From positions 1,426,001 to 1,490,000 of the forward strand of contig NZ_JBBKTT010000001.1 of NCBI RefSeq assembly GCF_037892425.1: a DNA stretch of 64,000 nt. The letters run 5' to 3'. The position numbers were made by a program, and so were the translations under genes. This document shows positions 1 through 64,000 of this stretch, piece after piece. Origin of the DNA: Lacibacter sp. H375 (GTDB lineage: Bacteria > Bacteroidota > Bacteroidia > Chitinophagales > Chitinophagaceae). Positions within the stretch are counted from its first letter, which is position 1, and every line of letters begins with the position of its first letter. The notes below the pieces were generated by a model. It saw nothing but the letters and a program-made list of their open reading frames with translations. It ran no database searches and was not told the DNA's origin.

Positions 1-1
1 T

Positions 2-331
2 ACGGGTTTCCCCTATACTTATCTTGATATGCCGAACGGTCCATTGCAGGTGTTTGAACGTTTTATTCGCAAGGGTATTCCTGTTCGTCGCTTAGGTAGT
101 GCCGCAATTGACCTGTGTTGGGTGGCTGCTGGTCGCTTTGATGGCTTTTATGAACACAAGTTAAATGCATGGGATAGCGCAGCTGGTTTTCTGTTGGTAG
201 AAGAAGCAGGCGGTAAGGTTACCGATTTTAAAGGCGATCATTATTCACCTTATCAACCACATATTGTTGCAACCAACGGAAAAATTCATGATGATCTGGT
301 GGAAGTGATTAATGACAGGAAGAAACTATAA
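2..331 (+). CDS. Inositol monophosphatase family protein, C-terminal part
   Basis: The gene enters from the left edge of the window, so only the last 109 residues or so are visible and the true start is not seen. The WDSAAG motif (around residue 55 of the visible part) is the second metal-binding signature of the Mg2+-dependent inositol monophosphatase / CysQ / FBPase fold. The preceding RRLGSAAIDLCWVAAGRFDG stretch is also typical. Members hydrolyse inositol phosphates or 3'-phosphoadenosine 5'-phosphate, and the visible part does not tell which. It ends just before a short inverted repeat and lies on the same strand as thiL. Confidence 0.9.
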   Translation, partial: TGFPYTYLDMPNGPLQVFERFIRKGIPVRRLGSAAIDLCWVAAGRFDGFYEHKLNAWDSAAGFLLVEEAGGKVTDFKGDHYSPYQPHIVATNGKIHDDLVEVINDRKKL

Positions 332-362
332 CATGTACGATGTTCGTTGTACGATGTACATG
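332..362. repeat. Left GTACGATGT repeat flanking the four-helix-bundle gene
   Basis: The word GTACGATGT occurs twice (335-343 and 349-357). The outer ends CATGTAC (332-338) and GTACATG (356-362) form a palindrome. The 11-mer GTACGATGTAC at 349-359 returns as its exact reverse complement at 752-762, on the other side of the small gene at 400-744. Confidence 0.7.
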
Positions 363-399
363 GGCGTGTTATTTTTGAAACATCTTAATTTGCTGACAT

Positions 400-744
400 A
401 TGGATGCCGAAGAAATGAAAAGGCGAACAAAAATGTTTGCCATTAACGTTGCAAGACTAACACAAAAAATACCTGATAGCCCAATTAACAGGGCGTATAA
501 AAACCAGATCATTCGTTCTTCAAGCTCAGTAGGTGCAAATTACCGGGCAGCAAGGAGAGCGAAATCGAAACCCGATTTTATTAATAAACTAAAAATAGTT
601 GAAGAAGAATTGGATGAAAGCTTGTTCTTTTTAGAGTTATTGCAAGAGTTTAACAAAGATTTTGAAAAAGAAATAACACAGCACTTTCACGAAGGAGAAA
701 CTTTATTAAAGATTATTGTTAGCTCGATTGTGTCGTCCCGTTGA
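400..744 (+). CDS. Four helix bundle protein (23S rRNA IVP / S23 family)
   Basis: A 114-residue, charged, entirely helical-looking protein. The N-terminal pattern with FAINVARLTQKIP, then the IRSSSSVGANYRAARRAKS segment at residues 44-62, is the hallmark of the family named after proteins encoded in 23S rRNA intervening sequences. Relatives include the Avd accessory protein of diversity-generating retroelements, which binds RNA. No reverse transcriptase or rRNA lies nearby, so this is a stand-alone member. It sits between the inositol phosphatase gene and thiL and is bracketed by inverted GTACGATGTAC repeats, which suggests it arrived as a small insert. Its function is unknown. Confidence 0.85.
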   Translation: MDAEEMKRRTKMFAINVARLTQKIPDSPINRAYKNQIIRSSSSVGANYRAARRAKSKPDFINKLKIVEEELDESLFFLELLQEFNKDFEKEITQHFHEGETLLKIIVSSIVSSR

Positions 745-750
745 GAGAGG

Positions 751-765
751 CGTACATCGTACATC
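751..765. repeat. Right GTACATC repeat flanking the four-helix-bundle gene
   Basis: GTACATC occurs here twice with one shared spacing, and positions 752-762 are the exact reverse complement of 349-359. The repeat begins only 7 bp after the stop of the four-helix-bundle gene and ends 22 bp before the thiL start codon. Confidence 0.7.
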
Positions 766-787
766 TAACATCAAACATTCTAAAATT

Positions 788-1822
788 ATGAGCGAAGAAC
801 GTACAGAACTATCCTCCCTTGGTGAATTTGGTCTTATCGATCATCTCACAAAAAATATTGAGCATCAGAATGCATCAACAATTCTTGGCGTGGGAGATGA
901 TGCAGCAGTGATCGATCATTTCGGAAAACAGACTGTTGTTACAACTGATCTGTTGATCGAGGGTGTGCATTTTGATCTGATGTATACACCACTTAAACAC
1001 CTTGGTTATAAAAGTGTGGTGGTAAATGTGAGTGATATTTATGCTATGAATGCAACACCAACACAGATCACTTTAAGCTTGGCTGTGAGCAATCGTTTCA
1101 GTCTTGAAGCGTTAGAAGAATTTTATGATGGTGTATATGTGGCTTGCGAAGAATATGGTGTTGATCTGGTTGGCGGCGATACCACTTCTACTACCAAAGG
1201 TTTTGTAATAAGTGTAACAGCTATTGGAGAGGTGGCGCCTGATAAATTTGTAAAACGGAGCACAGCAAAACCAAACGATCTGATATGTGTAACCGGTTAT
1301 CTTGGTGGCGCATATCTTGGCTTGTTATTACTTGAAAGGGAGAAGAAAATTTTTCTTGAAACAAAAGGAGTACAACCTGATCTGGAGAACAGGGATTATA
1401 TCGTTGGCCGATTACTGAAACCAGAAGCGAGAAAAGATATCATCGATTTTTTAGAGAAGGAGAAAATTGTCCCAACGGCAATGATGGATATCAGCGATGG
1501 ACTCAGCAGTGAAATATTACACATCTGCAAACAAAGCGAAGTGGGTGCATTGATCTACGAAGACAAGATACCTGTACATCCGGATGCAAAGGAGTTTGCG
1601 TATAAATTAGAATTGGATCCAACTGCTTGTGCATTGAGTGGAGGTGAAGATTATGAACTGGTCTTTACCATTGCACAAAGTGATTATGATAAGATAAAAG
1701 ATGTGAACGGCATCAGGATCGTAGGGCATATTACAACAGCTGCAGAAGGTGCTCACATCATAACAAGAGGTGGCAATAAGCATCAGCTGACAGCTCAGGG
1801 CTGGAATGCATTTGGTAAATAG
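788..1822 (+). CDS. thiL: Thiamine-monophosphate kinase
   Basis: ThiL phosphorylates thiamine monophosphate to thiamine diphosphate with ATP, the last step of cofactor synthesis, in the cytoplasm. The 344-residue protein has the family signatures in order: GVGDDAAVI near residue 40, DLLIEGVHFD, VVNVSDIYAMNATP near 90, VGGDTTST near 135, MMDISDGLSSE near 235, and GGEDYELVF near 285. The start at 788 gives the usual N-terminus. An upstream in-frame start would read through the repeat and the neighbouring gene's end, so it was rejected. The following gene begins 5 bp after the stop. Confidence 0.95.
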   Translation: MSEERTELSSLGEFGLIDHLTKNIEHQNASTILGVGDDAAVIDHFGKQTVVTTDLLIEGVHFDLMYTPLKHLGYKSVVVNVSDIYAMNATPTQITLSLAVSNRFSLEALEEFYDGVYVACEEYGVDLVGGDTTSTTKGFVISVTAIGEVAPDKFVKRSTAKPNDLICVTGYLGGAYLGLLLLEREKKIFLETKGVQPDLENRDYIVGRLLKPEARKDIIDFLEKEKIVPTAMMDISDGLSSEILHICKQSEVGALIYEDKIPVHPDAKEFAYKLELDPTACALSGGEDYELVFTIAQSDYDKIKDVNGIRIVGHITTAAEGAHIITRGGNKHQLTAQGWNAFGK

Positions 1823-1826
1823 TTTT

Positions 1827-3329
1827 ATGAAGAAAAACATCTTTTTTATAGTTGCAGTAGTAATGCTGTATGCACTAAGTTCCTGTTCCGCAACAGGAAG
1901 TGTTGCTTATACACCTGAACGTAAGTACAGCCCGGAGCAGTTGAAAGAAGATGTGCAGGTGATGGAAGAAACATTCAAAAAAAATCATCCTTCACTTTAC
2001 TGGTATAGTTCAAAAGAAGAAATTGAATCATCATTCAAACTTGCATATGAACAACTCAATGATTCTTTGAATGAGATACAGTTCAGGAATATAGTTGCAG
2101 AAACAATTTTTCCGATACGTTGCGGACACACCAGTGTGCGGTTTTCAAAAAAATACAATCAGTTTATAGCGGGAAAACGATTACCCACGTTCCCGTTTGT
2201 TGCAAAAGTAGTTGATGATTCAACATTGGTGGTAACTGCTAATCTCAACCGTCGTGATTCATTGATCAGAACAGGAACAACCATTCTTTCTATCAACGGA
2301 TTAACGGCAAGACAGGTGATTGATTCGCTTTTGCCGCTTGTATCAATTGATGGTAATGCAAAAAACTTCAGCTACCAGAACATCAGCAACAACTTTACTA
2401 CGTATTACAACATACGCTTTGGTTTGCAAAAGAATTATACCATCAACTATGTAAATACAAGAGGTGAAGTAAAACGAACCGTACTGCCGTTGTTTGATCC
2501 TGCAAGAGATACCACAAGACGGAGGCCGGTTTCCATCACTCCACAAACCCCACCACCCTCACAACCGGAAATTTCAGAAAGACAGCAACGTTTGCAACGT
2601 ACACGTTCATTCAGTATTGATTCATCAAAGAAGTTTGCCACTTTGCGGATCAGCAGTTTTGGCCCTTCATTGCACAAGCATTTCCTGAAAAAAGCATTCA
2701 GGCAGTTAGAAATAAAAAATATTCCGCACCTCGTGATCGATGTGCGGAACAATGGGGGAGGGCTCATTAAAAAATCATTATACCTCACACGTTTCATCAG
2801 CAAGGAGTCGTTTGTATTTACTGATTCTATTTATTCTGTCCGGAGAAAAATTCACAGCGATGCAAAAGTGAGCCGAAGGTTTGTTTATAATCTTGGTCTA
2901 TTCTTTTTAAACAAGAAGGAAAAGGATGGCATGTACAGGTTCAGGTTTTTCAATGATAGGATATACGAACCATTGTCACGACGTTATAATGGGCAGGTGT
3001 ACCTTCTCACAGGTGGGTTTTCATTTTCTGCCACGACGTTGTTTGCAGCTGTTGTAAAAGGACAAGAGAATGTAACTGTTGTTGGCGAAGAAACAGGTGG
3101 TGGTTATTATGGCAATAATGGTGTGTTTATTCCGGAGATGATCTTGCCGAACAGTAAACTTCGTGTGCGGTTGCCGCTTTACCGCATTGTAAACAATAAG
3201 AATTACCCCAAAGATGGCCATGGCGTTTTGCCCGATGTAGAAGCAAAAGCCAGTGCTGAAAGCATCAGGCAGAACCGTGATCCGAAAATGGAAAAAGCAA
3301 TTCAGCTCATCATGCAACGGAAAGGTTAG
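1827..3329 (+). CDS. S41 family (C-terminal processing type) peptidase, lipoprotein
   Basis: A 500-residue protein with a lipoprotein signal: a hydrophobic segment followed by the lipobox LSSC near residue 21, so it is probably anchored in the outer membrane or periplasm. A PDZ-like stretch GTTILSINGL lies near 150. The S41 core follows: VIDVRNNGGG near 300 and GGFSFSATTLFAA near 400, whose second Ser is the expected nucleophile, then GEETGGG. Such proteases degrade or process envelope proteins. The start at 1827 was chosen because it opens directly into the signal peptide; it lies 5 bp after thiL, so the two may be cotranscribed. Confidence 0.9.
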   Translation: MKKNIFFIVAVVMLYALSSCSATGSVAYTPERKYSPEQLKEDVQVMEETFKKNHPSLYWYSSKEEIESSFKLAYEQLNDSLNEIQFRNIVAETIFPIRCGHTSVRFSKKYNQFIAGKRLPTFPFVAKVVDDSTLVVTANLNRRDSLIRTGTTILSINGLTARQVIDSLLPLVSIDGNAKNFSYQNISNNFTTYYNIRFGLQKNYTINYVNTRGEVKRTVLPLFDPARDTTRRRPVSITPQTPPPSQPEISERQQRLQRTRSFSIDSSKKFATLRISSFGPSLHKHFLKKAFRQLEIKNIPHLVIDVRNNGGGLIKKSLYLTRFISKESFVFTDSIYSVRRKIHSDAKVSRRFVYNLGLFFLNKKEKDGMYRFRFFNDRIYEPLSRRYNGQVYLLTGGFSFSATTLFAAVVKGQENVTVVGEETGGGYYGNNGVFIPEMILPNSKLRVRLPLYRIVNNKNYPKDGHGVLPDVEAKASAESIRQNRDPKMEKAIQLIMQRKG

Positions 3330-3436
3330 TACATCTGTCAGAAATAATATAAACAGGCCTTGGCTAGCATTAACGGCAAACAACAATGGTCATGGCGAAT
3401 GTTAAGTGGCAAATTTCTAAGAATTAAAAAGTGTAC

Positions 3437-3748
3437 ATGAAACAGATTTTCCTGGTACTGATGACCTTCTTTCTTTTTACAGCATGTCAAAAAGAAAGAA
3501 ACTGTAAGGATACTACTTGTATTGATGGAACAATTCAATGGGGCGGTGAGCCTGCTGTTGACGGGTTGGGCTGGTATCTTCAGTCGGATGAATTTACAAA
3601 ACCGGTGAAACTGAAAAATCTCAGTTCAACTTACCAGGTAGATGACTTGGCTGTATCGGCTTGTTTGGTGAAAACAGATGAAAAGTATCAATGCTTTTGT
3701 GCAGAACCGCTGGATGTGTATGAGATCAAAAGCATCAATAAAAAATAA
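3437..3748 (+). CDS. Small hypothetical lipoprotein
   Basis: A 103-residue protein with a clear lipoprotein signal (lipobox FTAC at about residue 18). The mature part is about 85 residues with five further Cys, which could form disulfides in the periplasm. I recognise no family. Its stop codon abuts the stop codon of the convergent nagA gene with no spacer between them. Confidence 0.7.
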   Translation: MKQIFLVLMTFFLFTACQKERNCKDTTCIDGTIQWGGEPAVDGLGWYLQSDEFTKPVKLKNLSSTYQVDDLAVSACLVKTDEKYQCFCAEPLDVYEIKSINKK

Positions 3749-4864
3749 CTACAGTAACTGTTTCCCGGAACGAAATACTGATCGCACTTCACGTGTTTTA
3801 GATAGCACAACAAAATCAGCAATATAACCTGTTTCAATTTTTGCTGATTGCGTTATGCCGGCTACTCTTGCAGGATAAAGCGAAGCCATCCGCAACGCTT
3901 CATCAAATTCAATACCTGCCTTGTTTACACAATTGTTCACCGCTTTTATCATGGTTAGTGCAGAACCCGACAATGTTCCATCGGGCAATACATATCGATC
4001 ATCTTTTAATAAGTGCTGGTATGCTCCTTCCCGTGTTTCAGTTACTGCATCGGTGATCAGGAACAAACGTTCCTGCATCATTTTTTTGCTGATACGAATT
4101 GCAGCAAACGAAGTATGAAATCCATCACACACAATACTGCTGTGTGCGGTTGCATGATCATAAATTGCACCCACCATGCCCAACTCTCTTCCCTGCAATG
4201 GCGACATGGCATTAAATAAATGTGTTGCAGTTGTTATGCCTTTGTTGAAACCGGCTGTTGCCTGTTCATAAGTTGCGTTACTGTGACCAGCGGAAACAAC
4301 TATATTATTATTAAGCAGGAGTTGAATCACCTCATCACTGCACTGCTCTGGTGCAAGCGTCATCATCTTTACAATGCCTTCACTTTTATCAAGCAATAAC
4401 TTTACTTCATCAAGTGTGGGTTGTTTGATGTATTCCAGTAAATGTGCACCACGTTTTATTGGATTGATATACGGTCCTTCAAGATGTAAACCCAATAAAC
4501 CACTATTTGCATTTTGTTGGAGGAATCTTTTTACAACATCAATTCCTTTCACAAAAACATCGATGCTGTTGGTAGCCATCGTTAAAAGAAAACGTGTACA
4601 CCCACCACTTACACAATAAGCATCTGTTGCATGTATTGCCTCTTCATTCAACGCCTCTGAAAACAACAAACCATTGCCGCCATACAATTGCAGATCGATA
4701 AACGCAGGCACTAATAAATTTCCCTGCAGATCGTAACGATCAATATCAGCAGCAAGATCGGCGGCAGGTACTATGGCTTCGATTATCCCATTATTCACCA
4801 ACACTGCATGACCGTTTATAAAACGATCACCGGTAAAAACTGTTCCGTTGTAAAATGCCAGCAT
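3749..4864 (-). CDS. nagA: N-acetylglucosamine-6-phosphate deacetylase
   Basis: NagA removes acetate from GlcNAc-6-phosphate, feeding amino sugars from chitin or peptidoglycan recycling into glycolysis. The 371-residue amidohydrolase shows HLEGPYINP (metal Glu) near residue 127, SAGHSNA near 190, ATHLFNAMSP near 212 and LITDAV near 270, which together supply the metal ligands and the catalytic Asp. No nagB or sugar transporter is adjacent; the neighbour upstream is an amidase 6 bp away on the same strand, so the two may share a transcript. Confidence 0.93.
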   Translation of the reverse strand: MLAFYNGTVFTGDRFINGHAVLVNNGIIEAIVPAADLAADIDRYDLQGNLLVPAFIDLQLYGGNGLLFSEALNEEAIHATDAYCVSGGCTRFLLTMATNSIDVFVKGIDVVKRFLQQNANSGLLGLHLEGPYINPIKRGAHLLEYIKQPTLDEVKLLLDKSEGIVKMMTLAPEQCSDEVIQLLLNNNIVVSAGHSNATYEQATAGFNKGITTATHLFNAMSPLQGRELGMVGAIYDHATAHSSIVCDGFHTSFAAIRISKKMMQERLFLITDAVTETREGAYQHLLKDDRYVLPDGTLSGSALTMIKAVNNCVNKAGIEFDEALRMASLYPARVAGITQSAKIETGYIADFVVLSKTREVRSVFRSGKQLL

Positions 4865-4870
4865 ATTGTA

Positions 4871-5692
4871 TTATGGAAGAATGCTGAACGCATCTCCGTC
4901 TTTTAAGAAAGGAAGTTTATGACGTATCTCTTCAAGTTTTTCTTTGGAGAGTGTAACGGTGAATACATCTTCGTCATGTTCTTTTTCAAAAATCACTTCA
5001 CCCATTGCATCAATGACCATACTGTTGCCACTATGATAAATGCTGTTACCATCATTACCTGTACGGTTCACGCCAATTACATAGCTTTGATTTTCGATGG
5101 CTCTTGCAGTAAGTAATGTTTTCCATGCATGCACTCTTCGTTCGGGCCAGTTCGCAACATAGATCAATACATCATACTCGGGTTCATCATCTTTTGATTG
5201 CTGCCTTGCCCAAACAGGGAACCGCAGATCATAACACACCATCAGGTTGATCTTCCAGCCATTCACAGATGCAATCAAACGTTTTGTTCCTGCTGTATAA
5301 TGTTTGTCTTCATCTGCATAAGCAAACAAGTGACGTTTATCATACACGCCGTGTTGGCCATTTGGTAACATCCAGATAAGGCGGTTGTAATAATGAGTTG
5401 GCCCTGCTTCGCCGGTTTCACTTGTTTCAATTTCTTTCACCATCAAACTACCCGTTATAATCACACGTTTTTCTGCGGCGATCTTTTTCATCCATTCAAC
5501 TGTTGGACCATTCATGTCTTCAGCCAGTTCTTCAGGCTTCATACTGAAACCGGTGTTGAACATTTCCGGAAGCACAATGATCTGCGTAGGATGTTGAATA
5601 GAATTGATCGTCTCTTCCAGCATCTGCAGGTTGGCTGCCTTATCTTCCCAATGAAGATTTGCTTGAATGAGTGTGAATGTAAGATGACTCAT
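4871..5692 (-). CDS. Omega-amidase / nitrilase superfamily hydrolase (YafV-like)
   Basis: A 273-residue carbon-nitrogen hydrolase. The catalytic triad of the nitrilase superfamily is visible: Glu in VLPEMFNTGF near residue 45, Lys in YDKRHLF near 120, and Cys in MVCYDLRFP near 153. The NTGFSM context resembles YafV/Nit2-type omega-amidases, which hydrolyse 2-oxoglutaramate or 2-oxosuccinamate, including in methionine salvage. The substrate assignment is by family resemblance only. It ends 6 bp upstream of the nagA start. Confidence 0.85.
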   Translation of the reverse strand: MSHLTFTLIQANLHWEDKAANLQMLEETINSIQHPTQIIVLPEMFNTGFSMKPEELAEDMNGPTVEWMKKIAAEKRVIITGSLMVKEIETSETGEAGPTHYYNRLIWMLPNGQHGVYDKRHLFAYADEDKHYTAGTKRLIASVNGWKINLMVCYDLRFPVWARQQSKDDEPEYDVLIYVANWPERRVHAWKTLLTARAIENQSYVIGVNRTGNDGNSIYHSGNSMVIDAMGEVIFEKEHDEDVFTVTLSKEKLEEIRHKLPFLKDGDAFSILP

Positions 5693-5701
5693 GCCACGAA
5701 G

Positions 5702-6670
5702 TTAACGAAAGCGGATGCTGATTGCAAAAGCACCGTACACTTCAAACGGTTCGATCATAGTTTTTGCTTCCCGTTGTTTGATATGATAGTAAGCTGAGAA
5801 GGAAGTCTGACGGTTTGAAAGTATGATCCCTGTCTTAACGATATAAATGAACGGATTCAGCTCTGACGTATAGTTCCCTTTATCCTCACGGAATAGACCG
5901 CCCTGCACAGTTGCATTATACGCCTGCGCCATAAGTGTTGGCTCTAGGAAAAAGATGAATTCAGTTTTATTACGCTGCTGTTGTTTGCTTTGCCCGAGTC
6001 GGCCAGTCCAGTATGCGCTGTACTGTTCATCTTCCAGCTTGCCAAGCTTTAATAACACACCGGCGGATGCATTGGTAAATGTATTTCCTAATGTTGCTTT
6101 ACCAGCTGCATGAAGACTAAAGTTTTTTGTAGCAGCGATCAATGGTTGATAATAACGAACCGATGCGTTTACACCCATTTCGTTTTGCAACTGGTTTTCC
6201 CAGCCATAAAGTTTATACAGACCAATGATCTTATGATAGTTTGTTTGTACTTCTTTTCCTTTTGCACCGGGACCAAGAATACCAACTGTTCCATCGAATT
6301 GCAAGACACGCTCATCGTTAAACACATTTGTTTGTCCGTAGCTGGCGTACAACCAGCCTGCATAAGGACGGTCCTGTTGCTCAAGCACCTGTTCCAGAGA
6401 ACGACGATTGAGATGAGGATTATAGATCATTTGTCCCGCTTCAATACGATGCAGTTTGCCAGCCAGTCTTGAGGATGAGCGATTTTTTGCCAACCACTGA
6501 TAGCGTAGAAAAAGCCCATTGGAATAGTAACGATCCTTCTTAGTGAAATTGTAATTATCATTCTCGGTTATTAATGTAAACTCTTTTGTATAAACATTGG
6601 CTGAATCCTGAGCCCGAACAAAGGCAAAACAGGAAATAAGAAGGAGGGTTACAATGGCTGGTTTCAACAT
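5702..6670 (-). CDS. LpxR-like lipid A 3'-O-deacylase, outer membrane
   Basis: A 322-residue protein with a signal peptide (cleavage near residue 20) and alternating beta-barrel strands. The N-terminal TLITENDNYNFTKKDRYYSNG segment matches the active-site region of LpxR (DUF2219), where adjacent Asn and Asp residues bind the Ca2+. DRPYAGWLYASYG near 100 and NYHKIIGLYKLYGWENQL near 145 supply the conserved His region. LpxR removes the 3'-acyloxyacyl group of lipid A and is best known from Gammaproteobacteria. The gene lies 9 bp upstream of the amidase gene on the same strand, but the functions look unrelated. Confidence 0.85.
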   Translation of the reverse strand: MLKPAIVTLLLISCFAFVRAQDSANVYTKEFTLITENDNYNFTKKDRYYSNGLFLRYQWLAKNRSSSRLAGKLHRIEAGQMIYNPHLNRRSLEQVLEQQDRPYAGWLYASYGQTNVFNDERVLQFDGTVGILGPGAKGKEVQTNYHKIIGLYKLYGWENQLQNEMGVNASVRYYQPLIAATKNFSLHAAGKATLGNTFTNASAGVLLKLGKLEDEQYSAYWTGRLGQSKQQQRNKTEFIFFLEPTLMAQAYNATVQGGLFREDKGNYTSELNPFIYIVKTGIILSNRQTSFSAYYHIKQREAKTMIEPFEVYGAFAISIRFR

Positions 6671-6706
6671 GCGGTTACAAGATTACAAAAAATCAGAACA
6701 TGGAAC

Positions 6707-7168
6707 TTAACGTAACAATTCGCTAATGATGTTTTGTTCATAGCCTTTTTGCATTAAATAATCGGTGAGCTTCTTTTTGCGGATGAAGATGTTAGTTTCG
6801 CCTTTCAGTTGTTTCAATTTCTGGTCAAACAGTTTTTGTGCTGTAGCCCAGTAATCTTCTTCATCAATAGCTTTCATAGCTTTTTTGATCAGGTACTCAC
6901 TTACATACTTTTGTTTGAGTTCATACTTGATCTTTACCCGTCCCCATTGCTTCATGCGGAAACGGCCACCGGCAAACTGTGTGGCAAAACGTTCTTCGTT
7001 AAGGTAATCTTCCTCAATGAGTTTCGACAACAACTCCTCCACATCAGATTTACGCAATCCGAAGCCATATAGTTTTTCCTTTACCACACTGTGGCAACGC
7101 TCCTGGTAAGCACAGTAATGCTTTGCCTTCTGGTGTGCCTGTTCTTTGGTGAGCTGTTGTTTGTACAT
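6707..7168 (-). CDS. recX: Regulatory protein RecX
   Basis: A 153-residue, highly basic helical protein with the RecX three-helix repeats: the N-terminal YCAYQERCHSVVKEKLYGFG unit, VEELLSKLIEEDYLNEERFA, and AGGRFRMKQWGRVKIKYELKQKYV. RecX modulates RecA filament length. It is not next to recA here; recA lies 28 kb away at 35.4 kb. It probably shares a minus-strand transcript with the LpxR-like gene 36 bp downstream. Confidence 0.9.
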   Translation of the reverse strand: MYKQQLTKEQAHQKAKHYCAYQERCHSVVKEKLYGFGLRKSDVEELLSKLIEEDYLNEERFATQFAGGRFRMKQWGRVKIKYELKQKYVSEYLIKKAMKAIDEEDYWATAQKLFDQKLKQLKGETNIFIRKKKLTDYLMQKGYEQNIISELLR

Positions 7169-7181
7169 GCAGAACGAAAAT

Positions 7182-7210
7182 AAAAAAGTTCCTGTGAAGG
7201 AACTTTTTTT
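7182..7210 (-). terminator. Intrinsic terminator after the mosaic repeat protein gene
   Basis: Stem AAAAAAGTTCCT (7182-7193) pairs with 7198-7209 around a GTGA tetraloop, with a T-run on both strands. It lies in the 62 bp between the stop of the 1028-residue gene and the start of recX and would end minus-strand transcription. Confidence 0.8.
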
Positions 7211-7230
7211 AATCTCAGGATTGTTTGTTG

Positions 7231-10200
7231 TTAGCGGATATTACCGACACTGTTTTTAGCGGTATCATGTTTTGTTTTAAGCACGTTGGAAATACTTGTG
7301 TATGCTGCGCCAAGAGAATTTAGAGAGGTTTGTAAATCCATAAACTGTGTTTGCAGGGTTTGCATTTTTAATTGAGCCGCTGCTGTGTTTCCGTTTTGAA
7401 GATCGGTATTGATCGCAACAATGCTGTTACTCACCCGGCGAAGATTACTTCTTGATGTACTGATACCTGCTTTTGTTGAAACAGCGTCATTCTGCAATTG
7501 TGTATCCAGTTCTGTTAATGTGGTCAGCAAACTGTTGAAAGAGGATGTGGCCAGGCCGGCATTTACCTTTTCACCAAAAGTGGCACCTTGTGTTTGTTTT
7601 GGTGTGGTTGTTTTTAATGTTGTGTTGTTTTGTGTACCATCTCCATTACTGTCATCGTCATTCAAATCAATATCAGTTTCATCGCTGATGATATATCTAG
7701 CTTCAACAATGAATGTATAATTCCCCGGATCAAGATTTGTGAATTCAAATTCGCCCAATGAACTGGTACGCATACGGGCGGTATCACCCCCGGGATTTTT
7801 TCCGCCTTTGATGTTTAGCCCACCAATCGGGTTGCCAGGCTTCATCGCTGCACTGATAACAGCTCCACCCGGGAGAGCTCCTCCCAATAAAGAAGCGCTC
7901 TTATTTCCAACAACAAGTTCACTCACAGCATCTCCATCCACATCAGCAACTGTAACTGCAAGATTTTTGATATTTGAACGTGATGTATTGATGATGGCTG
8001 TTGGCAACTCATTTACATTGATGTTATTTGTTCTGGCATTTAGACCAATGTTACTGCGTGGGCTCCAGATTAAATCACTCATACCATCACCATCCACATC
8101 AGCTACTGCAATGCTGATCTGTATTACACCTGGTTGTTGTTTACTGTCGCAGTATTCAGTAATATCTTTTGTAGTTCCGTCACTAAACAAACCACGCACA
8201 GTAATATCAGCCACGCCATCAGCATTTACATCTGCACTTGTTATGGTGAAGTTTTTGATATTAGAGCGTGAAGTATTGACGCCTGTTTTTTGTTGATTGT
8301 TTTCTTCAAACGGAATTGTAATCACAGTTGCATTCGCACTAAGCGAACCTTCAGCAATTATTTTACTTGTGCCATCACTGTATGTAGCGATTGCACGGTA
8401 ATAATCAGCAGTGCCATCTCCGTTTACATCACCTGATGCAACGGTAATACTGTTCCTGGTTCTGATATTACTCCGTGAAGTACTGATCCCTGCTTTTGTT
8501 TGTGGCGTGTTATTATTGTGCATGATATGCTGCCATGTTTCATCGGGCATCAACACTTCGCCGGCAATATCTGTTCTTGTATTCGACTGTGCCTGGTAAT
8601 AATCATATCCTTTCTTGCTAAGGAATGTACCACTCACCTGCACACTGTAATTTCCATCGGGCACATTGGCAAACCAGTATTCACCACACTTGTTTGTTTT
8701 TGTTCTGGCTACTGAAGCGCCTGTGTTTCGATCGATCAAATAAATATCAAACCCCTCTGCTGCGCCATCACAATCATCATCAGCAGTTGTTTGTTTGCTT
8801 TTAAAAAGAGGATTATGTCCCTGTCCTTTTTCTTCATATAAAGGATTCTTTACTTCGGCCATGCAGGGATTACAAACTTCTCCCTGCGTCTGTCCATCAA
8901 AAAATAATGGTTGGTATTGTCTGCGGCCAGTTGCCATGCCACTGCCTCTTTCCCGTTTCCCGCTTGCCATTCCGCTACCGGCTTCTCTTGCAAAGAGATT
9001 CAAATGAGGACCGTTATTAACAACCATACCTGTTGCAGCATAACTCGCAGCAGCAGCCCCGCCGCCACTATGCGTTTTATTTGTAACAATGCCACCTGCA
9101 CCACCACCGGCACTATTGCGTACAATTTTTCCTGAAACAAGATGTGATCCGGCTGCATGCAAGCCTTGGTTTACTTTTTCACCAAATGTTGCACCCTGCG
9201 TTTGTTTGGGAACTGTTACATTCATGGAAATACGGTTGGGCATGCCACCATCAATTTTTAATTTATAATTCACTGCATCATCGGGGCAACTGAAAGTTTG
9301 CTCTTCCACCGTACCATCAGGATGTGTTGTTTTAGTTGTAACCGGTCCACAACTTTTTGACACGCTGCGGTCATTACTCTGGTTACTTTTTGTTTTGGTT
9401 TTCACCACACGTTTATTTTCAGGATCAATAATACTGGTACCATCATCTACATGCGGATCACCATGTACACGATCATTACTTTGATTGCTTTTTGTTTTCG
9501 TTTTCAGCACACGGTTGTTATCGTTACCATCGGTAACGGGTTCGTACTGACGACGACCGGTTGCCAATCCGCTTCCTCTTTCCCTTTTTCCACTACTCTG
9601 TCCGCTGGCAGCATCACGTGGCGATTTAATACCAAATGTTTTGATGAATGTAATACCGGCGTTGATGGTTTGCATTTTCCGTTTTTGTTCAACTGGTATA
9701 TCAATGCCTTGCTGCGGATCATATAATTGAATGGAAGAAGAAGAGTGTAAAAAATCAGTTGATAATAAAAGGGACGATGTTGCACCAACGGGATAAGAAA
9801 ATGAAAGCGATCCATTTAAACCGGGGAACAATGATTTGGTTCCTGCATCGAAACGATACAAGGGACGTACTGCTCCCTGCTGACCAATGATCAATCCGCC
9901 GCTTTGATTAAAGAACATACCGCCTTTAACAGAAGCAATCAGTTGTGTCCGTTGCCCCAATCTTAATGAAGGCCCAACTAATAAGAATGCATTTTGTGAA
10001 GGAGTTGTGGTCACAAGGCTTGTTTGTGGAAACTTGCGATCAATCATAAATTGATTAATGGCAGCGGTACTGAGTTTGCTGTTCATGAAACCTCCGCTTA
10101 CACCCAGGCCCAACGGACCAAAAAAGTATTGGCTGTTGAGACCAGTCACAAGCCCGTTACCACGAAACAGTGATGCTTCATTACTGTTGAGACCAAAGGA

Positions 10201-10317
10201 AGCTCCTGAACTAAGACCAAAATCCCAGTTGTCGTTTCCATTGAATAAACTGCGGTTGTTCTGGCTGCGTGTTGCTTGTGAGCATAGCAGTAACAGAAAG
10301 AAAATCATTTTCTTCAT
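7231..10317 (-). CDS. Large mosaic secreted protein: barrel-like N-terminus, repeated words, Ca-binding-like repeats
   Basis: A 1028-residue exported protein (signal peptide, cleavage near residue 19). Residues 20-230 look like an outer-membrane beta-barrel or porin-like domain. The rest is low-complexity and repeat-rich: SGKRERGSG-ATGRRQY near 240 and 450; KTKTKSNQSNDR near 270 and 306; PKQTQGATFGEKVN near 369 and 906; and a TSRSN(I/L)(R/K) word near 610, 680, 777 and 952, plus a shorter SPRSNIG. Four DxNGDG-type motifs (DVNGDGTAD, DVNADGVAD, DVDGDGMSD, DVDGDAVSE) between 625 and 790 resemble the Ca-binding loops of FG-GAP repeats. SdrD/CNA-B-like segments ending in PDGNYSVQV and DPGNYTFIV lie near 560 and 845. 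There is no T9SS signal at the C-terminus. I do not recognise a function; surface or barrel-linked display is inference. Confidence 0.75.
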   Translation of the reverse strand: MKKMIFFLLLLCSQATRSQNNRSLFNGNDNWDFGLSSGASFGLNSNEASLFRGNGLVTGLNSQYFFGPLGLGVSGGFMNSKLSTAAINQFMIDRKFPQTSLVTTTPSQNAFLLVGPSLRLGQRTQLIASVKGGMFFNQSGGLIIGQQGAVRPLYRFDAGTKSLFPGLNGSLSFSYPVGATSSLLLSTDFLHSSSSIQLYDPQQGIDIPVEQKRKMQTINAGITFIKTFGIKSPRDAASGQSSGKRERGSGLATGRRQYEPVTDGNDNNRVLKTKTKSNQSNDRVHGDPHVDDGTSIIDPENKRVVKTKTKSNQSNDRSVSKSCGPVTTKTTHPDGTVEEQTFSCPDDAVNYKLKIDGGMPNRISMNVTVPKQTQGATFGEKVNQGLHAAGSHLVSGKIVRNSAGGGAGGIVTNKTHSGGGAAAASYAATGMVVNNGPHLNLFAREAGSGMASGKRERGSGMATGRRQYQPLFFDGQTQGEVCNPCMAEVKNPLYEEKGQGHNPLFKSKQTTADDDCDGAAEGFDIYLIDRNTGASVARTKTNKCGEYWFANVPDGNYSVQVSGTFLSKKGYDYYQAQSNTRTDIAGEVLMPDETWQHIMHNNNTPQTKAGISTSRSNIRTRNSITVASGDVNGDGTADYYRAIATYSDGTSKIIAEGSLSANATVITIPFEENNQQKTGVNTSRSNIKNFTITSADVNADGVADITVRGLFSDGTTKDITEYCDSKQQPGVIQISIAVADVDGDGMSDLIWSPRSNIGLNARTNNINVNELPTAIINTSRSNIKNLAVTVADVDGDAVSELVVGNKSASLLGGALPGGAVISAAMKPGNPIGGLNIKGGKNPGGDTARMRTSSLGEFEFTNLDPGNYTFIVEARYIISDETDIDLNDDDSNGDGTQNNTTLKTTTPKQTQGATFGEKVNAGLATSSFNSLLTTLTELDTQLQNDAVSTKAGISTSRSNLRRVSNSIVAINTDLQNGNTAAAQLKMQTLQTQFMDLQTSLNSLGAAYTSISNVLKTKHDTAKNSVGNIR

Positions 10318-10601
10318 TGCTGGTTGCTTTAGTGGTTATTAACTGCTTTGGTTGTTGAACAGGAAGATTGCTACTGTTTATACAACGAAGGCAGTGGTCG
10401 GTTGATTGAACTGTCTTACTGATTTGTATATACAGATCAACCCGTTTTTGTTACCGTATAAGCCAATATATTTTTGAAAGGAAAATAGTAGCGTACGTGG
10501 AAGAGCTATAACATGTGGCATGCATTTCCTCATGAAGCAGAATTTAATGGTACTGTAAAATACAATTTAGTTGGGGGTATTGCAAAGAAGCTACTGTAAA
10601 A
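10318..10601. other. Intergenic region upstream of the mosaic protein gene
   Basis: This non-coding stretch should hold the promoter of the minus-strand gene starting at 10317. I see no clear TAnnTTTG element close to that start. A 28-codon ORF at 10513-10599 on the plus strand runs up to the hairpin but has no recognisable features. Confidence 0.5.
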
Positions 10602-10623
10602 AAGGGTGAACATCTTCACCCTT
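10602..10623 (-). terminator. Intrinsic terminator after the ABM-domain gene
   Basis: AAGGGTGAA (10602-10610) pairs with TTCACCCTT (10615-10623) around CATC. On the minus strand the stem is followed by TTTTTT. It lies 29 bp past the stop of the small gene at 10652-10954. Confidence 0.8.
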
Positions 10624-10651
10624 ACTTTTAATTGTTTAATTTCTGCATTGC

Positions 10652-10954
10652 TCAAGCATAAGCATGTTCAGTCTCACCGATGTACACATAATGAGCAGGA
10701 TAAACCTTTGGTTTGCCTTCCTTGAAACCATTTTTCTCAAGAAGAGGGATTAATGTTTTACCAAACTCATCAAACGCTTGTTGCGATTCCCAAACATCAA
10801 CAACGCACCAGTTCCCATCAGGTTTTGCAAAACCTACATGTGAAATGATTCCTCTGGGATGTTCATGTCCCGCAGCTTTGAGGTCTTCCCAAATTTGTTC
10901 ATATTGCCTTGCTGTACCACCGGCAGTATTGAACTCAACTACGATCTGGTTCAT
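10652..10954 (-). CDS. Small ABM-type (dimeric alpha-beta barrel) protein
   Basis: A 100-residue protein that reads as a single dimeric alpha-beta barrel domain of the antibiotic-biosynthesis-monooxygenase / DABB type: a first strand QIVVEFN, a helix with EQIWEDLKAAG, a strand ISHVGFAK, then WCVVDVWESQQAFDEF, a pattern typical of these domains. Such proteins range from monooxygenases to stress-related proteins of unknown role. The start at 10954 was preferred over 11005 because the domain begins at once and the upstream extension has no relation to it. It has its own terminator. Confidence 0.75.
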   Translation of the reverse strand: MNQIVVEFNTAGGTARQYEQIWEDLKAAGHEHPRGIISHVGFAKPDGNWCVVDVWESQQAFDEFGKTLIPLLEKNGFKEGKPKVYPAHYVYIGETEHAYA

Positions 10955-11128
10955 GGTATTTGTTTTTAGTGAATAAATCTGAGAAATGAATTTCAGAGTT
11001 ATCACAAAGCAGGATCTGCTTTCAGGGGGAAAGAGGCATAAAGTTAGAATGTTTTAGAGGAGAAATGCAAGTGAAAGTTTTGCACCGTGACAGCTTTTTT
11101 GTTGCAATTTTTGCGGCAGTGGCTAACC

Positions 11129-11471
11129 CAGGTATTCGTTCAAAGTGGATGTATGAGGGCTTGGTTTTCAACTCTACGAAACTCCTTTCTCCGGTGTTGA
11201 TCCTGTGTTTGAATATGGCTTGCGGATAGATGGTTTGCCGAAAGGTATCTGCGGTACAGGCGATAGTTTTGAAATTAATCATGCTGTAACAGAATACAGC
11301 GTTGTGGACATGGAAGCTTATTCACTTGCACTCATTACATATAAAGAAAACACCCCCCTTCTCTGCTTAAAATATATTTCTGATGGTGCTGATGGTTCCG
11401 CTGCAGATGACTGGAACGAACTGGTCCATAATGCAGCCAGGGCGTTTCGCTTATTGTTGTTTGGTGTTTAA
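11129..11471 (+). pseudogene. Decayed nucleosidase / nucleoside phosphorylase fragment
   Basis: The reading frame ending at 11471 carries the C-terminal half of a PNP/UDP-family nucleosidase: ETPFSGVDPVFEYGL, GLPKGICGTGDSF, the VVDMEAYSLA substrate-binding motif, and KYISDGADGSAADDW. Upstream in the same frame, at 11154-11156, a TGA interrupts VDV-stop-GLGFQLYET where relatives have an amino acid, probably Arg from CGA. Just before that, a VFVQ piece sits in a different frame (from 11132), so a small indel is likely as well. The N-terminal half is missing, because only about 170 bp separate this from the next gene. A truncated protein could at most start at the GTG at 11205 (88 residues) and would lack the catalytic N-terminal half. 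Confidence 0.75.
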
Positions 11472-11602
11472 AAAACAGGTAGTAGTGAAGAAACAACCCC
11501 AAAACCTTTCGTATAATATATCACTCATCATGCCTGTAAACCAGTACAACTATTTTAGAAATTAGTATTTTAGCAGCCTTGTATCTTTTGAAAAGCCAGA
11601 CA

Positions 11603-12649
11603 ATGACAAAAAACTATCTCTTCTTTTTTCTTTTTGTTACGTTCTTCTCAGTAAACGTTTCATCTGCACAAACGGAAACTGAACCGAATAACAAGTTTGA
11701 GCAATGCAACCAGTTAACATTTGGTTCGTCTTTAACCGGCACTTTTAACAAAGCCAACGACAGTGATTTTTATTGTATACAGGTGCCCAACATCAGTGCA
11801 CTTAATATTACTATCGACCAGGTAACTGGTAATGCACCGGTTACCATTCATGTGTTTAATCCCGATAAATCATATTTGGGTGTATCGAGTGTTTCGGCCG
11901 GCGGCACCATTAATTTTTCAGTTTTGGCTTGCGGAGCTGGTACTTATTATTTTATGGTTTTTGAATCAAGCAGAACCATGGCCGGACCAACCTATCGGTT
12001 AGGGCTTACAACCAACAGTGCGGATCAATACGAATGCAACAACACACTGAACACAGCAACATCCATTGGGAACTCGTCACCCATCAGTGCATCGATTGAT
12101 TACGACAACGACGAAGACAATTTTACTTTTGATATTACACAAGAAGAGTTGCTGACAGTAACAGTAAACCCTGTTCCTTCTAATGTGCAGATAGGAGTGG
12201 CTTTATACGATAATACAAAAACCAAAATAGCGGAGACGATTGGTTCATCGAGCGGCAGCAACGTAAGCTTAAACAAACAAATACAACCGGGGAAATATTA
12301 TATCCGCTTACGTAGTCAGAACATCAGCTGGAGTTCTTCACTCTACACATTTAACATGACACATTCGGTTATAACAAGTGTAGGTGAAAATGAACAGCGA
12401 ACTGCAATCAAACTTTACCCTAACCCAACAAAATCAGATCTGTTTGTGCAGTTCAATAATGCTGAACTTTTTTCTTACCGTAGAATAAAGATTTACGATG
12501 CCAATGGAAAACTTGTGTATTCAGTTGATAAACCAATTGCAGTAAATTCATTTGCGATCAAAACAGCAATGTTGCCGGCAGGTGTTTATCTTTTGCAGGT
12601 GATTGGCGGAAAGAAAGTGGAGGTGAGGCAGTTTGTGATTGCGAAATAA
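11603..12649 (+). CDS. Secreted PPC-domain protein with T9SS type A sorting domain
   Basis: A 348-residue exported protein. A signal peptide (residues 1-24) leads into two pre-peptidase C-terminal (PPC) like beta domains (about 30-140 and 150-262), each beginning with an E(P/C)NN motif and ending with an AGTYYFMVFES or PGKYYIRLRSQ strand. Residues 275-348 form a type IX secretion C-terminal domain: LYPNPTKSDLFVQF, KIYDANGKLVYS and LPAGVYLLQVIGGKK. No catalytic domain is present, so it may be an adhesin-like or accessory surface protein. The start at 11603 opens the signal peptide. Two TATTTTAG octamers lie just upstream. Confidence 0.85.
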   Translation: MTKNYLFFFLFVTFFSVNVSSAQTETEPNNKFEQCNQLTFGSSLTGTFNKANDSDFYCIQVPNISALNITIDQVTGNAPVTIHVFNPDKSYLGVSSVSAGGTINFSVLACGAGTYYFMVFESSRTMAGPTYRLGLTTNSADQYECNNTLNTATSIGNSSPISASIDYDNDEDNFTFDITQEELLTVTVNPVPSNVQIGVALYDNTKTKIAETIGSSSGSNVSLNKQIQPGKYYIRLRSQNISWSSSLYTFNMTHSVITSVGENEQRTAIKLYPNPTKSDLFVQFNNAELFSYRRIKIYDANGKLVYSVDKPIAVNSFAIKTAMLPAGVYLLQVIGGKKVEVRQFVIAK

Positions 12650-12676
12650 TTGTTCAATATGTCTTTTGATAAAATA

Positions 12677-12744
12677 AACTCTGCGCTCTTTAAACTTATG
12701 TGCGAGACGAATTGTTTACGCTGTTAAACAGAGAACGCAGAGTT
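12677..12744. repeat. Imperfect inverted repeat with AACTCTGCG ends
   Basis: AACTCTGCG (12677-12685) pairs with CGCAGAGTT (12736-12744), and the inner CTCTTTAAAC partly pairs with GTTAAACAGAG. The element fills the gap between two convergent genes. It could act as a bidirectional terminator with a large loop, or be a copy of a dispersed intergenic repeat. Confidence 0.55.
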
Positions 12745-12751
12745 AAGACCT

Positions 12752-13252
12752 TTACAGAACCTGATTCAAATATTCTTCCAGTTGATCAAGCGTACCTGTG
12801 AATCCTTGGTTCATACTTGCAAACATCGAATAGTAAGTTTGTTCTTCTTCTTCACTTGCATTGATAGGGTAACCTGTTAAGTGCAACGTAGTAAAACCGT
12901 TTTCTTCCGTGAGGGTCATGATGTTCATCACTTGTTTTGGAAAAACCAATCCCGGAAAAGGTGCCTGTATAATTTCACCGGCTTCGTTGGCGAATGAATT
13001 GATCCATTCAATGCGATTTGGTTCTTCAATTGCCACATAATGAAAAATCCCATAACCAATGTTATCGGCAACTTTCATGCTGTAATGGAAAATTCCTTTT
13101 GCACGAAAATCGAGTTGCAACACATCAACAGACATACCTTTTGGTCCCCACCATTTGGCTAATGCTTCTGCATTTGCAAATGCATCAAACACCTGTTGTT
13201 TACTTGCTTTGAATGTACGTGTAATTGAAAACTGTTCTTTAACTGTTGACAT
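12752..13252 (-). CDS. SRPBCC (AHSA1-type) domain protein
   Basis: A 166-residue START/Bet v1-like ligand-binding domain protein. The N-terminal ITRTFKASKQQVFDAFANAEALAKWWGPKGM is the classical Activator-of-Hsp90-homology-1-like opening. The C-terminal helix ends with GFTGTLDQLEEYL. These proteins bind hydrophobic ligands; the ligand is unknown. It is the last gene of an ArsR-SRPBCC-SRPBCC operon and starts 11 bp after the preceding gene. Confidence 0.88.
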   Translation of the reverse strand: MSTVKEQFSITRTFKASKQQVFDAFANAEALAKWWGPKGMSVDVLQLDFRAKGIFHYSMKVADNIGYGIFHYVAIEEPNRIEWINSFANEAGEIIQAPFPGLVFPKQVMNIMTLTEENGFTTLHLTGYPINASEEEEQTYYSMFASMNQGFTGTLDQLEEYLNQVL

Positions 13253-13263
13253 GATGATAGCTT

Positions 13264-13704
13264 TTATTGTTTATTGAGATATTGTTCAAGACTATTGAGG
13301 ATAAGTTCGTTCCATCCGCTTACAAAATTGTCACGTACCAATGCAGATTCATTTGCATCAAATGCTTCAGCAAATTCAAAACGGAAATTGAGTTTGGTTG
13401 TCGCTGCATCTATTTCAGTAAGTTCCCAATAAGCAATGGCTTTGCCGCTGTACCCGGGATAGGTCCAAGTGTGTACTAATTTTTTATTGGGGATGATCTC
13501 CAGCATTTCACCACGATGCAGCCATTGTTTGTCTTTGAGATCACCGGCATACCAATCGAATAAATGTCCAACGTTTAAGTGAAACTGTCCTTTAAAATCG
13601 AAATACCAGTTACGCATGTGTTGCTCTTCAGTAATGGCCTGCCATACAATAGCAATGGGTGCTTTGTAAATTTTTTCGAGTACAATATTTTTTGCTGCCT
13701 GCAT
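13264..13704 (-). CDS. SRPBCC (AHSA1-type) domain protein
   Basis: A 146-residue relative of the next gene. IVLEKIYKAPIAIVWQAITEEQHMRNWYF opens the fold, YPGYSGKAIAYWELTEI lies in the middle, and the long C-terminal helix carries FVSGWNELILNSLEQYL. It is the second gene of the operon headed by the ArsR-type repressor; tandem SRPBCC genes behind an ArsR regulator are a common arrangement in soil and water bacteria. Confidence 0.88.
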   Translation of the reverse strand: MQAAKNIVLEKIYKAPIAIVWQAITEEQHMRNWYFDFKGQFHLNVGHLFDWYAGDLKDKQWLHRGEMLEIIPNKKLVHTWTYPGYSGKAIAYWELTEIDAATTKLNFRFEFAEAFDANESALVRDNFVSGWNELILNSLEQYLNKQ

Positions 13705-13739
13705 AAAATAGAGTTTAATCGTTAAGCATTTTATTTATC

Positions 13740-14096
13740 TCACTTCTGTTTCGGCAATCGCTTTTTTGATGGTTGCTGTTGAATTTTTTCGAGATAGGTT
13801 TCCAAAGCATCCAGCTTCTGTTCCCAGAATTGTTTGTACTGTTCGATCCATGCTGATACTTCGTTGAGTGCATCCAGTTTTGCTTCGCAATAACGCTCAC
13901 GCCCCTTCTGCTTAATAATAATGAGGCCGCACTCGGTTAATATTTTTACATGCTGCGAAATTGCGGGCCGGCTTACATTAAAATTTTCGGCGAGGGCATT
14001 CAGGTTCTGCGGTTGTTTTACAACCAGCCCGATTATTTCCCTGCGTGTTGGGTCGGCAATTGCCTGGAACACATCTCTTCTTGCTTCGTATGCCAT
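13740..14096 (-). CDS. ArsR-family winged-helix transcriptional regulator
   Basis: A 118-residue regulator. IADPTRREIIGLVVKQPQNLNALAENFNVSRPAISQHVKILTECGLI (residues 11-57) is the winged helix-turn-helix, followed by the wing IIKQKGRERYCEA. No Cys pair typical of metal sensors is present, so it belongs to the non-metal ArsR group that often controls SRPBCC genes. It heads the operon with two SRPBCC genes. Two GTAAG-N6-CTTAC dyads around its promoter are very likely its own binding sites. Confidence 0.92.
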   Translation of the reverse strand: MAYEARRDVFQAIADPTRREIIGLVVKQPQNLNALAENFNVSRPAISQHVKILTECGLIIIKQKGRERYCEAKLDALNEVSAWIEQYKQFWEQKLDALETYLEKIQQQPSKKRLPKQK

Positions 14097-14102
14097 ATTA
14101 AT

Positions 14103-14153
14103 GCGTAAGTGTTTACTTACACAAATATATATGTAAGTATTTGCTTACGCAAA
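14103..14153 (-). promoter_or_regulatory. Promoter and double operator of the ArsR-SRPBCC operon
   Basis: Two dyads GTAAG-N6-CTTAC lie at 14105-14120 and 14133-14148, with centres 28 bp apart, and the whole segment is itself an imperfect palindrome. On the minus strand TTTG (14153-14150), a 20 nt spacer and TATATTTG (14129-14122) fit the Bacteroidota sigma-A promoter exactly. One dyad fills most of the spacer and the other lies over the transcription start, as expected for autorepression. Confidence 0.85.
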
Positions 14154-14278
14154 TTTTGGAGAATATTTTTTTGATGGATTTAGGTATGCCCTCCTATATC
14201 TTATAGTATTGTTTGTCGGTTTCCAATAGGTATGGCATACCTATCGATGACTTGCGCCAGATGAACTATTTTTGCCGG

Positions 14279-15946
14279 ATGCGTTTGTTACTCACCACCC
14301 TTAATGCAAAATACATTCACCTCAACCTGGCGATCCGGATCTTGTATGAGTTGAATAAGCACCACGAAGGTTTGTCGTGGAAGGAATTTACCATACGCAT
14401 GAATGTGGATGAGATCGCTAAAGAATGTGCTGATAACGATGTAGTGGCGTTCAGTTGTTATATCTGGAATATTACGCAAACACTAAAGGTGGCAGAACGC
14501 ATCAAAGCCATTAATCCCAACTGTAAAATTTTATTGGGCGGACCGGAAGTGAGTTACGAATGGGAAGAGATCATTGCACGTGATTGTATTGATTATATTA
14601 TTTGTGGCGAAGGTGAAATTCCATTCCATGAATTTTTAACACATTACCCGAATGTAGAAGCAGTTCCAAATCTTGTTTATAAAGTTGATGGCGAAGTTCG
14701 TTACGAAGAAAAGTCTGTGACATATGATGTAAGTAATTTCATTGGCGTAAATCCCTACATCAACGATCCGATTGAAGACCTGTACAATAAGGTTTGTTAT
14801 ATTGAAACGAGTCGTGGTTGTCCGTACAAATGTGGATTCTGTTTAGCAAGCCTCGATAACAATGTGCGTTACCTGCCAATGGCTGATATAAAAAGCAACC
14901 TGCTTTATTTAATGAAGCATGGCCGTGTGATCAAGTTTCTTGACCGTACGTTTAACATGAAGCGTGACTTTACACTGGATGTGTTTCAATTTATTCTCGA
15001 CAATCATAAGCCGGGCAATGTTTTCCAGTTTGAAATTACGGCTGATATTCTGCATGCAGATATTATCAAGTTCATTAATGAGAAAGTACCGAAAGGTTTG
15101 TTCCGCTTTGAAATAGGTATTCAAACAGTCAATCAAAAAGCAAACCTCGAAGTAAGCCGCAAACAGAATTTCGAAAAAACAAAAGGCATCATTAAGCAGG
15201 TGCAGGATGTGGTGGATCTGCATCTCGATCTTATCGTTGGTTTACCGCTCGATTATTTTGAAGATATCAAATACAGTTTCGAAGAAGTATTTAAACTCTT
15301 TGCACCCGAATTACAATTGGGCTTCCTGAAATTCTTAAAGGGAACACCAGTGCGTAAAACAGCAGCTGCACATGGTTATATCTACGATCCTGTTGCGCCT
15401 TACCAGATCATTGAAAGCAAATACATGAGCAGGGCCGAACTGGAGCAGGTAGTATTGGCAGAAGAAGCATTGGAAATGTATTGGAACAAGCCACGTGCCA
15501 TCAACACATTGAAATATGTAACGTCTTATTACAGTGTGTTCGATTTCATGCAAGGTCTTGGCAATTACTTTACCGAGCATTGTGATCTTCATAAACATGA
15601 TCTGAAAGATGTATACACGCAGTTGTTTGCTTATGCCAAAGAAGTCTATCCAGAAGATGCAGTGTTGCAACAACTCCTCAGCATTGATTATTATTTGCAG
15701 CACAAAATAAAACCGGTATCACTTTTATTGCCGGAAGTAGATGCGTCTGCAAAACAGCAGTTGATCGAAGAACATAAACTAAATCATCATAAACTTCGTT
15801 TTGCAATGCTGTCTCTGAGTTTTAACTGGGCTGAGTTTGTTGAGCATAACCATATTCTGCCTGCAGAAGCAACAATGGTGATTGCGTTTGATGGAAAAAG
15901 CAAGCCGCAAGTATTGGAAGCAATCGGTATTGGTCGGCAGCGTTAA
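14279..15946 (+). CDS. B12-binding domain radical SAM protein (DUF4080-containing)
   Basis: A 555-residue protein. Residues 1-130 form a cobalamin-binding-like Rossmann domain (LLLTTLNAKYIHLNLAIR, NPNCKILLGGPEVS). The radical SAM core starts near 175, with the cluster motif CPYKCGFC (CxxxCxxC) near 181, followed by RFEIGIQTVN. The C-terminal 200 residues correspond to DUF4080. Members are class B radical SAM enzymes with unknown substrates, often methylases. The start at 14279 was chosen because the B12 domain begins there; it lies 182 bp past the divergent ArsR gene. Confidence 0.87.
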   Translation: MRLLLTTLNAKYIHLNLAIRILYELNKHHEGLSWKEFTIRMNVDEIAKECADNDVVAFSCYIWNITQTLKVAERIKAINPNCKILLGGPEVSYEWEEIIARDCIDYIICGEGEIPFHEFLTHYPNVEAVPNLVYKVDGEVRYEEKSVTYDVSNFIGVNPYINDPIEDLYNKVCYIETSRGCPYKCGFCLASLDNNVRYLPMADIKSNLLYLMKHGRVIKFLDRTFNMKRDFTLDVFQFILDNHKPGNVFQFEITADILHADIIKFINEKVPKGLFRFEIGIQTVNQKANLEVSRKQNFEKTKGIIKQVQDVVDLHLDLIVGLPLDYFEDIKYSFEEVFKLFAPELQLGFLKFLKGTPVRKTAAAHGYIYDPVAPYQIIESKYMSRAELEQVVLAEEALEMYWNKPRAINTLKYVTSYYSVFDFMQGLGNYFTEHCDLHKHDLKDVYTQLFAYAKEVYPEDAVLQQLLSIDYYLQHKIKPVSLLLPEVDASAKQQLIEEHKLNHHKLRFAMLSLSFNWAEFVEHNHILPAEATMVIAFDGKSKPQVLEAIGIGRQR

Positions 15947-16038
15947 TAAAAAATTGTTTGATTTTCGTAATCAATCCTTTGAAACCGGTTAACTGAAGAA
16001 CCCTTCATTTCTTTGTTTTGCATTTGTAAACAAGAGTC

Positions 16039-16824
16039 ATGAAAAAAGTATCTTCTTGCCATTGTCTTACCGTTATTGCAGTTATACTGCTTCTGCTGAA
16101 AACCACAAACGCTGTTTGCCAGGAAAGCGACAGTGTACAAAAAGTGAAACATTTTGGCGGCACCATCACCGCAACACAAAACGGCATTTCACTCATTCCT
16201 TCTTTTTCATTAGGAAGACCTGCAGTCATGTTTGATATGAATATTGGCGGTAAGAAGTTAACGTTTGAACCTTTCTTCCGTTTCGGAACGGATGGTAAGC
16301 CATGGTCTTTTGTTTTTTGGTGGAGATATAAATTCGTGAACAACTCTAAATTCAGAATGAGCATGGGTGTTCATCCGTCGTATATATTCCGGACAGTACC
16401 TGTGAGCAACAATGGCACAAGTGTAAACATCAATCGTGCAGATCGTTATGCTGCAATGGATTTAACACCAAGTTTTGTTCTTTCAAAAAATATAACTGTT
16501 GGTGTGTATTATTTGTATTCACACGGATTGGATAAAACATCAGTGCAAAACACACATTTCATCACACTCAATGCCAACTTCAGTCATTTAAAAATTGCAG
16601 GGAACGTTTATGCAAAGTTTGTTCCGCAGGTTTATTATCTCAATATGACGGGCAGAGACGGCTTTTATGCTACACACAGTTTAACACTGGCACATGAAAA
16701 ATTTCCGCTGAGCCTGCAAACCATTATGAACAAAGCGATCAAAACTGAAATTGCGGGTAACAGTTTTGTATGGAACCTCAGTCTCATCTACTCCTTTAAT
16801 AAAAACTATATTCGGCACCTGTAA
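16039..16824 (+). CDS. Putative outer membrane beta-barrel protein
   Basis: A 261-residue protein with a signal peptide (residues 1-28, ending near AVCQ). The mature part is built of alternating amphipathic strands with frequent aromatic ends, for example FGGTITATQNGISLIP, VGVYYLYSHGL and FVWNLSLIYSF at the end, as expected of an outer membrane barrel. The C-terminus NKNYIRHL is not a standard BamA signal. No family is recognised. Confidence 0.7.
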   Translation: MKKVSSCHCLTVIAVILLLLKTTNAVCQESDSVQKVKHFGGTITATQNGISLIPSFSLGRPAVMFDMNIGGKKLTFEPFFRFGTDGKPWSFVFWWRYKFVNNSKFRMSMGVHPSYIFRTVPVSNNGTSVNINRADRYAAMDLTPSFVLSKNITVGVYYLYSHGLDKTSVQNTHFITLNANFSHLKIAGNVYAKFVPQVYYLNMTGRDGFYATHSLTLAHEKFPLSLQTIMNKAIKTEIAGNSFVWNLSLIYSFNKNYIRHL

Positions 16825-16917
16825 ACAAAAACAAACTATAAGCTTGTGAGAAATGCTGCAGGCAGAGCCATAGTACAGTGTTTTGTGCTGATCATTTATA
16901 TCTGATATTGCAACGGT

Positions 16918-17583
16918 TCACTTTTTGATGATCTTCAGGTCTTTAAAATATCCTTCTGTACCAACATCAACCCATAATGCAATACCACCCGATGAAGTTG
17001 ATCCATGCTTCAGATCATTTACGATCAATGATGGTTGTTGATTGTTGTTAAGAAAAAGTTTTGCTTGCGTTCCGTTCACTTCAATGCGCATAGTGATCCA
17101 TTTATTCAATTCCATATCGGCATAGGCTTCATAACGCTCAGGTGATTCCTTACGCAAACGATCAAACTTATAATCAGGATACGAATAATATTGAATGGAA
17201 TGATTACGCCGAACCTGATCAATTGCCCTTCCATTTGTTGGGCGCAAGTAAATACACTCAAACTTTGTATTGTTATCGTTGATCCGGAAAGCAATACCAA
17301 TAAATCCTCTTGCGAACTCCGACGCATTTTTCAACAACCTGCTTAATACTTTTACTTCAATAATGCCGTTGCTGAAATCAACGTCTTTGATCCTTACAAA
17401 GGTAGGCTCATCCACAGCTTTCACACTTGAATCTTTGATCACTTTTACCACCTGGCTTCCCATAAATTTTTCCATTGACATGAAAACCTGCACAGCTTCA
17501 AGTTTGTTACTTTCCAACTTGATCGTTTGTGCATTTGAATTGATTGATAGAAAAATTACAAGTGAGAGTACAAATCGATTCAT
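16918..17583 (-). CDS. Secreted concanavalin-like (DUF1080-type) domain protein
   Basis: A 221-residue exported protein with a signal peptide of about 19 residues. The mature part resembles a single jelly-roll of the 3-keto-disaccharide hydrolase / LamG-like type: DVDFSNGIIEVKVLSR, RGFIGIAFRINDN, NKWITMRIEVNGTQAKLFLNN and the last strand GGIALWVDVGTEGYFKDLKI. Such domains bind or cleave carbohydrates. No catalytic residues can be assigned. It is monocistronic and divergent from the antiporter gene. Confidence 0.7.
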   Translation of the reverse strand: MNRFVLSLVIFLSINSNAQTIKLESNKLEAVQVFMSMEKFMGSQVVKVIKDSSVKAVDEPTFVRIKDVDFSNGIIEVKVLSRLLKNASEFARGFIGIAFRINDNNTKFECIYLRPTNGRAIDQVRRNHSIQYYSYPDYKFDRLRKESPERYEAYADMELNKWITMRIEVNGTQAKLFLNNNQQPSLIVNDLKHGSTSSGGIALWVDVGTEGYFKDLKIIKK

Positions 17584-17715
17584 ATTACTAAGGTATTAAA
17601 AAACGGGACTAAGAATGCCAATACTCAATATGACCTCGAATGCATTTATGCTGGCATCATATTTTATATAAGACCTTAGTCACCCTTTCTTTATTTTTAT
17701 ACAAACATTCAGTTC

Positions 17716-19335
17716 ATGCAGACTCACTTCATTGAATACGTTTATCTCATCCTCATCATTCTCGCATTGGTGATGATTGCCAACAAATTGAAGCTGGCAT
17801 ACCCGATCGTATTGGTGGTAGGTGGATTGCTGCTGAGTTTTACCAAACTGTTTTCCAATATCACCATCGATCCTGAACTCATCTTTCTTATTTTCCTTCC
17901 GCCTTTATTATACGAAGCAGCCTGGCAGGTATCATGGAAAGAATTCTGGAAGTGGAGAAGAGTGATCACTAGCTTTGCATTCCCGATCGTTATTCTTACT
18001 TCCTGTGTTATTGCATTTGTATCCAATGCATTCATTCCCGGTTTTACATTAGCATTGGGTTTTTTGTTGGGCGGCATCATTTCTCCTCCCGATGCTGTAT
18101 CTGCCACCACCATCCTGCGTCATGTAAATGTGCCCAAATCAACGTTGAGCATTCTTGAAGGGGAGAGCCTGTTGAATGATGCTGCATCACTCATTGTGTT
18201 TCGCTTTGCGTTAGCAGCCATCATTACCGGGCAATTTCATTTGCAGCAAGCCGCCGGCAGTTTTGTATTGGTTATTGGAATGGGTGTAGCTATTGGTTTA
18301 TTAGTTGGCCTCATCTTTTTTGTTATTCATCGTTATTTGCCTACCACACCCAGTATCGATATTGTGTTAACGCTCATCACACCATATTGCATGTATTACT
18401 GTGCGGAATATTTTCATTTCTCCGGCGTACTTGCGGTGGTAAGCGGAGGATTGTTCCTATCGGGCAAACGACATAGCATGCTCAGTTATGAAAGCCGCCT
18501 GCAAAGTGTGAATGTTTGGAGTAACCTTGTGTTTGTGTTGAATGGTATCATCTTTTTGCTCATTGGTCTGCAGTTACCTTATATCACAAAACAGCTTGGC
18601 GACATAAGTGTAACCAAGGCCATTGGTTACGGACTGCTTATTTCCCTGGTTCTTATTATCACCCGTTTGCTTTGCACATTAGGTGCTTCTGTTTTTACAC
18701 GGTTGATGAGCCGGTTCATTACTGTTGCCGATAATAACCCGGGTTGGAAATCGCCTTTTATTATCGGGTGGGCAGGCATGCGTGGTGTGGTTTCGCTGGC
18801 GGCGGCACTATCCATACCGTTGTTCATTAATGGTAGTACCCCATTTCCTCATCGTAATCTTATTCTCTTTATTACATTCATCGTCATTATTGTTACACTG
18901 GTGTTGCAAGGCTTATCACTTCCCTGGATCATCAAAAAAATAAACCCGGAAGACAGGCATACGGTTATAACCGATGAAAGACAGGAGCTGATCATTCAAA
19001 AGAAATTAGCCTTTACTACACTGCATACATTAGAACAGAAATATGCTGATGAAATCAGAACAAACAAGCATGTAAGTAACATGCGCACAAGGTTGAAACT
19101 GGATCTTAATTTTTTTGAACACGAGCTTGATGAACTAAATGATACAAAAGACCATTCGTTGCAACAGTATCAAAACATCTATATCGATCTGCTGGAACAC
19201 CAGCGTAACATACTAAGTAAAATAAATCACCGTGCAGAGTTTAATGAGGAGCTTATCAGGAAATATCTTGCCCTGGTTGATCTTGAAGAATTCAGAATGC
19301 GTGAAAAACTGACGGAAGAAACGGGAACTGAGTAA
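17716..19335 (+). CDS. Na+/H+ antiporter, CPA1 family
   Basis: A 539-residue inner-membrane protein with about 12 hydrophobic segments in residues 1-410. FLPPLLYEAAW near 58 and the GGIISPPDAVSATTILRHVNVPKSTLSILEGESLLNDAASLIVFRFAL region (115-160) hold the membrane-buried ND pair of CPA1 antiporters (LLNDA). GWAGMRGVVSLAAALSIP near 353 is also typical. The last 125 residues are a charged cytoplasmic helical tail. It exchanges cytoplasmic Na+ for protons in pH and salt homeostasis. Confidence 0.92.
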   Translation: MQTHFIEYVYLILIILALVMIANKLKLAYPIVLVVGGLLLSFTKLFSNITIDPELIFLIFLPPLLYEAAWQVSWKEFWKWRRVITSFAFPIVILTSCVIAFVSNAFIPGFTLALGFLLGGIISPPDAVSATTILRHVNVPKSTLSILEGESLLNDAASLIVFRFALAAIITGQFHLQQAAGSFVLVIGMGVAIGLLVGLIFFVIHRYLPTTPSIDIVLTLITPYCMYYCAEYFHFSGVLAVVSGGLFLSGKRHSMLSYESRLQSVNVWSNLVFVLNGIIFLLIGLQLPYITKQLGDISVTKAIGYGLLISLVLIITRLLCTLGASVFTRLMSRFITVADNNPGWKSPFIIGWAGMRGVVSLAAALSIPLFINGSTPFPHRNLILFITFIVIIVTLVLQGLSLPWIIKKINPEDRHTVITDERQELIIQKKLAFTTLHTLEQKYADEIRTNKHVSNMRTRLKLDLNFFEHELDELNDTKDHSLQQYQNIYIDLLEHQRNILSKINHRAEFNEELIRKYLALVDLEEFRMREKLTEETGTE

Positions 19336-19382
19336 TACATTGAAAAGAGCAATCCTTTCTGAGAATAAAGTATTTTAGTATC

Positions 19383-19865
19383 ATGCTCCGCTTTCTGCAG
19401 AAATACAAACAGGTCTTCCTCTATGCTGCTTCGCTGGTAGCTATTCTGTTGTTGTTGCAGTTGTTGCAGTATAAGTTTGTACTCGTCAGTCATTCCTTTG
19501 AGATCTACGTTCTCAGCATTGCCCTGCTCTTTACCGGCTTGGGTATTTGGCTTGCATTAAAACTGGTAAAACCGAAGAAAGAAATTCAAACCATCATTGT
19601 TGAAAAAAATGTGTTTCAAAAAGAGTTAACAGCAGAGGAGCAGGAAGCAATTGAACGTGAAAAACAAAAACTGGGTTTAAGCAGTCGTGAAATGGAAGTA
19701 CTGCAACTGATGGCCGAAGGATTGAGCAACCAGGAAATAGCCGACCGGTTATTTGTATCGTTGCCAACAGTGAAAACACATTCATCGAAGCTATTTGAAA
19801 AACTGGATGTGAAACGAAGAACCCAGGCGGTTGAAAAAGCCCGTCAGTTGAAATTGATCGATTGA
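19383..19865 (+). CDS. Membrane-tethered LuxR-type transcriptional regulator
   Basis: A 160-residue protein. Two hydrophobic helices (about residues 10-28 and 38-62) are followed by a charged linker and a LuxR/GerE helix-turn-helix (LSSREMEVLQLMAEGLSNQEIADRLFVSLPTVKTHSSKLFEKLDV, residues 99-143). No receiver domain is present, so the DNA-binding domain is fixed to the inner membrane. The following gene codes for a DUF4199 membrane protein, a plausible partner. A TATTTTAG octamer at 19371-19378 lies only 4 nt before the start codon. Confidence 0.88.
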   Translation: MLRFLQKYKQVFLYAASLVAILLLLQLLQYKFVLVSHSFEIYVLSIALLFTGLGIWLALKLVKPKKEIQTIIVEKNVFQKELTAEEQEAIEREKQKLGLSSREMEVLQLMAEGLSNQEIADRLFVSLPTVKTHSSKLFEKLDVKRRTQAVEKARQLKLID

Positions 19866-19970
19866 CCCTCAAACTTTCGTATGATTTACAGGCCGTTTCA
19901 ATGATTTCATACTTTAGTATGAGGCATTTCGAAAATAGAACTCCCATTTTTGCAGCATAAAAAACTACAC

Positions 19971-20504
19971 ATGAAAAAGAATGTACTTGTCTTCGGTCTT
20001 ATTGCCGGGTTGTTGGTATCAGTATTTATGGGCGCCAGCATGATCTATATGAGCAATAATTCCAATGCCGCTCATGGAACCAGTTCGATGGTTGTTGGTT
20101 ACCTGAGCATGCTGATCGCTTTCTCTCTAATTTTTGTAGCAGTAAAAAATTATCGTGATAAACAGAATGGAGGCGTCATCAGTTTTGGAAAAGCATTCAA
20201 GATGGGTGTACTCATCGCATTGATCGCTTCCACTATGTATGTGATTATGTGGGCCTTGGTTTATAATTTCTATATGCCCGATTTTATGGATAAGTATTGT
20301 GCGCAGATGATCGAGAATGCAAGGGCTACTTCCACCCCCGCTGAACTGCAAAAAACAATTGATGAAATGAATAAAAACAAGGAATTGTACAAGCAGCCGA
20401 TCTTCTTTGTACTCTTTACTTATGTAGAAATATTGCCGGTTGGTTTGCTGGTTGCATTGATTACCGCACTTATTTTAAAGAAAAAAAGTGATAGTCTTGC
20501 TTAA
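19971..20504 (+). CDS. DUF4199 domain membrane protein
   Basis: A 177-residue integral membrane protein with four hydrophobic segments: 3-25, 41-60, 79-100 and 145-170. KNYRDKQNGGVISFGKAFKMGVLIAL between the second and third segments is the DUF4199 hallmark. The soluble loop between the third and fourth segments is helical. Function unknown. It follows the membrane-tethered LuxR regulator by 105 bp. Confidence 0.85.
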   Translation: MKKNVLVFGLIAGLLVSVFMGASMIYMSNNSNAAHGTSSMVVGYLSMLIAFSLIFVAVKNYRDKQNGGVISFGKAFKMGVLIALIASTMYVIMWALVYNFYMPDFMDKYCAQMIENARATSTPAELQKTIDEMNKNKELYKQPIFFVLFTYVEILPVGLLVALITALILKKKSDSLA

Positions 20505-20532
20505 AGCACCAGATGCCGTAACGCAGCATCAG

Positions 20533-21294
20533 TTATGAACTTACCTGTTTATTAATGATCTTTAAAAATAGTGTTGGACTTATCCTGTATCCATAACGCA
20601 GCAGTTTACTGATGCCTATAGCAATTTCTGGTTTGTCTTGTTCTAATCCTTTCATACTTTCTGAAGCAACTATTGCAGCAGTTATTCCTTTGTTTGTTTG
20701 GCCCCTGCGTTCCCGTGCTCCTTTATCGAGATCAGTGTCAACAATAGGAGGAATAAGTTCATACACTTTTACAGATGTATTTTTCAATTGTTTTCTGAGT
20801 GAAATAGAAAATGAATGCATTGCAGCCTTTGTAGCAGAATAGACCGGAACAATTACCAGGGGCACTAATCCCAAGCCAGATGATACGTTGATTATAGCAG
20901 CAGAAGATTGCTTCATAAGATGTGGAGTGAACAAAGCTGTTAAATGAAATACAGCCTCAATATTGATAACAGTTTCATTGCCTCCATTAATATAAGCTTC
21001 CTCGCCCTTACGAAAATCGATCTCACGCTGAATCCCGGCATTGTTGATCAAAACATTCAGCTTGGGATATTCTGTAACACAGAAATTAAAAAGTGAACGT
21101 CGTTGTTCAATATCAGAAAGATCGCATTGCTGTGTTATAAGCTGAGGTAAAAGCTGTTTGGCCTCATCCAGTTTATCAGTTCGCCTGCCGCAAACAATTA
21201 CGGTATTACCTCTTTGAATAAATAGTTTCGCCAGATCAAGACCTATACCCGTTGCGCCACCTGTAATAAGGATAGTGTTGTTGTTTAGGTTCAT
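20533..21294 (-). CDS. Short-chain dehydrogenase/reductase (DltE-like)
   Basis: A 253-residue classical SDR. The nucleotide site TGGATGIG is at residues 11-18, NNAG near 88, the active Ser in INVSSG near 137, and the YSATK catalytic Tyr-Lys near 150. It probably oxidises or reduces an alcohol or ketone with NAD(P). The substrate is unknown. The arrangement resembles the DltE subgroup, but no D-alanylation genes are nearby. Confidence 0.88.
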   Translation of the reverse strand: MNLNNNTILITGGATGIGLDLAKLFIQRGNTVIVCGRRTDKLDEAKQLLPQLITQQCDLSDIEQRRSLFNFCVTEYPKLNVLINNAGIQREIDFRKGEEAYINGGNETVINIEAVFHLTALFTPHLMKQSSAAIINVSSGLGLVPLVIVPVYSATKAAMHSFSISLRKQLKNTSVKVYELIPPIVDTDLDKGARERRGQTNKGITAAIVASESMKGLEQDKPEIAIGISKLLRYGYRISPTLFLKIINKQVSS

Positions 21295-21375
21295 TGGTTA
21301 TTTTTTTGAAATGCCATTACACAAAACATTTCTCATAAGTACGTTTGAATAATTATTTTACTTTATTAAATTATA

Positions 21376-21413
21376 AAAAGAGGGGCTGCTTCTTTTAGAA
21401 GCAACCCCTCTTT
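21376..21413 (-). terminator. Strong intrinsic terminator after the Asp-box propeller gene
   Basis: A 17-base-pair stem (21377-21393 with 21397-21413, one mismatch) with a TTT loop separates the SDR gene from the end of the large minus-strand gene. T-runs exist on both strands. It should end the gene at 21440-24559. Confidence 0.85.
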
Positions 21414-21439
21414 ATCTTTTTTACTTTTCAACTCTTAAC

Positions 21440-24400
21440 TTAATCTTTAAACAACTTCAACGGCGTACTTTCTGCCAATTTTCTGTAAGCTGCCCATTTG
21501 CCGTTAATAAATTCGTTGATCTTCGTTACACTTTCTGTTACTGCTGTTTCAGCCTCAGCTACTAAACGTTCTGTTTGTGCAGTAGGTGCTGCCAGTTTGC
21601 CGCCAATTTCCTGGCGTGCATTACCTAAAATACTTTGTGTAGTGATATCAGCAAAACGGGTAATGCCTTGGCGATCTGTTGCACTACGACCAAAAATACT
21701 TTCACGTATCTTCTTGATCTCATCACGGATCTTGGTTGTTTCTTTACGTAAACTGTCGATCTCTTTTCCTTCGCCACCACGTAACTGTGCATCAATTTTA
21801 GTAAGTGTTTCTTCAGCGTCAGTGATCTTATCAATTGCTGCAGTAAGTTTATCGGCACTAAGCTGCAAACGTTCAGTCATTTTCTTTTTTGCATCGTACA
21901 CTGCACGTGTCACAGGCATGCGTGGATCATCTTTTACAACGATCATGGTAGAGTCGCTTGCTTTACCCAATGTAATAACAGCTTTATATGTACCAGGGTA
22001 AACAGCATAACCACCACCTTGCTCAGGAGCATTTGGTCTTGGTTTTGGACTACCGGGGAAACGACTTCCTTTCGTATCGAAATTCCAGTAGAAACGGTTG
22101 AAACCAGTATCGGCTTTTACACGTAATGTGCGGAGTTGTTTTCCTGCATCATCATAAATTTTTACCGTTGCACTATCCATTTTTGCTTTGCTTGTATCGG
22201 CAGCATGATTTACAAAGAATGAAACCATGGCACCTCTGCGTTTGTTCTCACCTTCATACAAACCCCAAGTGCTCCATTCGTAGCCGGGAGCATTACGGAA
22301 GTTAGCCTGGTAAGCAACAGGTGCTTCAAACATTTTTACTTTTGTTGTTTGAGATGCACCGTTAGCTTTTGCAGCAGCACGCAACGGGCGAATATCGTCC
22401 AACACCCAAACAGCACGACCGAATGTTGCGATCACAAGGTCAGCCTCACGTTCCTGGATAGCAAGATCATACGTTGATACACTTGGATATCCATTCTTCC
22501 ACTGCTCAAATGTTTTGCCGTTATTATAGCTCACCCACAAGCCATGTTCTGTACCAACAAAAATTAAATTAGGTTCTGCAGGGTCTTGAATCATACAAAG
22601 TGCATAACCTTTCAGTCCTTTATTGGCTAACATGTTTTCCCATGTTTTTCCAAAATCTTTTGTGCGGAAGATCGTGATGGCAAAATCACCACGACGGTAA
22701 TCGTTGCTCACAACAAATGCTTCACCTTCATTATAATTACTTGCACGAACCTGTGTAATCCATGCACCCGTATTCATGCCGCTAATTTTTCCACGGAAGT
22801 TGGTCCATGTTTTACCGCCATCTTGTGTTAATTGCACATTACCATCATCTGTACCAACCCAGATCACATTTCTGTTTTTGGGTGATGGTGCAATAGCCAT
22901 AATGGTAGTGAAATTCTCAGCACCGGTAATATCCAATGTTAACCCACCTGTTTCTTCTTTCTGTTGTTCAGCATTGTTGGTCGTAAGATCAGGTGAAATG
23001 ATGCTCCAGGTTGTTCCTTTATCAGTACTCTTGTTTAAGAACTGGCTGCCGAAGTAAACGGTATTTGGATCGAACGGATCAAGAGCAATTGCACTGTTCC
23101 AGTTGAAACGCATTTTTGTGCGTGCAGCAGGAGCAGGCGGACGAATAGATTCTGCTGCACCTGTTGTTACATTATAACGACCAACAGAACCGCCCTGGCT
23201 CATTGCATAAACCCACTTGCTATCGGTAGGATCGGGCACAACATCAAAGCCATCACCACCCCATAAACTTTCCCAATAGTAGTTACGGATACCACCATCA
23301 ACCCATGTGTAAGCAGGTCCACGCCAGCTGCCATTATCCTGCAAACCACCCATTACATTATATGGAAGTTCATTGTCAACATTAATATGATAGAACTGTC
23401 CGAATGGTAATTGTTCATCGAAGCGCCATGTTTTACCACGGTCTTTGCTGATGCCGATACCGCCATCATTTCCTTCAATAATTAAATTCTCATTTGTTGG
23501 ATGGATCCACCATGCATGATGATCGGGGTGAATACCATTGTAAGGAATCAATGTAGTGAAACTCTTACCGCCATCTTCACTCATTGTTACTGTTGAGTGA
23601 ATGTCGTAAATGCGGTTTTCATTTTTCGGATCAACATAAATTTCATTGTAATAGAACGGACGATCGGTTACCTGTGCAGGATCACTATTCACCAGCTTCC
23701 AAGTAACGCCACCATCATCACTTTTATAAAAACCATTTTTTGTTGCTTCCACTTTTGCATACACAAAATTTGGACGACCGGGTGCAAAGGCCAAACCGCA
23801 ACGTCCGATAGGATCTGCAGGCAAACCATCTTCCTTACCTAACTTCTTCCAGTTCTTACCGCCATCAACAGTAATATAAAGTCCGCCGCCCGGGCCGCCA
23901 CTGTTAAAGTTCCAGGGTTTGCGTTGGTGCTGCCACATATTGGCAATAAGTTTATTAGGGTTCGATGGGTCCATCACCAACTCAGCACAACCACTTGTAT
24001 CGTTCGTATAAAGAATACGTTCCCATGTTTCGCCGCCATTGGTTGTTTTGTAAACACCACGTTCGCTATGGATGCCGTAAGGATTCCCTATAGCTGCTGC
24101 ATAAACTGTGTTAGGGTTTGTTGGATCGATCAGGATACGATGAATGTTTTTTGTTTTTTCAAGACCCATCCGCTTCCATGTTTTACCACCATCTAAGGTT
24201 TTGAAAATACCATCACCAAGATTGAGTGAGTTGCGGGGGTTACCTTCTCCCGTACCAACCCAAATCACCGATGGATTACTTTGCTGCACTTTAATAGCAC
24301 CAATGTTCAGTAATGGCTGATCATCAAACAACGGAGCCCATGTGGCACCGCCATTGTCTGTTTTCCAAACACCGGCGCTGGCACCACCCACAAAAATTGT

Positions 24401-24559
24401 TTCGGGGTTGCTATGCAACGCATCAATAGCTGTAACCCGTCCACTCATACCGGCAGGGCCAATGTTGCGGGGTTTCAGGTTTTTAAACTGTTCATTTTTA
24501 ATTTGTGCCGTAGCCGAAAAGCACAGCAAGGCCGTAGCGGCCAAAACGATTATTCTCAT
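21440..24559 (-). CDS. Large secreted Asp-box (BNR/VPS10-like) propeller protein
   Basis: A 1039-residue exported protein with a signal peptide of about 18 residues. Residues 30-740 form one or two beta-propellers with at least ten Asp-box motifs (NGGATW, DGGKTW, NGGETW, DGGKNW, DGGVTW, DRGKTW, DKGTTW, DGGKTW, DFGKTW, NNGKTF). The C-terminal third holds an Ig-like segment and a coiled-coil-like helical region (about 890-1010). Relatives are annotated as sialidase-like or VPS10 proteins; no sialidase catalytic Arg triad is evident, so a binding or scaffold role is as likely as catalysis. The start at 24559 opens the signal peptide; the 24 upstream in-frame codons look unrelated. Confidence 0.85.
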   Translation of the reverse strand: MRIIVLAATALLCFSATAQIKNEQFKNLKPRNIGPAGMSGRVTAIDALHSNPETIFVGGASAGVWKTDNGGATWAPLFDDQPLLNIGAIKVQQSNPSVIWVGTGEGNPRNSLNLGDGIFKTLDGGKTWKRMGLEKTKNIHRILIDPTNPNTVYAAAIGNPYGIHSERGVYKTTNGGETWERILYTNDTSGCAELVMDPSNPNKLIANMWQHQRKPWNFNSGGPGGGLYITVDGGKNWKKLGKEDGLPADPIGRCGLAFAPGRPNFVYAKVEATKNGFYKSDDGGVTWKLVNSDPAQVTDRPFYYNEIYVDPKNENRIYDIHSTVTMSEDGGKSFTTLIPYNGIHPDHHAWWIHPTNENLIIEGNDGGIGISKDRGKTWRFDEQLPFGQFYHINVDNELPYNVMGGLQDNGSWRGPAYTWVDGGIRNYYWESLWGGDGFDVVPDPTDSKWVYAMSQGGSVGRYNVTTGAAESIRPPAPAARTKMRFNWNSAIALDPFDPNTVYFGSQFLNKSTDKGTTWSIISPDLTTNNAEQQKEETGGLTLDITGAENFTTIMAIAPSPKNRNVIWVGTDDGNVQLTQDGGKTWTNFRGKISGMNTGAWITQVRASNYNEGEAFVVSNDYRRGDFAITIFRTKDFGKTWENMLANKGLKGYALCMIQDPAEPNLIFVGTEHGLWVSYNNGKTFEQWKNGYPSVSTYDLAIQEREADLVIATFGRAVWVLDDIRPLRAAAKANGASQTTKVKMFEAPVAYQANFRNAPGYEWSTWGLYEGENKRRGAMVSFFVNHAADTSKAKMDSATVKIYDDAGKQLRTLRVKADTGFNRFYWNFDTKGSRFPGSPKPRPNAPEQGGGYAVYPGTYKAVITLGKASDSTMIVVKDDPRMPVTRAVYDAKKKMTERLQLSADKLTAAIDKITDAEETLTKIDAQLRGGEGKEIDSLRKETTKIRDEIKKIRESIFGRSATDRQGITRFADITTQSILGNARQEIGGKLAAPTAQTERLVAEAETAVTESVTKINEFINGKWAAYRKLAESTPLKLFKD

Positions 24560-24779
24560 ACAAGCTTGTTTTAGGAAAACTGAAATTGAGAAAACAATAC
24601 TGCCCCTCCAAATGTTTTTGATAAACGGCACAAGAATGGAACAGTTTTAGCGACTAACCTCATTATCATTGTTTTATTCTGTTGAAAACTGAGTTTAGCA
24701 CGCTTTTTTAACAGGACAACAAGGATTAAAACTTTATTTTTGATGTTCAAACACTAAAATTCCTAAACACAATCACAGT

Positions 24780-25424
24780 ATGAAACATTTTTTTCTATCG
24801 GCAGTTGCCATTGGTTCTTTAGTTGTAATGGCGGCTTTTCTTCCTAAAGAAAACACAAACAACAGCCAACCATCTTCAGCGAATGTACAAACGCCAACAA
24901 AGTGGACGCTAGACAGATCACACTCAAACCTGAAGTTCACTGTAACACATATGGTGGTTTCTGAAACAGAAGGTTCTTTTAAAATCTTTGACGGCACTAT
25001 CGAACATACAAAAGCCGACATGAGTGATGCGAAGATCAATTTTTCGGTTGATATGAACTCGATAAACACGGAAAACGAAAACCGTGACAAGCATTTGAAG
25101 AGCGATGATTTTTTCAATGCTGAGAAATTTCCAACGGCAACATTTGTTGGTAAATCATTCAAACCACTTGGTGATAACAAATATGAACTCGTAGGCGATC
25201 TTACCATCCGTGACGTAACAAAGAGTGTAAAGTTTGCTGTAAGATTTGGCGGTATTGCCACTAGCACACGTGGTGATAAAGCAGGTTTTAAAGCAACAAC
25301 AACTATTAACCGTTTTGATTACAACCTTAAATGGGATCGTGCAACAGAAGCAGGTGGCCTGGTAGTAGGTAAAGATGTTGATATTACTGTTTTACTTGAA
25401 ATGAATAAAGCAAAAGCACAATAA
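24780..25424 (+). CDS. YceI family periplasmic lipid-binding protein
   Basis: A 214-residue protein with a signal peptide or membrane anchor (residues 1-22). The YceI lipocalin-like barrel follows: WTLDRSHSNLKFTVTHMVVSETEGSFKIFDG, RDKHLKSDDFFNAEKFPTATF and DLTIRDVTKSVKF. YceI proteins bind isoprenoid chains in the periplasm. A TATTTTTG octamer at 24735-24742 may be its -7 promoter element. The gene has a strong terminator 25 bp downstream. Confidence 0.92.
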   Translation: MKHFFLSAVAIGSLVVMAAFLPKENTNNSQPSSANVQTPTKWTLDRSHSNLKFTVTHMVVSETEGSFKIFDGTIEHTKADMSDAKINFSVDMNSINTENENRDKHLKSDDFFNAEKFPTATFVGKSFKPLGDNKYELVGDLTIRDVTKSVKFAVRFGGIATSTRGDKAGFKATTTINRFDYNLKWDRATEAGGLVVGKDVDITVLLEMNKAKAQ

Positions 25425-25448
25425 TCAATTACGATTGTGATGAAAAAA

Positions 25449-25478
25449 GGAAGCCTCCCACAATAGCGGGAGGCTTCC
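25449..25478 (+). terminator. Intrinsic terminator after the YceI gene
   Basis: GGAAGCCTCCC (25449-25459) pairs perfectly with 25468-25478 around an 8 nt loop, preceded by an A-run that gives U-runs on the minus strand. It separates two convergent genes and may serve both. Confidence 0.85.
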
Positions 25479-25528
25479 TTGTTAATAGCACTCTTAATAT
25501 TACATTTAAATAAACATGAAGCTAAGAG

Positions 25529-25984
25529 TTATCGTTTGCTATTATGTACATCTGTGATCTTCGCCAGTTTTATACTGCCATCTTCACTGATCTGGTATAC
25601 TTTCTTTTGTCCATTTTCTTTAAATACAAACAAGTAGCTTGTTTCCCCCATCATTTGTATCTGTTCTATGGTTGCAAGTGCGCCCGAAGCGTTAACCTTG
25701 TAAAATGATCGCCTAACCTGTACCGGCAAATCTTCTTCCAAAAAGCTTTTCACAATTGCCAGATAGTTTCCTTCTTTGTCAAAGTAAGCCATCATTGCTT
25801 CACGGTCATATACAAAACGCACAGCATATACATCACTGTTGTCAATTTTTATCCATGTAACATGTGTTGCTCCCGGAAACTCTGACTGAAAGGAACGTTC
25901 TATGTTTGTTTCGACGTTGCCTGTGGCAAAAGCAGTAATAAAAAACAGCACTGCTGTAATTGTTACAATAATTTTTTTCATCAT
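25529..25984 (-). CDS. Small secreted PepSY-like hypothetical protein
   Basis: A 151-residue protein with a signal peptide (cleavage after about residue 21). ERSFQSEFPGATHVTWIKIDNSDVYAVRFVYDREAMMAYFDKEGNYLAIVKSF resembles the PepSY-like beta-lactamase-inhibitor-like domains common in small exported Bacteroidota proteins. Function unknown. The start may be this ATG or the next one, 3 bp downstream. It sits between two terminators and is monocistronic. Confidence 0.7.
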   Translation of the reverse strand: MMKKIIVTITAVLFFITAFATGNVETNIERSFQSEFPGATHVTWIKIDNSDVYAVRFVYDREAMMAYFDKEGNYLAIVKSFLEEDLPVQVRRSFYKVNASGALATIEQIQMMGETSYLFVFKENGQKKVYQISEDGSIKLAKITDVHNSKR

Positions 25985-26039
25985 AATAAGGTTTAATGTT
26001 TTTGTGTTTTTTGTTTTGTCAGCAACGGGTCTCTAAAAA

Positions 26040-26065
26040 GGGGCAGCAAGAATCAACGCTGCCCC
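26040..26065 (-). terminator. Intrinsic terminator after the haloperoxidase operon
   Basis: GGGGCAGC (26040-26047) pairs with GCTGCCCC (26058-26065). On the minus strand the stem is followed by a TTTTTA run. It lies about 90 bp past the stop of the gene at 26153. Confidence 0.75.
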
Positions 26066-26152
26066 ATAAAAAACCAGTGCCCGTTTTTAAGTTCTTTCAA
26101 GTGTTAGCAAGAAGTCATTAATCAAAAAATCTTTTCATGGCTAGCGTGCACT

Positions 26153-27472
26153 TTATTTTAAAAAGACAAGTTGATTGACACGGTTGCCTACTTTCATTCC
26201 TTGTTCCATGCCTGATACTGCTGTAAAATGATAATGAATACCACCAAGCACTCTTGACATGGCTGCTTCTTCAGCATATTTCTGAAATGATGCGTACACA
26301 CGTGTTCCATATTCAACATCATAAGTGCTATCGGTAAACATGTAATTGTTTCCAAACCTTGCTGCAAGAATCTGTGCTGCCGCAGATGAAATGACTGCAT
26401 GGTTAGATGCATATTCCGGATGTGGCGGTGTAGGAATAACCGGGTTCCAGTTCGTTTCTTCAAAAACTGCTCGTATGTAAGAAACCGGACGTAAAAGATT
26501 ATACTGGTATTTCGCTTTGAATGACGAGATCAATGCATCACTGTAAGCAATACCATGTTTGCAATAAAGAATGGCGGCATCATGCAGCGATAAATTTTTA
26601 CGAAGCACCAGCTGTGTTACAATATTGGTTGCATGTGTAGGTGCATTGTAGTTGCCTGGTATATCGCCCCAAAATTTTACTGTAACAGAATCGCTGCCGG
26701 ATAATTGTTTCGACAGATCAAACAAATGTTTCACCTCATTAAAGAAAGCACTTCCGGGTTGTGTTGAAAATGCAACAGGCGGCGCAGGTTGTGTTTCTGT
26801 AACAATGTTTTTGATAAAACTCCTGTTGTTGCCCCAGTACGGATGTAATGGCTTTCCAAATGCAGGTGGCGTTGGCACCCACATTCCCGCACCTGTAGGA
26901 GGTACGTAAGAAGCTGATGTGGTATTGTTATACGCTTCATGTCCACCATCTGTTTTTGACCAATCGAAAATGATTGTTGCAACCTGTTTGCCAAATGCTG
27001 TTGCAAGTTGTACTTCTTCAGCCGTTGCTTTGTTTTGAAAACGGTTGTTCCAATCATTTTCAAGAGAGTCAATTACTGTAACCATTGCTGCAGATGCGTT
27101 GCCAAATAATTTTTTGGTGATGCTTGCCATTGCTGCATTTGCACTAGCCGGCCAATAGTATTTCTTTTCATTTTGTATAGCAGGTATCGAAGGTGCATCG
27201 TTCAATTGCGGCATGATCGATTGTAAATTCTTGTTACCCTGTGCTACTGATTCATATAAAGCCAAACCGGCATATGCATAAGCACGTGTAGCTACAACAG
27301 AATTAAACCCGGGTGTTACTTTGGTCAAACGCAAATACAGGTTCATCCATGATGTGGCAACTTCTGAACTATATTGATTTTGCGTTTGAAAGGGGGTTGC
27401 TTTTTGACAGGCAACCAATACACTGAATATAGAAGTGTACAACAGGATGCCTTTAAAGATTGTTTTTTTCAT
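26153..27472 (-). CDS. Vanadium-dependent haloperoxidase-like lipoprotein
   Basis: A 439-residue protein with lipobox VLVAC (Cys near residue 20). The C-terminal half is the PAP2 / vanadium haloperoxidase fold: KYQYNLLRP (the K-x6-RP phosphate/vanadate motif) near 325, YASNHAVISSAAA (S-x-H) near 360, and SRVLGGIHYHFT (R-x4-GxH) near 408 with the vanadate-coordinating His. The Asp that usually follows this His by four residues is Thr here. Family members oxidise halides with hydrogen peroxide or act as phosphatases; which applies cannot be seen. It is the last gene of an apparent three-gene operon with a DUF3455 lipoprotein and a methyltransferase. Confidence 0.85.
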   Translation of the reverse strand: MKKTIFKGILLYTSIFSVLVACQKATPFQTQNQYSSEVATSWMNLYLRLTKVTPGFNSVVATRAYAYAGLALYESVAQGNKNLQSIMPQLNDAPSIPAIQNEKKYYWPASANAAMASITKKLFGNASAAMVTVIDSLENDWNNRFQNKATAEEVQLATAFGKQVATIIFDWSKTDGGHEAYNNTTSASYVPPTGAGMWVPTPPAFGKPLHPYWGNNRSFIKNIVTETQPAPPVAFSTQPGSAFFNEVKHLFDLSKQLSGSDSVTVKFWGDIPGNYNAPTHATNIVTQLVLRKNLSLHDAAILYCKHGIAYSDALISSFKAKYQYNLLRPVSYIRAVFEETNWNPVIPTPPHPEYASNHAVISSAAAQILAARFGNNYMFTDSTYDVEYGTRVYASFQKYAEEAAMSRVLGGIHYHFTAVSGMEQGMKVGNRVNQLVFLK

Positions 27473-27500
27473 GATTGTTTTTTTGATGTCAGGAAAGCGG

Positions 27501-28283
27501 TTACTTTTCTGCGATGAACAAGAGGAATCTGTTTTGAAGGAAAAAGATATCGTCAGTGATATGAAACGGTTTGAATGCCTGTTCAATCGTTTCTTCAACT
27601 GTTGCTTTGCTATGACTGTTCAATGCAATAGCTGCAGGACCTGTACCCATGAATGCTTCTACACCATGACGCAGATTACTGAACAGGAACGGACAAGGGA
27701 TGTTTGATTTATACAGCGGCTTCAGATCTGCATTGATAAATGCCTCTTCAATTCTTCCATCTTCAGAAAGTGCAAAAGGGCCGGGTTTGCCGGGAGGCGG
27801 AGGCGGTAATAATGAACCAATCGCTTTCAATACTTGTGTTGCTTCACTGTACTGCGGTTGATCCCAGATACCGATCACAATTCTTCCACCAGGTTTCAAT
27901 ACACGTGTTGCTTCTGCTAGTGCTTTTTCAAAACTGCCTGCATACTGAAAGGAGTTGAAGGCGGCTACTACATCAAAACTACTATCTTCAAAAGGGAGTG
28001 CTTCCAGATCTTCTTCTAAAAAATTGTTGTTTGGGTTACGTTGTCTTGCTACTTCAAGCAAGCCGGGTGCCGCATCTATGCCAATTACTTCGGCGCCTTC
28101 GTTCACAGCCATAGCCGTAAACATACCGGAGCCGCAGCCTGCATCAAGCAATAAATGATCTTCATTTAATTGCAATTGACGAAGTGCAGTTTTGTACATG
28201 GGCAGAAACCATGGTTCAAAATGTTGCGACCATTTCTGTGGAGCTACACTCCAAAGTTGTCCTTGAGTTGTTTTTGTACTCAT
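27501..28283 (-). CDS. Class I SAM-dependent methyltransferase
   Basis: A 260-residue soluble methyltransferase. Motif I LLDAGCGSGMFTAMAV is near residue 44, then VIGIDAAPGLLEVARQRN (SAM ribose-binding acid), the LEALPFEDSSFDVVAAFNSFQY region, and LKPGGRIVIGIWD, as in the Methyltransf_11 / UbiE group. The substrate is unknown. It lies between the DUF3455 gene (32 bp away) and the haloperoxidase-like gene (28 bp away) on the same strand, so all three are probably cotranscribed. Confidence 0.9.
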   Translation of the reverse strand: MSTKTTQGQLWSVAPQKWSQHFEPWFLPMYKTALRQLQLNEDHLLLDAGCGSGMFTAMAVNEGAEVIGIDAAPGLLEVARQRNPNNNFLEEDLEALPFEDSSFDVVAAFNSFQYAGSFEKALAEATRVLKPGGRIVIGIWDQPQYSEATQVLKAIGSLLPPPPPGKPGPFALSEDGRIEEAFINADLKPLYKSNIPCPFLFSNLRHGVEAFMGTGPAAIALNSHSKATVEETIEQAFKPFHITDDIFFLQNRFLLFIAEK

Positions 28284-28315
28284 TGTTGTAAGGTTTAAAG
28301 ATGAATATGTAATGA

Positions 28316-28918
28316 TTAATTTTTCTTGGTGAAACGATAGATAGCAGTGTAATAAACAACGGCTGTATCTGATAAACCTTGAGGCGCCGTTGCAGGTGCT
28401 TTGCCACCTTTTGTAGCAATGCGTTGTATGTATGCAATATTGCTGAAAACGCCGGTAGGAGTTGTGCCTGTTTTTGGCATCAACAAAAGCCAGGGAATAC
28501 TATTAGCATCAGGACTTGCTGTTTTAGCCGGAGTAAACTGTTGTGCAAAAATTGAATCGGCAGCACTAAGCGCCCAGTATGGCCCTGCACCATGTGTGCC
28601 GACTTTTTTATTTGTTACATCAAACAGGTCTGCTTGCGGTGCAACAAATACCCATTCATAAATACCAGTCTCACTACCTGCTTTTTGCTGGGCCTTATAC
28701 TTCTGTACACCCGTTGCATAATAAGTAGCGATCCGTGCATTTCCAAAAGGAGAATTAATAGGTAACTCTATTTCAGCGGGGATGGATAGTTTTTCACTTG
28801 CTTTAATTTGATAAGCCGGTGTAGTGCTGTTGATGGGTTCGTTTTTTTCACAAGCCAACATTGTGAAGATGAACAGCAGGGGCAACAGCATTGCTGTTGT
28901 GTTTTTTTTCTTTTTCAT
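28316..28918 (-). CDS. DUF3455 domain lipoprotein
   Basis: A 200-residue lipoprotein (lipobox MLAC near residue 23). The order GVQKYKAQ, YEWVFVAPQADLFD, KKVGTHGAGPYW, SIPWLLL, GVFSNIAYIQRIATKGGKAPA and AVVYYTAIYRF matches DUF3455 across its length. The function of DUF3455 is not known. It appears to be the first gene of the operon with the methyltransferase and the haloperoxidase-like lipoprotein. A minus-strand TATGTTTG octamer lies about 60 bp upstream. Confidence 0.85.
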   Translation of the reverse strand: MKKKKNTTAMLLPLLFIFTMLACEKNEPINSTTPAYQIKASEKLSIPAEIELPINSPFGNARIATYYATGVQKYKAQQKAGSETGIYEWVFVAPQADLFDVTNKKVGTHGAGPYWALSAADSIFAQQFTPAKTASPDANSIPWLLLMPKTGTTPTGVFSNIAYIQRIATKGGKAPATAPQGLSDTAVVYYTAIYRFTKKN

Positions 28919-29252
28919 TTTTAAGGTTTAATGGTTAATGCTGCTTTATTGCAACATGTAATTTCTAAATCGGGTACAAACATAGATCAGTAAATAAGTG
29001 CTGTTGAGCAGGAATGAATAAACGGCGCTGTAAAAACAATAGAAGAGCAGAAGCAACTGTGTAAATGGTTTTCTACAGTTGAAAGCTGTTTTGTTGATGA
29101 TTTTGAGTGGCTGAATTTTATTTTACTGTATTGTTTGAACCAACGGTTTGGCTATTGATACGAATGACGATGGCTGCTGAACAAACGGCGGCGATTGTAA
29201 TTCATCACGCTTAACCCCTTTCAATTTTCAGAATATGGATTTACCTTAGAAT
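28919..29252. other. Divergent intergenic region with a likely minus-strand promoter
   Basis: This 334 bp region separates two divergent transcripts. On the minus strand TATGTTTG (28984-28977) could be the -7 element for the DUF3455 operon, though no clear TTTG lies 20 nt upstream. On the plus strand TACCTTAG (29242-29249) lies 3 nt before the sensor kinase start codon. I see nothing else recognisable, and no ORF of note. Confidence 0.4.
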
Positions 29253-32200
29253 ATGCGTTGGCTCTCCCTTACTGTACGATATTTCTTCTTCGTTTTCTTA
29301 CTACTGCTTTACTCGGTTACAGCGGCACAATACCGTTCTTCTGATTTTACCCTTTATTCAATTGAAAACGGTCTTAGCAGTAACCTGCTTACAAGTATTG
29401 TACAGGATGAACAAGGTTATTTATGGATCGGCAGTGCAAACGGATTAAATCGTTTTGACGGCAACCAGTTTGTTCAATATCATCCAGGGAAAGAAAAGAA
29501 TTCTATCCCCGATGAAAATGTAAGGATGCTGAAATGGTTAGAACCCGGTAAAATGGCTGTTGCAACAAATACAGGTTTGCAGATAATTAATACACGAAAC
29601 AGGCAGTCAAGAAATTTGTTTATTCCCACAACATTCAAAGAATATGCGTTTAAATACAATGATGTGTTTGATGTTGCTGCTGATGATAAAAAACATGTTT
29701 TTATAGTTACCCGTTCCGGGTTTTATCATTTTGATAATAACGATAAATTGATCTTCCGATTTGATAATTATAAAACAGAGCAGGAGCAATCACAATATTT
29801 CATCTTCGGTCAGCTGTTATTATATTATTCGAAGAATGAATTGTTACTGTCAACAAGTGAAGGCATTTTTCTCTACAACATCAGCAAAAAACAATTAAAG
29901 AAAGCACAGAAGGGAAATGATCATGCTGTGCCTTTTGTGGCCGATATGCACCGTGATATTGCTACCGTAAGACAAGCAGATCATAAAGGGTATATGATCT
30001 TCAAAACAAATTCAGATAGCATTATTTATGTCAACACTTCTTCAAAAGATGGAATTGTTTCAAAAGCACCAAACAAAAACATCAACAGTGAATTTAACTG
30101 GCGCACAAGTCTTTTCCGCTATAACGATTCTACTTATTTTGTTACTTCCAGTACAAATGGTTTTTATAAAATAATCCATCAGCCAAAAACGGGAAAGCTT
30201 ACGTTGTATACTGAAAAATATTTGGCTGATTATTTCTGCGCCGGTTTTTTAAAAGATAAAGAAGGAAGATTGTGGGTCACCACAAGTTCGGGCTTGTTAA
30301 AGCAAAACATGATCAACAACTCTGTGACATTTAAATTGCTACCGCAGGAAATTTTGCAGCAAGCACCTGCCGCTACCATCAGTTATGTGTTTGTTTCCGG
30401 AGACAAAATATTTATCGGATGCAGGAGAGAGGGCGGGTTGTTGGTGTTTGAGAAAAGCACGCTCAACTTTATTCGTAGAATAAGGTTCAAAAAACACGGA
30501 ACTATTTCTGACGATATTATCAATGTATCATATCCAGGCGGGGATACATTATTCATTGGCACAAATGGTCCGTTGTGTTGGCTCAACATGAAAACCTATG
30601 AAACAGGTGTGTGCAAGTTGGAGAAATGGGTAAATACAAATTGGGTTTCTTCACAGTTTAAAGATCGTGCCGGCAACATCTGGGTTACAAGTAACGCTAA
30701 CAGGGTTTATTATTACAACAGCAGGCAAAAGAAGTTTTATTTAAAGGATATGGCTCATCCATATATGACTAAGCTTCTCATAACAAATATGATCACAGAA
30801 GATACAGCAGGTCACATATGGTTTGCAGGACAGGGACTTTGTCGCATTAACCGGCTAACTCATCGACCGGATTTTTTTATTGACACGTTCCCGGAAATTC
30901 TTTTTCCACGCAAAGCAGTATTGGGTTTGTATTGCGACGATAAGAATAGATTATGGTTTGGTAATGTCAGTAACGGATTGGTGAGTTATTCCATTAGCGA
31001 AAAGAAATTTGAACACTACACTACAGAAAACAAACTTCCTTCCAATAATATTTATACAACAGGCATCTACAATAACATGTTGTGGATGGGTTCTGAAACA
31101 GGCATTGCAGGCCTTGATCTCGTTACAAAACAAATCTCTTCCTTTGATAAAGATGATGGTTTCCCTTTGCAGGCTGTTACATCTGTAAATTTTTATCATG
31201 ATAAAGAGGCCAACTATCTCTATTCAGGTTTTGGTACTGCTATTGTAAAATTTTGTGCAGATAGCTTGTTGTACACCACCGCACCACCGAAAGTATTTAT
31301 TGAAAGTATCCGTTTTAATAATGATTCAAGCGTTTATTTACCGGGCTCATCATTAATAACTGATTACAATCATAACGACTTTACGGTTAAGATCGGCAGC
31401 GTTTATTTTTATAAGAAGGTTAGCAACTATTTGCTCAGCTACCGGATAGTAAATTCGCATGACAGCAGTTGGAAAACCATCACCGGCTCTGAAGTAAATT
31501 TCAACAACCTGCCTCCCGGTACTTACAAGTTTGAAATAAGAATGACAGCAAAAAATGAACGCTGGCCAGCGCAGGTAAAGCAATTCAATTTAACGGTGAA
31601 ACCTCCTTTTTGGAAAACAGGTTGGTTTATTACAATCATAACCGTACTCATCTTGTTCCTGGGTTACCTTTTCTATCGCTGGAGAATTTATTATATCCGT
31701 AAAGCTGAAAGTGAAAAAGCACGAGTGCAGGAGCTGCGTGCTGAAAAGTATAAAACCCAGTATGAGCTGGAGCAGATCAGTAATTATTTTTCATTATCTC
31801 TTACTGATAAGAAGACTACTGACGATGTGTTGTGGGATGTTGCAAAAAACCTGATCGGCCGAATGGGTTGCGAAGACTGTATGATCTATTTATGGAACAA
31901 AGACAAAACAAAAATGCAGCAACGTGCGGGTTATGGAAATAAAAATTCACCTGAGAAGCTTACTGAACATTTGTTTGAAGTGGAAATGGGTCAGGGTGTG
32001 GTTGGTTATGTAATGCAAACAAAAGAACCGGTGATCATTGCTGATACAAGAACCGACAAACGTTACAGGGTAGATGATATGCATCGCCTCAGTGAAATTT
32101 GTGTTCCCATTATCCATGAAGGCGAGTTGATGGGCATTATTGATTCAGAAAACAGCAAACTAAATTATTTTCAGGAACGTGATCTTCAAATAATGACCAC

Positions 32201-32942
32201 TATCGCCACACTCACAGGTAATAAAATAAAACAGGTAGAAAGTGAGCAGGTATTGAATGTGAAGAAAAAAGAACTTGCTGCAACGAACGAACATTTAGCA
32301 GAAGCACAACTCTCAGCATTGCAGGCGCAAATGAATCCGCATTTTGTATTTAATGCACTCAATAGCATTAAGCGTTTGATATTGGATGATGAGAAAGATA
32401 AAGCATCCCGTTACCTCAGCAAGTTTGCGCAACTCATTCGCTTAACATTGAATCACTCACGTGAAACGTTTGTAACACTTCGTGAAAATGTGGAGTATCT
32501 CAACACATACCTTGAAATGGAGCAGTTGCGTTTTAAAGATTCGTTTAATGCCACAGTTAAAGTTGATGCTGCCATTGATGATGAGGAAGTAGTTGTTCCG
32601 TCACTTATGATACAACCATTGGTGGAGAATGCTGTGTGGCATGGCCTGCTTCACAAAGAAGGAAAGAAAAAAATTACGGTTCGCTTCTCAGCCAACGGGC
32701 CATACATTATTTGTTCTATTGAAGATAATGGAATTGGAATACGTCGTTCCGAAGCCAATAAAAACGTACAGCATGCAACGCACAAATCAGTTGGGCTTGA
32801 TAACCTGCGCAACCGTATTGCTATTATGAATGAAAAATTTGATATGGACTGCAGTCTCACCATTACTGATCTAAATGAAACAGATGCAACAATTACCGGC
32901 ACGCTGGCGGTATTAAAATTTAAAAACAGAGATCTTGTATGA
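29253..32942 (+). CDS. Propeller sensor histidine kinase, LytS type, with GAF domain
   Basis: A 1229-residue inner-membrane sensor. A signal peptide (1-25) leads to a large periplasmic part with two-component-regulator propeller repeats (for example LTSIVQDEQGYLWIGSANGLNRFDG near 45), ending in a Y_Y_Y domain (about 705-775, LPPGTYKFEIRM). One membrane helix follows near 790-812 and a short coiled coil. A GAF domain spans about 850-990, and the LytS/His_kinase core starts with LQAQMNPHFVFNALNSIKRL near 1025, with His in NPHF. The HATPase N-box MIQPLVENAVWHGL is near 1120. It overlaps its response regulator gene by 4 bp. Confidence 0.92.
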   Translation: MRWLSLTVRYFFFVFLLLLYSVTAAQYRSSDFTLYSIENGLSSNLLTSIVQDEQGYLWIGSANGLNRFDGNQFVQYHPGKEKNSIPDENVRMLKWLEPGKMAVATNTGLQIINTRNRQSRNLFIPTTFKEYAFKYNDVFDVAADDKKHVFIVTRSGFYHFDNNDKLIFRFDNYKTEQEQSQYFIFGQLLLYYSKNELLLSTSEGIFLYNISKKQLKKAQKGNDHAVPFVADMHRDIATVRQADHKGYMIFKTNSDSIIYVNTSSKDGIVSKAPNKNINSEFNWRTSLFRYNDSTYFVTSSTNGFYKIIHQPKTGKLTLYTEKYLADYFCAGFLKDKEGRLWVTTSSGLLKQNMINNSVTFKLLPQEILQQAPAATISYVFVSGDKIFIGCRREGGLLVFEKSTLNFIRRIRFKKHGTISDDIINVSYPGGDTLFIGTNGPLCWLNMKTYETGVCKLEKWVNTNWVSSQFKDRAGNIWVTSNANRVYYYNSRQKKFYLKDMAHPYMTKLLITNMITEDTAGHIWFAGQGLCRINRLTHRPDFFIDTFPEILFPRKAVLGLYCDDKNRLWFGNVSNGLVSYSISEKKFEHYTTENKLPSNNIYTTGIYNNMLWMGSETGIAGLDLVTKQISSFDKDDGFPLQAVTSVNFYHDKEANYLYSGFGTAIVKFCADSLLYTTAPPKVFIESIRFNNDSSVYLPGSSLITDYNHNDFTVKIGSVYFYKKVSNYLLSYRIVNSHDSSWKTITGSEVNFNNLPPGTYKFEIRMTAKNERWPAQVKQFNLTVKPPFWKTGWFITIITVLILFLGYLFYRWRIYYIRKAESEKARVQELRAEKYKTQYELEQISNYFSLSLTDKKTTDDVLWDVAKNLIGRMGCEDCMIYLWNKDKTKMQQRAGYGNKNSPEKLTEHLFEVEMGQGVVGYVMQTKEPVIIADTRTDKRYRVDDMHRLSEICVPIIHEGELMGIIDSENSKLNYFQERDLQIMTTIATLTGNKIKQVESEQVLNVKKKELAATNEHLAEAQLSALQAQMNPHFVFNALNSIKRLILDDEKDKASRYLSKFAQLIRLTLNHSRETFVTLRENVEYLNTYLEMEQLRFKDSFNATVKVDAAIDDEEVVVPSLMIQPLVENAVWHGLLHKEGKKKITVRFSANGPYIICSIEDNGIGIRRSEANKNVQHATHKSVGLDNLRNRIAIMNEKFDMDCSLTITDLNETDATITGTLAVLKFKNRDLV

Positions 32943-33706
32943 AACAGTTACGTGTAATATTAGTAGACGATGAGGCAGACGGCGTTGCCACGTTAAGCCA
33001 ATTGCTTCGGTTGAATTGTCCCGAAGTGGAGATCATTGCCACTTGCAACAATGCAGAAACAGCCACACAACAGATACTGGCATTGCAACCCGATGTTGTG
33101 TTCTTAGATATTCAAATGCCCGGCAAAAGCGGTATTGAAATGTTGGCCGATATGCAGGAACGAAAGTTTGAAATCATTTTTGTAACAGCACACAATGAAT
33201 ACATGTTGCAGGCGCTGCAGTTCAGTGCTGCAGATTATTTATTGAAGCCGGTTGATGAAGACCGTTTAATTGAAGCGGTGAATCGTGTGAAAGAGCGTAT
33301 TGAACAAAAAACAGAACCAGATAATATTGATGTGTTGCTGCACAACCTGCAAAAAAATAATCGTCAGCAGGAAATGAAACTCGCTGTTCCCACACTCAAA
33401 GGTTTTTCTGTACTAAAGCTGGAAGAAATCGTAGTGTGTGAAGCGGAAAAAAATTACACCATCTTTCATTTGCAGAATAAAAAAACAATTACTGTATCAC
33501 GCACATTACTGGAATATGAAAAAATTCTTCAGAATACTTCATTCTTCAGGGTGCATAAAACATTTATGATAAATCTTGAGCATGTAGTGGAATATCAGCG
33601 TGGAGAAGGGGGAGTGGTGGTAATGGCTAATGGAATGGAAGTGGAAGTGAGTCGCAGAAAAAAGGAAGAGTTTATGAATAAGATAAAAGAGGTGTTTAAG
33701 TATTAA
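32939..33706 (+). CDS. LytTR-family response regulator
   Basis: A 255-residue response regulator. Residues 1-125 are a receiver domain (ILVDDEADG, VVFLDIQMPGKSG with the phospho-acceptor Asp near 58, FVTAHNEYMLQA, DYLLKPVDE). Residues 150-250 are a LytTR DNA-binding domain (ICEAEKNYT-like VCEAEKNYTIFHL, FFRVHKTFMINLEHV). The start codon overlaps the stop of the sensor kinase gene (ATGA), so translation is coupled and the pair is a cognate two-component system. Target genes are not identified here. Confidence 0.94.
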   Translation: MKQLRVILVDDEADGVATLSQLLRLNCPEVEIIATCNNAETATQQILALQPDVVFLDIQMPGKSGIEMLADMQERKFEIIFVTAHNEYMLQALQFSAADYLLKPVDEDRLIEAVNRVKERIEQKTEPDNIDVLLHNLQKNNRQQEMKLAVPTLKGFSVLKLEEIVVCEAEKNYTIFHLQNKKTITVSRTLLEYEKILQNTSFFRVHKTFMINLEHVVEYQRGEGGVVVMANGMEVEVSRRKKEEFMNKIKEVFKY

Positions 33707-33738
33707 AAAAGCGGGCTCTGATCAGAGCCCGCTTTTTT
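33705..33738 (+). terminator. Bidirectional intrinsic terminator
   Basis: A perfect 22 bp palindrome at 33711-33732 with a six-base A-run before and a six-base T-run after. It separates the response regulator gene from the convergent DUF4920 gene and can serve both strands. Confidence 0.92.
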
Positions 33739-33761
33739 AATATAGATAATGTTGTTGAGTA

Positions 33762-34232
33762 TTATAATACCAATACACCCTTCGCAACAAACTGCACTTC
33801 TTTCTTTGCTTCTTTGATCTTGTTTATTTCTTCTTTGCTTTTGCCTGCATCTTCAGCATAATGCTTTTGCTGTTTTACACTTACTTCTTTTACCGTTGCA
33901 TCACCTTCAAGCACCACGGTTTGGCCAGCAAGATTCTTTGGCATAAAGAAAGCATAGTCCTTAAACTTCACCATAATGGTTTCGCCATTTCCTTTGTCAA
34001 CTTTCATCCAGCAGCCTTTTTCCTGGCATACTTCAGTTACTTTACCCGTGATCTTTCCACTGAATTTACCGGCACTTTGCACCTGTTCTTCCATGTTGGC
34101 AATTGTAACCACATCTTTATTTTCTGTTCCAGCTCCGTAGGTTGCGCCTTTTTCTGCAGGCTTCGGGCTGTTTTGGGCAAGGGCAGCTAAGCTCATGAAC
34201 GCTGCCATCAATAAAAAAGAAAGTTTTTTCAT
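33762..34232 (-). CDS. DUF4920 domain secreted protein
   Basis: A 156-residue protein with a signal peptide (residues 1-20). KISGKVTEVCQEKGCWMKVD-like sequence (GKITGKVTEVCQEKGCWMKVDKGNG) near residue 60 is the DUF4920 hallmark and holds two Cys. KDYAFFMPKNLAGQTVVLEGDATV follows. DUF4920 proteins are small periplasmic OB-like proteins of unknown function. The start at 34232 sits a short distance after a well-formed promoter, which supports it over the in-frame ATG at 34253, which lies inside the -7 element. Confidence 0.87.
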   Translation of the reverse strand: MKKLSFLLMAAFMSLAALAQNSPKPAEKGATYGAGTENKDVVTIANMEEQVQSAGKFSGKITGKVTEVCQEKGCWMKVDKGNGETIMVKFKDYAFFMPKNLAGQTVVLEGDATVKEVSVKQQKHYAEDAGKSKEEINKIKEAKKEVQFVAKGVLVL

Positions 34233-34250
34233 AATCAAAAATTTGAAAAG

Positions 34251-34280
34251 CAAAGGTAGCTAGTAAAATGAAGGATGCAA
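34251..34280 (-). promoter_or_regulatory. Promoter of the DUF4920 gene
   Basis: On the minus strand TTG (34280-34278), a 19 nt spacer and TACCTTTG (34258-34251) match the Bacteroidota consensus. The -7 element lies about 19 nt upstream of the start codon at 34232. Confidence 0.75.
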
Positions 34281-34413
34281 GTGTCACCTGTTAAAATTCA
34301 ATAGACGGTAGTTGCATCTTTTGAAAGAGTACTAAAATATTCGCTGTATTAAACCGTTTAAACTTGCGTCGGTCTGATACTTTGTAATAAAACCAACCGA
34401 AACCAATACGAAC

Positions 34414-35328
34414 ATGAAAACCTGTTTACTCCGTTTCTTCACCTTCATTTGTATCATCAGTGTTTTTCTCGCATGTAGAAAAGGGAAGTCTTCGGCAAAA
34501 ACCTATCGATTCAACGAAACAATTACTGTAGATGGATTGTCACGAAGCTATGTACTGAACCTTCCCCCCGATTATTACGATAACACTGGCTTTGCATTGG
34601 TGATTGCAATGCATGGCGGAGGCGGTAGTGCCACACAGTTCGAAAGCACATCGAAACTTACTGAGAAAGCCAACGCTTCCGGTTTTATAGTTGTTTACCC
34701 CGAAGGCACTGGTGTCATCAATACCTGGAATGCCGGTACTTGCTGCGGATCATCAGTCAGCAATAATATTAACGATGTAAAATTCATCAGTATGCTCATC
34801 GATAAGCTGGTGGCTGCATACAAGATAAACCCAAAGAAAGTATATGCAACAGGCCATTCAAACGGAGGTATGATGAGCTACCGTCTTGCATGCGAACTAT
34901 CAAACAAAATTGCAGCCATTGCACCTAATGGTTCTACCATGGTGGTTACGCAGGCATGTAATCCTGCAAGAGCAGTTCCTGTCTTGCATATGCATTCAAA
35001 ACTCGATCAGCATGTTGTTTATACCGGAGGTTATGGAAATGGTGTAAGCGGAGTTTATTGCCCGCCGCTCGATTCGGTGTTGAATGTTTGGTCGTTGAAG
35101 AACAGTTGTGCAATACAGGCACAGGTTATCGTGAACAACAGCAACTATACGCACAAACGATGGCTCAACTGCACCAATAATGTTACCATCGATTATTACT
35201 TAACCAATGATGGTGGCCATGGTTGGCCGGGTGGTTTACCGGGCGGCCCTAATTCCGATATTCCTTCTACATCTATTAATGCCAATGATTTGTTGTGGAG
35301 TTTTTTCCAGCAATACCAATTACCATAG
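34414..35328 (+). CDS. PHB depolymerase / LpqC-like alpha/beta hydrolase, lipoprotein
   Basis: A 304-residue lipoprotein (lipobox FLAC near residue 20). The esterase core shows the oxyanion strand AMHGGGGSATQFE near 67, the nucleophile in TGHSNGGMMSYRLACE near 150 (GxSxG), and a C-terminal GGHGWPGG with the likely catalytic His. The family (polyhydroxybutyrate depolymerase, feruloyl/acetylxylan esterases) cleaves esters of polymers. The exact substrate cannot be told. Confidence 0.88.
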   Translation: MKTCLLRFFTFICIISVFLACRKGKSSAKTYRFNETITVDGLSRSYVLNLPPDYYDNTGFALVIAMHGGGGSATQFESTSKLTEKANASGFIVVYPEGTGVINTWNAGTCCGSSVSNNINDVKFISMLIDKLVAAYKINPKKVYATGHSNGGMMSYRLACELSNKIAAIAPNGSTMVVTQACNPARAVPVLHMHSKLDQHVVYTGGYGNGVSGVYCPPLDSVLNVWSLKNSCAIQAQVIVNNSNYTHKRWLNCTNNVTIDYYLTNDGGHGWPGGLPGGPNSDIPSTSINANDLLWSFFQQYQLP

Positions 35329-35379
35329 TTTCTGTTTTCCGAAGGGTTAAACGCCGAGCAAAATCTTTTTGCTAAAATA

Positions 35380-35411
35380 TTTGGCTTCTAAAATAATTAG
35401 TTTTACGTTTG
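35380..35411 (+). promoter_or_regulatory. Promoter of recA
   Basis: TTTG (35380-35383), a 20 nt spacer and TACGTTTG (35404-35411) match the Bacteroidota sigma-A consensus. The start should fall near 35418, about 30 nt before the recA start codon. I see no LexA-like dyad in the segment. Confidence 0.75.
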
Positions 35412-35449
35412 CTAAACAAATTAGTGTGAACAAACAAAACAAACCCGTT

Positions 35450-36523
35450 ATGGAAGAGACTTTAATTTTGGAGAAACCAAAAAAGGAAAAAATGAGTAAA
35501 GAGAGCATCAATGTTAATACCGAGAAGCTCAAAGCGTTAAAGCTCACCATCGACAAGATTGACAAGGATTACGGAAAAGGCAGTGTAATGATGATGAATG
35601 AAAAAGGTGTCAACGAAATTGAAGCCATTTCAACGGGCTCAATAGGACTTGATACTGCCTTAGGCATTGGTGGAGTACCAAGAGGAAGGGTGATCGAGAT
35701 CTACGGACCTGAAAGTAGTGGTAAAACAACCATCGCCACACATATTATTGCGGAAGCACAAAAGAAAGGTGGCATTTGTGCCATTATTGATGCGGAACAT
35801 GCATTTGACAGTGCCTATGCACAGAAACTGGGCGTTGATGTAGATAACCTATTAATCTCTCAACCGGATTATGGCGAGCAGGCCTTGGAAATTGCTGATC
35901 GTTTAATTCTTTCAGGCGCATTGGATGTAGTAGTGATCGATTCTGTTGCAGCGTTGGTTCCTAAAAGTGAACTGGAGGGTGAAATGGGTGATAGCAAAAT
36001 GGGCTTGCAGGCACGTTTAATGAGCCAGGCTTTGCGTAAGCTCACAGCTACTATTCATAAAACAAATACTATTTGCATATTCATTAACCAGTTGCGTGAA
36101 AAAATTGGTGTGATGTTCGGTAACCCCGAAACAACCACTGGTGGTAATGCCTTGAAGTTCTATGCATCGGTTCGTTTAGATATCCGTCGTATGAGCCAGA
36201 TCAAAGATGGTGATGAAGCAATTGGGAACCGTGTAAAAGTGAAAGTGGTTAAGAATAAAGTAGCTCCTCCGTTCAAAGCTGCTGAGTTCGATATCATTTT
36301 TGGTGAAGGTGTAAGTAAAACAGGTGAGATCATTGATATGGGTGTTGATCTTGCTATTATTCAGAAAAGCGGTAGCTGGTACAGCTACAATGGCGACAAA
36401 CTGGGACAAGGTAGAGATGCGGTAAAAAATCTCCTGCTTGATAACCCGGGTATGGCCAATGAAATTGAAGCGAAGATTCGTGAAAAGATAAAAGAAATTC
36501 AAAGCGGAGCAGCAGCTTCGTAA
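35450..36523 (+). CDS. recA: Recombinase RecA
   Basis: RecA binds single-stranded DNA, drives strand exchange and triggers the SOS response. The 357-residue protein has Walker [10 protein letters not shown] near residue 93, [22 protein letters not shown] (Walker B region), the L1/L2 loops with [34 protein letters not shown], and a short C-terminal tail. An in-frame start at 35369 is excluded because it lies upstream of the promoter. The start at 35492 (MSKES), preceded by AAGGA, is a good alternative and would drop 14 residues. Confidence 0.95.
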
Positions 36524-36547
36524 ACTTCGGGTTTGTTTGTAAGTACC

Positions 36548-36586
36548 GGCCTTTCGTGAGCAGCAATGCGAAGCGAGGGGCCTTTT
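36548..36586 (+). terminator. Possible terminator after recA
   Basis: GGCC (36548-36551) with TTCG (36553-36556) can pair with CGAA (36569-36572) and GGCC (36579-36582), followed by TTTT. The stem is imperfect with bulges, but it lies 25 bp past the recA stop. Confidence 0.4.
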
Positions 36587-36718
36587 CATTTGTCGTTATA
36601 CTTACGGGAAACATTGTTTGAAAGAATGAATACATATACTTTCGTTTAGCAAGAATTAAATAGCCGAGTGAATCACTATGAGTGATCGGAACAGTTTATT
36701 AACCTTAAAATAATTCAT

Positions 36719-37219
36719 ATGAACAAGTTGATGCAGTTGTTTGCTTTCGTAACGGTTTGTTGCCTGTTAATGGGATGTCCTTATGAAACAGAAGTGCCAA
36801 TCAGTGAGCCATCAGTAAAATTTCCTTCTGAACTTCTGGGCAAGTGGGAACCGAAAAGTTCAAGTGATGAGGTCATGACCATTAAAAAGAAAACTGATTA
36901 TATCGTCAGTATCAGCAAAACAAAAAAAGAACCAAAGGAAGATGATAAGCCGGAAGAATATGAAGCTTATCTTTCAGAAGTTGATGCGGTTAAATTTCTG
37001 AATATTTCTGAGCCAGGTGAACAAGGAGCAGGCGCAAAGTTTTATCTCTATAAAATGGAAGTATCTGCAAATGGTTCACGCATTACACTCAATGCAGTTA
37101 CAGAAAACATCGATGAACAATTCAGTAACTCGGCGGAATTAAAATCATTTATTCAGAAGAATATGCATCTTTCTTTCTTTTACGAAAAAGAAGAGGAGAT
37201 ATACCAGCGCATTAAATAG
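36719..37219 (+). CDS. Hypothetical lipoprotein
   Basis: A 166-residue protein with lipobox LMGC (Cys near residue 20). The mature part begins with a Pro-rich linker and reads like a small beta-barrel of the lipocalin-like type common in Bacteroidota (LLGKWEPKSSSDEVMTIKKKTDYIVSIS, then ITLNAVTENI near residue 120). Function unknown. It is convergent with the ABC gene 28 bp away. Confidence 0.75.
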   Translation: MNKLMQLFAFVTVCCLLMGCPYETEVPISEPSVKFPSELLGKWEPKSSSDEVMTIKKKTDYIVSISKTKKEPKEDDKPEEYEAYLSEVDAVKFLNISEPGEQGAGAKFYLYKMEVSANGSRITLNAVTENIDEQFSNSAELKSFIQKNMHLSFFYEKEEEIYQRIK

Positions 37220-37246
37220 TTATTATCGAATAGCTGTTCGGCAGCT

Positions 37247-38467
37247 CTAATCGTGTATAGTGCCAATAGAACCATTATCTGTTTTCAGCAGCTCAAAAAC
37301 TTTTTGCGGCTGTAAACCTTTTTCTGTTTGATGTGATACATATAACACAGCAGTACTTGTTTCAGCAGCAAGTTTGTTGATTAGCAGAATAATTTTTTCT
37401 GTATTTATATCATCAAGTCCCATCAACGGTTCATCGAGAATTAATAGGGGCGGATGTTTTACCATTGCTCTTGCAACAAGTGCTAAACGTTGCTCACCCT
37501 GTGTGAGTTTTGGAAAAGGAGTATTTGCTTTGTGTTGTAATTGTAATAGCTGTAACCATTCGTAAGCAGAACGTAGTTGCATATCGCTTGGAATTGTGTA
37601 TAACCCGATAGAGTCAACAAAGCCTGAAACGATCATGTGCAACAATGTATGCCTGGTACTAAACAGATCTGTCATGGAAGGGGTGAGATAGCCGATCTTA
37701 TCTTTAATATCCCATACACTTTCACCGCTTCCTTTCTTTCGTCCAAAAATAAATAGCTGTTGACCGTATCCTTTTACATTATCACCGGTGATCATGGTGA
37801 GTAATGTTGTTTTGCCTGAACCGTTCGGCCCTTTTAATTGCCAGAATTCACCGGCATTGATGGTCCAGTTGATCTGTTGCAACACTTGTCTTCCATCATA
37901 ACTTACATGTACATCAGTAAAGCGAACCAATTCAGTTGTTGAAAGCTGATAGTTGTGTAATGCTGATGGTACGGGTACATCATCAACATGAATTTCATCA
38001 TCTGTATTGCCTTCAAGTGGAACAAATTCACCTGAGCTAACCGTTAACCTGTTTTCAATAAAAGGTAGAAGATCACGCTTTCGATGTGAAAGCTGTATAA
38101 GTTGTGTGTGTGCGGCAGCAAGTTGAAGATCTTCTTTGAACGATACTTGCGCTGCCGTATCTAAATTGTCAAATACGTTATCGAGAATCAGCAGACCCGG
38201 TTTCAACGATAATAAATGCTGCAGCAATACTTTTTTTTGCTCACCACTCGACATGGAACGTAGTGTTTGCTTCCTCGTTGCTTCAATACCGCTGTAACCA
38301 TGAATTTCTTCTTCCAATAAAAATTGCTGAACTGTGTAAGCAGAAAAAAGAACAGCATCGTAACTGTTGAAAGAAGCGAATAGCCCGATTGCTTTTTTAT
38401 CCAACAGGTGCTGAATAAAACTTTGTTTGTTGAATGTGTTGGAAAGAAAAATAGCATAGTGCTGCAT
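37247..38467 (-). CDS. Duplicated ABC ATPase with degenerate first half (ModF/PhrA-like)
   Basis: A 406-residue soluble protein with two ABC halves and no membrane segment. The second half is complete: Walker A GPNGSGKTT near 213, signature LTQGEQ near 323, Walker B LLILDEPLMGLD near 345, and SHQTEKG with the switch His. The first half keeps signature MSSGEQKKVLL near 71 and a Walker-B-like LLILDNVFDNLD near 90, but I find no Walker A and Asn replaces the catalytic Glu. The layout resembles ModF/PhrA proteins. No permease gene is adjacent, so a role outside transport is possible. Confidence 0.85.
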   Translation of the reverse strand: MQHYAIFLSNTFNKQSFIQHLLDKKAIGLFASFNSYDAVLFSAYTVQQFLLEEEIHGYSGIEATRKQTLRSMSSGEQKKVLLQHLLSLKPGLLILDNVFDNLDTAAQVSFKEDLQLAAAHTQLIQLSHRKRDLLPFIENRLTVSSGEFVPLEGNTDDEIHVDDVPVPSALHNYQLSTTELVRFTDVHVSYDGRQVLQQINWTINAGEFWQLKGPNGSGKTTLLTMITGDNVKGYGQQLFIFGRKKGSGESVWDIKDKIGYLTPSMTDLFSTRHTLLHMIVSGFVDSIGLYTIPSDMQLRSAYEWLQLLQLQHKANTPFPKLTQGEQRLALVARAMVKHPPLLILDEPLMGLDDINTEKIILLINKLAAETSTAVLYVSHQTEKGLQPQKVFELLKTDNGSIGTIHD

Positions 38468-38498
38468 TGCACGAAGATAAATTACCGGGTGTTATGGT

Positions 38499-39365
38499 TT
38501 ACAATTTCACCGGTTTCACTTTATAACCTTGTTTGCGCAGCAATGCAATTACACCAATATCGCCACCCAAATGTGCAGCACCAACAGCAAAGAAGCAAGA
38601 TGTTTTTTGCATATTGGTTTTCATGAGGGGGATCCATTTGCTGTTGCGTTTAACCAGCAATTCATTTTCTGCTTCCATCAGCTCTGGCGATTGGTTAGTA
38701 AGCCTATATATAGAATCTACATCCTGCGTTTTGTAAACAGCAACCAGTTTTTTAAACTCTTCCACACCTTTATCAAAATCAACTACCATGTTTTTCAGAT
38801 TGGCAATTTCTGTGCTGTCAGGAATCGAATCAAATACTGCCACCTGGTCTTCAATAGTTTCTAAACCTTTGATATTCTTTTTCTGTTTAGCGGCCATTGC
38901 AATGAATGTTTGCTCATACGATTCTCGTGCGGGACAGCTCAACGATTTTTCTGTGAGCATACTCATGAGCATAAAGGGCTTGAATGTATTAAACATCATA
39001 GCAGAACTACCAGTAATTTCTTTGTACTTTTTATCAAACTCTTTAAAGGCGCTATCGCCAAACAATTGTTTGATGGTTTGTCCTTTTGGTAGCTGCAGCA
39101 ACTGCATCATTTTTAGAACCATCATCGGGTCATCCATATCCAGTTCAAGAAAAACCTGCTCTGCGTTGGTAAATTTTTCTGTAACGCTCGATGGCAGAAA
39201 AAAATCTTCTTTACAGATGATATGTATCGTGCCAAATAAATAAGATGGTTGTTTAAGATCGTTGCCGGTAATTTCCCAAAGCAAACTGCTTTTCGGTTCT
39301 GCCTGACCGTAACTCATCAAAACAAAAAGAAAAGAAGTAAACAGGCTGATCATAAGTTTTTTCAT
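38499..39365 (-). CDS. TraB/GumN family protein
   Basis: A 288-residue exported protein (signal peptide, cleavage near residue 20). SSLLWEITGNDLKQPSYLFGTIHII near 25-50 with the GTIH motif, and FFAVGAAHLGGDIGVIALLRKQGYKVKPV at the end, are the hallmarks of the TraB/GumN (Tiki-like) protease superfamily; the GTIH Glu/His residues are candidate metal ligands. The start at 39365 was chosen because it gives a signal peptide and does not overlap the previous gene. It is the third gene of an ECF sigma factor operon. Confidence 0.88.
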   Translation of the reverse strand: MKKLMISLFTSFLFVLMSYGQAEPKSSLLWEITGNDLKQPSYLFGTIHIICKEDFFLPSSVTEKFTNAEQVFLELDMDDPMMVLKMMQLLQLPKGQTIKQLFGDSAFKEFDKKYKEITGSSAMMFNTFKPFMLMSMLTEKSLSCPARESYEQTFIAMAAKQKKNIKGLETIEDQVAVFDSIPDSTEIANLKNMVVDFDKGVEEFKKLVAVYKTQDVDSIYRLTNQSPELMEAENELLVKRNSKWIPLMKTNMQKTSCFFAVGAAHLGGDIGVIALLRKQGYKVKPVKL

Positions 39366-39375
39366 AGTTACAAAT

Positions 39376-39999
39376 TTAATCTTCTTCATCACTCATTTCG
39401 TTTACGATCTTTCTCAGCTTTTCAGCATGCTGTCCATAAAGCTTACGCACATACCATTTGTTTAGAAAATACATTGGGATTGTAAGTATAGCAGTAATAG
39501 AAACAAGAACAAGAAAAAAAGGCCAAAAAGATAAAGAGGCCGATGTTGCCTGTATTTTAGGGTCGTACAGAAAAATTATTACTCCGGACGTTAGCATTAC
39601 AAACGGGAATAACAACGTTCCAACTATAAGATAAAACCGGATATATTTTTGAAGTGTACGAACCTGAAGCTGAAGATTCGACCTGACTTCGCAAGTAACA
39701 CACTCCATTTCACGAAGCAGTTTTCGTTTACGTACATAATAGATCATGTATAGGATTCCCGATATCAACATCAGCCATGCGAGACTTAAGATCGCTCCTT
39801 TGAATTTTACAAAATAATGAACAATGCTGTATGAGTATAATACAACCACAATCAACATCTCTACAAAGAGGTTGCGTTTCATTTTGGCAATGGGACTCTT
39901 TGATTTTTTTTGCAAAATGGCCTGCAACTCCTGTTCAGAAGTTGAGGTTTTGCTTTGCCCCACATCGCTCCACATTTCTTTTAACTGATCAAGCTCCAT
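39376..39999 (-). CDS. Membrane protein next to ECF sigma factor (possible anti-sigma)
   Basis: A 207-residue protein with a soluble N-terminus (about 45 residues, starting MELDQLKEMWSDVG) and four hydrophobic segments (about 45-62, 68-88, 118-140, 152-176). It is translated right after the sigma factor, overlapping it by 11 bp, which is the usual position of an anti-sigma factor. I recognise no zinc-binding anti-sigma motif, so the role is inference. Confidence 0.75.
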   Translation of the reverse strand: MELDQLKEMWSDVGQSKTSTSEQELQAILQKKSKSPIAKMKRNLFVEMLIVVVLYSYSIVHYFVKFKGAILSLAWLMLISGILYMIYYVRKRKLLREMECVTCEVRSNLQLQVRTLQKYIRFYLIVGTLLFPFVMLTSGVIIFLYDPKIQATSASLSFWPFFLVLVSITAILTIPMYFLNKWYVRKLYGQHAEKLRKIVNEMSDEED

Positions 40000-40498
40000 A
40001 AGCTTCTGCTTTTGTGAGTGTACGTAATTTGTCTTTTATTCGATTCATTTTTACACGCAGTGTGCCATTACTGATACCCAGAATGTCTTCCATCTCTTCG
40101 TAACTCTTGTCTTCGAGATACAGCATCACAATTGCTTTCTCCACTTCTGATAAGCGGGTGATGGCTGCATACATTTTCCGGAGATTTTCTTCTTTGATCC
40201 TTTCTTCGTTTGTATCTGCTTCTTCTTTTGGAATAAACTCAGGGAAACTGAGTGCTACTTTTCTCGATTGTTTCCGAAGGTTGCTGATGGCAGTGTTCAA
40301 TGCAATTCTGTACATCCAGGTACTGATCTTCGCATCGCCACGAAAACTGCCAAACGCTTTCCATAGCTGAATAACGATTTCCTGGTACAGGTCGTCCCTG
40401 TCCGCATCATTGCGGCCATAGAGATGGCATACTTTTCTGATGATGCCCTGGTGCTCTTGCACCAGTAGCAGGAAATTCTGTTCAGCGTTGGTGGTCAT
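39989..40498 (-). CDS. ECF RNA polymerase sigma factor
   Basis: A 169-residue sigma-70 family factor. Region 2 holds DRDDLYQEIVIQLWKAFGSF and STWMYRIALNTAISNLRK (residues 28-80). Region 4 holds LSEVEKAIVMLYLEDKSYEEMEDILGISNGTLRVKMNRIKDKLR (residues 115-160). It heads a minus-strand operon with the membrane protein and the TraB/GumN protein. Confidence 0.93.
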   Translation of the reverse strand: MTTNAEQNFLLLVQEHQGIIRKVCHLYGRNDADRDDLYQEIVIQLWKAFGSFRGDAKISTWMYRIALNTAISNLRKQSRKVALSFPEFIPKEEADTNEERIKEENLRKMYAAITRLSEVEKAIVMLYLEDKSYEEMEDILGISNGTLRVKMNRIKDKLRTLTKAEAYGA

Positions 40499-40574
40499 TC
40501 AACCAAATGGTTTGCGTAAATGTATATGTAGCGGAAATTTCATTTAAGTTACATGCAAATTTGTTTTTTTACAC

Positions 40575-40931
40575 ATGAAGAAGAAAATGTATCACCTGGC
40601 CCACTGTACTACATGCCAGGCAATTATTAAAGAAACGGGTGCAGATAAAGCCAAACTTGAATTTCAAAATATCCGTGAAGAAAAGATTACCGCCAAACAG
40701 CTGGAAGAAATGAAGAAACTTGCAGGCAGCTACGAAGCATTGTTCAGCAGGAGGGCACTTAAATACAAAGAGCTTGGGTTGAAGGATAAAAAACTTACAG
40801 AAGAGGATTACAAGAACTACATTTTGGAAGAAGACACTTTTCTTAAGCGACCTGTAACCATTTTAAACGACAAGATTTATGTAGGCAATGATAAAAAAAC
40901 AGTGGAAGCCTTGAAAAAGGCGCTGCAATAA
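40575..40931 (+). CDS. ArsC/Spx-family thioredoxin-fold protein
   Basis: A 118-residue protein. The CTTC motif at residues 11-14 corresponds to the active-site Cys of the ArsC/Spx/YffB family, followed by the RPVTIL segment near 95 and VGNDKKTVEALK at the end. No arsenic genes are nearby, so arsenate reduction is not implied; an Spx-like or redox role is as likely. Confidence 0.85.
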   Translation: MKKKMYHLAHCTTCQAIIKETGADKAKLEFQNIREEKITAKQLEEMKKLAGSYEALFSRRALKYKELGLKDKKLTEEDYKNYILEEDTFLKRPVTILNDKIYVGNDKKTVEALKKALQ

Positions 40932-41105
40932 AGTAATTTGTTAGTTCTCTGTCATATTTGGAAACAGGACCGTTGCAGGATTGCTAAAAATCAACTGAGT
41001 TAGTAGACTAAATAAAAGAAGCCCTATTTTCGCATGTTGGCTTGTTGCGAAAGTGAGTGACCGTTCGTTTGCCTGCCATTTCAGAGGACGTTTAAATTTT
41101 TTATC

Positions 41106-41918
41106 ATGAGTGCTTTTCCCGGCTATCTGCTTAGCAGCAATTTCCCGTCGAGGAATACAGTGGTTTCTTTTACGGAAGATTTGATCAGTTGCCTTTTCCC
41201 GATGGTGGTTGATGCAGAGGCTTACATAGACCAACAATGCAACGCAAATATTTCGCTTAGAAAGCAGTTGACTGAAATACTTACTCCTCTGTCGAAAGGA
41301 TATGAATTAGATGTGCCCGCCATCACAAATGCCTATCTGAATGAGTTGGCAAACATTAAAGCAGACCTGATAAAAGATGCGGAGCTGATACTTGAGTTTG
41401 ATCCGGCTGCCTATTCTGTTGAAGAAGTGATTCTGTCGTATCCTGGTTTTTATGCAATTGTTGTGTACAGGCTTACACATCCTTTATACAAACTAAACGT
41501 TCCCATTCTTCCTCGCATGATGAGCGAGTTGGCGCATAGCAGAACAGGGATTGATATAAACGCCGGTGCACAGATTGGGTGCCCGTTTTTTATCGATCAC
41601 GGTACGGGTGTTGTTATTGGCGAAACATCAGTTATCGGAAAGAATGTAAAAATTTACCAAGGTGTAACATTGGGTGCCTTGGCAGTACGCAAAGAAGATG
41701 CGCAAACAAAACGTCACCCCACTATTGAAGATAATGTGGTAATTTATGCCAACAGCACTATCCTTGGTGGCAAAACGGTCATCGGTCATGATAGTATTGT
41801 TGGTGGCAATACGTGGGTTACAGAAACTGTAATACCGCATAGTGTTGTGTACACAAAAAACCAAATCGTAGTGGCCGATAAGAAAGATTTTACTGAACCT
41901 CTCAATTTTATCATATAA
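41106..41918 (+). CDS. cysE: Serine O-acetyltransferase
   Basis: CysE makes O-acetylserine from serine and acetyl-CoA, the first step of cysteine synthesis. The 270-residue protein has an N-terminal helical domain and a left-handed parallel beta-helix with hexapeptide repeats (GIDINAGAQIGCPFFIDHGTGVVIGETSVIGKNVKIYQGVTLGA, residues 145-200); the catalytic His is in FIDHGTG. It is long like the EpsC-type enzymes of Bacteroidota. The cysteine synthase gene follows 14 bp downstream. Confidence 0.94.
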   Translation: MSAFPGYLLSSNFPSRNTVVSFTEDLISCLFPMVVDAEAYIDQQCNANISLRKQLTEILTPLSKGYELDVPAITNAYLNELANIKADLIKDAELILEFDPAAYSVEEVILSYPGFYAIVVYRLTHPLYKLNVPILPRMMSELAHSRTGIDINAGAQIGCPFFIDHGTGVVIGETSVIGKNVKIYQGVTLGALAVRKEDAQTKRHPTIEDNVVIYANSTILGGKTVIGHDSIVGGNTWVTETVIPHSVVYTKNQIVVADKKDFTEPLNFII

Positions 41919-41932
41919 AAATATAAGCGACA

Positions 41933-42844
41933 ATGAAAGCGAACAGCATTTTAGAAACGATAGGAAATACGCCACATGTACGCATTAACCGTTTGTTCTC
42001 TTCCGATGTGGAAGTGTGGAGTAAACTGGAACGTGCAAACCCCGGCGGAAGCATTAAAGACCGTATTGCATTAAGCATGATTGAAGATGCGGAAGCAAAA
42101 GGTATTTTGAAAGAAGGCAGTGTGATCATTGAACCAACAAGTGGCAACACTGGTATTGGGTTGGCAATGGTTGCTGCGGTGAAAGGATACAAACTTATTC
42201 TAGTGATGCCTGAAAGTATGAGTATCGAGCGTCGCAAGCTGATGAGTGTTTATGGCGCTACGTTTGAATTAACTCCACGTGAAAAAGGAATGAAAGGTGC
42301 AATTGCAAAAGCAACTGAACTTGTTGAAGCAACACCTAACAGCTGGATGCCGCAACAGTTTGACAATCCTGCAAATATTGACGTGCATGTAAAAACAACA
42401 GCACAGGAAATATTGAATGATTTTCCTGAAGGTTTAGATTATTTAATTACGGGTGTTGGTACCGGTGGACATATTACAGGTGTCGGTCGTGAATTGAAAA
42501 AGAAATTCCCCAATCTGAAAGTGTTTGCGGTTGAACCTGAACTTTCTCCGGTGATCGGTGGTGGCGAACCTTCTCCGCATCCTATTCAAGGAATTGGTGC
42601 AGGCTTTATTCCTACTAATCTCCATAGAGATGTGTTAGATGGCGTGATACAAGTGAGCAAGGAGGATGCGTTTACATATACACAACGTGCAGCGAAAGAG
42701 GAAGCAATTTTCCAGGGTATTTCAAGTGGTGCAACTATGGCTGCACTCGCTAAAAAATTACCTGAGATTCCGAAAGGAAGTCGTGTGTTGATCTTCAACT
42801 ACGATACTGGCGAGCGCTACTTTAGTGTAGATGGATTGTTTTAA
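41933..42844 (+). CDS. Cysteine synthase family protein
   Basis: A 303-residue PLP enzyme that condenses O-acetylserine with sulfide. The PLP Lys lies in NPGGSIKDR near residue 41, the phosphate-binding TSGNTG near 69, and [18 protein letters not shown] near 177. SSGATMAAL near 264 supplies the last PLP contacts. It lacks the C-terminal CBS domain of cystathionine beta-synthase. It forms an operon with cysE and ends at a bidirectional terminator. CysK and CysM types cannot be separated by eye. Confidence 0.93.
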
Positions 42845-42870
42845 TTGGTCGACCCCCAATAGTAAAAATA

Positions 42871-42891
42871 AAGCCTCCCTTGTGGAGGCTT
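42871..42891. terminator. Bidirectional terminator between cysteine synthase and helicase genes
   Basis: AAGCCTCC (42871-42878) pairs with GGAGGCTT (42884-42891) around CTTGT. A-runs precede it and T-runs follow, and it separates two convergent genes. Confidence 0.8.
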
Positions 42892-42920
42892 TGTTATTTT
42901 TTGTCTGTTTCCTATTTAAT

Positions 42921-45392
42921 TTATGCATTCACAATTCTAAGTTTTGCATAATTCAACATGATCTTTTTTTCGCCATTCAATTCAAACTTTACAGTTGCAA
43001 TTGGATTATGAGCGCTGCCTTCCATCTTTACCACTTCACCAAAGCCGAACTTCTGATGTTCAACACGCTGACCTTCCTGCAGGTTGCTTGTATCGCTTGC
43101 AACAAAATCAGTGGCTGGTTTATGTTCTATTGTTTGCGGCCTTGGAGGCGTTGTTACATAAGATGGTTTTGATGACGCTGTTTTTGGCGGAGCTCCGTAA
43201 CGTTTCTCAGCTTTTGCTGCATCATCATAATCACTACTCTTATTACCAAATCCACCTTTTAACCGATCGAAAGCTGAACCACTACCAAATGATGACCCCT
43301 GGTTTCTTGAACCGCCACCTGCATAACTCTTATCAATAAATTGTTCGGGTAATTCATCTAAGAAACGGCTTGGTTCGTTTTGTACGATCTGTCCAAACTT
43401 ATAACGGGTATTGGCATAAGAGATCCATAACTTTTTCTTTGCTCTTGTGATCACCACATAAAACAACCGTCGCTCTTCTTCCAGTTCTTCTCTTGTATTT
43501 ATGGAGAGTGCGCTGGGGAAAAGTTGTTCTTCCAACCCTGCAGCAAACACACATTCAAATTCCAAACCTTTTGCAGCATGTATGGTCATGAGTTTTACAT
43601 TATCTGCATTTGGATCTTTATCATCAGCATCGGTTAACAATGTGATCTGTTGCAGGTAAGCTCCTAATGTAACAGCACCGGTTTTCTTTTCTTCATCTGT
43701 TGCTGCAACAACATCGAAAGAAAGTTCCTGTTGCGGCTTCTCTGTTTCTGCAAATGGATCAGCTTCTTCGATCATTACACCGTCGTCATCGATCTGTTGA
43801 CGGTTTGCTGTATCATCGACCCATTCTTTAATGGAGTTGAGTAATTCCTGTGTGTTCTCGTAACGCTGTAAGCCTTCAGTACTCTTATCGTTAAAAAGTT
43901 CTTTTACAAGATTGGTTTGTTTACCTACATGCACCGCTACATCATACGCATTGTGTTTCTGCAGCATGCTCGCAAAGCTTTTGATCATGGTTACAAAATC
44001 ATCAATAGCTTCAAGGGTACCTGCTTTGAAACCAAATTGCTGTGCACGAGTAAGTACATCCCACATGCTTACGTTTTGTTCATTAGCAAATAACACACAT
44101 TTGTCGATAGTTGTTTTGCCAATGCCTCTTGTGGGATAATTAATAACACGTTTCAGTGCTTCTTCATCTTTGGGGTTTACAATTAAACGCAGGTAAGCAA
44201 TATAATCTTTGATCTCTTTTCGTTGATAAAAGCTGACACCACCGTAAATAATATATGGAATACTCATGCGGCGTAAACTTTCTTCAAATGCACGGCTTTG
44301 TGCATTGGTACGATAGAGAATAGCAAAGTCTTTATTACGATAATGATTCCGGAGTTTCTGTTCCTGAATGGTGTCAGCTACATACTTCCCTTCATCATTA
44401 TCCGTCATGGTGCGAACTAAACGAATCTTCTCACCATCACTGTTATCTGTAAATAATGTTTTTTCGATCTGTCCTTTATTGTTGGCAATAACTTCGTTTG
44501 CCACATTCAGGATATTCTTAGTACTGCGGTAGTTTTGCTCAAGTTTTACCACATGCACATTGTCGTAATCTTTCTGGAACTGTAAAATATTTTCAATGGT
44601 TGCACCACGGAAGCTGTAGATACTTTGTGCATCATCACCCACGACACACACATTTTCATGCATAGCTCCAAGTAGTTTAATGATCTCGTACTGTGCAGGG
44701 TTTGTATCCTGGTACTCATCAATCATGATATACTTAAACCTGCGCTGGTATTTGCTTAAACTTTCAGGAACAGTTTTCAGCAGTTCGTAAAATTTAATGA
44801 GCAAGTCATCAAAATCCATTGCCCCATTTTTGAAACAACGTTTGGCATAACTATCATAGATCTGTGCAATGGCAGGACGGTTGGCACGCATATCTTCCTG
44901 TTGAATATGCCAATCAGTTTTATATTCCTCTGCATTCACCAAAGCATTCTTGGCAGATGAAATTCGATTATAAACAGTAGAGGGTTTGTAATGCTTATCA
45001 TCCAGGTTCATTTCGTTGATCACTGTTTTGATCACACTCTTTGCATCATCCGTATCGTAAATCGTAAAGTTTGATGGATAGCCTATCTTGGTTGCTTCGC
45101 TTCTTAGGATGCGTGCAAACACACTGTGGAAAGTGCCGATATACAGATTCCTTGCTTCGTGGTTACCAAGAATATGCTCCACACGCTCCTTCATCTCCTT
45201 GGCAGCTTTGTTGGTAAAAGTTAGCGCCAATATGTTGAAAGCATCCACACCTCTTGCCATCAGGTGGGCGATACGAGTAGTCAATACTTTTGTTTTGCCA
45301 CTGCCTGCGCCTGCTACTATCATCAGCGGTCCTTCAATAGTAGTTACCGCTTCCTTCTGCCGTTCGTTCAGCCCATTTAAATAATCAATCAT
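42921..45392 (-). CDS. UvrD/PcrA-type superfamily 1 DNA helicase
   Basis: An 823-residue ATP-dependent 3'-5' helicase acting in repair and replication. Motifs in order: Walker A AGAGSGKT near residue 28, IGTFHSVFARILR (motif Ib), MIDEYQDTNPAQ near 223 (Walker B), VVGDDAQSIYSFRGA near 250, VKLEQNYRSTKNIL near 284, TIHAAKGLEFECVF near 597 and FYVVITRAKKKLW near 645. The C-terminus, after a Gly/Ser-rich linker (about 690-780), ends with a small Tudor-like domain (EGQRVEHQKFGFGEVVKMEG) as in PcrA. It may be called pcrA or uvrD. Confidence 0.94.
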   Translation of the reverse strand: MIDYLNGLNERQKEAVTTIEGPLMIVAGAGSGKTKVLTTRIAHLMARGVDAFNILALTFTNKAAKEMKERVEHILGNHEARNLYIGTFHSVFARILRSEATKIGYPSNFTIYDTDDAKSVIKTVINEMNLDDKHYKPSTVYNRISSAKNALVNAEEYKTDWHIQQEDMRANRPAIAQIYDSYAKRCFKNGAMDFDDLLIKFYELLKTVPESLSKYQRRFKYIMIDEYQDTNPAQYEIIKLLGAMHENVCVVGDDAQSIYSFRGATIENILQFQKDYDNVHVVKLEQNYRSTKNILNVANEVIANNKGQIEKTLFTDNSDGEKIRLVRTMTDNDEGKYVADTIQEQKLRNHYRNKDFAILYRTNAQSRAFEESLRRMSIPYIIYGGVSFYQRKEIKDYIAYLRLIVNPKDEEALKRVINYPTRGIGKTTIDKCVLFANEQNVSMWDVLTRAQQFGFKAGTLEAIDDFVTMIKSFASMLQKHNAYDVAVHVGKQTNLVKELFNDKSTEGLQRYENTQELLNSIKEWVDDTANRQQIDDDGVMIEEADPFAETEKPQQELSFDVVAATDEEKKTGAVTLGAYLQQITLLTDADDKDPNADNVKLMTIHAAKGLEFECVFAAGLEEQLFPSALSINTREELEEERRLFYVVITRAKKKLWISYANTRYKFGQIVQNEPSRFLDELPEQFIDKSYAGGGSRNQGSSFGSGSAFDRLKGGFGNKSSDYDDAAKAEKRYGAPPKTASSKPSYVTTPPRPQTIEHKPATDFVASDTSNLQEGQRVEHQKFGFGEVVKMEGSAHNPIATVKFELNGEKKIMLNYAKLRIVNA

Positions 45393-45501
45393 AAATCGAA
45401 ATAAGCCTGCAATTTACAAGAAGCAAACGGGACATGGGGTGCTGTGGAGAAAGAAATTGCAGCTCCGTTGGAGAACAACAAAAGGAAAAATGAATTCTGA
45501 A

Positions 45502-45771
45502 TCAGGCTTCAGCTTCTTCATTCATAAATACATCAATCATTGGCTTCCCAGCCTGCATCAATAACAGGTTGCATGTGTACAACAAATCCTGTGGCACTCC
45601 TGCTGTGTAATAATTTCCACTGTACCAGTACTGCATTAATTGCGTGGTAACATTGCCGTTGTTCTGTTTGAGCAATAAACATTGCATACGTGAAATACTA
45701 GCGTCGGAAAGATGGTTAAACACTCCGTTGCTGAGAAGGTTTCGGGTGATGGTCATTACTTCCTTTTGCAT
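45502..45771 (-). CDS. Small hypothetical protein
   Basis: An 89-residue, mostly helical protein with no signal peptide or membrane segment. The pattern RNLLSNGVFNHLSDASISRMQCLLL and VPQDLLYTCNLLLMQAG suggests a soluble helical protein. No family is recognised. It lies alone in the gap between the helicase gene and typA. Confidence 0.55.
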   Translation of the reverse strand: MQKEVMTITRNLLSNGVFNHLSDASISRMQCLLLKQNNGNVTTQLMQYWYSGNYYTAGVPQDLLYTCNLLLMQAGKPMIDVFMNEEAEA

Positions 45772-45943
45772 AAATTTTGATTTTAGGTGAATTACAATTA
45801 GTAATGTAAAAAGGATGCCAACATTTTCTTATCAAATTGTTACGGGCCCGTAATGTGCATTGCCTGTGCATAAGGGCTTTAAAAGAGGCAGAACCTTCCG
45901 AATTCATATCTGCTCCATAACCAAACATTAACCGTCTTTTCCC

Positions 45944-45973
45944 TTGCCACCCCGCTTAAATGCCGTACCTTTG
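45944..45973 (+). promoter_or_regulatory. Promoter of typA
   Basis: TTG (45944-45946), a 19 nt spacer and TACCTTTG (45966-45973) match the Bacteroidota promoter consensus. The start codon at 46025 lies 51 nt after the -7 element. Confidence 0.75.
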
Positions 45974-46024
45974 CCGCCTTAAAAAAGGCAAGAACACCAA
46001 CCGTTTCGGCCTAACACATTGAGT

Positions 46025-47836
46025 ATGAATATTCGCAACATAGCAATCATTGCACACGTAGACCATGGAAAAACAACCTTGGTGGATAAAATTTTACACG
46101 CAACCAAGGTGTTTCGTGACAACCAGGACACTGGTGAATTGATCATGGACAGCAACGATCTTGAAAGGGAGCGTGGTATTACCATTTTCTCTAAGAACGC
46201 CGCTGTAATTTATAACGACGTAAAAATTAACGTAATTGATACTCCGGGCCACGCCGATTTTGGTGGTGAAGTAGAACGTGTATTGAAAATGGCTGATGGT
46301 GTAATTCTGTTGGTTGATGCGTTTGAAGGCCCGATGCCACAAACACGTTTTGTGTTGCAGAAAGCACTTCAGTTAAATTTGAAACCTATTGTGGTGATCA
46401 ACAAAGTTGATAAACCAAACTGTCGTCCTGATGAAGTGCATGATTCAGTGTTCGATCTTTTCTTTAACCTCGATGCAACAGAAGAACAATTAGATTTTCC
46501 TACTTACTATGGTAGCGGAAAGAATGGTTGGTTCAACGATTCATTAACTGAGATCGATAATATTTTCCCGTTGCTTGATGGTATTATTAAATATGTACCT
46601 GCACCAAAGGTGGCAGAAGGTCCGTTGCAAATGCAGATCACTTCATTGGATTATTCTTCTTTCCTTGGCCGTATTGCCATTGGTAAAGTAAGTCGTGGTT
46701 CAATTAAAGAAAGTCAGCAAGTTGCTTTGATGCAGGCCGATGGTACAGTTCGCAAACTGAAAGTGAAAGAACTGTATGTGTTTGAAGGAATGGGTAAGAA
46801 AAAAGTAGCTGAAGTAATTGCAGGTGACCTTTGTGCAGTTGTTGGTGTTGATGATTTTAATATAGGTGATACATTGGCTGATGCTGAAAATCCTGAAGCA
46901 TTACCGGTGATCAGCGTAGATGAACCAACAATGAACATGTTGTTCAGCGTAAATAACTCACCATTCTTTGGTAAAGACGGTAAGTTTGTTACAAGCCGTC
47001 ACTTGCGTGACAGGTTAATGAAAGAAACAGAAAAAAATCTTGCGCTTCGTGTTTCAGATAGCGAAGATGGTGATAGCTTAATTGTTTATGGTCGTGGTAT
47101 TCTTCACCTTGGTATCTTAATTGAAACAATGCGTCGTGAAGGATATGAATTAACTGTTGGTCAACCACAGGTAATTACCAAAGAGATAAATGGTAAAAAA
47201 CACGAACCATACGAAACGCTGGTAGTAGATGTGCCGCAGGAATTTGCAAGTAAAGTGATTGACCTTGTTACACGTCGTAAAGGTGAAATGCTGATCATGG
47301 AAACCAAAGGTGAAATGCAGCATCTGGAATTTGAAATTCCATCAAGAGGATTGATTGGTTTGCGTACACAAATGTTGACAGCTACAACAGGTGAAGCAGT
47401 TATGGCACACCGTTTTAGTGAATATAAACCTTGGAAAGGCGCTATCCCCGGCCGTAACAATGGTGTATTACTTTCGAAATTCCAGGATAAAACAACCGGT
47501 TATTCAATTGATAAATTACAGGATCGTGGTACTTTCTTTGTTGATCCGGGTGAAGAAGTTTATGCTGGACAGATCATTGCAGAACACATTAAACCAGGTG
47601 ATCTTGTTGTGAATGCAACAGAGGGAAAGAAATTGACCAACCACCGTGCAAGTGGAAGTGATGATGCAACACGCATTGCCCCAAAAACATTACTTACGTT
47701 GGAAGAGTGTATGGAATACATTCAGTTTGATGAGTGTATTGAAGTAACACCTAATTACATTCGTATGCGTAAAGTGATACTTGATGAAGAGGAAAGAAAG
47801 AAACAATCGAAATCAATGAACGCACAGATGGCGTAA
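46025..47836 (+). CDS. typA: Translational GTPase TypA/BipA
   Basis: A ribosome-associated GTPase of the EF-G family, involved in 50S assembly and stress growth. The 603-residue protein has G1 [10 protein letters not shown] near residue 13, [12 protein letters not shown] (switch I) near 45, G3 [14 protein letters not shown] near 74, and G4 NKVDK near 128. The EF-G-like domains and the TypA-specific C-terminus ([12 protein letters not shown]) follow. The ATG at 46025 gives the standard N-terminus; a TTG 6 bp upstream is unlikely. Confidence 0.96.
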
Positions 47837-47847
47837 AAGATAAAAGC

Positions 47848-47880
47848 AAAGACCCCGATCATTTGATCGGGGTCTTTTTT
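47848..47880 (+). terminator. Intrinsic terminator after typA
   Basis: A 13 bp stem (47848-47860 with 47865-47877) around an ATTT loop is followed by a T-run. It ends typA; the convergent murA transcript could also use it. Confidence 0.9.
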
Positions 47881-47915
47881 ATTTAGCTCATTTTAGTTTT
47901 TATAAAATCAAAATA

Positions 47916-49226
47916 TCAACCTTCAATACGTTTGATGTCTGCACCAAGTTTACGCAACCGTTCATCAATGTATTGATAGCCCCGGTCGATCTGTTCAATA
48001 TTCTGAATAATACTTTTTCCTTCAGCACTTAATGCTGCAATTAGCAATGCTTGCCCAGCACGTATATCGGGGCTGCTCATTGTAATACCCCTTAACTTTT
48101 GTTCACGTTCCAAGCCAATAACAACAGCTCGATGTGGGTCACATAAAATAATTTGTGCACCCATATCAATGAGTTTATCTACAAAGAACAAACGGCTTTC
48201 AAACATTTTCTGATGTATGAGTACACTTCCTTTTGCCTGGATGGCAGTAACAAGAACAATGCTCAACAGGTCAGGCGTAAAGCCCGGCCATGGATGATCA
48301 TAGATCGTTAGCACACCACCATCAAAGTATCGTTGTATTTCATACAACTCCTGTTCGGGTATATGAATATCATCACCGTCAATTTTTAAATCAATACCTA
48401 ATTGTCTGAATTTTTCCGGGATAATACCAAGTTGATCAATACCTGCTCCTTTAATAACAATATCGCTTTGTGTCATTGCAGCTAAGCCAATGAACGAGCC
48501 AACTTCAATCATATCGGGCAGAATGCGATGAGCAGTACCACCTAAATAATCAACACCTTCAATACTTAACAAATTACTTCCAACCCCACTGATCTTTGCA
48601 CCCATACGATTAAGCATGGCACAGAGCTGTTGTATATAAGGCTCACATGCTGCATTGTAAATAGTGGTGGTTCCACTGGCCATACTTGCTGCCATTACAA
48701 TGTTAGCAGTGCCTGTTACAGACGGCTCATCAAGCAACATGTTTACACCTTGCAGTTTGGTTGTTGTGAGATGAAAGAATCCATCTTCAGGATGATAATT
48801 AAAGTCGGCCCCCAGCTTTTCAAAACCAATAACGTGTGTATCTAATCTTCTCCGCCCAATTTTATCACCTCCGGGTTTTGGAATAAATGCTTTTTTGTAA
48901 CGGGCAAGCATTGGTCCTGCGAGCATCACACTTCCACGTAGCTTGCCGCTTTTCTTCTTAAATTTTTCACTGTGCAGGTAATCAATATCTACATCATCGG
49001 CCTGGAAAATGCAGGTGTCCCGTTGTGGTCGTTCCACTTTCACGTTCATTTCGCCCAATAATTCAATAAGCAGATTCACATCAACTATGTCGGGAATGTT
49101 GGTTATAGTAACTTTCTCGGGTGTGAGTAATACCGCACTGATGATCTGTAGAGCTTCATTTTTCGCTCCTTGGGGAATAATTTCCCCATTAAGTTTTTTA
49201 CCACCTCTTACTTCAAAAGAATGCAT
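47916..49226 (-). CDS. murA: UDP-N-acetylglucosamine 1-carboxyvinyltransferase, Asp-type
   Basis: MurA transfers enolpyruvate from PEP to UDP-GlcNAc, the first committed step of peptidoglycan synthesis. The 436-residue protein has PQGAKNEAL with the substrate-binding Lys-Asn at residues 22-23, GFTPDLLS with the catalytic Asp near 299, and PDIRAGQALLIA with the conserved Arg near 391. At residue 121, in PGGDKIGRRRLD, Asp stands where the Escherichia coli enzyme has Cys115, the target of fosfomycin. Known Asp-type enzymes resist that drug. Confidence 0.95.
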   Translation of the reverse strand: MHSFEVRGGKKLNGEIIPQGAKNEALQIISAVLLTPEKVTITNIPDIVDVNLLIELLGEMNVKVERPQRDTCIFQADDVDIDYLHSEKFKKKSGKLRGSVMLAGPMLARYKKAFIPKPGGDKIGRRRLDTHVIGFEKLGADFNYHPEDGFFHLTTTKLQGVNMLLDEPSVTGTANIVMAASMASGTTTIYNAACEPYIQQLCAMLNRMGAKISGVGSNLLSIEGVDYLGGTAHRILPDMIEVGSFIGLAAMTQSDIVIKGAGIDQLGIIPEKFRQLGIDLKIDGDDIHIPEQELYEIQRYFDGGVLTIYDHPWPGFTPDLLSIVLVTAIQAKGSVLIHQKMFESRLFFVDKLIDMGAQIILCDPHRAVVIGLEREQKLRGITMSSPDIRAGQALLIAALSAEGKSIIQNIEQIDRGYQYIDERLRKLGADIKRIEG

Positions 49227-49296
49227 TGAGTATAATTAAATGTATTAAGTGTATGTGATGACAATCTCTTATTGCTACAAAGTACTGCGAAATAAA

Positions 49297-49329
49297 AAAG
49301 GTTAACAAGTACTTTTCTTATTAACCTTT
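49297..49329 (-). terminator. Intrinsic terminator after the DUF4290 gene
   Basis: AAAGGTTAA (49297-49305) pairs with TTAACCTTT (49321-49329), with AAG/CTT continuing the stem. The minus strand continues with a run of T. It lies 22 bp past the stop of the DUF4290 gene. Confidence 0.75.
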
Positions 49330-49351
49330 CAATTTGTTTAGCTAGCAACGA

Positions 49352-50059
49352 TCAATATCTCTTTTTAAACTTTCCGCCACCATTGCCGCCTCTGTTATCA
49401 CGGCCGCCACCGCCGCCACCTCTGTTATCTCTTCCACCACCACCACTGCGTTGCTGGAAATGTTTTTTGAATTTACCTCCACCACCGCCACCACGGTTCT
49501 CTCTGAAATCATCACTTGGGCGATATTGACGAACAAAAGGCCTGTTGTTAAACTCCAGTTCACCTTTTGTAATAGCACTTAACTCCGCCTGGATAGCATC
49601 ATCATGAATATTTTCTTTGTGCCAGTTGTTATAAGAGAGTTTCATGTAATAAGCTATAGCATTGGCAAAACCTTGTTTCTTTTCGGGGTTCTCTTCTTTC
49701 AACGCCTTATCAATGATCACTTCAATATTTTTACCTAGGTGATTATAACGTGGGTAACGCTTAGGATAAGGTAAACGTTCCGGCTTTGCTTTTAATGACT
49801 CTCTTGTAGGAATTGGATATGGACTGTCTACATCCAATTTAAAATCGGAGATAAGAAACAAGTGATCCCATAATTTATGACGGAAATCTTCTACATTCTT
49901 CAGGTGAGGATTTAAAAAGCCCATCAGTTCAATTGCTACCTGGGCTTGTTCCTGCCGCTTTTGGCGATCTTCAATAGTTATGATATGATCAACCATTTTC
50001 TGGATATGTCGTCCGTACTCACGAATGGTTAAATGATTTCTTGTAGTGTTATATTCCAT
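49352..50059 (-). CDS. DUF4290 protein with RGG tail
   Basis: A 235-residue protein. Residues 1-175 form the helical DUF4290 domain (YNTTRNHLTIREYGRHIQKMVDHIITIEDRQKRQEQA and YPKRYPRYNHLGKNIEVIIDKAL). The last 50 residues are a Gly/Arg-rich tail with several RGG and RDNRGG units and FKK pairs, typical of RNA-binding tails. The function of DUF4290 is not known; the tail suggests RNA contact. The start at 50059 gives the usual N-terminus. A minus-strand TACATTTG (50081-50074) lies 15 nt upstream and may be its -7 promoter element. Confidence 0.88.
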   Translation of the reverse strand: MEYNTTRNHLTIREYGRHIQKMVDHIITIEDRQKRQEQAQVAIELMGFLNPHLKNVEDFRHKLWDHLFLISDFKLDVDSPYPIPTRESLKAKPERLPYPKRYPRYNHLGKNIEVIIDKALKEENPEKKQGFANAIAYYMKLSYNNWHKENIHDDAIQAELSAITKGELEFNNRPFVRQYRPSDDFRENRGGGGGGKFKKHFQQRSGGGGRDNRGGGGGGRDNRGGNGGGKFKKRY

Positions 50060-50102
50060 AAACTTGATAATAGCAAATGTAAGCAAAGGGTTTATAAAAA
50101 AA

Positions 50103-50124
50103 GCTGCCCTTTTTAGGGGGCAGC
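50103..50124 (-). terminator. Intrinsic terminator after the metzincin gene
   Basis: GCTGCC (50103-50108) pairs with GGCAGC (50119-50124), and on the minus strand the stem is followed by seven T. It lies 35 bp past the stop of the T9SS protease gene. Confidence 0.8.
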
Positions 50125-50158
50125 AGGTTCCAGTGGTAAACTATGACTATCTAAAAAC

Positions 50159-51781
50159 TTACTGCTTTACTATTTTTTCTGTTATGATGTCACCACCATC
50201 AATGATCTGTAACAGATACATACCACTGTTGAGTGTTCCGGGCTGTAACTGGTTAAAGCCGGTTGTTGTGCGGCCATTTGCCAGTGCACGACCACTCATG
50301 TCAATAATACGCCAATTGTAAGAACCGTTGCTGTTAAGCGCAATTTCATTTTTGCTGATAATATTGGTTACTACATCCACTTTAGATTTGCTACCAACTT
50401 CACGAAGAGCAACAACGTTAGAGTAGTATTTCAATTGTGAAGCTGTTGTTACCAATAAGCGGTAGTAGATTGTTTTCTTTTCTGAAGGTTGGTAACCGAA
50501 GCTGGTGCTGTTGCTGTTTACATTTTGCATGCTGCTGAAACTCATACCGTTTGTTGATGTTTCAATTGAGATCGATTCAATTGGCTCATCGGCAATAATG
50601 TTCCAGTTTAGCTCATGGTTATTGTTATTTGCTTTTCCGTTCAGTTTCATGCTTTGTACAGGAAGTGTTGAAGGAAGTGCGGCGCCACTCACTGTATAGT
50701 CGCCCAACATACCATAGTTTGATACGTTTGTATTTGATGCATTTGTTAAACGGAGGTAGTAAGTGCCTGCGTTTACAAAACTATCGATGGCTACATTTAA
50801 TGTTGTAGGAGGGTTGTATGTATTAATGGTGTTGCCTCTTGAATCGAGCAAAGTCAATTGCAGATCAACATTTGGTTTTGTGGTTCCGTTTGTAGAAGGG
50901 TTAGCGTCAATTTGTAAGCGTGTTGCGCTTGTAATATCCACCCTGAAAATATCCACATCAGATGATGTGTTGATTTCACTGCTTACATTAAAGCCACTCG
51001 TAGGTTGGCTGTTGGCTGATAATGTTGTTGACATTGGCAACAGTGTTGCATCACGATGTGTATTACCAACCATATCTGTTTTATAACCAAATCCGTTGTC
51101 TGAGCCAGCAAGGATAGCCAGATCATCCTGTAATTTAGTGCAACCCTGTGTGCTTGTTCCCTTGTGCCAAAGTGTAAGTGTTTTGCCATAACTGTTGCCC
51201 ATAATAGGTGCCCAGCTGGTTGCACTTCCATTGGTACCGGTACCAGGATTGTATTCATATTTAAAATTGCAATCGGCGTCGTATAACGTTTGGTGGTTCA
51301 AGCCTAATGTGTGACCGCTTTCATGCGAAGAAGCTTCTCCAACATTTTTTTCGTTATAATTCAGCAGGTTTGCAAACACGAACCCTGGGATTTCCATTCC
51401 CCAACGAAAAGTGTTAAGATAAGCTACACCACCTGCGCTACCGTACCAACTGCTATAAGCAGTAATAATAATGCGTTGTCGTTTGTTAATAGGAGCAGCA
51501 AAATATACTGTTGAGTCAGTTGTAATGTTTAGGTTAAAAGGATTGAAATCTTCTGCAACTTGATAAAAAACCGTTCTGATCTTTTCCTCTGTTAAACCTG
51601 ATGGCGTGCAGTAGAAAGGATAGCCACCATTCCAGTAAGGAGTGCTTACTGTTTGTCCATCGAAGTCAAGAAAAATTGTCGCACTTGCAGTTGGGTTACT
51701 GCTCAGTTTAGGCACCTGAGCGAATGCTTTGAATGCGGTTGTTGCAAATAGAGCAACAAAGCATAGGATTAGACGTGTCAT
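50159..51781 (-). CDS. Secreted metzincin-like zinc protease with T9SS sorting domain
   Basis: A 540-residue exported protein with a signal peptide (residues 1-21). The zinc site HESGHTLGLNH near residue 155 is the HExxHxxGxxH metzincin motif, and WAPIMGN near 192 supplies the Met-turn. A PPC-like domain spans about 255-365 (the AGTYYLRLTNA strand lies near 342), then an Ig-like linker. The C-terminus (from about 465) is a type A T9SS signal: LNSGMYLLQIIDGGDIITEKIV. It should be exported by the type IX machinery and act at the cell surface or outside. Confidence 0.9.
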   Translation of the reverse strand: MTRLILCFVALFATTAFKAFAQVPKLSSNPTASATIFLDFDGQTVSTPYWNGGYPFYCTPSGLTEEKIRTVFYQVAEDFNPFNLNITTDSTVYFAAPINKRQRIIITAYSSWYGSAGGVAYLNTFRWGMEIPGFVFANLLNYNEKNVGEASSHESGHTLGLNHQTLYDADCNFKYEYNPGTGTNGSATSWAPIMGNSYGKTLTLWHKGTSTQGCTKLQDDLAILAGSDNGFGYKTDMVGNTHRDATLLPMSTTLSANSQPTSGFNVSSEINTSSDVDIFRVDITSATRLQIDANPSTNGTTKPNVDLQLTLLDSRGNTINTYNPPTTLNVAIDSFVNAGTYYLRLTNASNTNVSNYGMLGDYTVSGAALPSTLPVQSMKLNGKANNNNHELNWNIIADEPIESISIETSTNGMSFSSMQNVNSNSTSFGYQPSEKKTIYYRLLVTTASQLKYYSNVVALREVGSKSKVDVVTNIISKNEIALNSNGSYNWRIIDMSGRALANGRTTTGFNQLQPGTLNSGMYLLQIIDGGDIITEKIVKQ

Positions 51782-51833
51782 AGTATTGGATTTTAAAAGG
51801 GAATAAAAATACCTGCTGGAACAAGTAATTATT

Positions 51834-52292
51834 TTAGTCAGCTATCATGTGTGAAACCTGTTTTCTGTTCCAGTTATAAGAACCAGTAACAGCATCTTGC
51901 TCCATCATCAACATATCACTATGCTTTTGACTGATCATGATACCACGATAAACGATGCTTTGATCTGGCAAAGTGGTTCTTGAAATGGATAGAAGAAGAC
52001 CAGGGCGATCTGTTGATTGAAGTGTAACAGTTGTAAGACCGGGAGCATCACTGCTGATTGCAGTTACTTCGCCTTTAAAACGAAAACCACTTGTTACAAA
52101 AAGATCAACTTTTTGATTCAGACGTGCATTCATAACATCGCTGATAAAATTTTGCGATGGAGCAAAGCGGGAAGCAACATTGCTAAACATTGTTGGCTTA
52201 CCATCATGCTTTTGACGACCTGATTGAAATTCTTGCGAGAAAGAAAAAATAGATAGTGTACAAAATGCGAGTGCGAAGACTAGCTTTTTCAT
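51834..52292 (-). CDS. Hypothetical secreted protein
   Basis: A 152-residue protein with a signal peptide (cleavage near residue 19). The middle contains RLNQKVDLFVTSGFRFKGEVTAISSDAPGLTTVTLQST, a beta-rich stretch. No family is recognised. The start at 52292 opens the signal peptide. Its promoter is well formed (TTG, 20 nt, TACATTTG at 52362-52332). Confidence 0.7.
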   Translation of the reverse strand: MKKLVFALAFCTLSIFSFSQEFQSGRQKHDGKPTMFSNVASRFAPSQNFISDVMNARLNQKVDLFVTSGFRFKGEVTAISSDAPGLTTVTLQSTDRPGLLLSISRTTLPDQSIVYRGIMISQKHSDMLMMEQDAVTGSYNWNRKQVSHMIAD

Positions 52293-52331
52293 AGAATACG
52301 ATTTAGGATATTGGAATACTGGATTACGAAA

Positions 52332-52362
52332 CAAATGTAGACGGAAGAATTAAATCTGGCAA
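52332..52362 (-). promoter_or_regulatory. Promoter of the gene at 51834-52292
   Basis: On the minus strand TTG (52362-52360), a 20 nt spacer and TACATTTG (52339-52332) match the Bacteroidota consensus. The start codon at 52292 lies 39 nt further. Confidence 0.7.
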
Positions 52363-52389
52363 TAGGTATTTATCTGTATTTTAAAAATA

Positions 52390-52411
52390 GACCCCGCTGG
52401 AAAGCGGGGTC
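52390..52411 (-). terminator. Orphan intrinsic terminator in a gene-free region
   Basis: GACCCCGCT (52390-52398) pairs perfectly with AGCGGGGTC (52403-52411) around GGAA. The T-rich continuation lies on the minus strand (TATTTTTAA), so it points toward lower coordinates. No gene upstream of it on that strand uses it. Confidence 0.8.
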
Positions 52412-52847
52412 GTTTACCCAAAATCCACATTGTAAAACCATCAATGTATCCTGACTCTTCCCTGTTGCGAAAGAATTATTTGTAAATTATAAACTGTTAA
52501 CGTACATGTGTTTATAATATTATTTCATTTTAAAAGAACATGGAATTAATAGCAATTACTGTTCCAAACTTTTTCTATGCCAAGAATATTTTTTTTCATT
52601 CAAAAGTATTTTCAAATATTAAGGGAAACTGCTTAAAACCCACACCGTATTTTCTGCAATTCGAACCTTCTTTAGCTAAGTTTTAAAGCTGATGTAATCA
52701 TATATCGTCTGTAAAAATAAAGGCGGGAACATTAACATCCTATCGTACTTCTTTTGAATAATTGCTTGGGAAATCAACGTTTTTGATTGCATAATTTCCT
52801 GATTTGTAGAACAATACTATTCAATTTCAATCTCATTGTTTCACACC
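52412..52847 (-). other. Gene-free region, possible small RNA on the minus strand
   Basis: This AT-rich stretch has no convincing ORF on either strand. A minus-strand TACTTTTG octamer (52608-52601) fits the -7 consensus and would give a transcript of about 200 nt ending at the terminator 52390-52411. No TTTG at the proper distance was seen, so the call is weak. Confidence 0.25.
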
Positions 52848-52855
52848 TACCTTTG
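52848..52855 (+). promoter_or_regulatory. -7 promoter element of the glycosyltransferase gene
   Basis: TACCTTTG matches TAnnTTTG. It ends only 10 nt before the start codon at 52866, so the leader would be very short. No clear TTTG is seen 20 nt upstream. Confidence 0.5.
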
Positions 52856-52865
52856 CAGTTCTTTT

Positions 52866-53996
52866 ATGGTGATTGCAATTAATACAAAATCGTTGCTTCC
52901 GGGTAAAATGGAAGGCTATGGATATTATACTGAAGAGATATTTTCCAGAATAGCCCTTGATCACCCTGAGCATCAATTCTATTTTTTGTTTGACCGTCCT
53001 TTTGAACAGAAGTTTATCTATGGCGCCAACATCCACCCGGTAATCATCAAGCCACAGGCCAGGTTTTCATTGGCATGGGATATTTGGTATAACTGGATGT
53101 TGCCTGTCTTTTTACGAAAGATAAAGGCCGATGTATTTGTTAGCCCTGATGGCTTCTGCTCTTTAAGAACTAAAGTGCCGCAATGTCTTGTTTTACACGA
53201 CCTTGCTTTTCATCATCACCCTGAATTTATCTCGAAATCGCATCTCAGTTATTATCAAAAAAATACGGGTAAGTTTTTAAAGAAGAGTAAAGTAATTGCT
53301 ACAGTTTCTGAGTATTCGAAACAAGATATTATTGAGCAATACAAGATAGATCCGGCAAAAATCCATGTTACTTATAATGCTTCCAGTTCTCTTTTTCAAC
53401 AGCTTTCCTATAAAGAAAAGGAACAGGTTAAGGAGAAATACAGCGCTGGTTGTGAATACTTTATTTACGCAGGATCCATTCACCCTCGCAAAAATCCTAT
53501 CAACTTGTTGAAAGCTTTTTCGAGATTCAAGAAGCGGCAACAAAGCAATATGAAATTGATCTTTGCGGGCCGGCTTGCCTGGAAAACAGATGAATTTACA
53601 AAGCTGCTTTCCACTTTCAGATTCAGAAATGATGTAATTCTTGCCGGCTACCTGGAGAAAAATGAATTGGCGAAACTGGTTGCGTCAGCTTACGCTCTTG
53701 TTTACCCATCGTTTTTTGAAGGATTTGGTGTGCCACCGTTAGAAGCGCTTCAATGTGGAGTGCCTGCCATTGTTTCAAACAACAGCGCCATGCCGGAAAT
53801 TGGGGGTGATGCATATCTATATATTGATCCTGAAAATCCAGATGATATTGCTGAAAAGCTAATGTTGATTTACAAAGATGAATCACTACGTAGCCGACTG
53901 ATCGAAAATGGGAAAAAACGTCTACAGTTGTTTAGTTGGGATGAGTCAGCCAAAAAAATGTGGAGTTGTATTGAGCTGGCTGCCTCTACTGAATAA
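52866..53996 (+). CDS. Glycosyltransferase family 4 (GT-B fold)
   Basis: A 376-residue cytoplasmic glycosyltransferase. The N-terminal domain starts VIAINTKSLLPGKMEGYGYYTEEI. The nucleotide-sugar domain shows YFIYAGSIHPRKNPINLLKAFSRFKK near 200, and the E-x7-E motif EGFGVPPLEALQCGVPAIVSNNSAMPEIGGDAYLYIDP near 287. It probably adds a sugar to a surface polysaccharide, but there is no polysaccharide cluster here. It starts right after a TACCTTTG element. The ATG at 52866 was chosen because the first beta strand begins there. Confidence 0.9.
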   Translation: MVIAINTKSLLPGKMEGYGYYTEEIFSRIALDHPEHQFYFLFDRPFEQKFIYGANIHPVIIKPQARFSLAWDIWYNWMLPVFLRKIKADVFVSPDGFCSLRTKVPQCLVLHDLAFHHHPEFISKSHLSYYQKNTGKFLKKSKVIATVSEYSKQDIIEQYKIDPAKIHVTYNASSSLFQQLSYKEKEQVKEKYSAGCEYFIYAGSIHPRKNPINLLKAFSRFKKRQQSNMKLIFAGRLAWKTDEFTKLLSTFRFRNDVILAGYLEKNELAKLVASAYALVYPSFFEGFGVPPLEALQCGVPAIVSNNSAMPEIGGDAYLYIDPENPDDIAEKLMLIYKDESLRSRLIENGKKRLQLFSWDESAKKMWSCIELAASTE

Positions 53997-53998
53997 CT

Positions 53999-54006
53999 TA
54001 CCTTTG
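53999..54006 (+). promoter_or_regulatory. Possible -7 promoter element of gldC
   Basis: TACCTTTG ends 16 nt before the gldC start codon and lies just after the stop of the preceding gene. No well-placed TTTG is seen, so it may instead be a chance match. Confidence 0.4.
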
Positions 54007-54022
54007 CCACACAAATTTTAGT

Positions 54023-54367
54023 ATGCATAAAAGTAATATATCCATCGACGTTTATTTAGATGAACAAAAAGTGCCCGAGCAAATTAAGTGGAAGGCAAGT
54101 GACAGTAGCGCAGATATGGACCAAACTGCAAAAGCAATGATGCTGGCGTTTTGGGATGGTGCTGATAAATCGGCCCTACGTATTGACCTGTGGACAAAAG
54201 AAATGATGGTTGATGAAATGGCTGATTTTTATTATCAGTTACTCATGACTATGGCCGATACATTCAACCGTGCAACCAACCAACCCGAACTAAGTGCTGA
54301 AATGAAAGAGTTTGCAAAAGGATTCATGCAGAAATTCAAAAAAGAACAGCTTAATCAAAATCAGTAA
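54023..54367 (+). CDS. gldC: Gliding motility protein GldC
   Basis: A 114-residue soluble protein that matches GldC over its length (SNISIDVYLDEQKVPEQIKWKASDSSADMDQTAKAMMLAFWDG, then TLRIDLWTKEM-like ALRIDLWTKEMMVDEM and a long C-terminal helix). GldC is an accessory gliding protein of Bacteroidota whose role is unclear; it is often present in non-gliding species. No other gld genes are in the window. The yqeY-like gene follows 6 bp downstream. Confidence 0.88.
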   Translation: MHKSNISIDVYLDEQKVPEQIKWKASDSSADMDQTAKAMMLAFWDGADKSALRIDLWTKEMMVDEMADFYYQLLMTMADTFNRATNQPELSAEMKEFAKGFMQKFKKEQLNQNQ

Positions 54368-54373
54368 TAAACT

Positions 54374-54823
54374 ATGAGCCTGGAACAAAACATAATGGCG
54401 CAAATGAAAGATGCCATGAAAGCAAAAGATGAAGCTGGATTACGTGGCCTGAGAGCCATAAAAGCAGCTATTCTGCTGGCAAAAACTGCAGGTGGTAGCG
54501 GAGAAATTACAGCCGATGATGAAATAAAACTTTTGCAGAAATTGGTGAAGCAACGAAAAGACTCACTCGATATTTTCCGCAAGCAGAACAGGGCTGACCT
54601 TGCTCAGAAAGAAGAAGAAGAAATTGCCATCATCGAAAAGTTTCTGCCTAAGCAAATGGATGCAGATGAATTGAAAACGATCATTGCAGGTATTATAAAA
54701 GAAACAGGTGCAACCTCACCTGCTGATATGGGGAAGGTGATGGGTGTTGCGAGCAAACAGTTAGCCGGTCAGGCCGATGGTAAAACAATCAGCGCTGTGG
54801 TAAAAGAACTCTTAAGCAAATAG
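54374..54823 (+). CDS. GatB/YqeY domain protein
   Basis: A 149-residue helical protein, essentially the YqeY family: MKDAMKAKDEAGLRGLRAIKAAIL, KLVKQRKDSLDIFRKQNRADLAQKEEEEIAIIEKFLPKQM and VMGVASKQLAGQADGKTISAVVKELL. The domain is shared with the tail of the amidotransferase GatB, where it contacts tRNA. Function of the free form is not settled. It is tightly spaced with gldC and cvpA. Confidence 0.93.
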   Translation: MSLEQNIMAQMKDAMKAKDEAGLRGLRAIKAAILLAKTAGGSGEITADDEIKLLQKLVKQRKDSLDIFRKQNRADLAQKEEEEIAIIEKFLPKQMDADELKTIIAGIIKETGATSPADMGKVMGVASKQLAGQADGKTISAVVKELLSK

Positions 54824-54824
54824 C

Positions 54825-55367
54825 ATGATCATTGATATTGTTGTATTGATCGCTATTGCTCTTGCTATAATAAAAGGTTTACGTAGCGGATTAATTGTCG
54901 CTGTGTTTTCAATTATAGCATTTGTAATAGGCCTGGCGGCCGCATTAAAGTTGAGCACAGTCGTGGCAGCATGGTTGGCGGAATCAACAAACATCAATAC
55001 ACAATGGTTGCCATTCATTGCTTTTGCAGCAGTCTTTTTCTTAACTGTATTTGCAATAAGAGCGGTGGCTAAACTCATTGAAAAAGCGGTTGATCTTGCG
55101 TGGATGGGTTGGGCAAATAAGCTGGGTGGTGTTTTAGGCTATGCAGTACTCTACTTGTTAATATTAAGTGTTTTATTTTTCTATGCTGAAAAAATGAATT
55201 TAATAACAGAGGAAACTATTGCAGCTTCCCGAACATATGAATTTATTCAGCCATTGGGGCCAAAAGTGATCAATGCAATTGGTATTGTATTGCCCATTTT
55301 CAGTAATATGTTTTCGCAGTTAGAAGACTTCTTTGAGAAGCTGGGCACACAAATGAAGCGGCAATAA
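54825..55367 (+). CDS. CvpA family membrane protein
   Basis: A 180-residue inner-membrane protein with four hydrophobic segments (about 2-18, 24-42, 63-84 and 98-120). IDIVVLIAIALAIIKGLRSGLIVAVFSI at the start and the GW.NKLGGVLGYAV-like WMGWANKLGGVLGYAVLYLL region are typical of CvpA proteins, first linked to colicin V production. It starts 1 bp after the previous gene's stop, so translation is coupled. Confidence 0.88.
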   Translation: MIIDIVVLIAIALAIIKGLRSGLIVAVFSIIAFVIGLAAALKLSTVVAAWLAESTNINTQWLPFIAFAAVFFLTVFAIRAVAKLIEKAVDLAWMGWANKLGGVLGYAVLYLLILSVLFFYAEKMNLITEETIAASRTYEFIQPLGPKVINAIGIVLPIFSNMFSQLEDFFEKLGTQMKRQ

Positions 55368-55446
55368 CGGCAATCTGCAACTGAATTACAATTTTTCACA
55401 CAAATCAACTATTTTAGCAATTAACAACTGTTATTTGCTGCCAGTA

Positions 55447-56220
55447 ATGAACTACGAAATAATACAGGAAGGAAAGTTTAAGTATATCGAAGTGGGTGAA
55501 GGCGAACCCCTCATGCTGTTGCATGGGTTGTTTGGTGCATTAAGTAACTTTAAAGATCTGCTTGATTATTTCAGCAAACGCAATAGAGTGGTTGTACCAA
55601 TGTTGCCTTTGTTTGAACTTGATCTGTTGCATACAACAGTTGGCGGATTAGAAAAACATGTTCAGAAGTTCATTGAATTTAAAGGATACAAGAACATACA
55701 CATGCTTGGCAACTCATTGGGTGGCCATGTAGCATTAGTACATGTGTTGAAACATCCGGAACACATCAAATCACTCATTCTTACCGGCAGTTCAGGATTG
55801 TTTGAGAACGGAATGGGTGATACATATCCTAAGCGTGGAGATTATGAGTACATCCGCAAAAAAACGGAAGTAACGTTTTACGATCCCGCAATGGCAACAA
55901 AAGAATTGGTTGATGAAGTATACGACATCGTAAATCAACGGTTGAAAGTAATTAAGGTAATTGCCCTGGCAAAAAGCGCCATTCGCAATAACCTTGGCGA
56001 TGAATTGAAGGAAATAAAAACCCCAACCCTTCTAATTTGGGGAAATAACGACACAATTACACCACCGTTTGTAGGAAAAGAATTCAATAAGCTCATTCCA
56101 AATTCAGAACTGCATTTTATTGATAAATGTGGTCATGCGCCGATGATGGAACGACCGGATGAGTTTAACGAAATATTAAATGGGTTTCTTACCAAGTTAA
56201 ATGCCCCGGTACCCGTCTAA
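55447..56220 (+). CDS. Alpha/beta hydrolase
   Basis: A 257-residue hydrolase. The oxyanion motif LLHGLFGALSNF is near residue 23, the nucleophile in LGNSLGGHVALV near 92 (GxSxG), the acid in IWGNNDTITPP near 195, and the His in DKCGHAPMMERP near 228. Substrate unknown. The start at 55447 was chosen because the protein opens directly into the fold; a TATTTTAG octamer lies at 55410-55417. The next gene starts 11 bp after it. Confidence 0.88.
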   Translation: MNYEIIQEGKFKYIEVGEGEPLMLLHGLFGALSNFKDLLDYFSKRNRVVVPMLPLFELDLLHTTVGGLEKHVQKFIEFKGYKNIHMLGNSLGGHVALVHVLKHPEHIKSLILTGSSGLFENGMGDTYPKRGDYEYIRKKTEVTFYDPAMATKELVDEVYDIVNQRLKVIKVIALAKSAIRNNLGDELKEIKTPTLLIWGNNDTITPPFVGKEFNKLIPNSELHFIDKCGHAPMMERPDEFNEILNGFLTKLNAPVPV

Positions 56221-56231
56221 GCAGAAAGAAT

Positions 56232-56897
56232 ATGACAATGACAGCAGCCGAACTTATATCAAATCACATACCCACACTTCAAACCACAGATACGGTTCGG
56301 CAGGCTTTGGATTGGATGAGCGAAAACAGAACTTCTGAGCTTCCGGTAGTAAATGATCAAAAGTATGTTGGGCTTGTTTACGAAGATGATATTGAAGAGG
56401 AAGATGAAGCTTCCAGCATAGAGCCGTTTCTTCATAATGGCAAACCTGTTAATATCAATCCAGCCGATTTTTTTCTTGTTCCATTAAAAATTATGCATCA
56501 GCAAAAGCTGAGTCTTCTACCCGTTGTAAAAGAAGATGGTGAATTGATGGGTATCATTACACGGGAAGATCTGTTGCAGGCAGCATCGCATTACAATGCA
56601 GCGGCTATTCCGGGGGGTATTGTTATTTTACAAATGCAGCCAAACAGTTTTTACATTTCTGAAATTGGCCGGATTGTTGAATCTAATAACGCAAAGATCA
56701 TTCATCTTAACACCTGGACCGATAGTTCAACTGGTGAATTGATGGTGGCTATTAAAGTAAACAAGAACGACATACAAGATATACTTTCTTCGTTTGAACG
56801 TTACGAATACAATGTGATCCAGTATTTTGGCGAAAACCTTTCAGAAGAAGAGTTGCGCCTGAATTACGATCATCTCATGAACTATCTTAACATATAG
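56232..56897 (+). CDS. CBS domain protein with ACT-like C-terminus
   Basis: A 221-residue soluble protein. Two CBS motifs lie at about 5-65 and 80-130 (TVRQALDWMSENRTSELPVVND, and SLLPVVKEDGELMGIITREDLLQ), which bind adenine nucleotides. The C-terminal 85 residues (GGIVILQMQPNSFYISEIGRIVESNNAKIIHLNTW) look like an ACT-type regulatory domain. It lies in a co-directional run upstream of nadK. Function unknown. Confidence 0.87.
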   Translation: MTMTAAELISNHIPTLQTTDTVRQALDWMSENRTSELPVVNDQKYVGLVYEDDIEEEDEASSIEPFLHNGKPVNINPADFFLVPLKIMHQQKLSLLPVVKEDGELMGIITREDLLQAASHYNAAAIPGGIVILQMQPNSFYISEIGRIVESNNAKIIHLNTWTDSSTGELMVAIKVNKNDIQDILSSFERYEYNVIQYFGENLSEEELRLNYDHLMNYLNI

Positions 56898-56970
56898 TTA
56901 CTACATCTAACCTGTTTTTTTCTACCTGAATCAAGTACATTTAAAATCTGTCTTTGACGGAAAACTAATT

Positions 56971-58464
56971 ATGCTGCCAAAAAGGGTTCATAGTATTTGT
57001 CTGCTTGTTCTACTGCAGTTCGTTGTAGGGCAGATTTATGCACAACCCTCAGTTGCTATTCAAACAGCAAAAGAAAACTTGCGAAAAGTTATAAGTCAGC
57101 TTCCTGATTCCGTAGAGTTTATTGTGCGTTCTGTTACGGTAACTGGTCATAAAAAAACAAAAGATTATATCATCTTACGTGAAGTGCCGTTCAGCCAGGG
57201 ATCAAAAATGTTCAAGAGCCAAATGGAAGAACTGATCGATCAGGCTAGGTTGAATGTTTCTAATACACAACTGTTTCTTGAAGTAATACCTAAGATAAAT
57301 GCATGGGATGAAAAGTATGTAGATATTCTGTTTGAAGTAAAAGAGCGTTGGTATTTATTTCCCTTCCCTTATTTTAAATTAGTTGATCGTAATGTGAATC
57401 AATGGCTCACCGAACAAAACAGGAGTCTTGAACGTGTGAACTATGGATTGAAACTAAACTGGGATAATGTTTCCGGAAGAAGAGACAAACTCAACTTTAA
57501 TTTTGTTAACGGTTACACACGTGAATATTCCATTTTTTATGAACAACCATATGCTGATAAAAAACTGGAGAGAGGTTTTTTAGGCAGCATTTACTATAAA
57601 CAGTCGAGGCAAATGGCCTATGCAACAGACAGCAATAAACAAGCTTTCTTCCCTGCAAATAATGGACAAATCAATGAGTTCGTTCGAACGACTTTTAAAA
57701 TGGAAGCTGGTTTCACTGTGAGGAAAGGTGTAAATCATCGTCATACTTTTCGTCTTAGTTATGCAAAGGAATCGGTCCCTGATACCATCAGCAAGTTGAT
57801 CGCTGCAAATTCACTCAAAGGATACCTTCCTTATTTTAATGAGAACAGATCGAAGCAAGAGTTTGGTGAGTTTGTGTATTCGTATCAATATTACAACGCC
57901 AATAATATTGTATACCCATGGAAGGGGTTTCTTTTCAACGGTTCATTTATGCAAAGAGGTTTAGGTGCAAAAGGAATGAACCTATGGCAGTTTTCCGGTA
58001 AAGCAGGCAAGTTTTTTCAGTTAAATAAAAAAACTTCTGTTTCTGCTGTTGGATATTATATGGTGAAAGTGCCATTCAAACAACCAATGTATAATATTGC
58101 TGCATTAGGGTATGGCGATTGGTTTTTGCGTGGGCTTGAGTATTATGTTATAGATGGGGTACAGGCTGGTATTCTGAAAGGAACAATAAGGCAGGAAGTG
58201 CTGAATTTAAATGTGCCCACATTCCTCGTCAAAAACGAGAAGTATAAAAAAATACCGTTCAAAATCATTGCAAAGGTTTATGGGGATATTGGTGCAAGCC
58301 ATTTGCCAGCTTATACAAACAGCATACTCAACAATCGTTTCCTGTATACTTATGGAGCAGGTATTGATGTGTTAAGCTACTACGATTTTATAGCACGCAT
58401 TGAATATTCATTTAACCAATTGGGTGAAAAGGGATTATTTTTACATGTACGCAGAGATTTTTGA
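56971..58464 (+). CDS. Single-POTRA Omp85/BamA-like outer membrane protein
   Basis: A 497-residue exported protein with a signal peptide (residues 1-24). One POTRA-like domain (about 48-130: FIVRSVTVTGHKKTKDYIILREVPF and VDILFEVKERWYLFPFPYF) precedes a C-terminal barrel of strands ending in VRRDF with a terminal aromatic residue. The family includes BamA and TamA, but this protein is far too short to be BamA, which has five POTRA domains. It probably inserts or exports another outer-membrane component. Confidence 0.87.
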   Translation: MLPKRVHSICLLVLLQFVVGQIYAQPSVAIQTAKENLRKVISQLPDSVEFIVRSVTVTGHKKTKDYIILREVPFSQGSKMFKSQMEELIDQARLNVSNTQLFLEVIPKINAWDEKYVDILFEVKERWYLFPFPYFKLVDRNVNQWLTEQNRSLERVNYGLKLNWDNVSGRRDKLNFNFVNGYTREYSIFYEQPYADKKLERGFLGSIYYKQSRQMAYATDSNKQAFFPANNGQINEFVRTTFKMEAGFTVRKGVNHRHTFRLSYAKESVPDTISKLIAANSLKGYLPYFNENRSKQEFGEFVYSYQYYNANNIVYPWKGFLFNGSFMQRGLGAKGMNLWQFSGKAGKFFQLNKKTSVSAVGYYMVKVPFKQPMYNIAALGYGDWFLRGLEYYVIDGVQAGILKGTIRQEVLNLNVPTFLVKNEKYKKIPFKIIAKVYGDIGASHLPAYTNSILNNRFLYTYGAGIDVLSYYDFIARIEYSFNQLGEKGLFLHVRRDF

Positions 58465-58546
58465 TGATCACCTGCAGTCTTTGAATACAAAACAATTTTA
58501 AAGCTATTGTAACTGTTTCCAGTCAGGCAATAACAACTAAATACAC

Positions 58547-58636
58547 ATGAAGTTTCCTAAAAAAATCAGTGAGTTGGTTCGTGGTGAAGTCTATGATATT
58601 TTTTTTGAAACGACCCTGTGGCCAAAATCAAATTAA
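58547..58636 (+). CDS. Possible 29-residue small protein
   Basis: An ATG opens a 29-codon frame ending 9 bp before the nadK start codon. It codes for a basic N-terminus (MKFPKKISELVRGEVYDIFF), then ETTLWPKSN. Both this ATG and the nadK ATG are preceded by ACAC (AATACAC here, TAAACAC at nadK), which supports translation in a small way. No family is recognised, and it could be chance in a 181 bp gap. Confidence 0.4.
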   Translation: MKFPKKISELVRGEVYDIFFETTLWPKSN

Positions 58637-58645
58637 ATTAAACAC

Positions 58646-59524
58646 ATGAAAGTAGCTATCTACAGCCGGGTGTTTGAATCTGACCAGAAAGAAGATATTC
58701 AACGTTTATTAAAAGAATTGCAGGCGAATAATATCCGTGCATATGTGTACAGGGGTTTTTATGAGCAGATAAAAGAGCAAATTCATTTTGATGAAGAACC
58801 ACCGATCTTTCATTCGTCTGAAGAGCTGGATGATACATTCGAATGCATGATCAGCCTTGGTGGCGATGGTACATTACTCGACACCGTTACTATGGTGAGA
58901 GAGTTGCCTATCCCATTGCTTGGTATCAACTTTGGAAGGCTTGGTTTTTTAGCAAGCATCGGTAGGGAAGAAGTTGAAACGGTGGTGGCTTCATTAAAAA
59001 ACCATACATATGTGGAAGATGAACGTACGCTGATTCATCTCGACAGCAACATGCCACTCTTTGGCGATACACCATACGCTCTCAATGAATTTGCTATCCA
59101 CAAGCTCGATACATCTTCAATGATCAAAATACACGCTTATCTCAATGGCGAGTTTTTGAACAGTTACTGGGCCGATGGATTAATTGTAGCTACGCCAACC
59201 GGCTCAACCGGTTATTCATTAAGCTGTAATGGTCCTGTTGTTTTTCCTGATTCAGGAAGTTTTGTAATAACACCCGTTGCGCCTCATAACCTTAACGTTC
59301 GCCCCATTGTTGTGCCCGATAACAACATCATTTCCTTTGAAATTGAAGGCCGGGCCGATAGTTTTTTGTGTACCCTCGATTCAAGAAAAGAGATCGTTCA
59401 CAAAACCATACAACTGGCGGTGAAAAAAGAAGAGTTTACTGTAAGCCTTATCCGCTTAAATGAAAACAACTTCCTGCAAACTTTGCGCAATAAACTCTCA
59501 TGGGGCCTCGATCGCAGAAACTAA
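58646..59524 (+). CDS. nadK: NAD kinase
   Basis: NadK phosphorylates NAD to NADP. The 292-residue protein has the GGDGT motif near residue 72, FGRLGFLA near 93, the ALNEFAIHK segment near 147 and TPTGSTGYSLSCNGP near 188, all standard. The cytoplasmic enzyme is essential in most bacteria. It follows the Omp85-like gene and precedes a DUF6089 gene. Confidence 0.95.
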   Translation: MKVAIYSRVFESDQKEDIQRLLKELQANNIRAYVYRGFYEQIKEQIHFDEEPPIFHSSEELDDTFECMISLGGDGTLLDTVTMVRELPIPLLGINFGRLGFLASIGREEVETVVASLKNHTYVEDERTLIHLDSNMPLFGDTPYALNEFAIHKLDTSSMIKIHAYLNGEFLNSYWADGLIVATPTGSTGYSLSCNGPVVFPDSGSFVITPVAPHNLNVRPIVVPDNNIISFEIEGRADSFLCTLDSRKEIVHKTIQLAVKKEEFTVSLIRLNENNFLQTLRNKLSWGLDRRN

Positions 59525-59597
59525 ATACATCAAATAAGCCGGGGATATATGAAAACCCTGATATTTGCGTTATTACTTTTTTTGAGAACTGATGCTA

Positions 59598-60440
59598 ATG
59601 AAAACATTGCTTTTTACCCTTTTTCTGCTCTCTTTGTGTGTTGCCCCTTTCGTTGTTCGTGCCCAGTATGATGGCTACAAGCATGAAGGGGAGTTTGGTG
59701 TTCAGCTTGGTGCTGCCCATTATTTCGGCGACCTAAATCCCGACAAAAAACTCAATCGTCCCAAACTTGCAGGGGGTGTTTTCTTCCGCAAACAGATAAA
59801 TAATTATGTAGCTGTACGCATAGGTGTCAATTTTGCTCAATTAGGATATAGCGACATTTATGAAAAGAAGAATGAGTTCCGCATGCGTCGTAACCTTAGC
59901 TTTAATACCAATGTGTGGGAACTTATGTTACAGGGCGATTTTAATTTCTTCCGATTTAACCCAACAAACCCTGGCGAACGATTTACTCCCTACATCACAT
60001 TCGGAGCTGGCGTGTTCAATTTCGATCCATATGCGTATTTGAATGATACCAAATATTTCCTTCGTCCATTAGGAACTGAAGGGCAAGGATCTGCTGCCTA
60101 TCCTAACCGTAAACTTTATTCAACTACTGCTTTTGCCTTTCCGGTTGGTGTAGGTGTAAAGTTTGCACTCACAGATAGAACGAATCTCAACTTCGAAATT
60201 GCACACCGGTTTACCACAACTGATTTTATTGATGATGTTTCCGGAACATATGCTGGTCTTGCTACATTTCCGGTTGGTTCACCTGCCTCTTTTTTACAGG
60301 ACAGAAGTTATGAAACAGGAACGCCTATTGGAGTTGCTGGCACTCAACGTGGGTTTAGCGGCCCACGTGATCAATATATAATGGCAACAGTAGGAATCAC
60401 GTTCAGCATAACTTCTTATAAGTGCCCTACAGCAAATTAA
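59598..60440 (+). CDS. DUF6089 family outer membrane beta-barrel protein
   Basis: A 280-residue protein with a signal peptide (residues 1-21, ending in VRAQ). HEGEFGVQLGAAHYFGDLNPDKKLNRPKLAGGVFFRKQINNYVAVRIGVNFAQLGYSD, then RFTPYITFGAGVFNFDPYAYL and FLRPLGTEGQG, matches DUF6089. In many relatives it sits between nadK and uppS-bamA; those are absent here. The start may also be the ATG 6 bp upstream. Function unknown. Confidence 0.87.
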   Translation: MKTLLFTLFLLSLCVAPFVVRAQYDGYKHEGEFGVQLGAAHYFGDLNPDKKLNRPKLAGGVFFRKQINNYVAVRIGVNFAQLGYSDIYEKKNEFRMRRNLSFNTNVWELMLQGDFNFFRFNPTNPGERFTPYITFGAGVFNFDPYAYLNDTKYFLRPLGTEGQGSAAYPNRKLYSTTAFAFPVGVGVKFALTDRTNLNFEIAHRFTTTDFIDDVSGTYAGLATFPVGSPASFLQDRSYETGTPIGVAGTQRGFSGPRDQYIMATVGITFSITSYKCPTAN

Positions 60441-60455
60441 ATTTTTCTTCTTTTA

Positions 60456-61334
60456 TTATAAGCGTATGCGGTAAATAGCTGAAACTCGAAACAGCACGTT
60501 GTCGTTTATCTTTTCTTCATAAACATATTGCTTAATCTTTCCGCTGTTACCCAATCTTATCCGGCGAAACAAACTATGCCCGGCTTCAATATTTAGTACC
60601 AGTTTTTTGGTGAAATAGAAATCGGAAAAAAGGCTGAGCTGGTTATCATTAAACTGAATATACTTTCCGTTAAATAACTGGTAACTGTTATTCACCGCTT
60701 TAAATGTAAGGCCGGCGAACCAACTTTTTTTCAACTTTTTTTCAATGAAGAATGAACCTGGTAATGCACCCCATATTTGTAGTGTGCTGTCGATTTTATA
60801 TTCCAATCCTGCTATGGGCATAAAGAAATTGCCGAACGCTTCACGGTTATAATACAACCCCGCTTTTAATGTGAGTTTTGGGTTTACTTTATAGTTCAAA
60901 ACAGCAAATCCTCCTGCCTGAAACGAACCCGGTAAACTTATTTTCTCAGCATTATTCCGCAGGATCATCGTTGTGTTGAGAAGAAATTTTGAATGCTTTA
61001 TGGGAGTGAGAAGTGTTATTGGAAGCCCGACGCCTGTTGGGAAAAAATGTTCTCTTTCCACGATAAGTGAAGTCTGTTTATTTCTATCAGGAAGATTCAC
61101 CTGCCAGTTTTCAACGTATGGGCTAATGATCAAAGCACCTCCCGTCTTTTTAAACCGGATAGGTAATATCAGCGAAGCGTTGAAATATTCAAAAGAATTT
61201 TTGTGGTTGTTCCTGCGGATGAATCCCTGATCCGGAGATTGAATCGTACGAACATTCAACACATCAATATAAGGTTGCGCATTGGAAGCTGTTACGGTAA
61301 ATACAATGAACAGAAAGAGGAGTGCTTTTCGCAT
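60456..61334 (-). CDS. DUF6268 family outer membrane beta-barrel protein
   Basis: A 292-residue protein with a signal peptide (residues 1-20). KTGGALIISPYVENWQVNLPDRNKQTSLIVEREHFFPTGVGLPITLLTPIKHSKFLLNTTMILRNNAEKISL and VNPKLTLKAGLYYNREAFGNFFMPIAGLEYKIDSTLQIWGALPGSFFIEKKL fit DUF6268. It is antisense to the neighbouring genes and has its own start at 61334. Function unknown. Confidence 0.82.
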   Translation of the reverse strand: MRKALLFLFIVFTVTASNAQPYIDVLNVRTIQSPDQGFIRRNNHKNSFEYFNASLILPIRFKKTGGALIISPYVENWQVNLPDRNKQTSLIVEREHFFPTGVGLPITLLTPIKHSKFLLNTTMILRNNAEKISLPGSFQAGGFAVLNYKVNPKLTLKAGLYYNREAFGNFFMPIAGLEYKIDSTLQIWGALPGSFFIEKKLKKSWFAGLTFKAVNNSYQLFNGKYIQFNDNQLSLFSDFYFTKKLVLNIEAGHSLFRRIRLGNSGKIKQYVYEEKINDNVLFRVSAIYRIRL

Positions 61335-61609
61335 GGGAAAGATTTTTTCTGTTAAAGGATCTGGGTTGAACTTTCTCTTATTAAAGTACAAGATATTTCC
61401 GACGAAAGCGAATAATCCCTGAACATTACAGCTTCATTGATACAAATATGCCTGACACAAGAACCTAAAGCTGGAGACGAATTTGGCGTTTTGAATCTCC
61501 CCAAACCCTTTGTTTCAGGGCATTTCGGAAGCGATGAAAAAAAATGTGCAAAATTTTTACTGTAAATCAATTTGTTACAAAAGTGCTTGTAAAAATACTT
61601 TCCTCTTTC
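61335..61609. other. Gene-free region upstream of the ribosomal genes
   Basis: Non-coding by inspection; the short ORFs in it look like chance. The rplM promoter follows at 61610-61642. I see no other motif in it. Confidence 0.5.
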
Positions 61610-61642
61610 TTTGGCAGATTGCGTTGAGCAGCCCTACCTTTG
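61610..61642 (+). promoter_or_regulatory. Promoter of rplM-rpsI
   Basis: TTTG (61610-61613), a 21 nt spacer and TACCTTTG (61635-61642) match the Bacteroidota consensus. Downstream, CCCG (61646-61649) and CGGG (61660-61663) followed by ATTTTTCT could form a short leader hairpin. Confidence 0.75.
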
Positions 61643-61709
61643 CGACCCGTTCTAAAAAGCGGGATTTTTCTAAAAACTCCACGGGATGGCGTGGAAAAAA
61701 TTAAATACA

Positions 61710-62153
61710 ATGAGTAAACTACATTTCACTACGAAGCATGCGAACGAGGCTACTGTGCAACGTAACTGGTACGTTGTGGACGGCACCAATCAAACCGTTG
61801 GACGCATGAGTTCAAAAATCGCTGCAATCCTTCGTGGTAAGAACAAGGCCTATTACACTCCCCACGTTGACTGTGGTGATTATGTAATCGTAATTAACGC
61901 CGATAAGGTTGTTTTCACTGGTACAAAGATCGACTACAAAGAATACCACAACTTCAGTGGTTACCCGGGTGGTCAGAAAATTGAAATTGCAAAAGACCTT
62001 CTGCGTCGTCGTCCGGAAGTGGTTGTTGAGCGTGCTGTAAAAGGGATGCTTCCTAAAAACCGCCTCGGTCGTAAGATGTACAAGAAGTTGTTTGTATATG
62101 CTGGCGATAAACATTCACACATTGCACAACAACCAAAAGAACTGAAGTTCTAA
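61710..62153 (+). CDS. rplM: 50S ribosomal protein L13
   Basis: A 147-residue ribosomal protein. QRNWYVVDGTNQTVGRMSSKIAAILRGKNKAYYTPHVDCGDYVIVINADKVVFTG and RRRPEVVVERAVKGMLPKNRLGRKMYKKLFVYAGDKHSHIAQQPKEL are diagnostic. The start at 61710 gives the standard N-terminus; the 8-codon upstream extension was rejected. rpsI follows, separated by tandem TTTTCAAA words. Confidence 0.97.
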   Translation: MSKLHFTTKHANEATVQRNWYVVDGTNQTVGRMSSKIAAILRGKNKAYYTPHVDCGDYVIVINADKVVFTGTKIDYKEYHNFSGYPGGQKIEIAKDLLRRRPEVVVERAVKGMLPKNRLGRKMYKKLFVYAGDKHSHIAQQPKELKF

Positions 62154-62156
62154 TCA

Positions 62157-62172
62157 TTTTCAAATTTTCAAA
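62157..62172 (+). repeat. Two tandem TTTTCAAA words before rpsI
   Basis: Two exact adjacent copies of TTTTCAAA lie between rplM and rpsI, ending 10 nt before the rpsI start codon. The same 8-mer occurs three times before tsf at 63676-63699. Confidence 0.8.
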
Positions 62173-62182
62173 CTCCTTATAA

Positions 62183-62572
62183 ATGGAAAAGCAAAAAAAC
62201 GCAGTTGGTCGCCGTAAAGAAGCCATTACCCGTGTGTTTATCAGCAAGGGTACCGGCACAATTACCGTGAACGACAAAAACTACAAAGAATATTTCAGCT
62301 TGGTGTATTTACAAAACCAGGTAGAAGCTCCTTTAAGAACTGTTGAATCATTAGATAAGTTTGATGTAAAAGTTAACGCTAATGGTGGTGGTATTAAAGG
62401 TCAGGCAGAAGCAGTGAAACTGGGTATTGCCCGTGCTTTGCTTGAAGTGAATCCTGAGTATCGCCCTGTATTGAAAGCTGCAGGTTTACTGAAGCGTGAT
62501 CCACGTGGTGTTGAACGTAAGAAATTTGGTCATAAGAAAGCCCGTAGAAGCTACCAGTTCTCTAAACGTTAA
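62183..62572 (+). CDS. rpsI: 30S ribosomal protein S9
   Basis: A 129-residue ribosomal protein. NAVGRRKEAITRVFISKGTGTITVNDKNYKEYF, VKVNANGGGIKGQAEAVKLGIARALLEVNPEYRPVLKAAGLLKRDPRGVERKKFGHKKARRSYQFSKR, with the basic tail ending in SKR that enters the P site, is diagnostic. Confidence 0.97.
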   Translation: MEKQKNAVGRRKEAITRVFISKGTGTITVNDKNYKEYFSLVYLQNQVEAPLRTVESLDKFDVKVNANGGGIKGQAEAVKLGIARALLEVNPEYRPVLKAAGLLKRDPRGVERKKFGHKKARRSYQFSKR

Positions 62573-62590
62573 CAAAACAGCTTCAGGCCC

Positions 62591-62647
62591 ACAGCTTCGA
62601 GCTATGAGTTTTCTTCTCGTAGCTCGCTGCTCAAAGCTCAGAGCTTT
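62591..62647. repeat. AGCT-word palindromes between rpsI and rpsB
   Basis: GAGCTA (62599-62604) pairs with TAGCTC (62620-62625), and AAAGCTC (62633-62639) pairs with GAGCTTT (62641-62647) around one base. The 108 bp gap is made largely of variants of AGCT words (CAGCTTCGAGCTATGAG, CGTAGCTCGCTGCTC). It may form RNA hairpins in the transcript upstream of rpsB. Confidence 0.7.
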
Positions 62648-62680
62648 CAAACTATTACATACAATAACAAAAAGTATACA

Positions 62681-63571
62681 ATGGAAAATAACACTTCATT
62701 ACAACAGCAATTACTCGAAGCGGGTGTACATTTTGGTCACCTGAAGAAGAAGTGGAATCCCAAGATGTTACCTTACATCTTTGCTGAAAAGAAAGGTATT
62801 CACATCATCGACCTCAACAAAACTGTTGAAGGTTTGCAGGAAACTGCAGCAGCTATGAAACAGCTGGCACGCAGCGGTAAAAAGATCATGTTTGTTGCTA
62901 CCAAGAAGCAAGCAAAAGAAATTGTTACTGAGTGCGCACAAAAAGTAAACATGCCGTACGTAACTGACCGTTGGTTAGGTGGTATGTTAACAAACTTCAA
63001 TACTGTTCGTAAGAGCGTAAAGAAAATGCAGAGCATTGAAAAAATGCTGAATGATGGTTCTTTCGACAGCATTACGAAAAAAGAGCGTCTCCAGTTAAGT
63101 CGTGATAAAGAGAAAATGGAAAAAGTATTGGGCGGTATCGCTAACATGAGCCGTGTTCCTGCTGCTTTGTTTTTAGTTGATATTGGTCACGAACATATTG
63201 GTTTGGCTGAAGCAAAGCGTTTAGGCATTACTACATTCGGTTTGGTTGATACAAACTGCGATCCTAATAAAGTAGACTACTTTATTCCGGGTAATGATGA
63301 TGCAACAAAATCAATCGCTATCATCACTCAATTCCTCACTGCAGCAATTGCAGAAGGTTTAGCTGAGCGCCAGGTTGAAAAAGAAGAAGACGAAACTGAA
63401 GAAGTAGAAGATAAAGGTGCTAAGTTCGACGAAGGTGAAGAAGGCGGTCGTGACAGAGGTGGACGTGGTGGTCGTGGTCCTGGTCGTGGTCCTGGTGGTA
63501 ACGCCGGCGGTCCTGGTGGAGCTCCTAAGCGTCGTGTACCAAGCACACAGAAGCGTACTTCAACCAGATAA
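62681..63571 (+). CDS. rpsB: 30S ribosomal protein S2 with acidic-RGG tail
   Basis: A 296-residue S2. LEAGVHFGHLKKKWNPKMLPYIFAEKKGIHIIDLNKTVEGL near residue 10, MPYVTDRWLGGMLTNFNTVRKSVKKM near 90 and DTNCDPNKVDYFIPGNDDATKSI near 190 are diagnostic. The C-terminus after about 225 adds an acidic segment (KEEDETEEVEDKGAKFDEGEEGG) and then a Gly/Arg-rich part (RGGRGGRGPGRGPGG). Bacteroidota S2 proteins often carry such extensions, which are not needed for the core. Confidence 0.96.
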   Translation: MENNTSLQQQLLEAGVHFGHLKKKWNPKMLPYIFAEKKGIHIIDLNKTVEGLQETAAAMKQLARSGKKIMFVATKKQAKEIVTECAQKVNMPYVTDRWLGGMLTNFNTVRKSVKKMQSIEKMLNDGSFDSITKKERLQLSRDKEKMEKVLGGIANMSRVPAALFLVDIGHEHIGLAEAKRLGITTFGLVDTNCDPNKVDYFIPGNDDATKSIAIITQFLTAAIAEGLAERQVEKEEDETEEVEDKGAKFDEGEEGGRDRGGRGGRGPGRGPGGNAGGPGGAPKRRVPSTQKRTSTR

Positions 63572-63630
63572 TAATGGGCAGGAAGTAAGATGTAGGATGA
63601 AAGAAGAGTAAGACTTCTAAAAAAATATAA

Positions 63631-63679
63631 AATGCTTTCTGCCTGAGTTAATTTATAAACTTTAGCAGAAAGCATTTTT
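63631..63679 (+). terminator. Intrinsic hairpin between rpsB and tsf
   Basis: AATGCTTTCTGC (63631-63642) pairs perfectly with GCAGAAAGCATT (63665-63676) around a 22 nt loop and is followed by TTT, which runs into the TTTTCAAA words. It can end rpsB transcripts or reduce the flow into tsf. Confidence 0.7.
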
Positions 63680-63699
63680 CAAATTTTCAAATTTTCAAA
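63676..63699 (+). repeat. Three tandem TTTTCAAA words before tsf
   Basis: Three exact adjacent copies of TTTTCAAA, ending 9 nt before the tsf start codon. They overlap the U-run of the hairpin. Confidence 0.85.
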
Positions 63700-63708
63700 T
63701 TAATAGAT

Positions 63709-64000
63709 ATGTCAACTGTAACAATAAGTGCACAGGATATTAATAAGCTTCGCCAGGCTACTGGTGCAGGTATGATGGATTGTCGTAAAGCATTAACTGA
63801 AACAAATGGTGATTTTGAAGCAGCGATCGATTGGTTGCGCAAACAAGGTCAGAAAGTAGCAGCAAAGCGTAGCGACCGTGAAGCAAAAGAAGGTGTTGTG
63901 ATTGCACAAACAAGTGCCGACAAAAAAGTGGGTTATGTTGTATGTATCAGTTGCGAAACTGATTTCGTAAGCAAGAATGCAGATTTTGTTGCTTTTGCAC
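63709..64000 (+). CDS. tsf: Elongation factor Ts, N-terminal part
   Basis: The first 97 codons of tsf; the gene runs off the right edge. INKLRQATGAGMMDCRKALTETNGDFEAAIDWLRKQG at residues 12-48 is the EF-Ts UBA-like N-terminus, and CETDFVSKN near 84 is the family's second signature. EF-Ts recharges EF-Tu with GTP. The order rpsB-tsf is conserved in bacteria. The start is supported by the standard N-terminus. Confidence 0.95.
   Translation, partial: MSTVTISAQDINKLRQATGAGMMDCRKALTETNGDFEAAIDWLRKQGQKVAAKRSDREAKEGVVIAQTSADKKVGYVVCISCETDFVSKNADFVAFA

Follow-up and report, generated by a model that had tools for sequence, protein, structure and literature searches.

What bacterial vanadium haloperoxidases do for their hosts outside the sea and outside natural-product clusters is, in our judgement, poorly known. 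The haloperoxidase-like lipoprotein analysed here (HPO) has its best solved relative, by sequence search, in the vanadium iodoperoxidase of Zobellia galactanivorans (4CIT/4USZ; E 4.4e-56 for 4CIT). The two proteins share the whole fold, the K, R, S, H, R and H residues and a position four residues after the last His that is not Asp (Ala in 4CIT). However, the HPO carries S-N-H in place of S-G-H, falls off the 4CIT branch and adjoins a kinase and a LytTR regulator. NapH3 and NapH1, two haloperoxidase homologues of Streptomyces, also resemble it in fold (Z about 34), in the H-P-E-Y preceding motif 2 and in having a changed motif 2, but they are 15-18% identical and, in the alignment, both lack the motif-2 His that the HPO keeps. 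The neighbouring kinase and regulator have the PF06580 and Response_reg plus LytTR domains of LytS-type systems, with 21-bp direct repeats at orthologous loci; unlike the usual LytS-type kinase, the kinase carries a large propeller sensor. The third family involved, DUF3455, is known to us mostly as an uncharacterised secreted domain, and the protein of this locus lies above the cut-off of PF11937 (72.8 bits; cut-off 25). Among the papers listed for DUF3455 we found no published function for the domain; one study (PMC7725335) reports induction on soybean roots.

The window is the whole analysed stretch of 64,000 nt of Lacibacter sp. H375, and all positions follow its numbering. Three genes lie on the minus strand in the order, 5′ to 3′, of the DUF3455 lipoprotein (200 aa; 28316..28918; Pfam), a class I SAM-dependent methyltransferase (MT, 260 aa; 27501..28283; Pfam) and the HPO (439 aa; 26153..27472; sequence, Pfam and fold model). 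The gaps measure 32 bp between the DUF3455 and MT genes and 28 bp between the MT and HPO genes, which bears out the operon with gaps of about 30 bp that the earlier note had proposed; the protein classes it had assigned are confirmed by Pfam and fold. We placed the HPO start at ATG 27472 and not at TTG 27598 of the longest reading frame because a lipoprotein signal peptide, as read from the sequence, starts there. A −7 box, TATGTTTG, stands at 28977..28984 on the minus strand, 59 bp 5′ of the first start codon of the operon, and is of the Bacteroidetes type (consensus TAnnTTTG). On the same strand, 3′ of the HPO gene, a terminator-like hairpin was found at 26065-26040 by a scan that called 6 sites of this kind, compared with 3.4 in shuffled sequence. 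The G+C content of the operon (0.416; window mean 0.400, sd 0.013) is not telling as a mark of recently acquired foreign DNA, and we dropped that idea.

Two Pfam families fall just short of their cut-offs on the HPO, namely PF01569 (PAP2), the best match (25.2 bits, E 1.5e-5; curated cut-off 27.2), and PF22778 (25.4 bits; cut-off 27). Despite these scores, sequence search and structure modeling indicate clearly that it is a relative of the haloperoxidases. The structure model (pLDDT 92.4, pTM 0.89, from 37 sequences) contains the whole two-bundle haloperoxidase fold of 4CIT, on which it superimposes with a Z score of 51.4 and an rmsd of 2.1 Å over 390 residues at 31% identity. The next family members gave Z scores of 32-35, and acid phosphatases about 13, over the C-terminal half. 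The vanadate residues of the Curvularia enzyme are Lys353, Arg360, Ser402, His404, Arg490 and His496, as listed in PMC10278073. By alignment, their equivalents in the HPO are K321, R328, S356, H358, R407 and H413, so that all six polar vanadate residues are kept. The vanadate motifs named in the earlier note are present, the second one reading S356-N357-H358, with Asn357 in the place of Gly. Since the published residue list (PMC10278073) names no Gly, we did not take the Gly of motif 2 as defining.

These similarities bear on whether the protein is a peroxidase at all. It could instead belong to the secreted acid phosphatases within the PAP2 superfamily, or bind phosphate, and have no peroxidase activity, the operon then serving the scavenging of phosphate or phospho-esters. 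PAP2 being the best Pfam match (E 1.5e-5), the similarity of the C-terminal half to acid phosphatases (Z about 13), the loss of the Gly of S-G-H and the phosphatase activity of the Curvularia enzyme, described in PMC4859513, all point that way. We nevertheless consider it unlikely: the two-bundle haloperoxidase fold is complete (Z 51 with 4CIT, 13 with the phosphatases), the PAP2 domain score of 25.2 bits is under the curated cut-off of 27.2, and the protein has the haloperoxidase set of six polar vanadate residues. As phosphatases have most of these six residues too, the sequence does not decide between peroxidase and phosphatase. Our first guess is that the HPO would be a peroxidase that uses H2O2 on iodide, on bromide or on some organic substrate.

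The HPO was then placed among its homologues, taken from among the matches listed down to about E 1e-50. Two contig-end partials (G158:C77 and G095:C624) and L115, which has an internal stop codon and was lost by the length filter, were left out. In the resulting tree of 92 rows (53 of clade A, 38 others and 4CIT, which comes without a locus), the window HPO falls inside clade A (support 93), apart from 4CIT. The equivalents of K353, R360, R490 and H496 are kept in all 53 rows of this clade, and that of H404 in 49 of them, the other four having Leu. Four residues after the last His, the Thr (Thr417) that had been noticed in the HPO is indeed there; that it replaces a usual Asp is wrong. Ser is commonest at this position in clade A (Ser 29, Asp 11, Thr 9, Ala 4) and equally outside it (38 rows: Ser 19, Asp 12, Ala 5, Thr 1, Gly 1). 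The position thus varies, 4CIT having Ala, and we rejected the exchange of Asp for Thr as a mark of lost function. To judge from the alignment, the change from S-G-H to S-N-H is the odder of the two: Gly stands between Ser and His in 23 of the 53 clade-A rows versus 37 of the 38 others. The Ser-Gly pair as a whole is intact in 20 rows of clade A, while one Gly and five Ser are altered among the 38.

Outside the stretch 26153-28918 and missed by the earlier note, a histidine kinase of 1229 aa (29253..32942, plus strand; Reg_prop, Y_Y_Y, GAF and His_kinase PF06580) and a response regulator of 255 aa (32939..33706, plus strand; Response_reg and LytTR), both assigned by Pfam, are divergent from the operon. 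With 85.7 bits for PF06580 in the kinase, and 82.8 (PF00072) and 66.8 bits (PF04397) in the regulator, they form a LytS-type kinase plus LytTR regulator. The two are separate genes, different from the Bacteroides hybrid two-component systems, in which both parts belong to one protein.

This divergent pair is the best-supported part of the operon context. Where 2.5 would be expected, 17 of the 53 HPOs of clade A have a LytTR regulator within 5 kb (P 2e-10), as do 11 of 44 with 2.1 expected (P 5e-6) when nine near relatives were dropped; for the other HPO rows the count was 0 of 39 against 1.8 expected. The expected numbers derive from the LytTR density of each genome (first-look candidates, an upper bound), and the 39 rows include the fragment L120_5, absent from the tree. 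A kinase, a regulator or both occur within 5 kb of 22 of the 53 clade-A HPOs versus none of the 38 other tree rows, and this linkage changed at least seven times on supported branches of the HPO tree. At 17 of the 53 clade-A loci the kinase is directly upstream and divergent, in a pattern that permits one gene between. Against the linkage, neither a kinase nor a regulator turned up within 5 kb of 31 of the 53, some of which are located at contig ends, and L037, which among the HPOs of named genomes is the most identical to that of the window (51%), is accompanied by an AraC gene and by no kinase/regulator pair. By title, among the matches listed for haloperoxidase with LytTR, two-component or Chitinophaga, we found no published LytTR or two-component system beside a haloperoxidase.

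The regulators in question are of several kinds. The 21 found within 7 kb of clade-A HPOs belong to separate lineages: 12 accompany short LytS-type kinases (support 96/98), four TPR kinases (100/99), four propeller kinases and one another kind. The sister HPOs L097 and L108 (100*) have regulators of different kinds, and the same holds for L090 and L091 compared with the window HPO, their sister. Common descent by itself hardly accounts for such repeated linkage to differing sensors, which makes the HPO look like the output. The reverse arrangement, in which the lipoprotein acts upstream and the HPO or its product serves as the signal for the neighbouring kinase, appears most improbable; the linkage is close and recurrent and the divergent layout would fit feedback, but the sensor parts found in these kinases are of three unrelated types (propeller, TPR and short membrane), and a common output fits them better than a common input. 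The excess of sensor-regulator pairs beside clade-A HPO genes suggests that the operon is probably induced by an outside signal.

Might the linkage be incidental, such regulators often adjoining lipoprotein genes and the three genes being gathered by chance? Regulators orthologous to that of the window (E < 1e-97) were found in eleven genomes, and an HPO is present at four of these eleven loci; elsewhere the gene divergent from the pair is a different one, so that most of the divergent genes are something other than an HPO. That observation and the lack of a conserved three-gene order would agree with chance. We hold it to be very unlikely, because the clade-A linkage exceeds the genome-wide LytTR density, other HPOs in the same genomes are without a LytTR regulator, and the linkage is repeated in separate regulator lineages, with the set of genes recurring in another genome (G172).

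The arrangement in relatives was searched in 195 genomes of the host family, which gave HPO matches in 103, DUF3455 in 10 and MT (E <= 1e-30) in 15. From the loci fetched, the order DUF3455-MT-HPO of the window was not found in any other of these genomes, and the two other species of the host genus in the set gave no DUF3455 match (E <= 0.001) and no MT match (E <= 1e-30). In G172, the MT, HPO and DUF3455 genes are adjacent in this permuted order and divergent from the orthologous kinase and regulator, so that the five-part set of MT, HPO, DUF3455, kinase and regulator recurs there, though DUF3455 matches only 10 of the 195 genomes. AraC-MT-HPO is found in G027 and G008; kinase/regulator, MT, one gene and then HPO in G158; kinase/regulator, two genes, HPO and another methyltransferase in G175; and in G077 the DUF3455 gene adjoins the kinase/regulator without an HPO. 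An MT lies within 1 kb of an HPO in five of the ten genomes that have an MT at E <= 1e-60, with 0.04 expected. Across the phylum, DUF3455 was found in one of 395 genomes, solely the host's own (15 of the 395 listed rows are of the same family). A conserved gene order was therefore rejected: DUF3455 was found in just one of these 395 genomes, and the exact order was found in no other of the family genomes searched. The outcome for the neighbourhood in relatives is mixed, with adjacency recurring in part (permuted in G172; MT near HPO in 5 of 10) and the exact order missing from the loci fetched. The recurrence in G172, the MT beside the HPO and the varied arrangements indicate that the parts belong together while their order is unfixed.

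We lean, with moderate confidence, towards the view that the whole locus is a signal-induced module for extracytoplasmic oxidation, which is best read as having repeatedly swapped its sensor. With the propeller/Y_Y_Y part that lies in the periplasm, the kinase (29253-32942) would sense a ligand from outside and then phosphorylate the LytTR regulator (32939-33706), which in turn would activate the divergent operon from sites between operon and kinase. The operon would then yield the haloperoxidase-fold lipoprotein, which may bind vanadate (or phosphate) with K321, R328, S356, H358, R407 and H413, together with a DUF3455 lipoprotein whose barrel probably binds some small molecule of hydrophobic or aromatic character; the methyltransferase, presumably specific for small molecules, would act in the cytoplasm. 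The three proteins may work jointly. If defined sensor-regulator pairs do control such haloperoxidase genes, ordinary reporter work could reveal what induces them, and with that the substrate; the module, if true, would also give DUF3455 its first biochemical context.

Within clade A, the change of motif 2 goes with the kinase/regulator genes as a raw count. The Ser-Gly pair is altered in 33 of the 53 rows, with 21 of 22 beside a kinase/regulator versus 12 of the 31 others (Fisher P 3e-5); on the tree, the tie depends on two to three independent pairs that are informative, and it does not reach significance. Among 50 HPO rows of other families of the phylum (L260 gave no row), Ser-Gly is altered in five, two of which (L233 and, in Spirosoma, L043) adjoin a LytTR regulator together with a pair of short kinases, versus no kinase and two regulators alone (L234, L243) at the 45 unaltered rows. 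By alignment and gene context, these rows point in the same direction as clade A, in small numbers. Both sets would suit an HPO that does not oxidise halides and performs redox-free or organic chemistry, the S-x-H changes marking the loss; NapH3 (8CXL) is such a haloperoxidase homologue, catalysing a rearrangement according to the title of its structure entry. We regard this as distinctly unlikely, since the tie falls short of significance on the tree and the window HPO retains the Ser and His of motif 2, with Gly alone changed. A broader and rather speculative possibility is that a distinct Bacteroidota branch of haloperoxidase-fold lipoproteins gave up the S-G-H cradle and became the standard output of interchangeable LytTR systems. 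Its members would be signal-gated surface enzymes with a chemistry unlike that of the known iodo-, bromo- and chloroperoxidases, with the substrate in a dirigent-like DUF3455 barrel and a link to the methyltransferase.

The MT scores 92.4 bits against Methyltransf_11 (cut-off 21.2) and resembles the UbiE/BioC-type class I enzymes, under every NCBIfam cut-off shown. TPMT, the family of halide/thiol methyltransferases, was not found among the 22 Pfam families that it matched at E <= 1; a link between methylation and halide chemistry, raised as a possibility in the earlier note, gained no direct support from this search, and we set aside the production of methyl halides by the MT. The MT tree is poorly resolved and yields no firm history. 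The tie of MT to HPO is optional, because relatives of the MT often adjoin an AraC gene without an HPO.

The AlphaFold2 model of the DUF3455 protein is mostly beta (pLDDT 87.5, pTM 0.79, from nine sequences). Foldseek gave no match to it at E <= 0.001. A second structural comparison ranked PloI4 (Z 8.8), the pyocyanin demethylase 5K21 (8.0), AbyU (7.8) and the dirigent protein DRR206 (7.7) highly, a Z of 7-8 being the usual best for unmatched models; the top ranks, with Diels-Alderases, pyocyanin demethylase, dirigent proteins and allene oxide cyclase at Z 6.5-8.8, are at the edge of that range. From these models, a fair guess is that DUF3455 may be a small-molecule-binding barrel, perhaps of the allene-oxide-cyclase/dirigent-like type. 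Dirigent proteins act on radicals produced by oxidases, and by analogy a dirigent-like DUF3455 would suit a peroxidase partner.

Candidate operators were compared with those of the orthologous loci. At eight of the ten other loci whose regulator is orthologous, the stretch before the kinase carries two copies of a 12-bp motif like TTTCCNANCGG at 21 bp (20 bp in one), forming a direct repeat of LytTR type, in a model that forces one pair per sequence and whose seed was picked by eye from the same sequences; the repeat is absent in L216, and the L214 stretch is too short. Published LytTR direct repeats are mostly 12 bp apart, as stated in PMC6193735, and a 12-bp separation plus a 9-bp repeat makes 21, matching the spacing in the orthologous loci. 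Four of the eight repeat loci show a canonical −7 box on the divergent strand, and in these a distance of 37-38 nt separates the box from the start of the repeat, a fixed position such as would be expected for an activator of the divergent gene.

In the window itself, the repeat model gave no significant pair: the best scores at 18-24 bp spacing were 2.3 (kinase strand) and 4.2 (other strand), with 6.5 at 42 bp, against 7.6 for 95% of shuffles. TGAATAAACGG (29015..29025, plus strand), at the position of the first repeat relative to the −7 box, may be a degenerate LytTR half-site and is outside the eight best single sites of the model in the window; the TGAATAAACGGC standing there, 38 nt from the box, scores low. 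Two further possible half-sites, TGAACCAACGG (29136..29146, plus strand) and TGAACAAACGG (29178..29188, plus strand), are 42 bp apart. The regulator of the window is the outermost of the eleven orthologues in the tree, which makes a drifted operator site plausible, if unproven. The pattern TGAANNAACGG, chosen after inspection of the sequence, has three copies in the 334-bp intergenic stretch and 108 in 5.08 Mb, with 82 for the reversed control. A motif search in the short-LytS group gave no clear site, the picked start codons being wrong for several rows. When 22 HPO promoters were scanned generically for repeats of LytTR-like form, 19 pairs emerged versus 6.9 expected, nine of them from one locus.

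Alignment of the haloperoxidase-like lipoproteins (HPOs) revealed that leucine replaces the histidine of motif 2, the S-x-H element of the vanadate site, in four members from the Chitinophagaceae (L106_9, L117_6, L127_8 and L128_8, numbered by locus and gene), giving S-G-L. The same substitution was found in L243_6, an HPO from another family. These S-G-L proteins resemble NapH3 and NapH1, from which the motif-2 histidine is also absent.

The genome of Lacibacter sp. H375 (G000) itself encodes several further HPO relatives (seven matches, two of them pieces of one gene), located at G000:C1:1745170, 1828843, 1077572, 1073887 and 769416. The relative at 1828843 is likewise adjoined by a short kinase and a LytTR regulator. 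At six loci (L095, L108, L121, L144, L043 and L233), the HPO gene lies next to a tandem pair of short LytS-type kinases and a single LytTR regulator. Two same-strand HPO genes separated by two others are frequent in a distant HPO group (L105, L145, L146, L149, L150, L151, L153, L156, L164 and L167), and no kinase or regulator was found near the pairs at these loci.

The methyltransferase gene is immediately preceded by an AraC-type gene at L071, L072 and L075-L079, whether HPO is present or absent. Finally, an inverted repeat, CAACTGT-N14-ACAGTTG, was spotted by eye at about 29055-29085 of the window, in the 334-bp intergenic stretch between the operon and the divergent histidine kinase gene.
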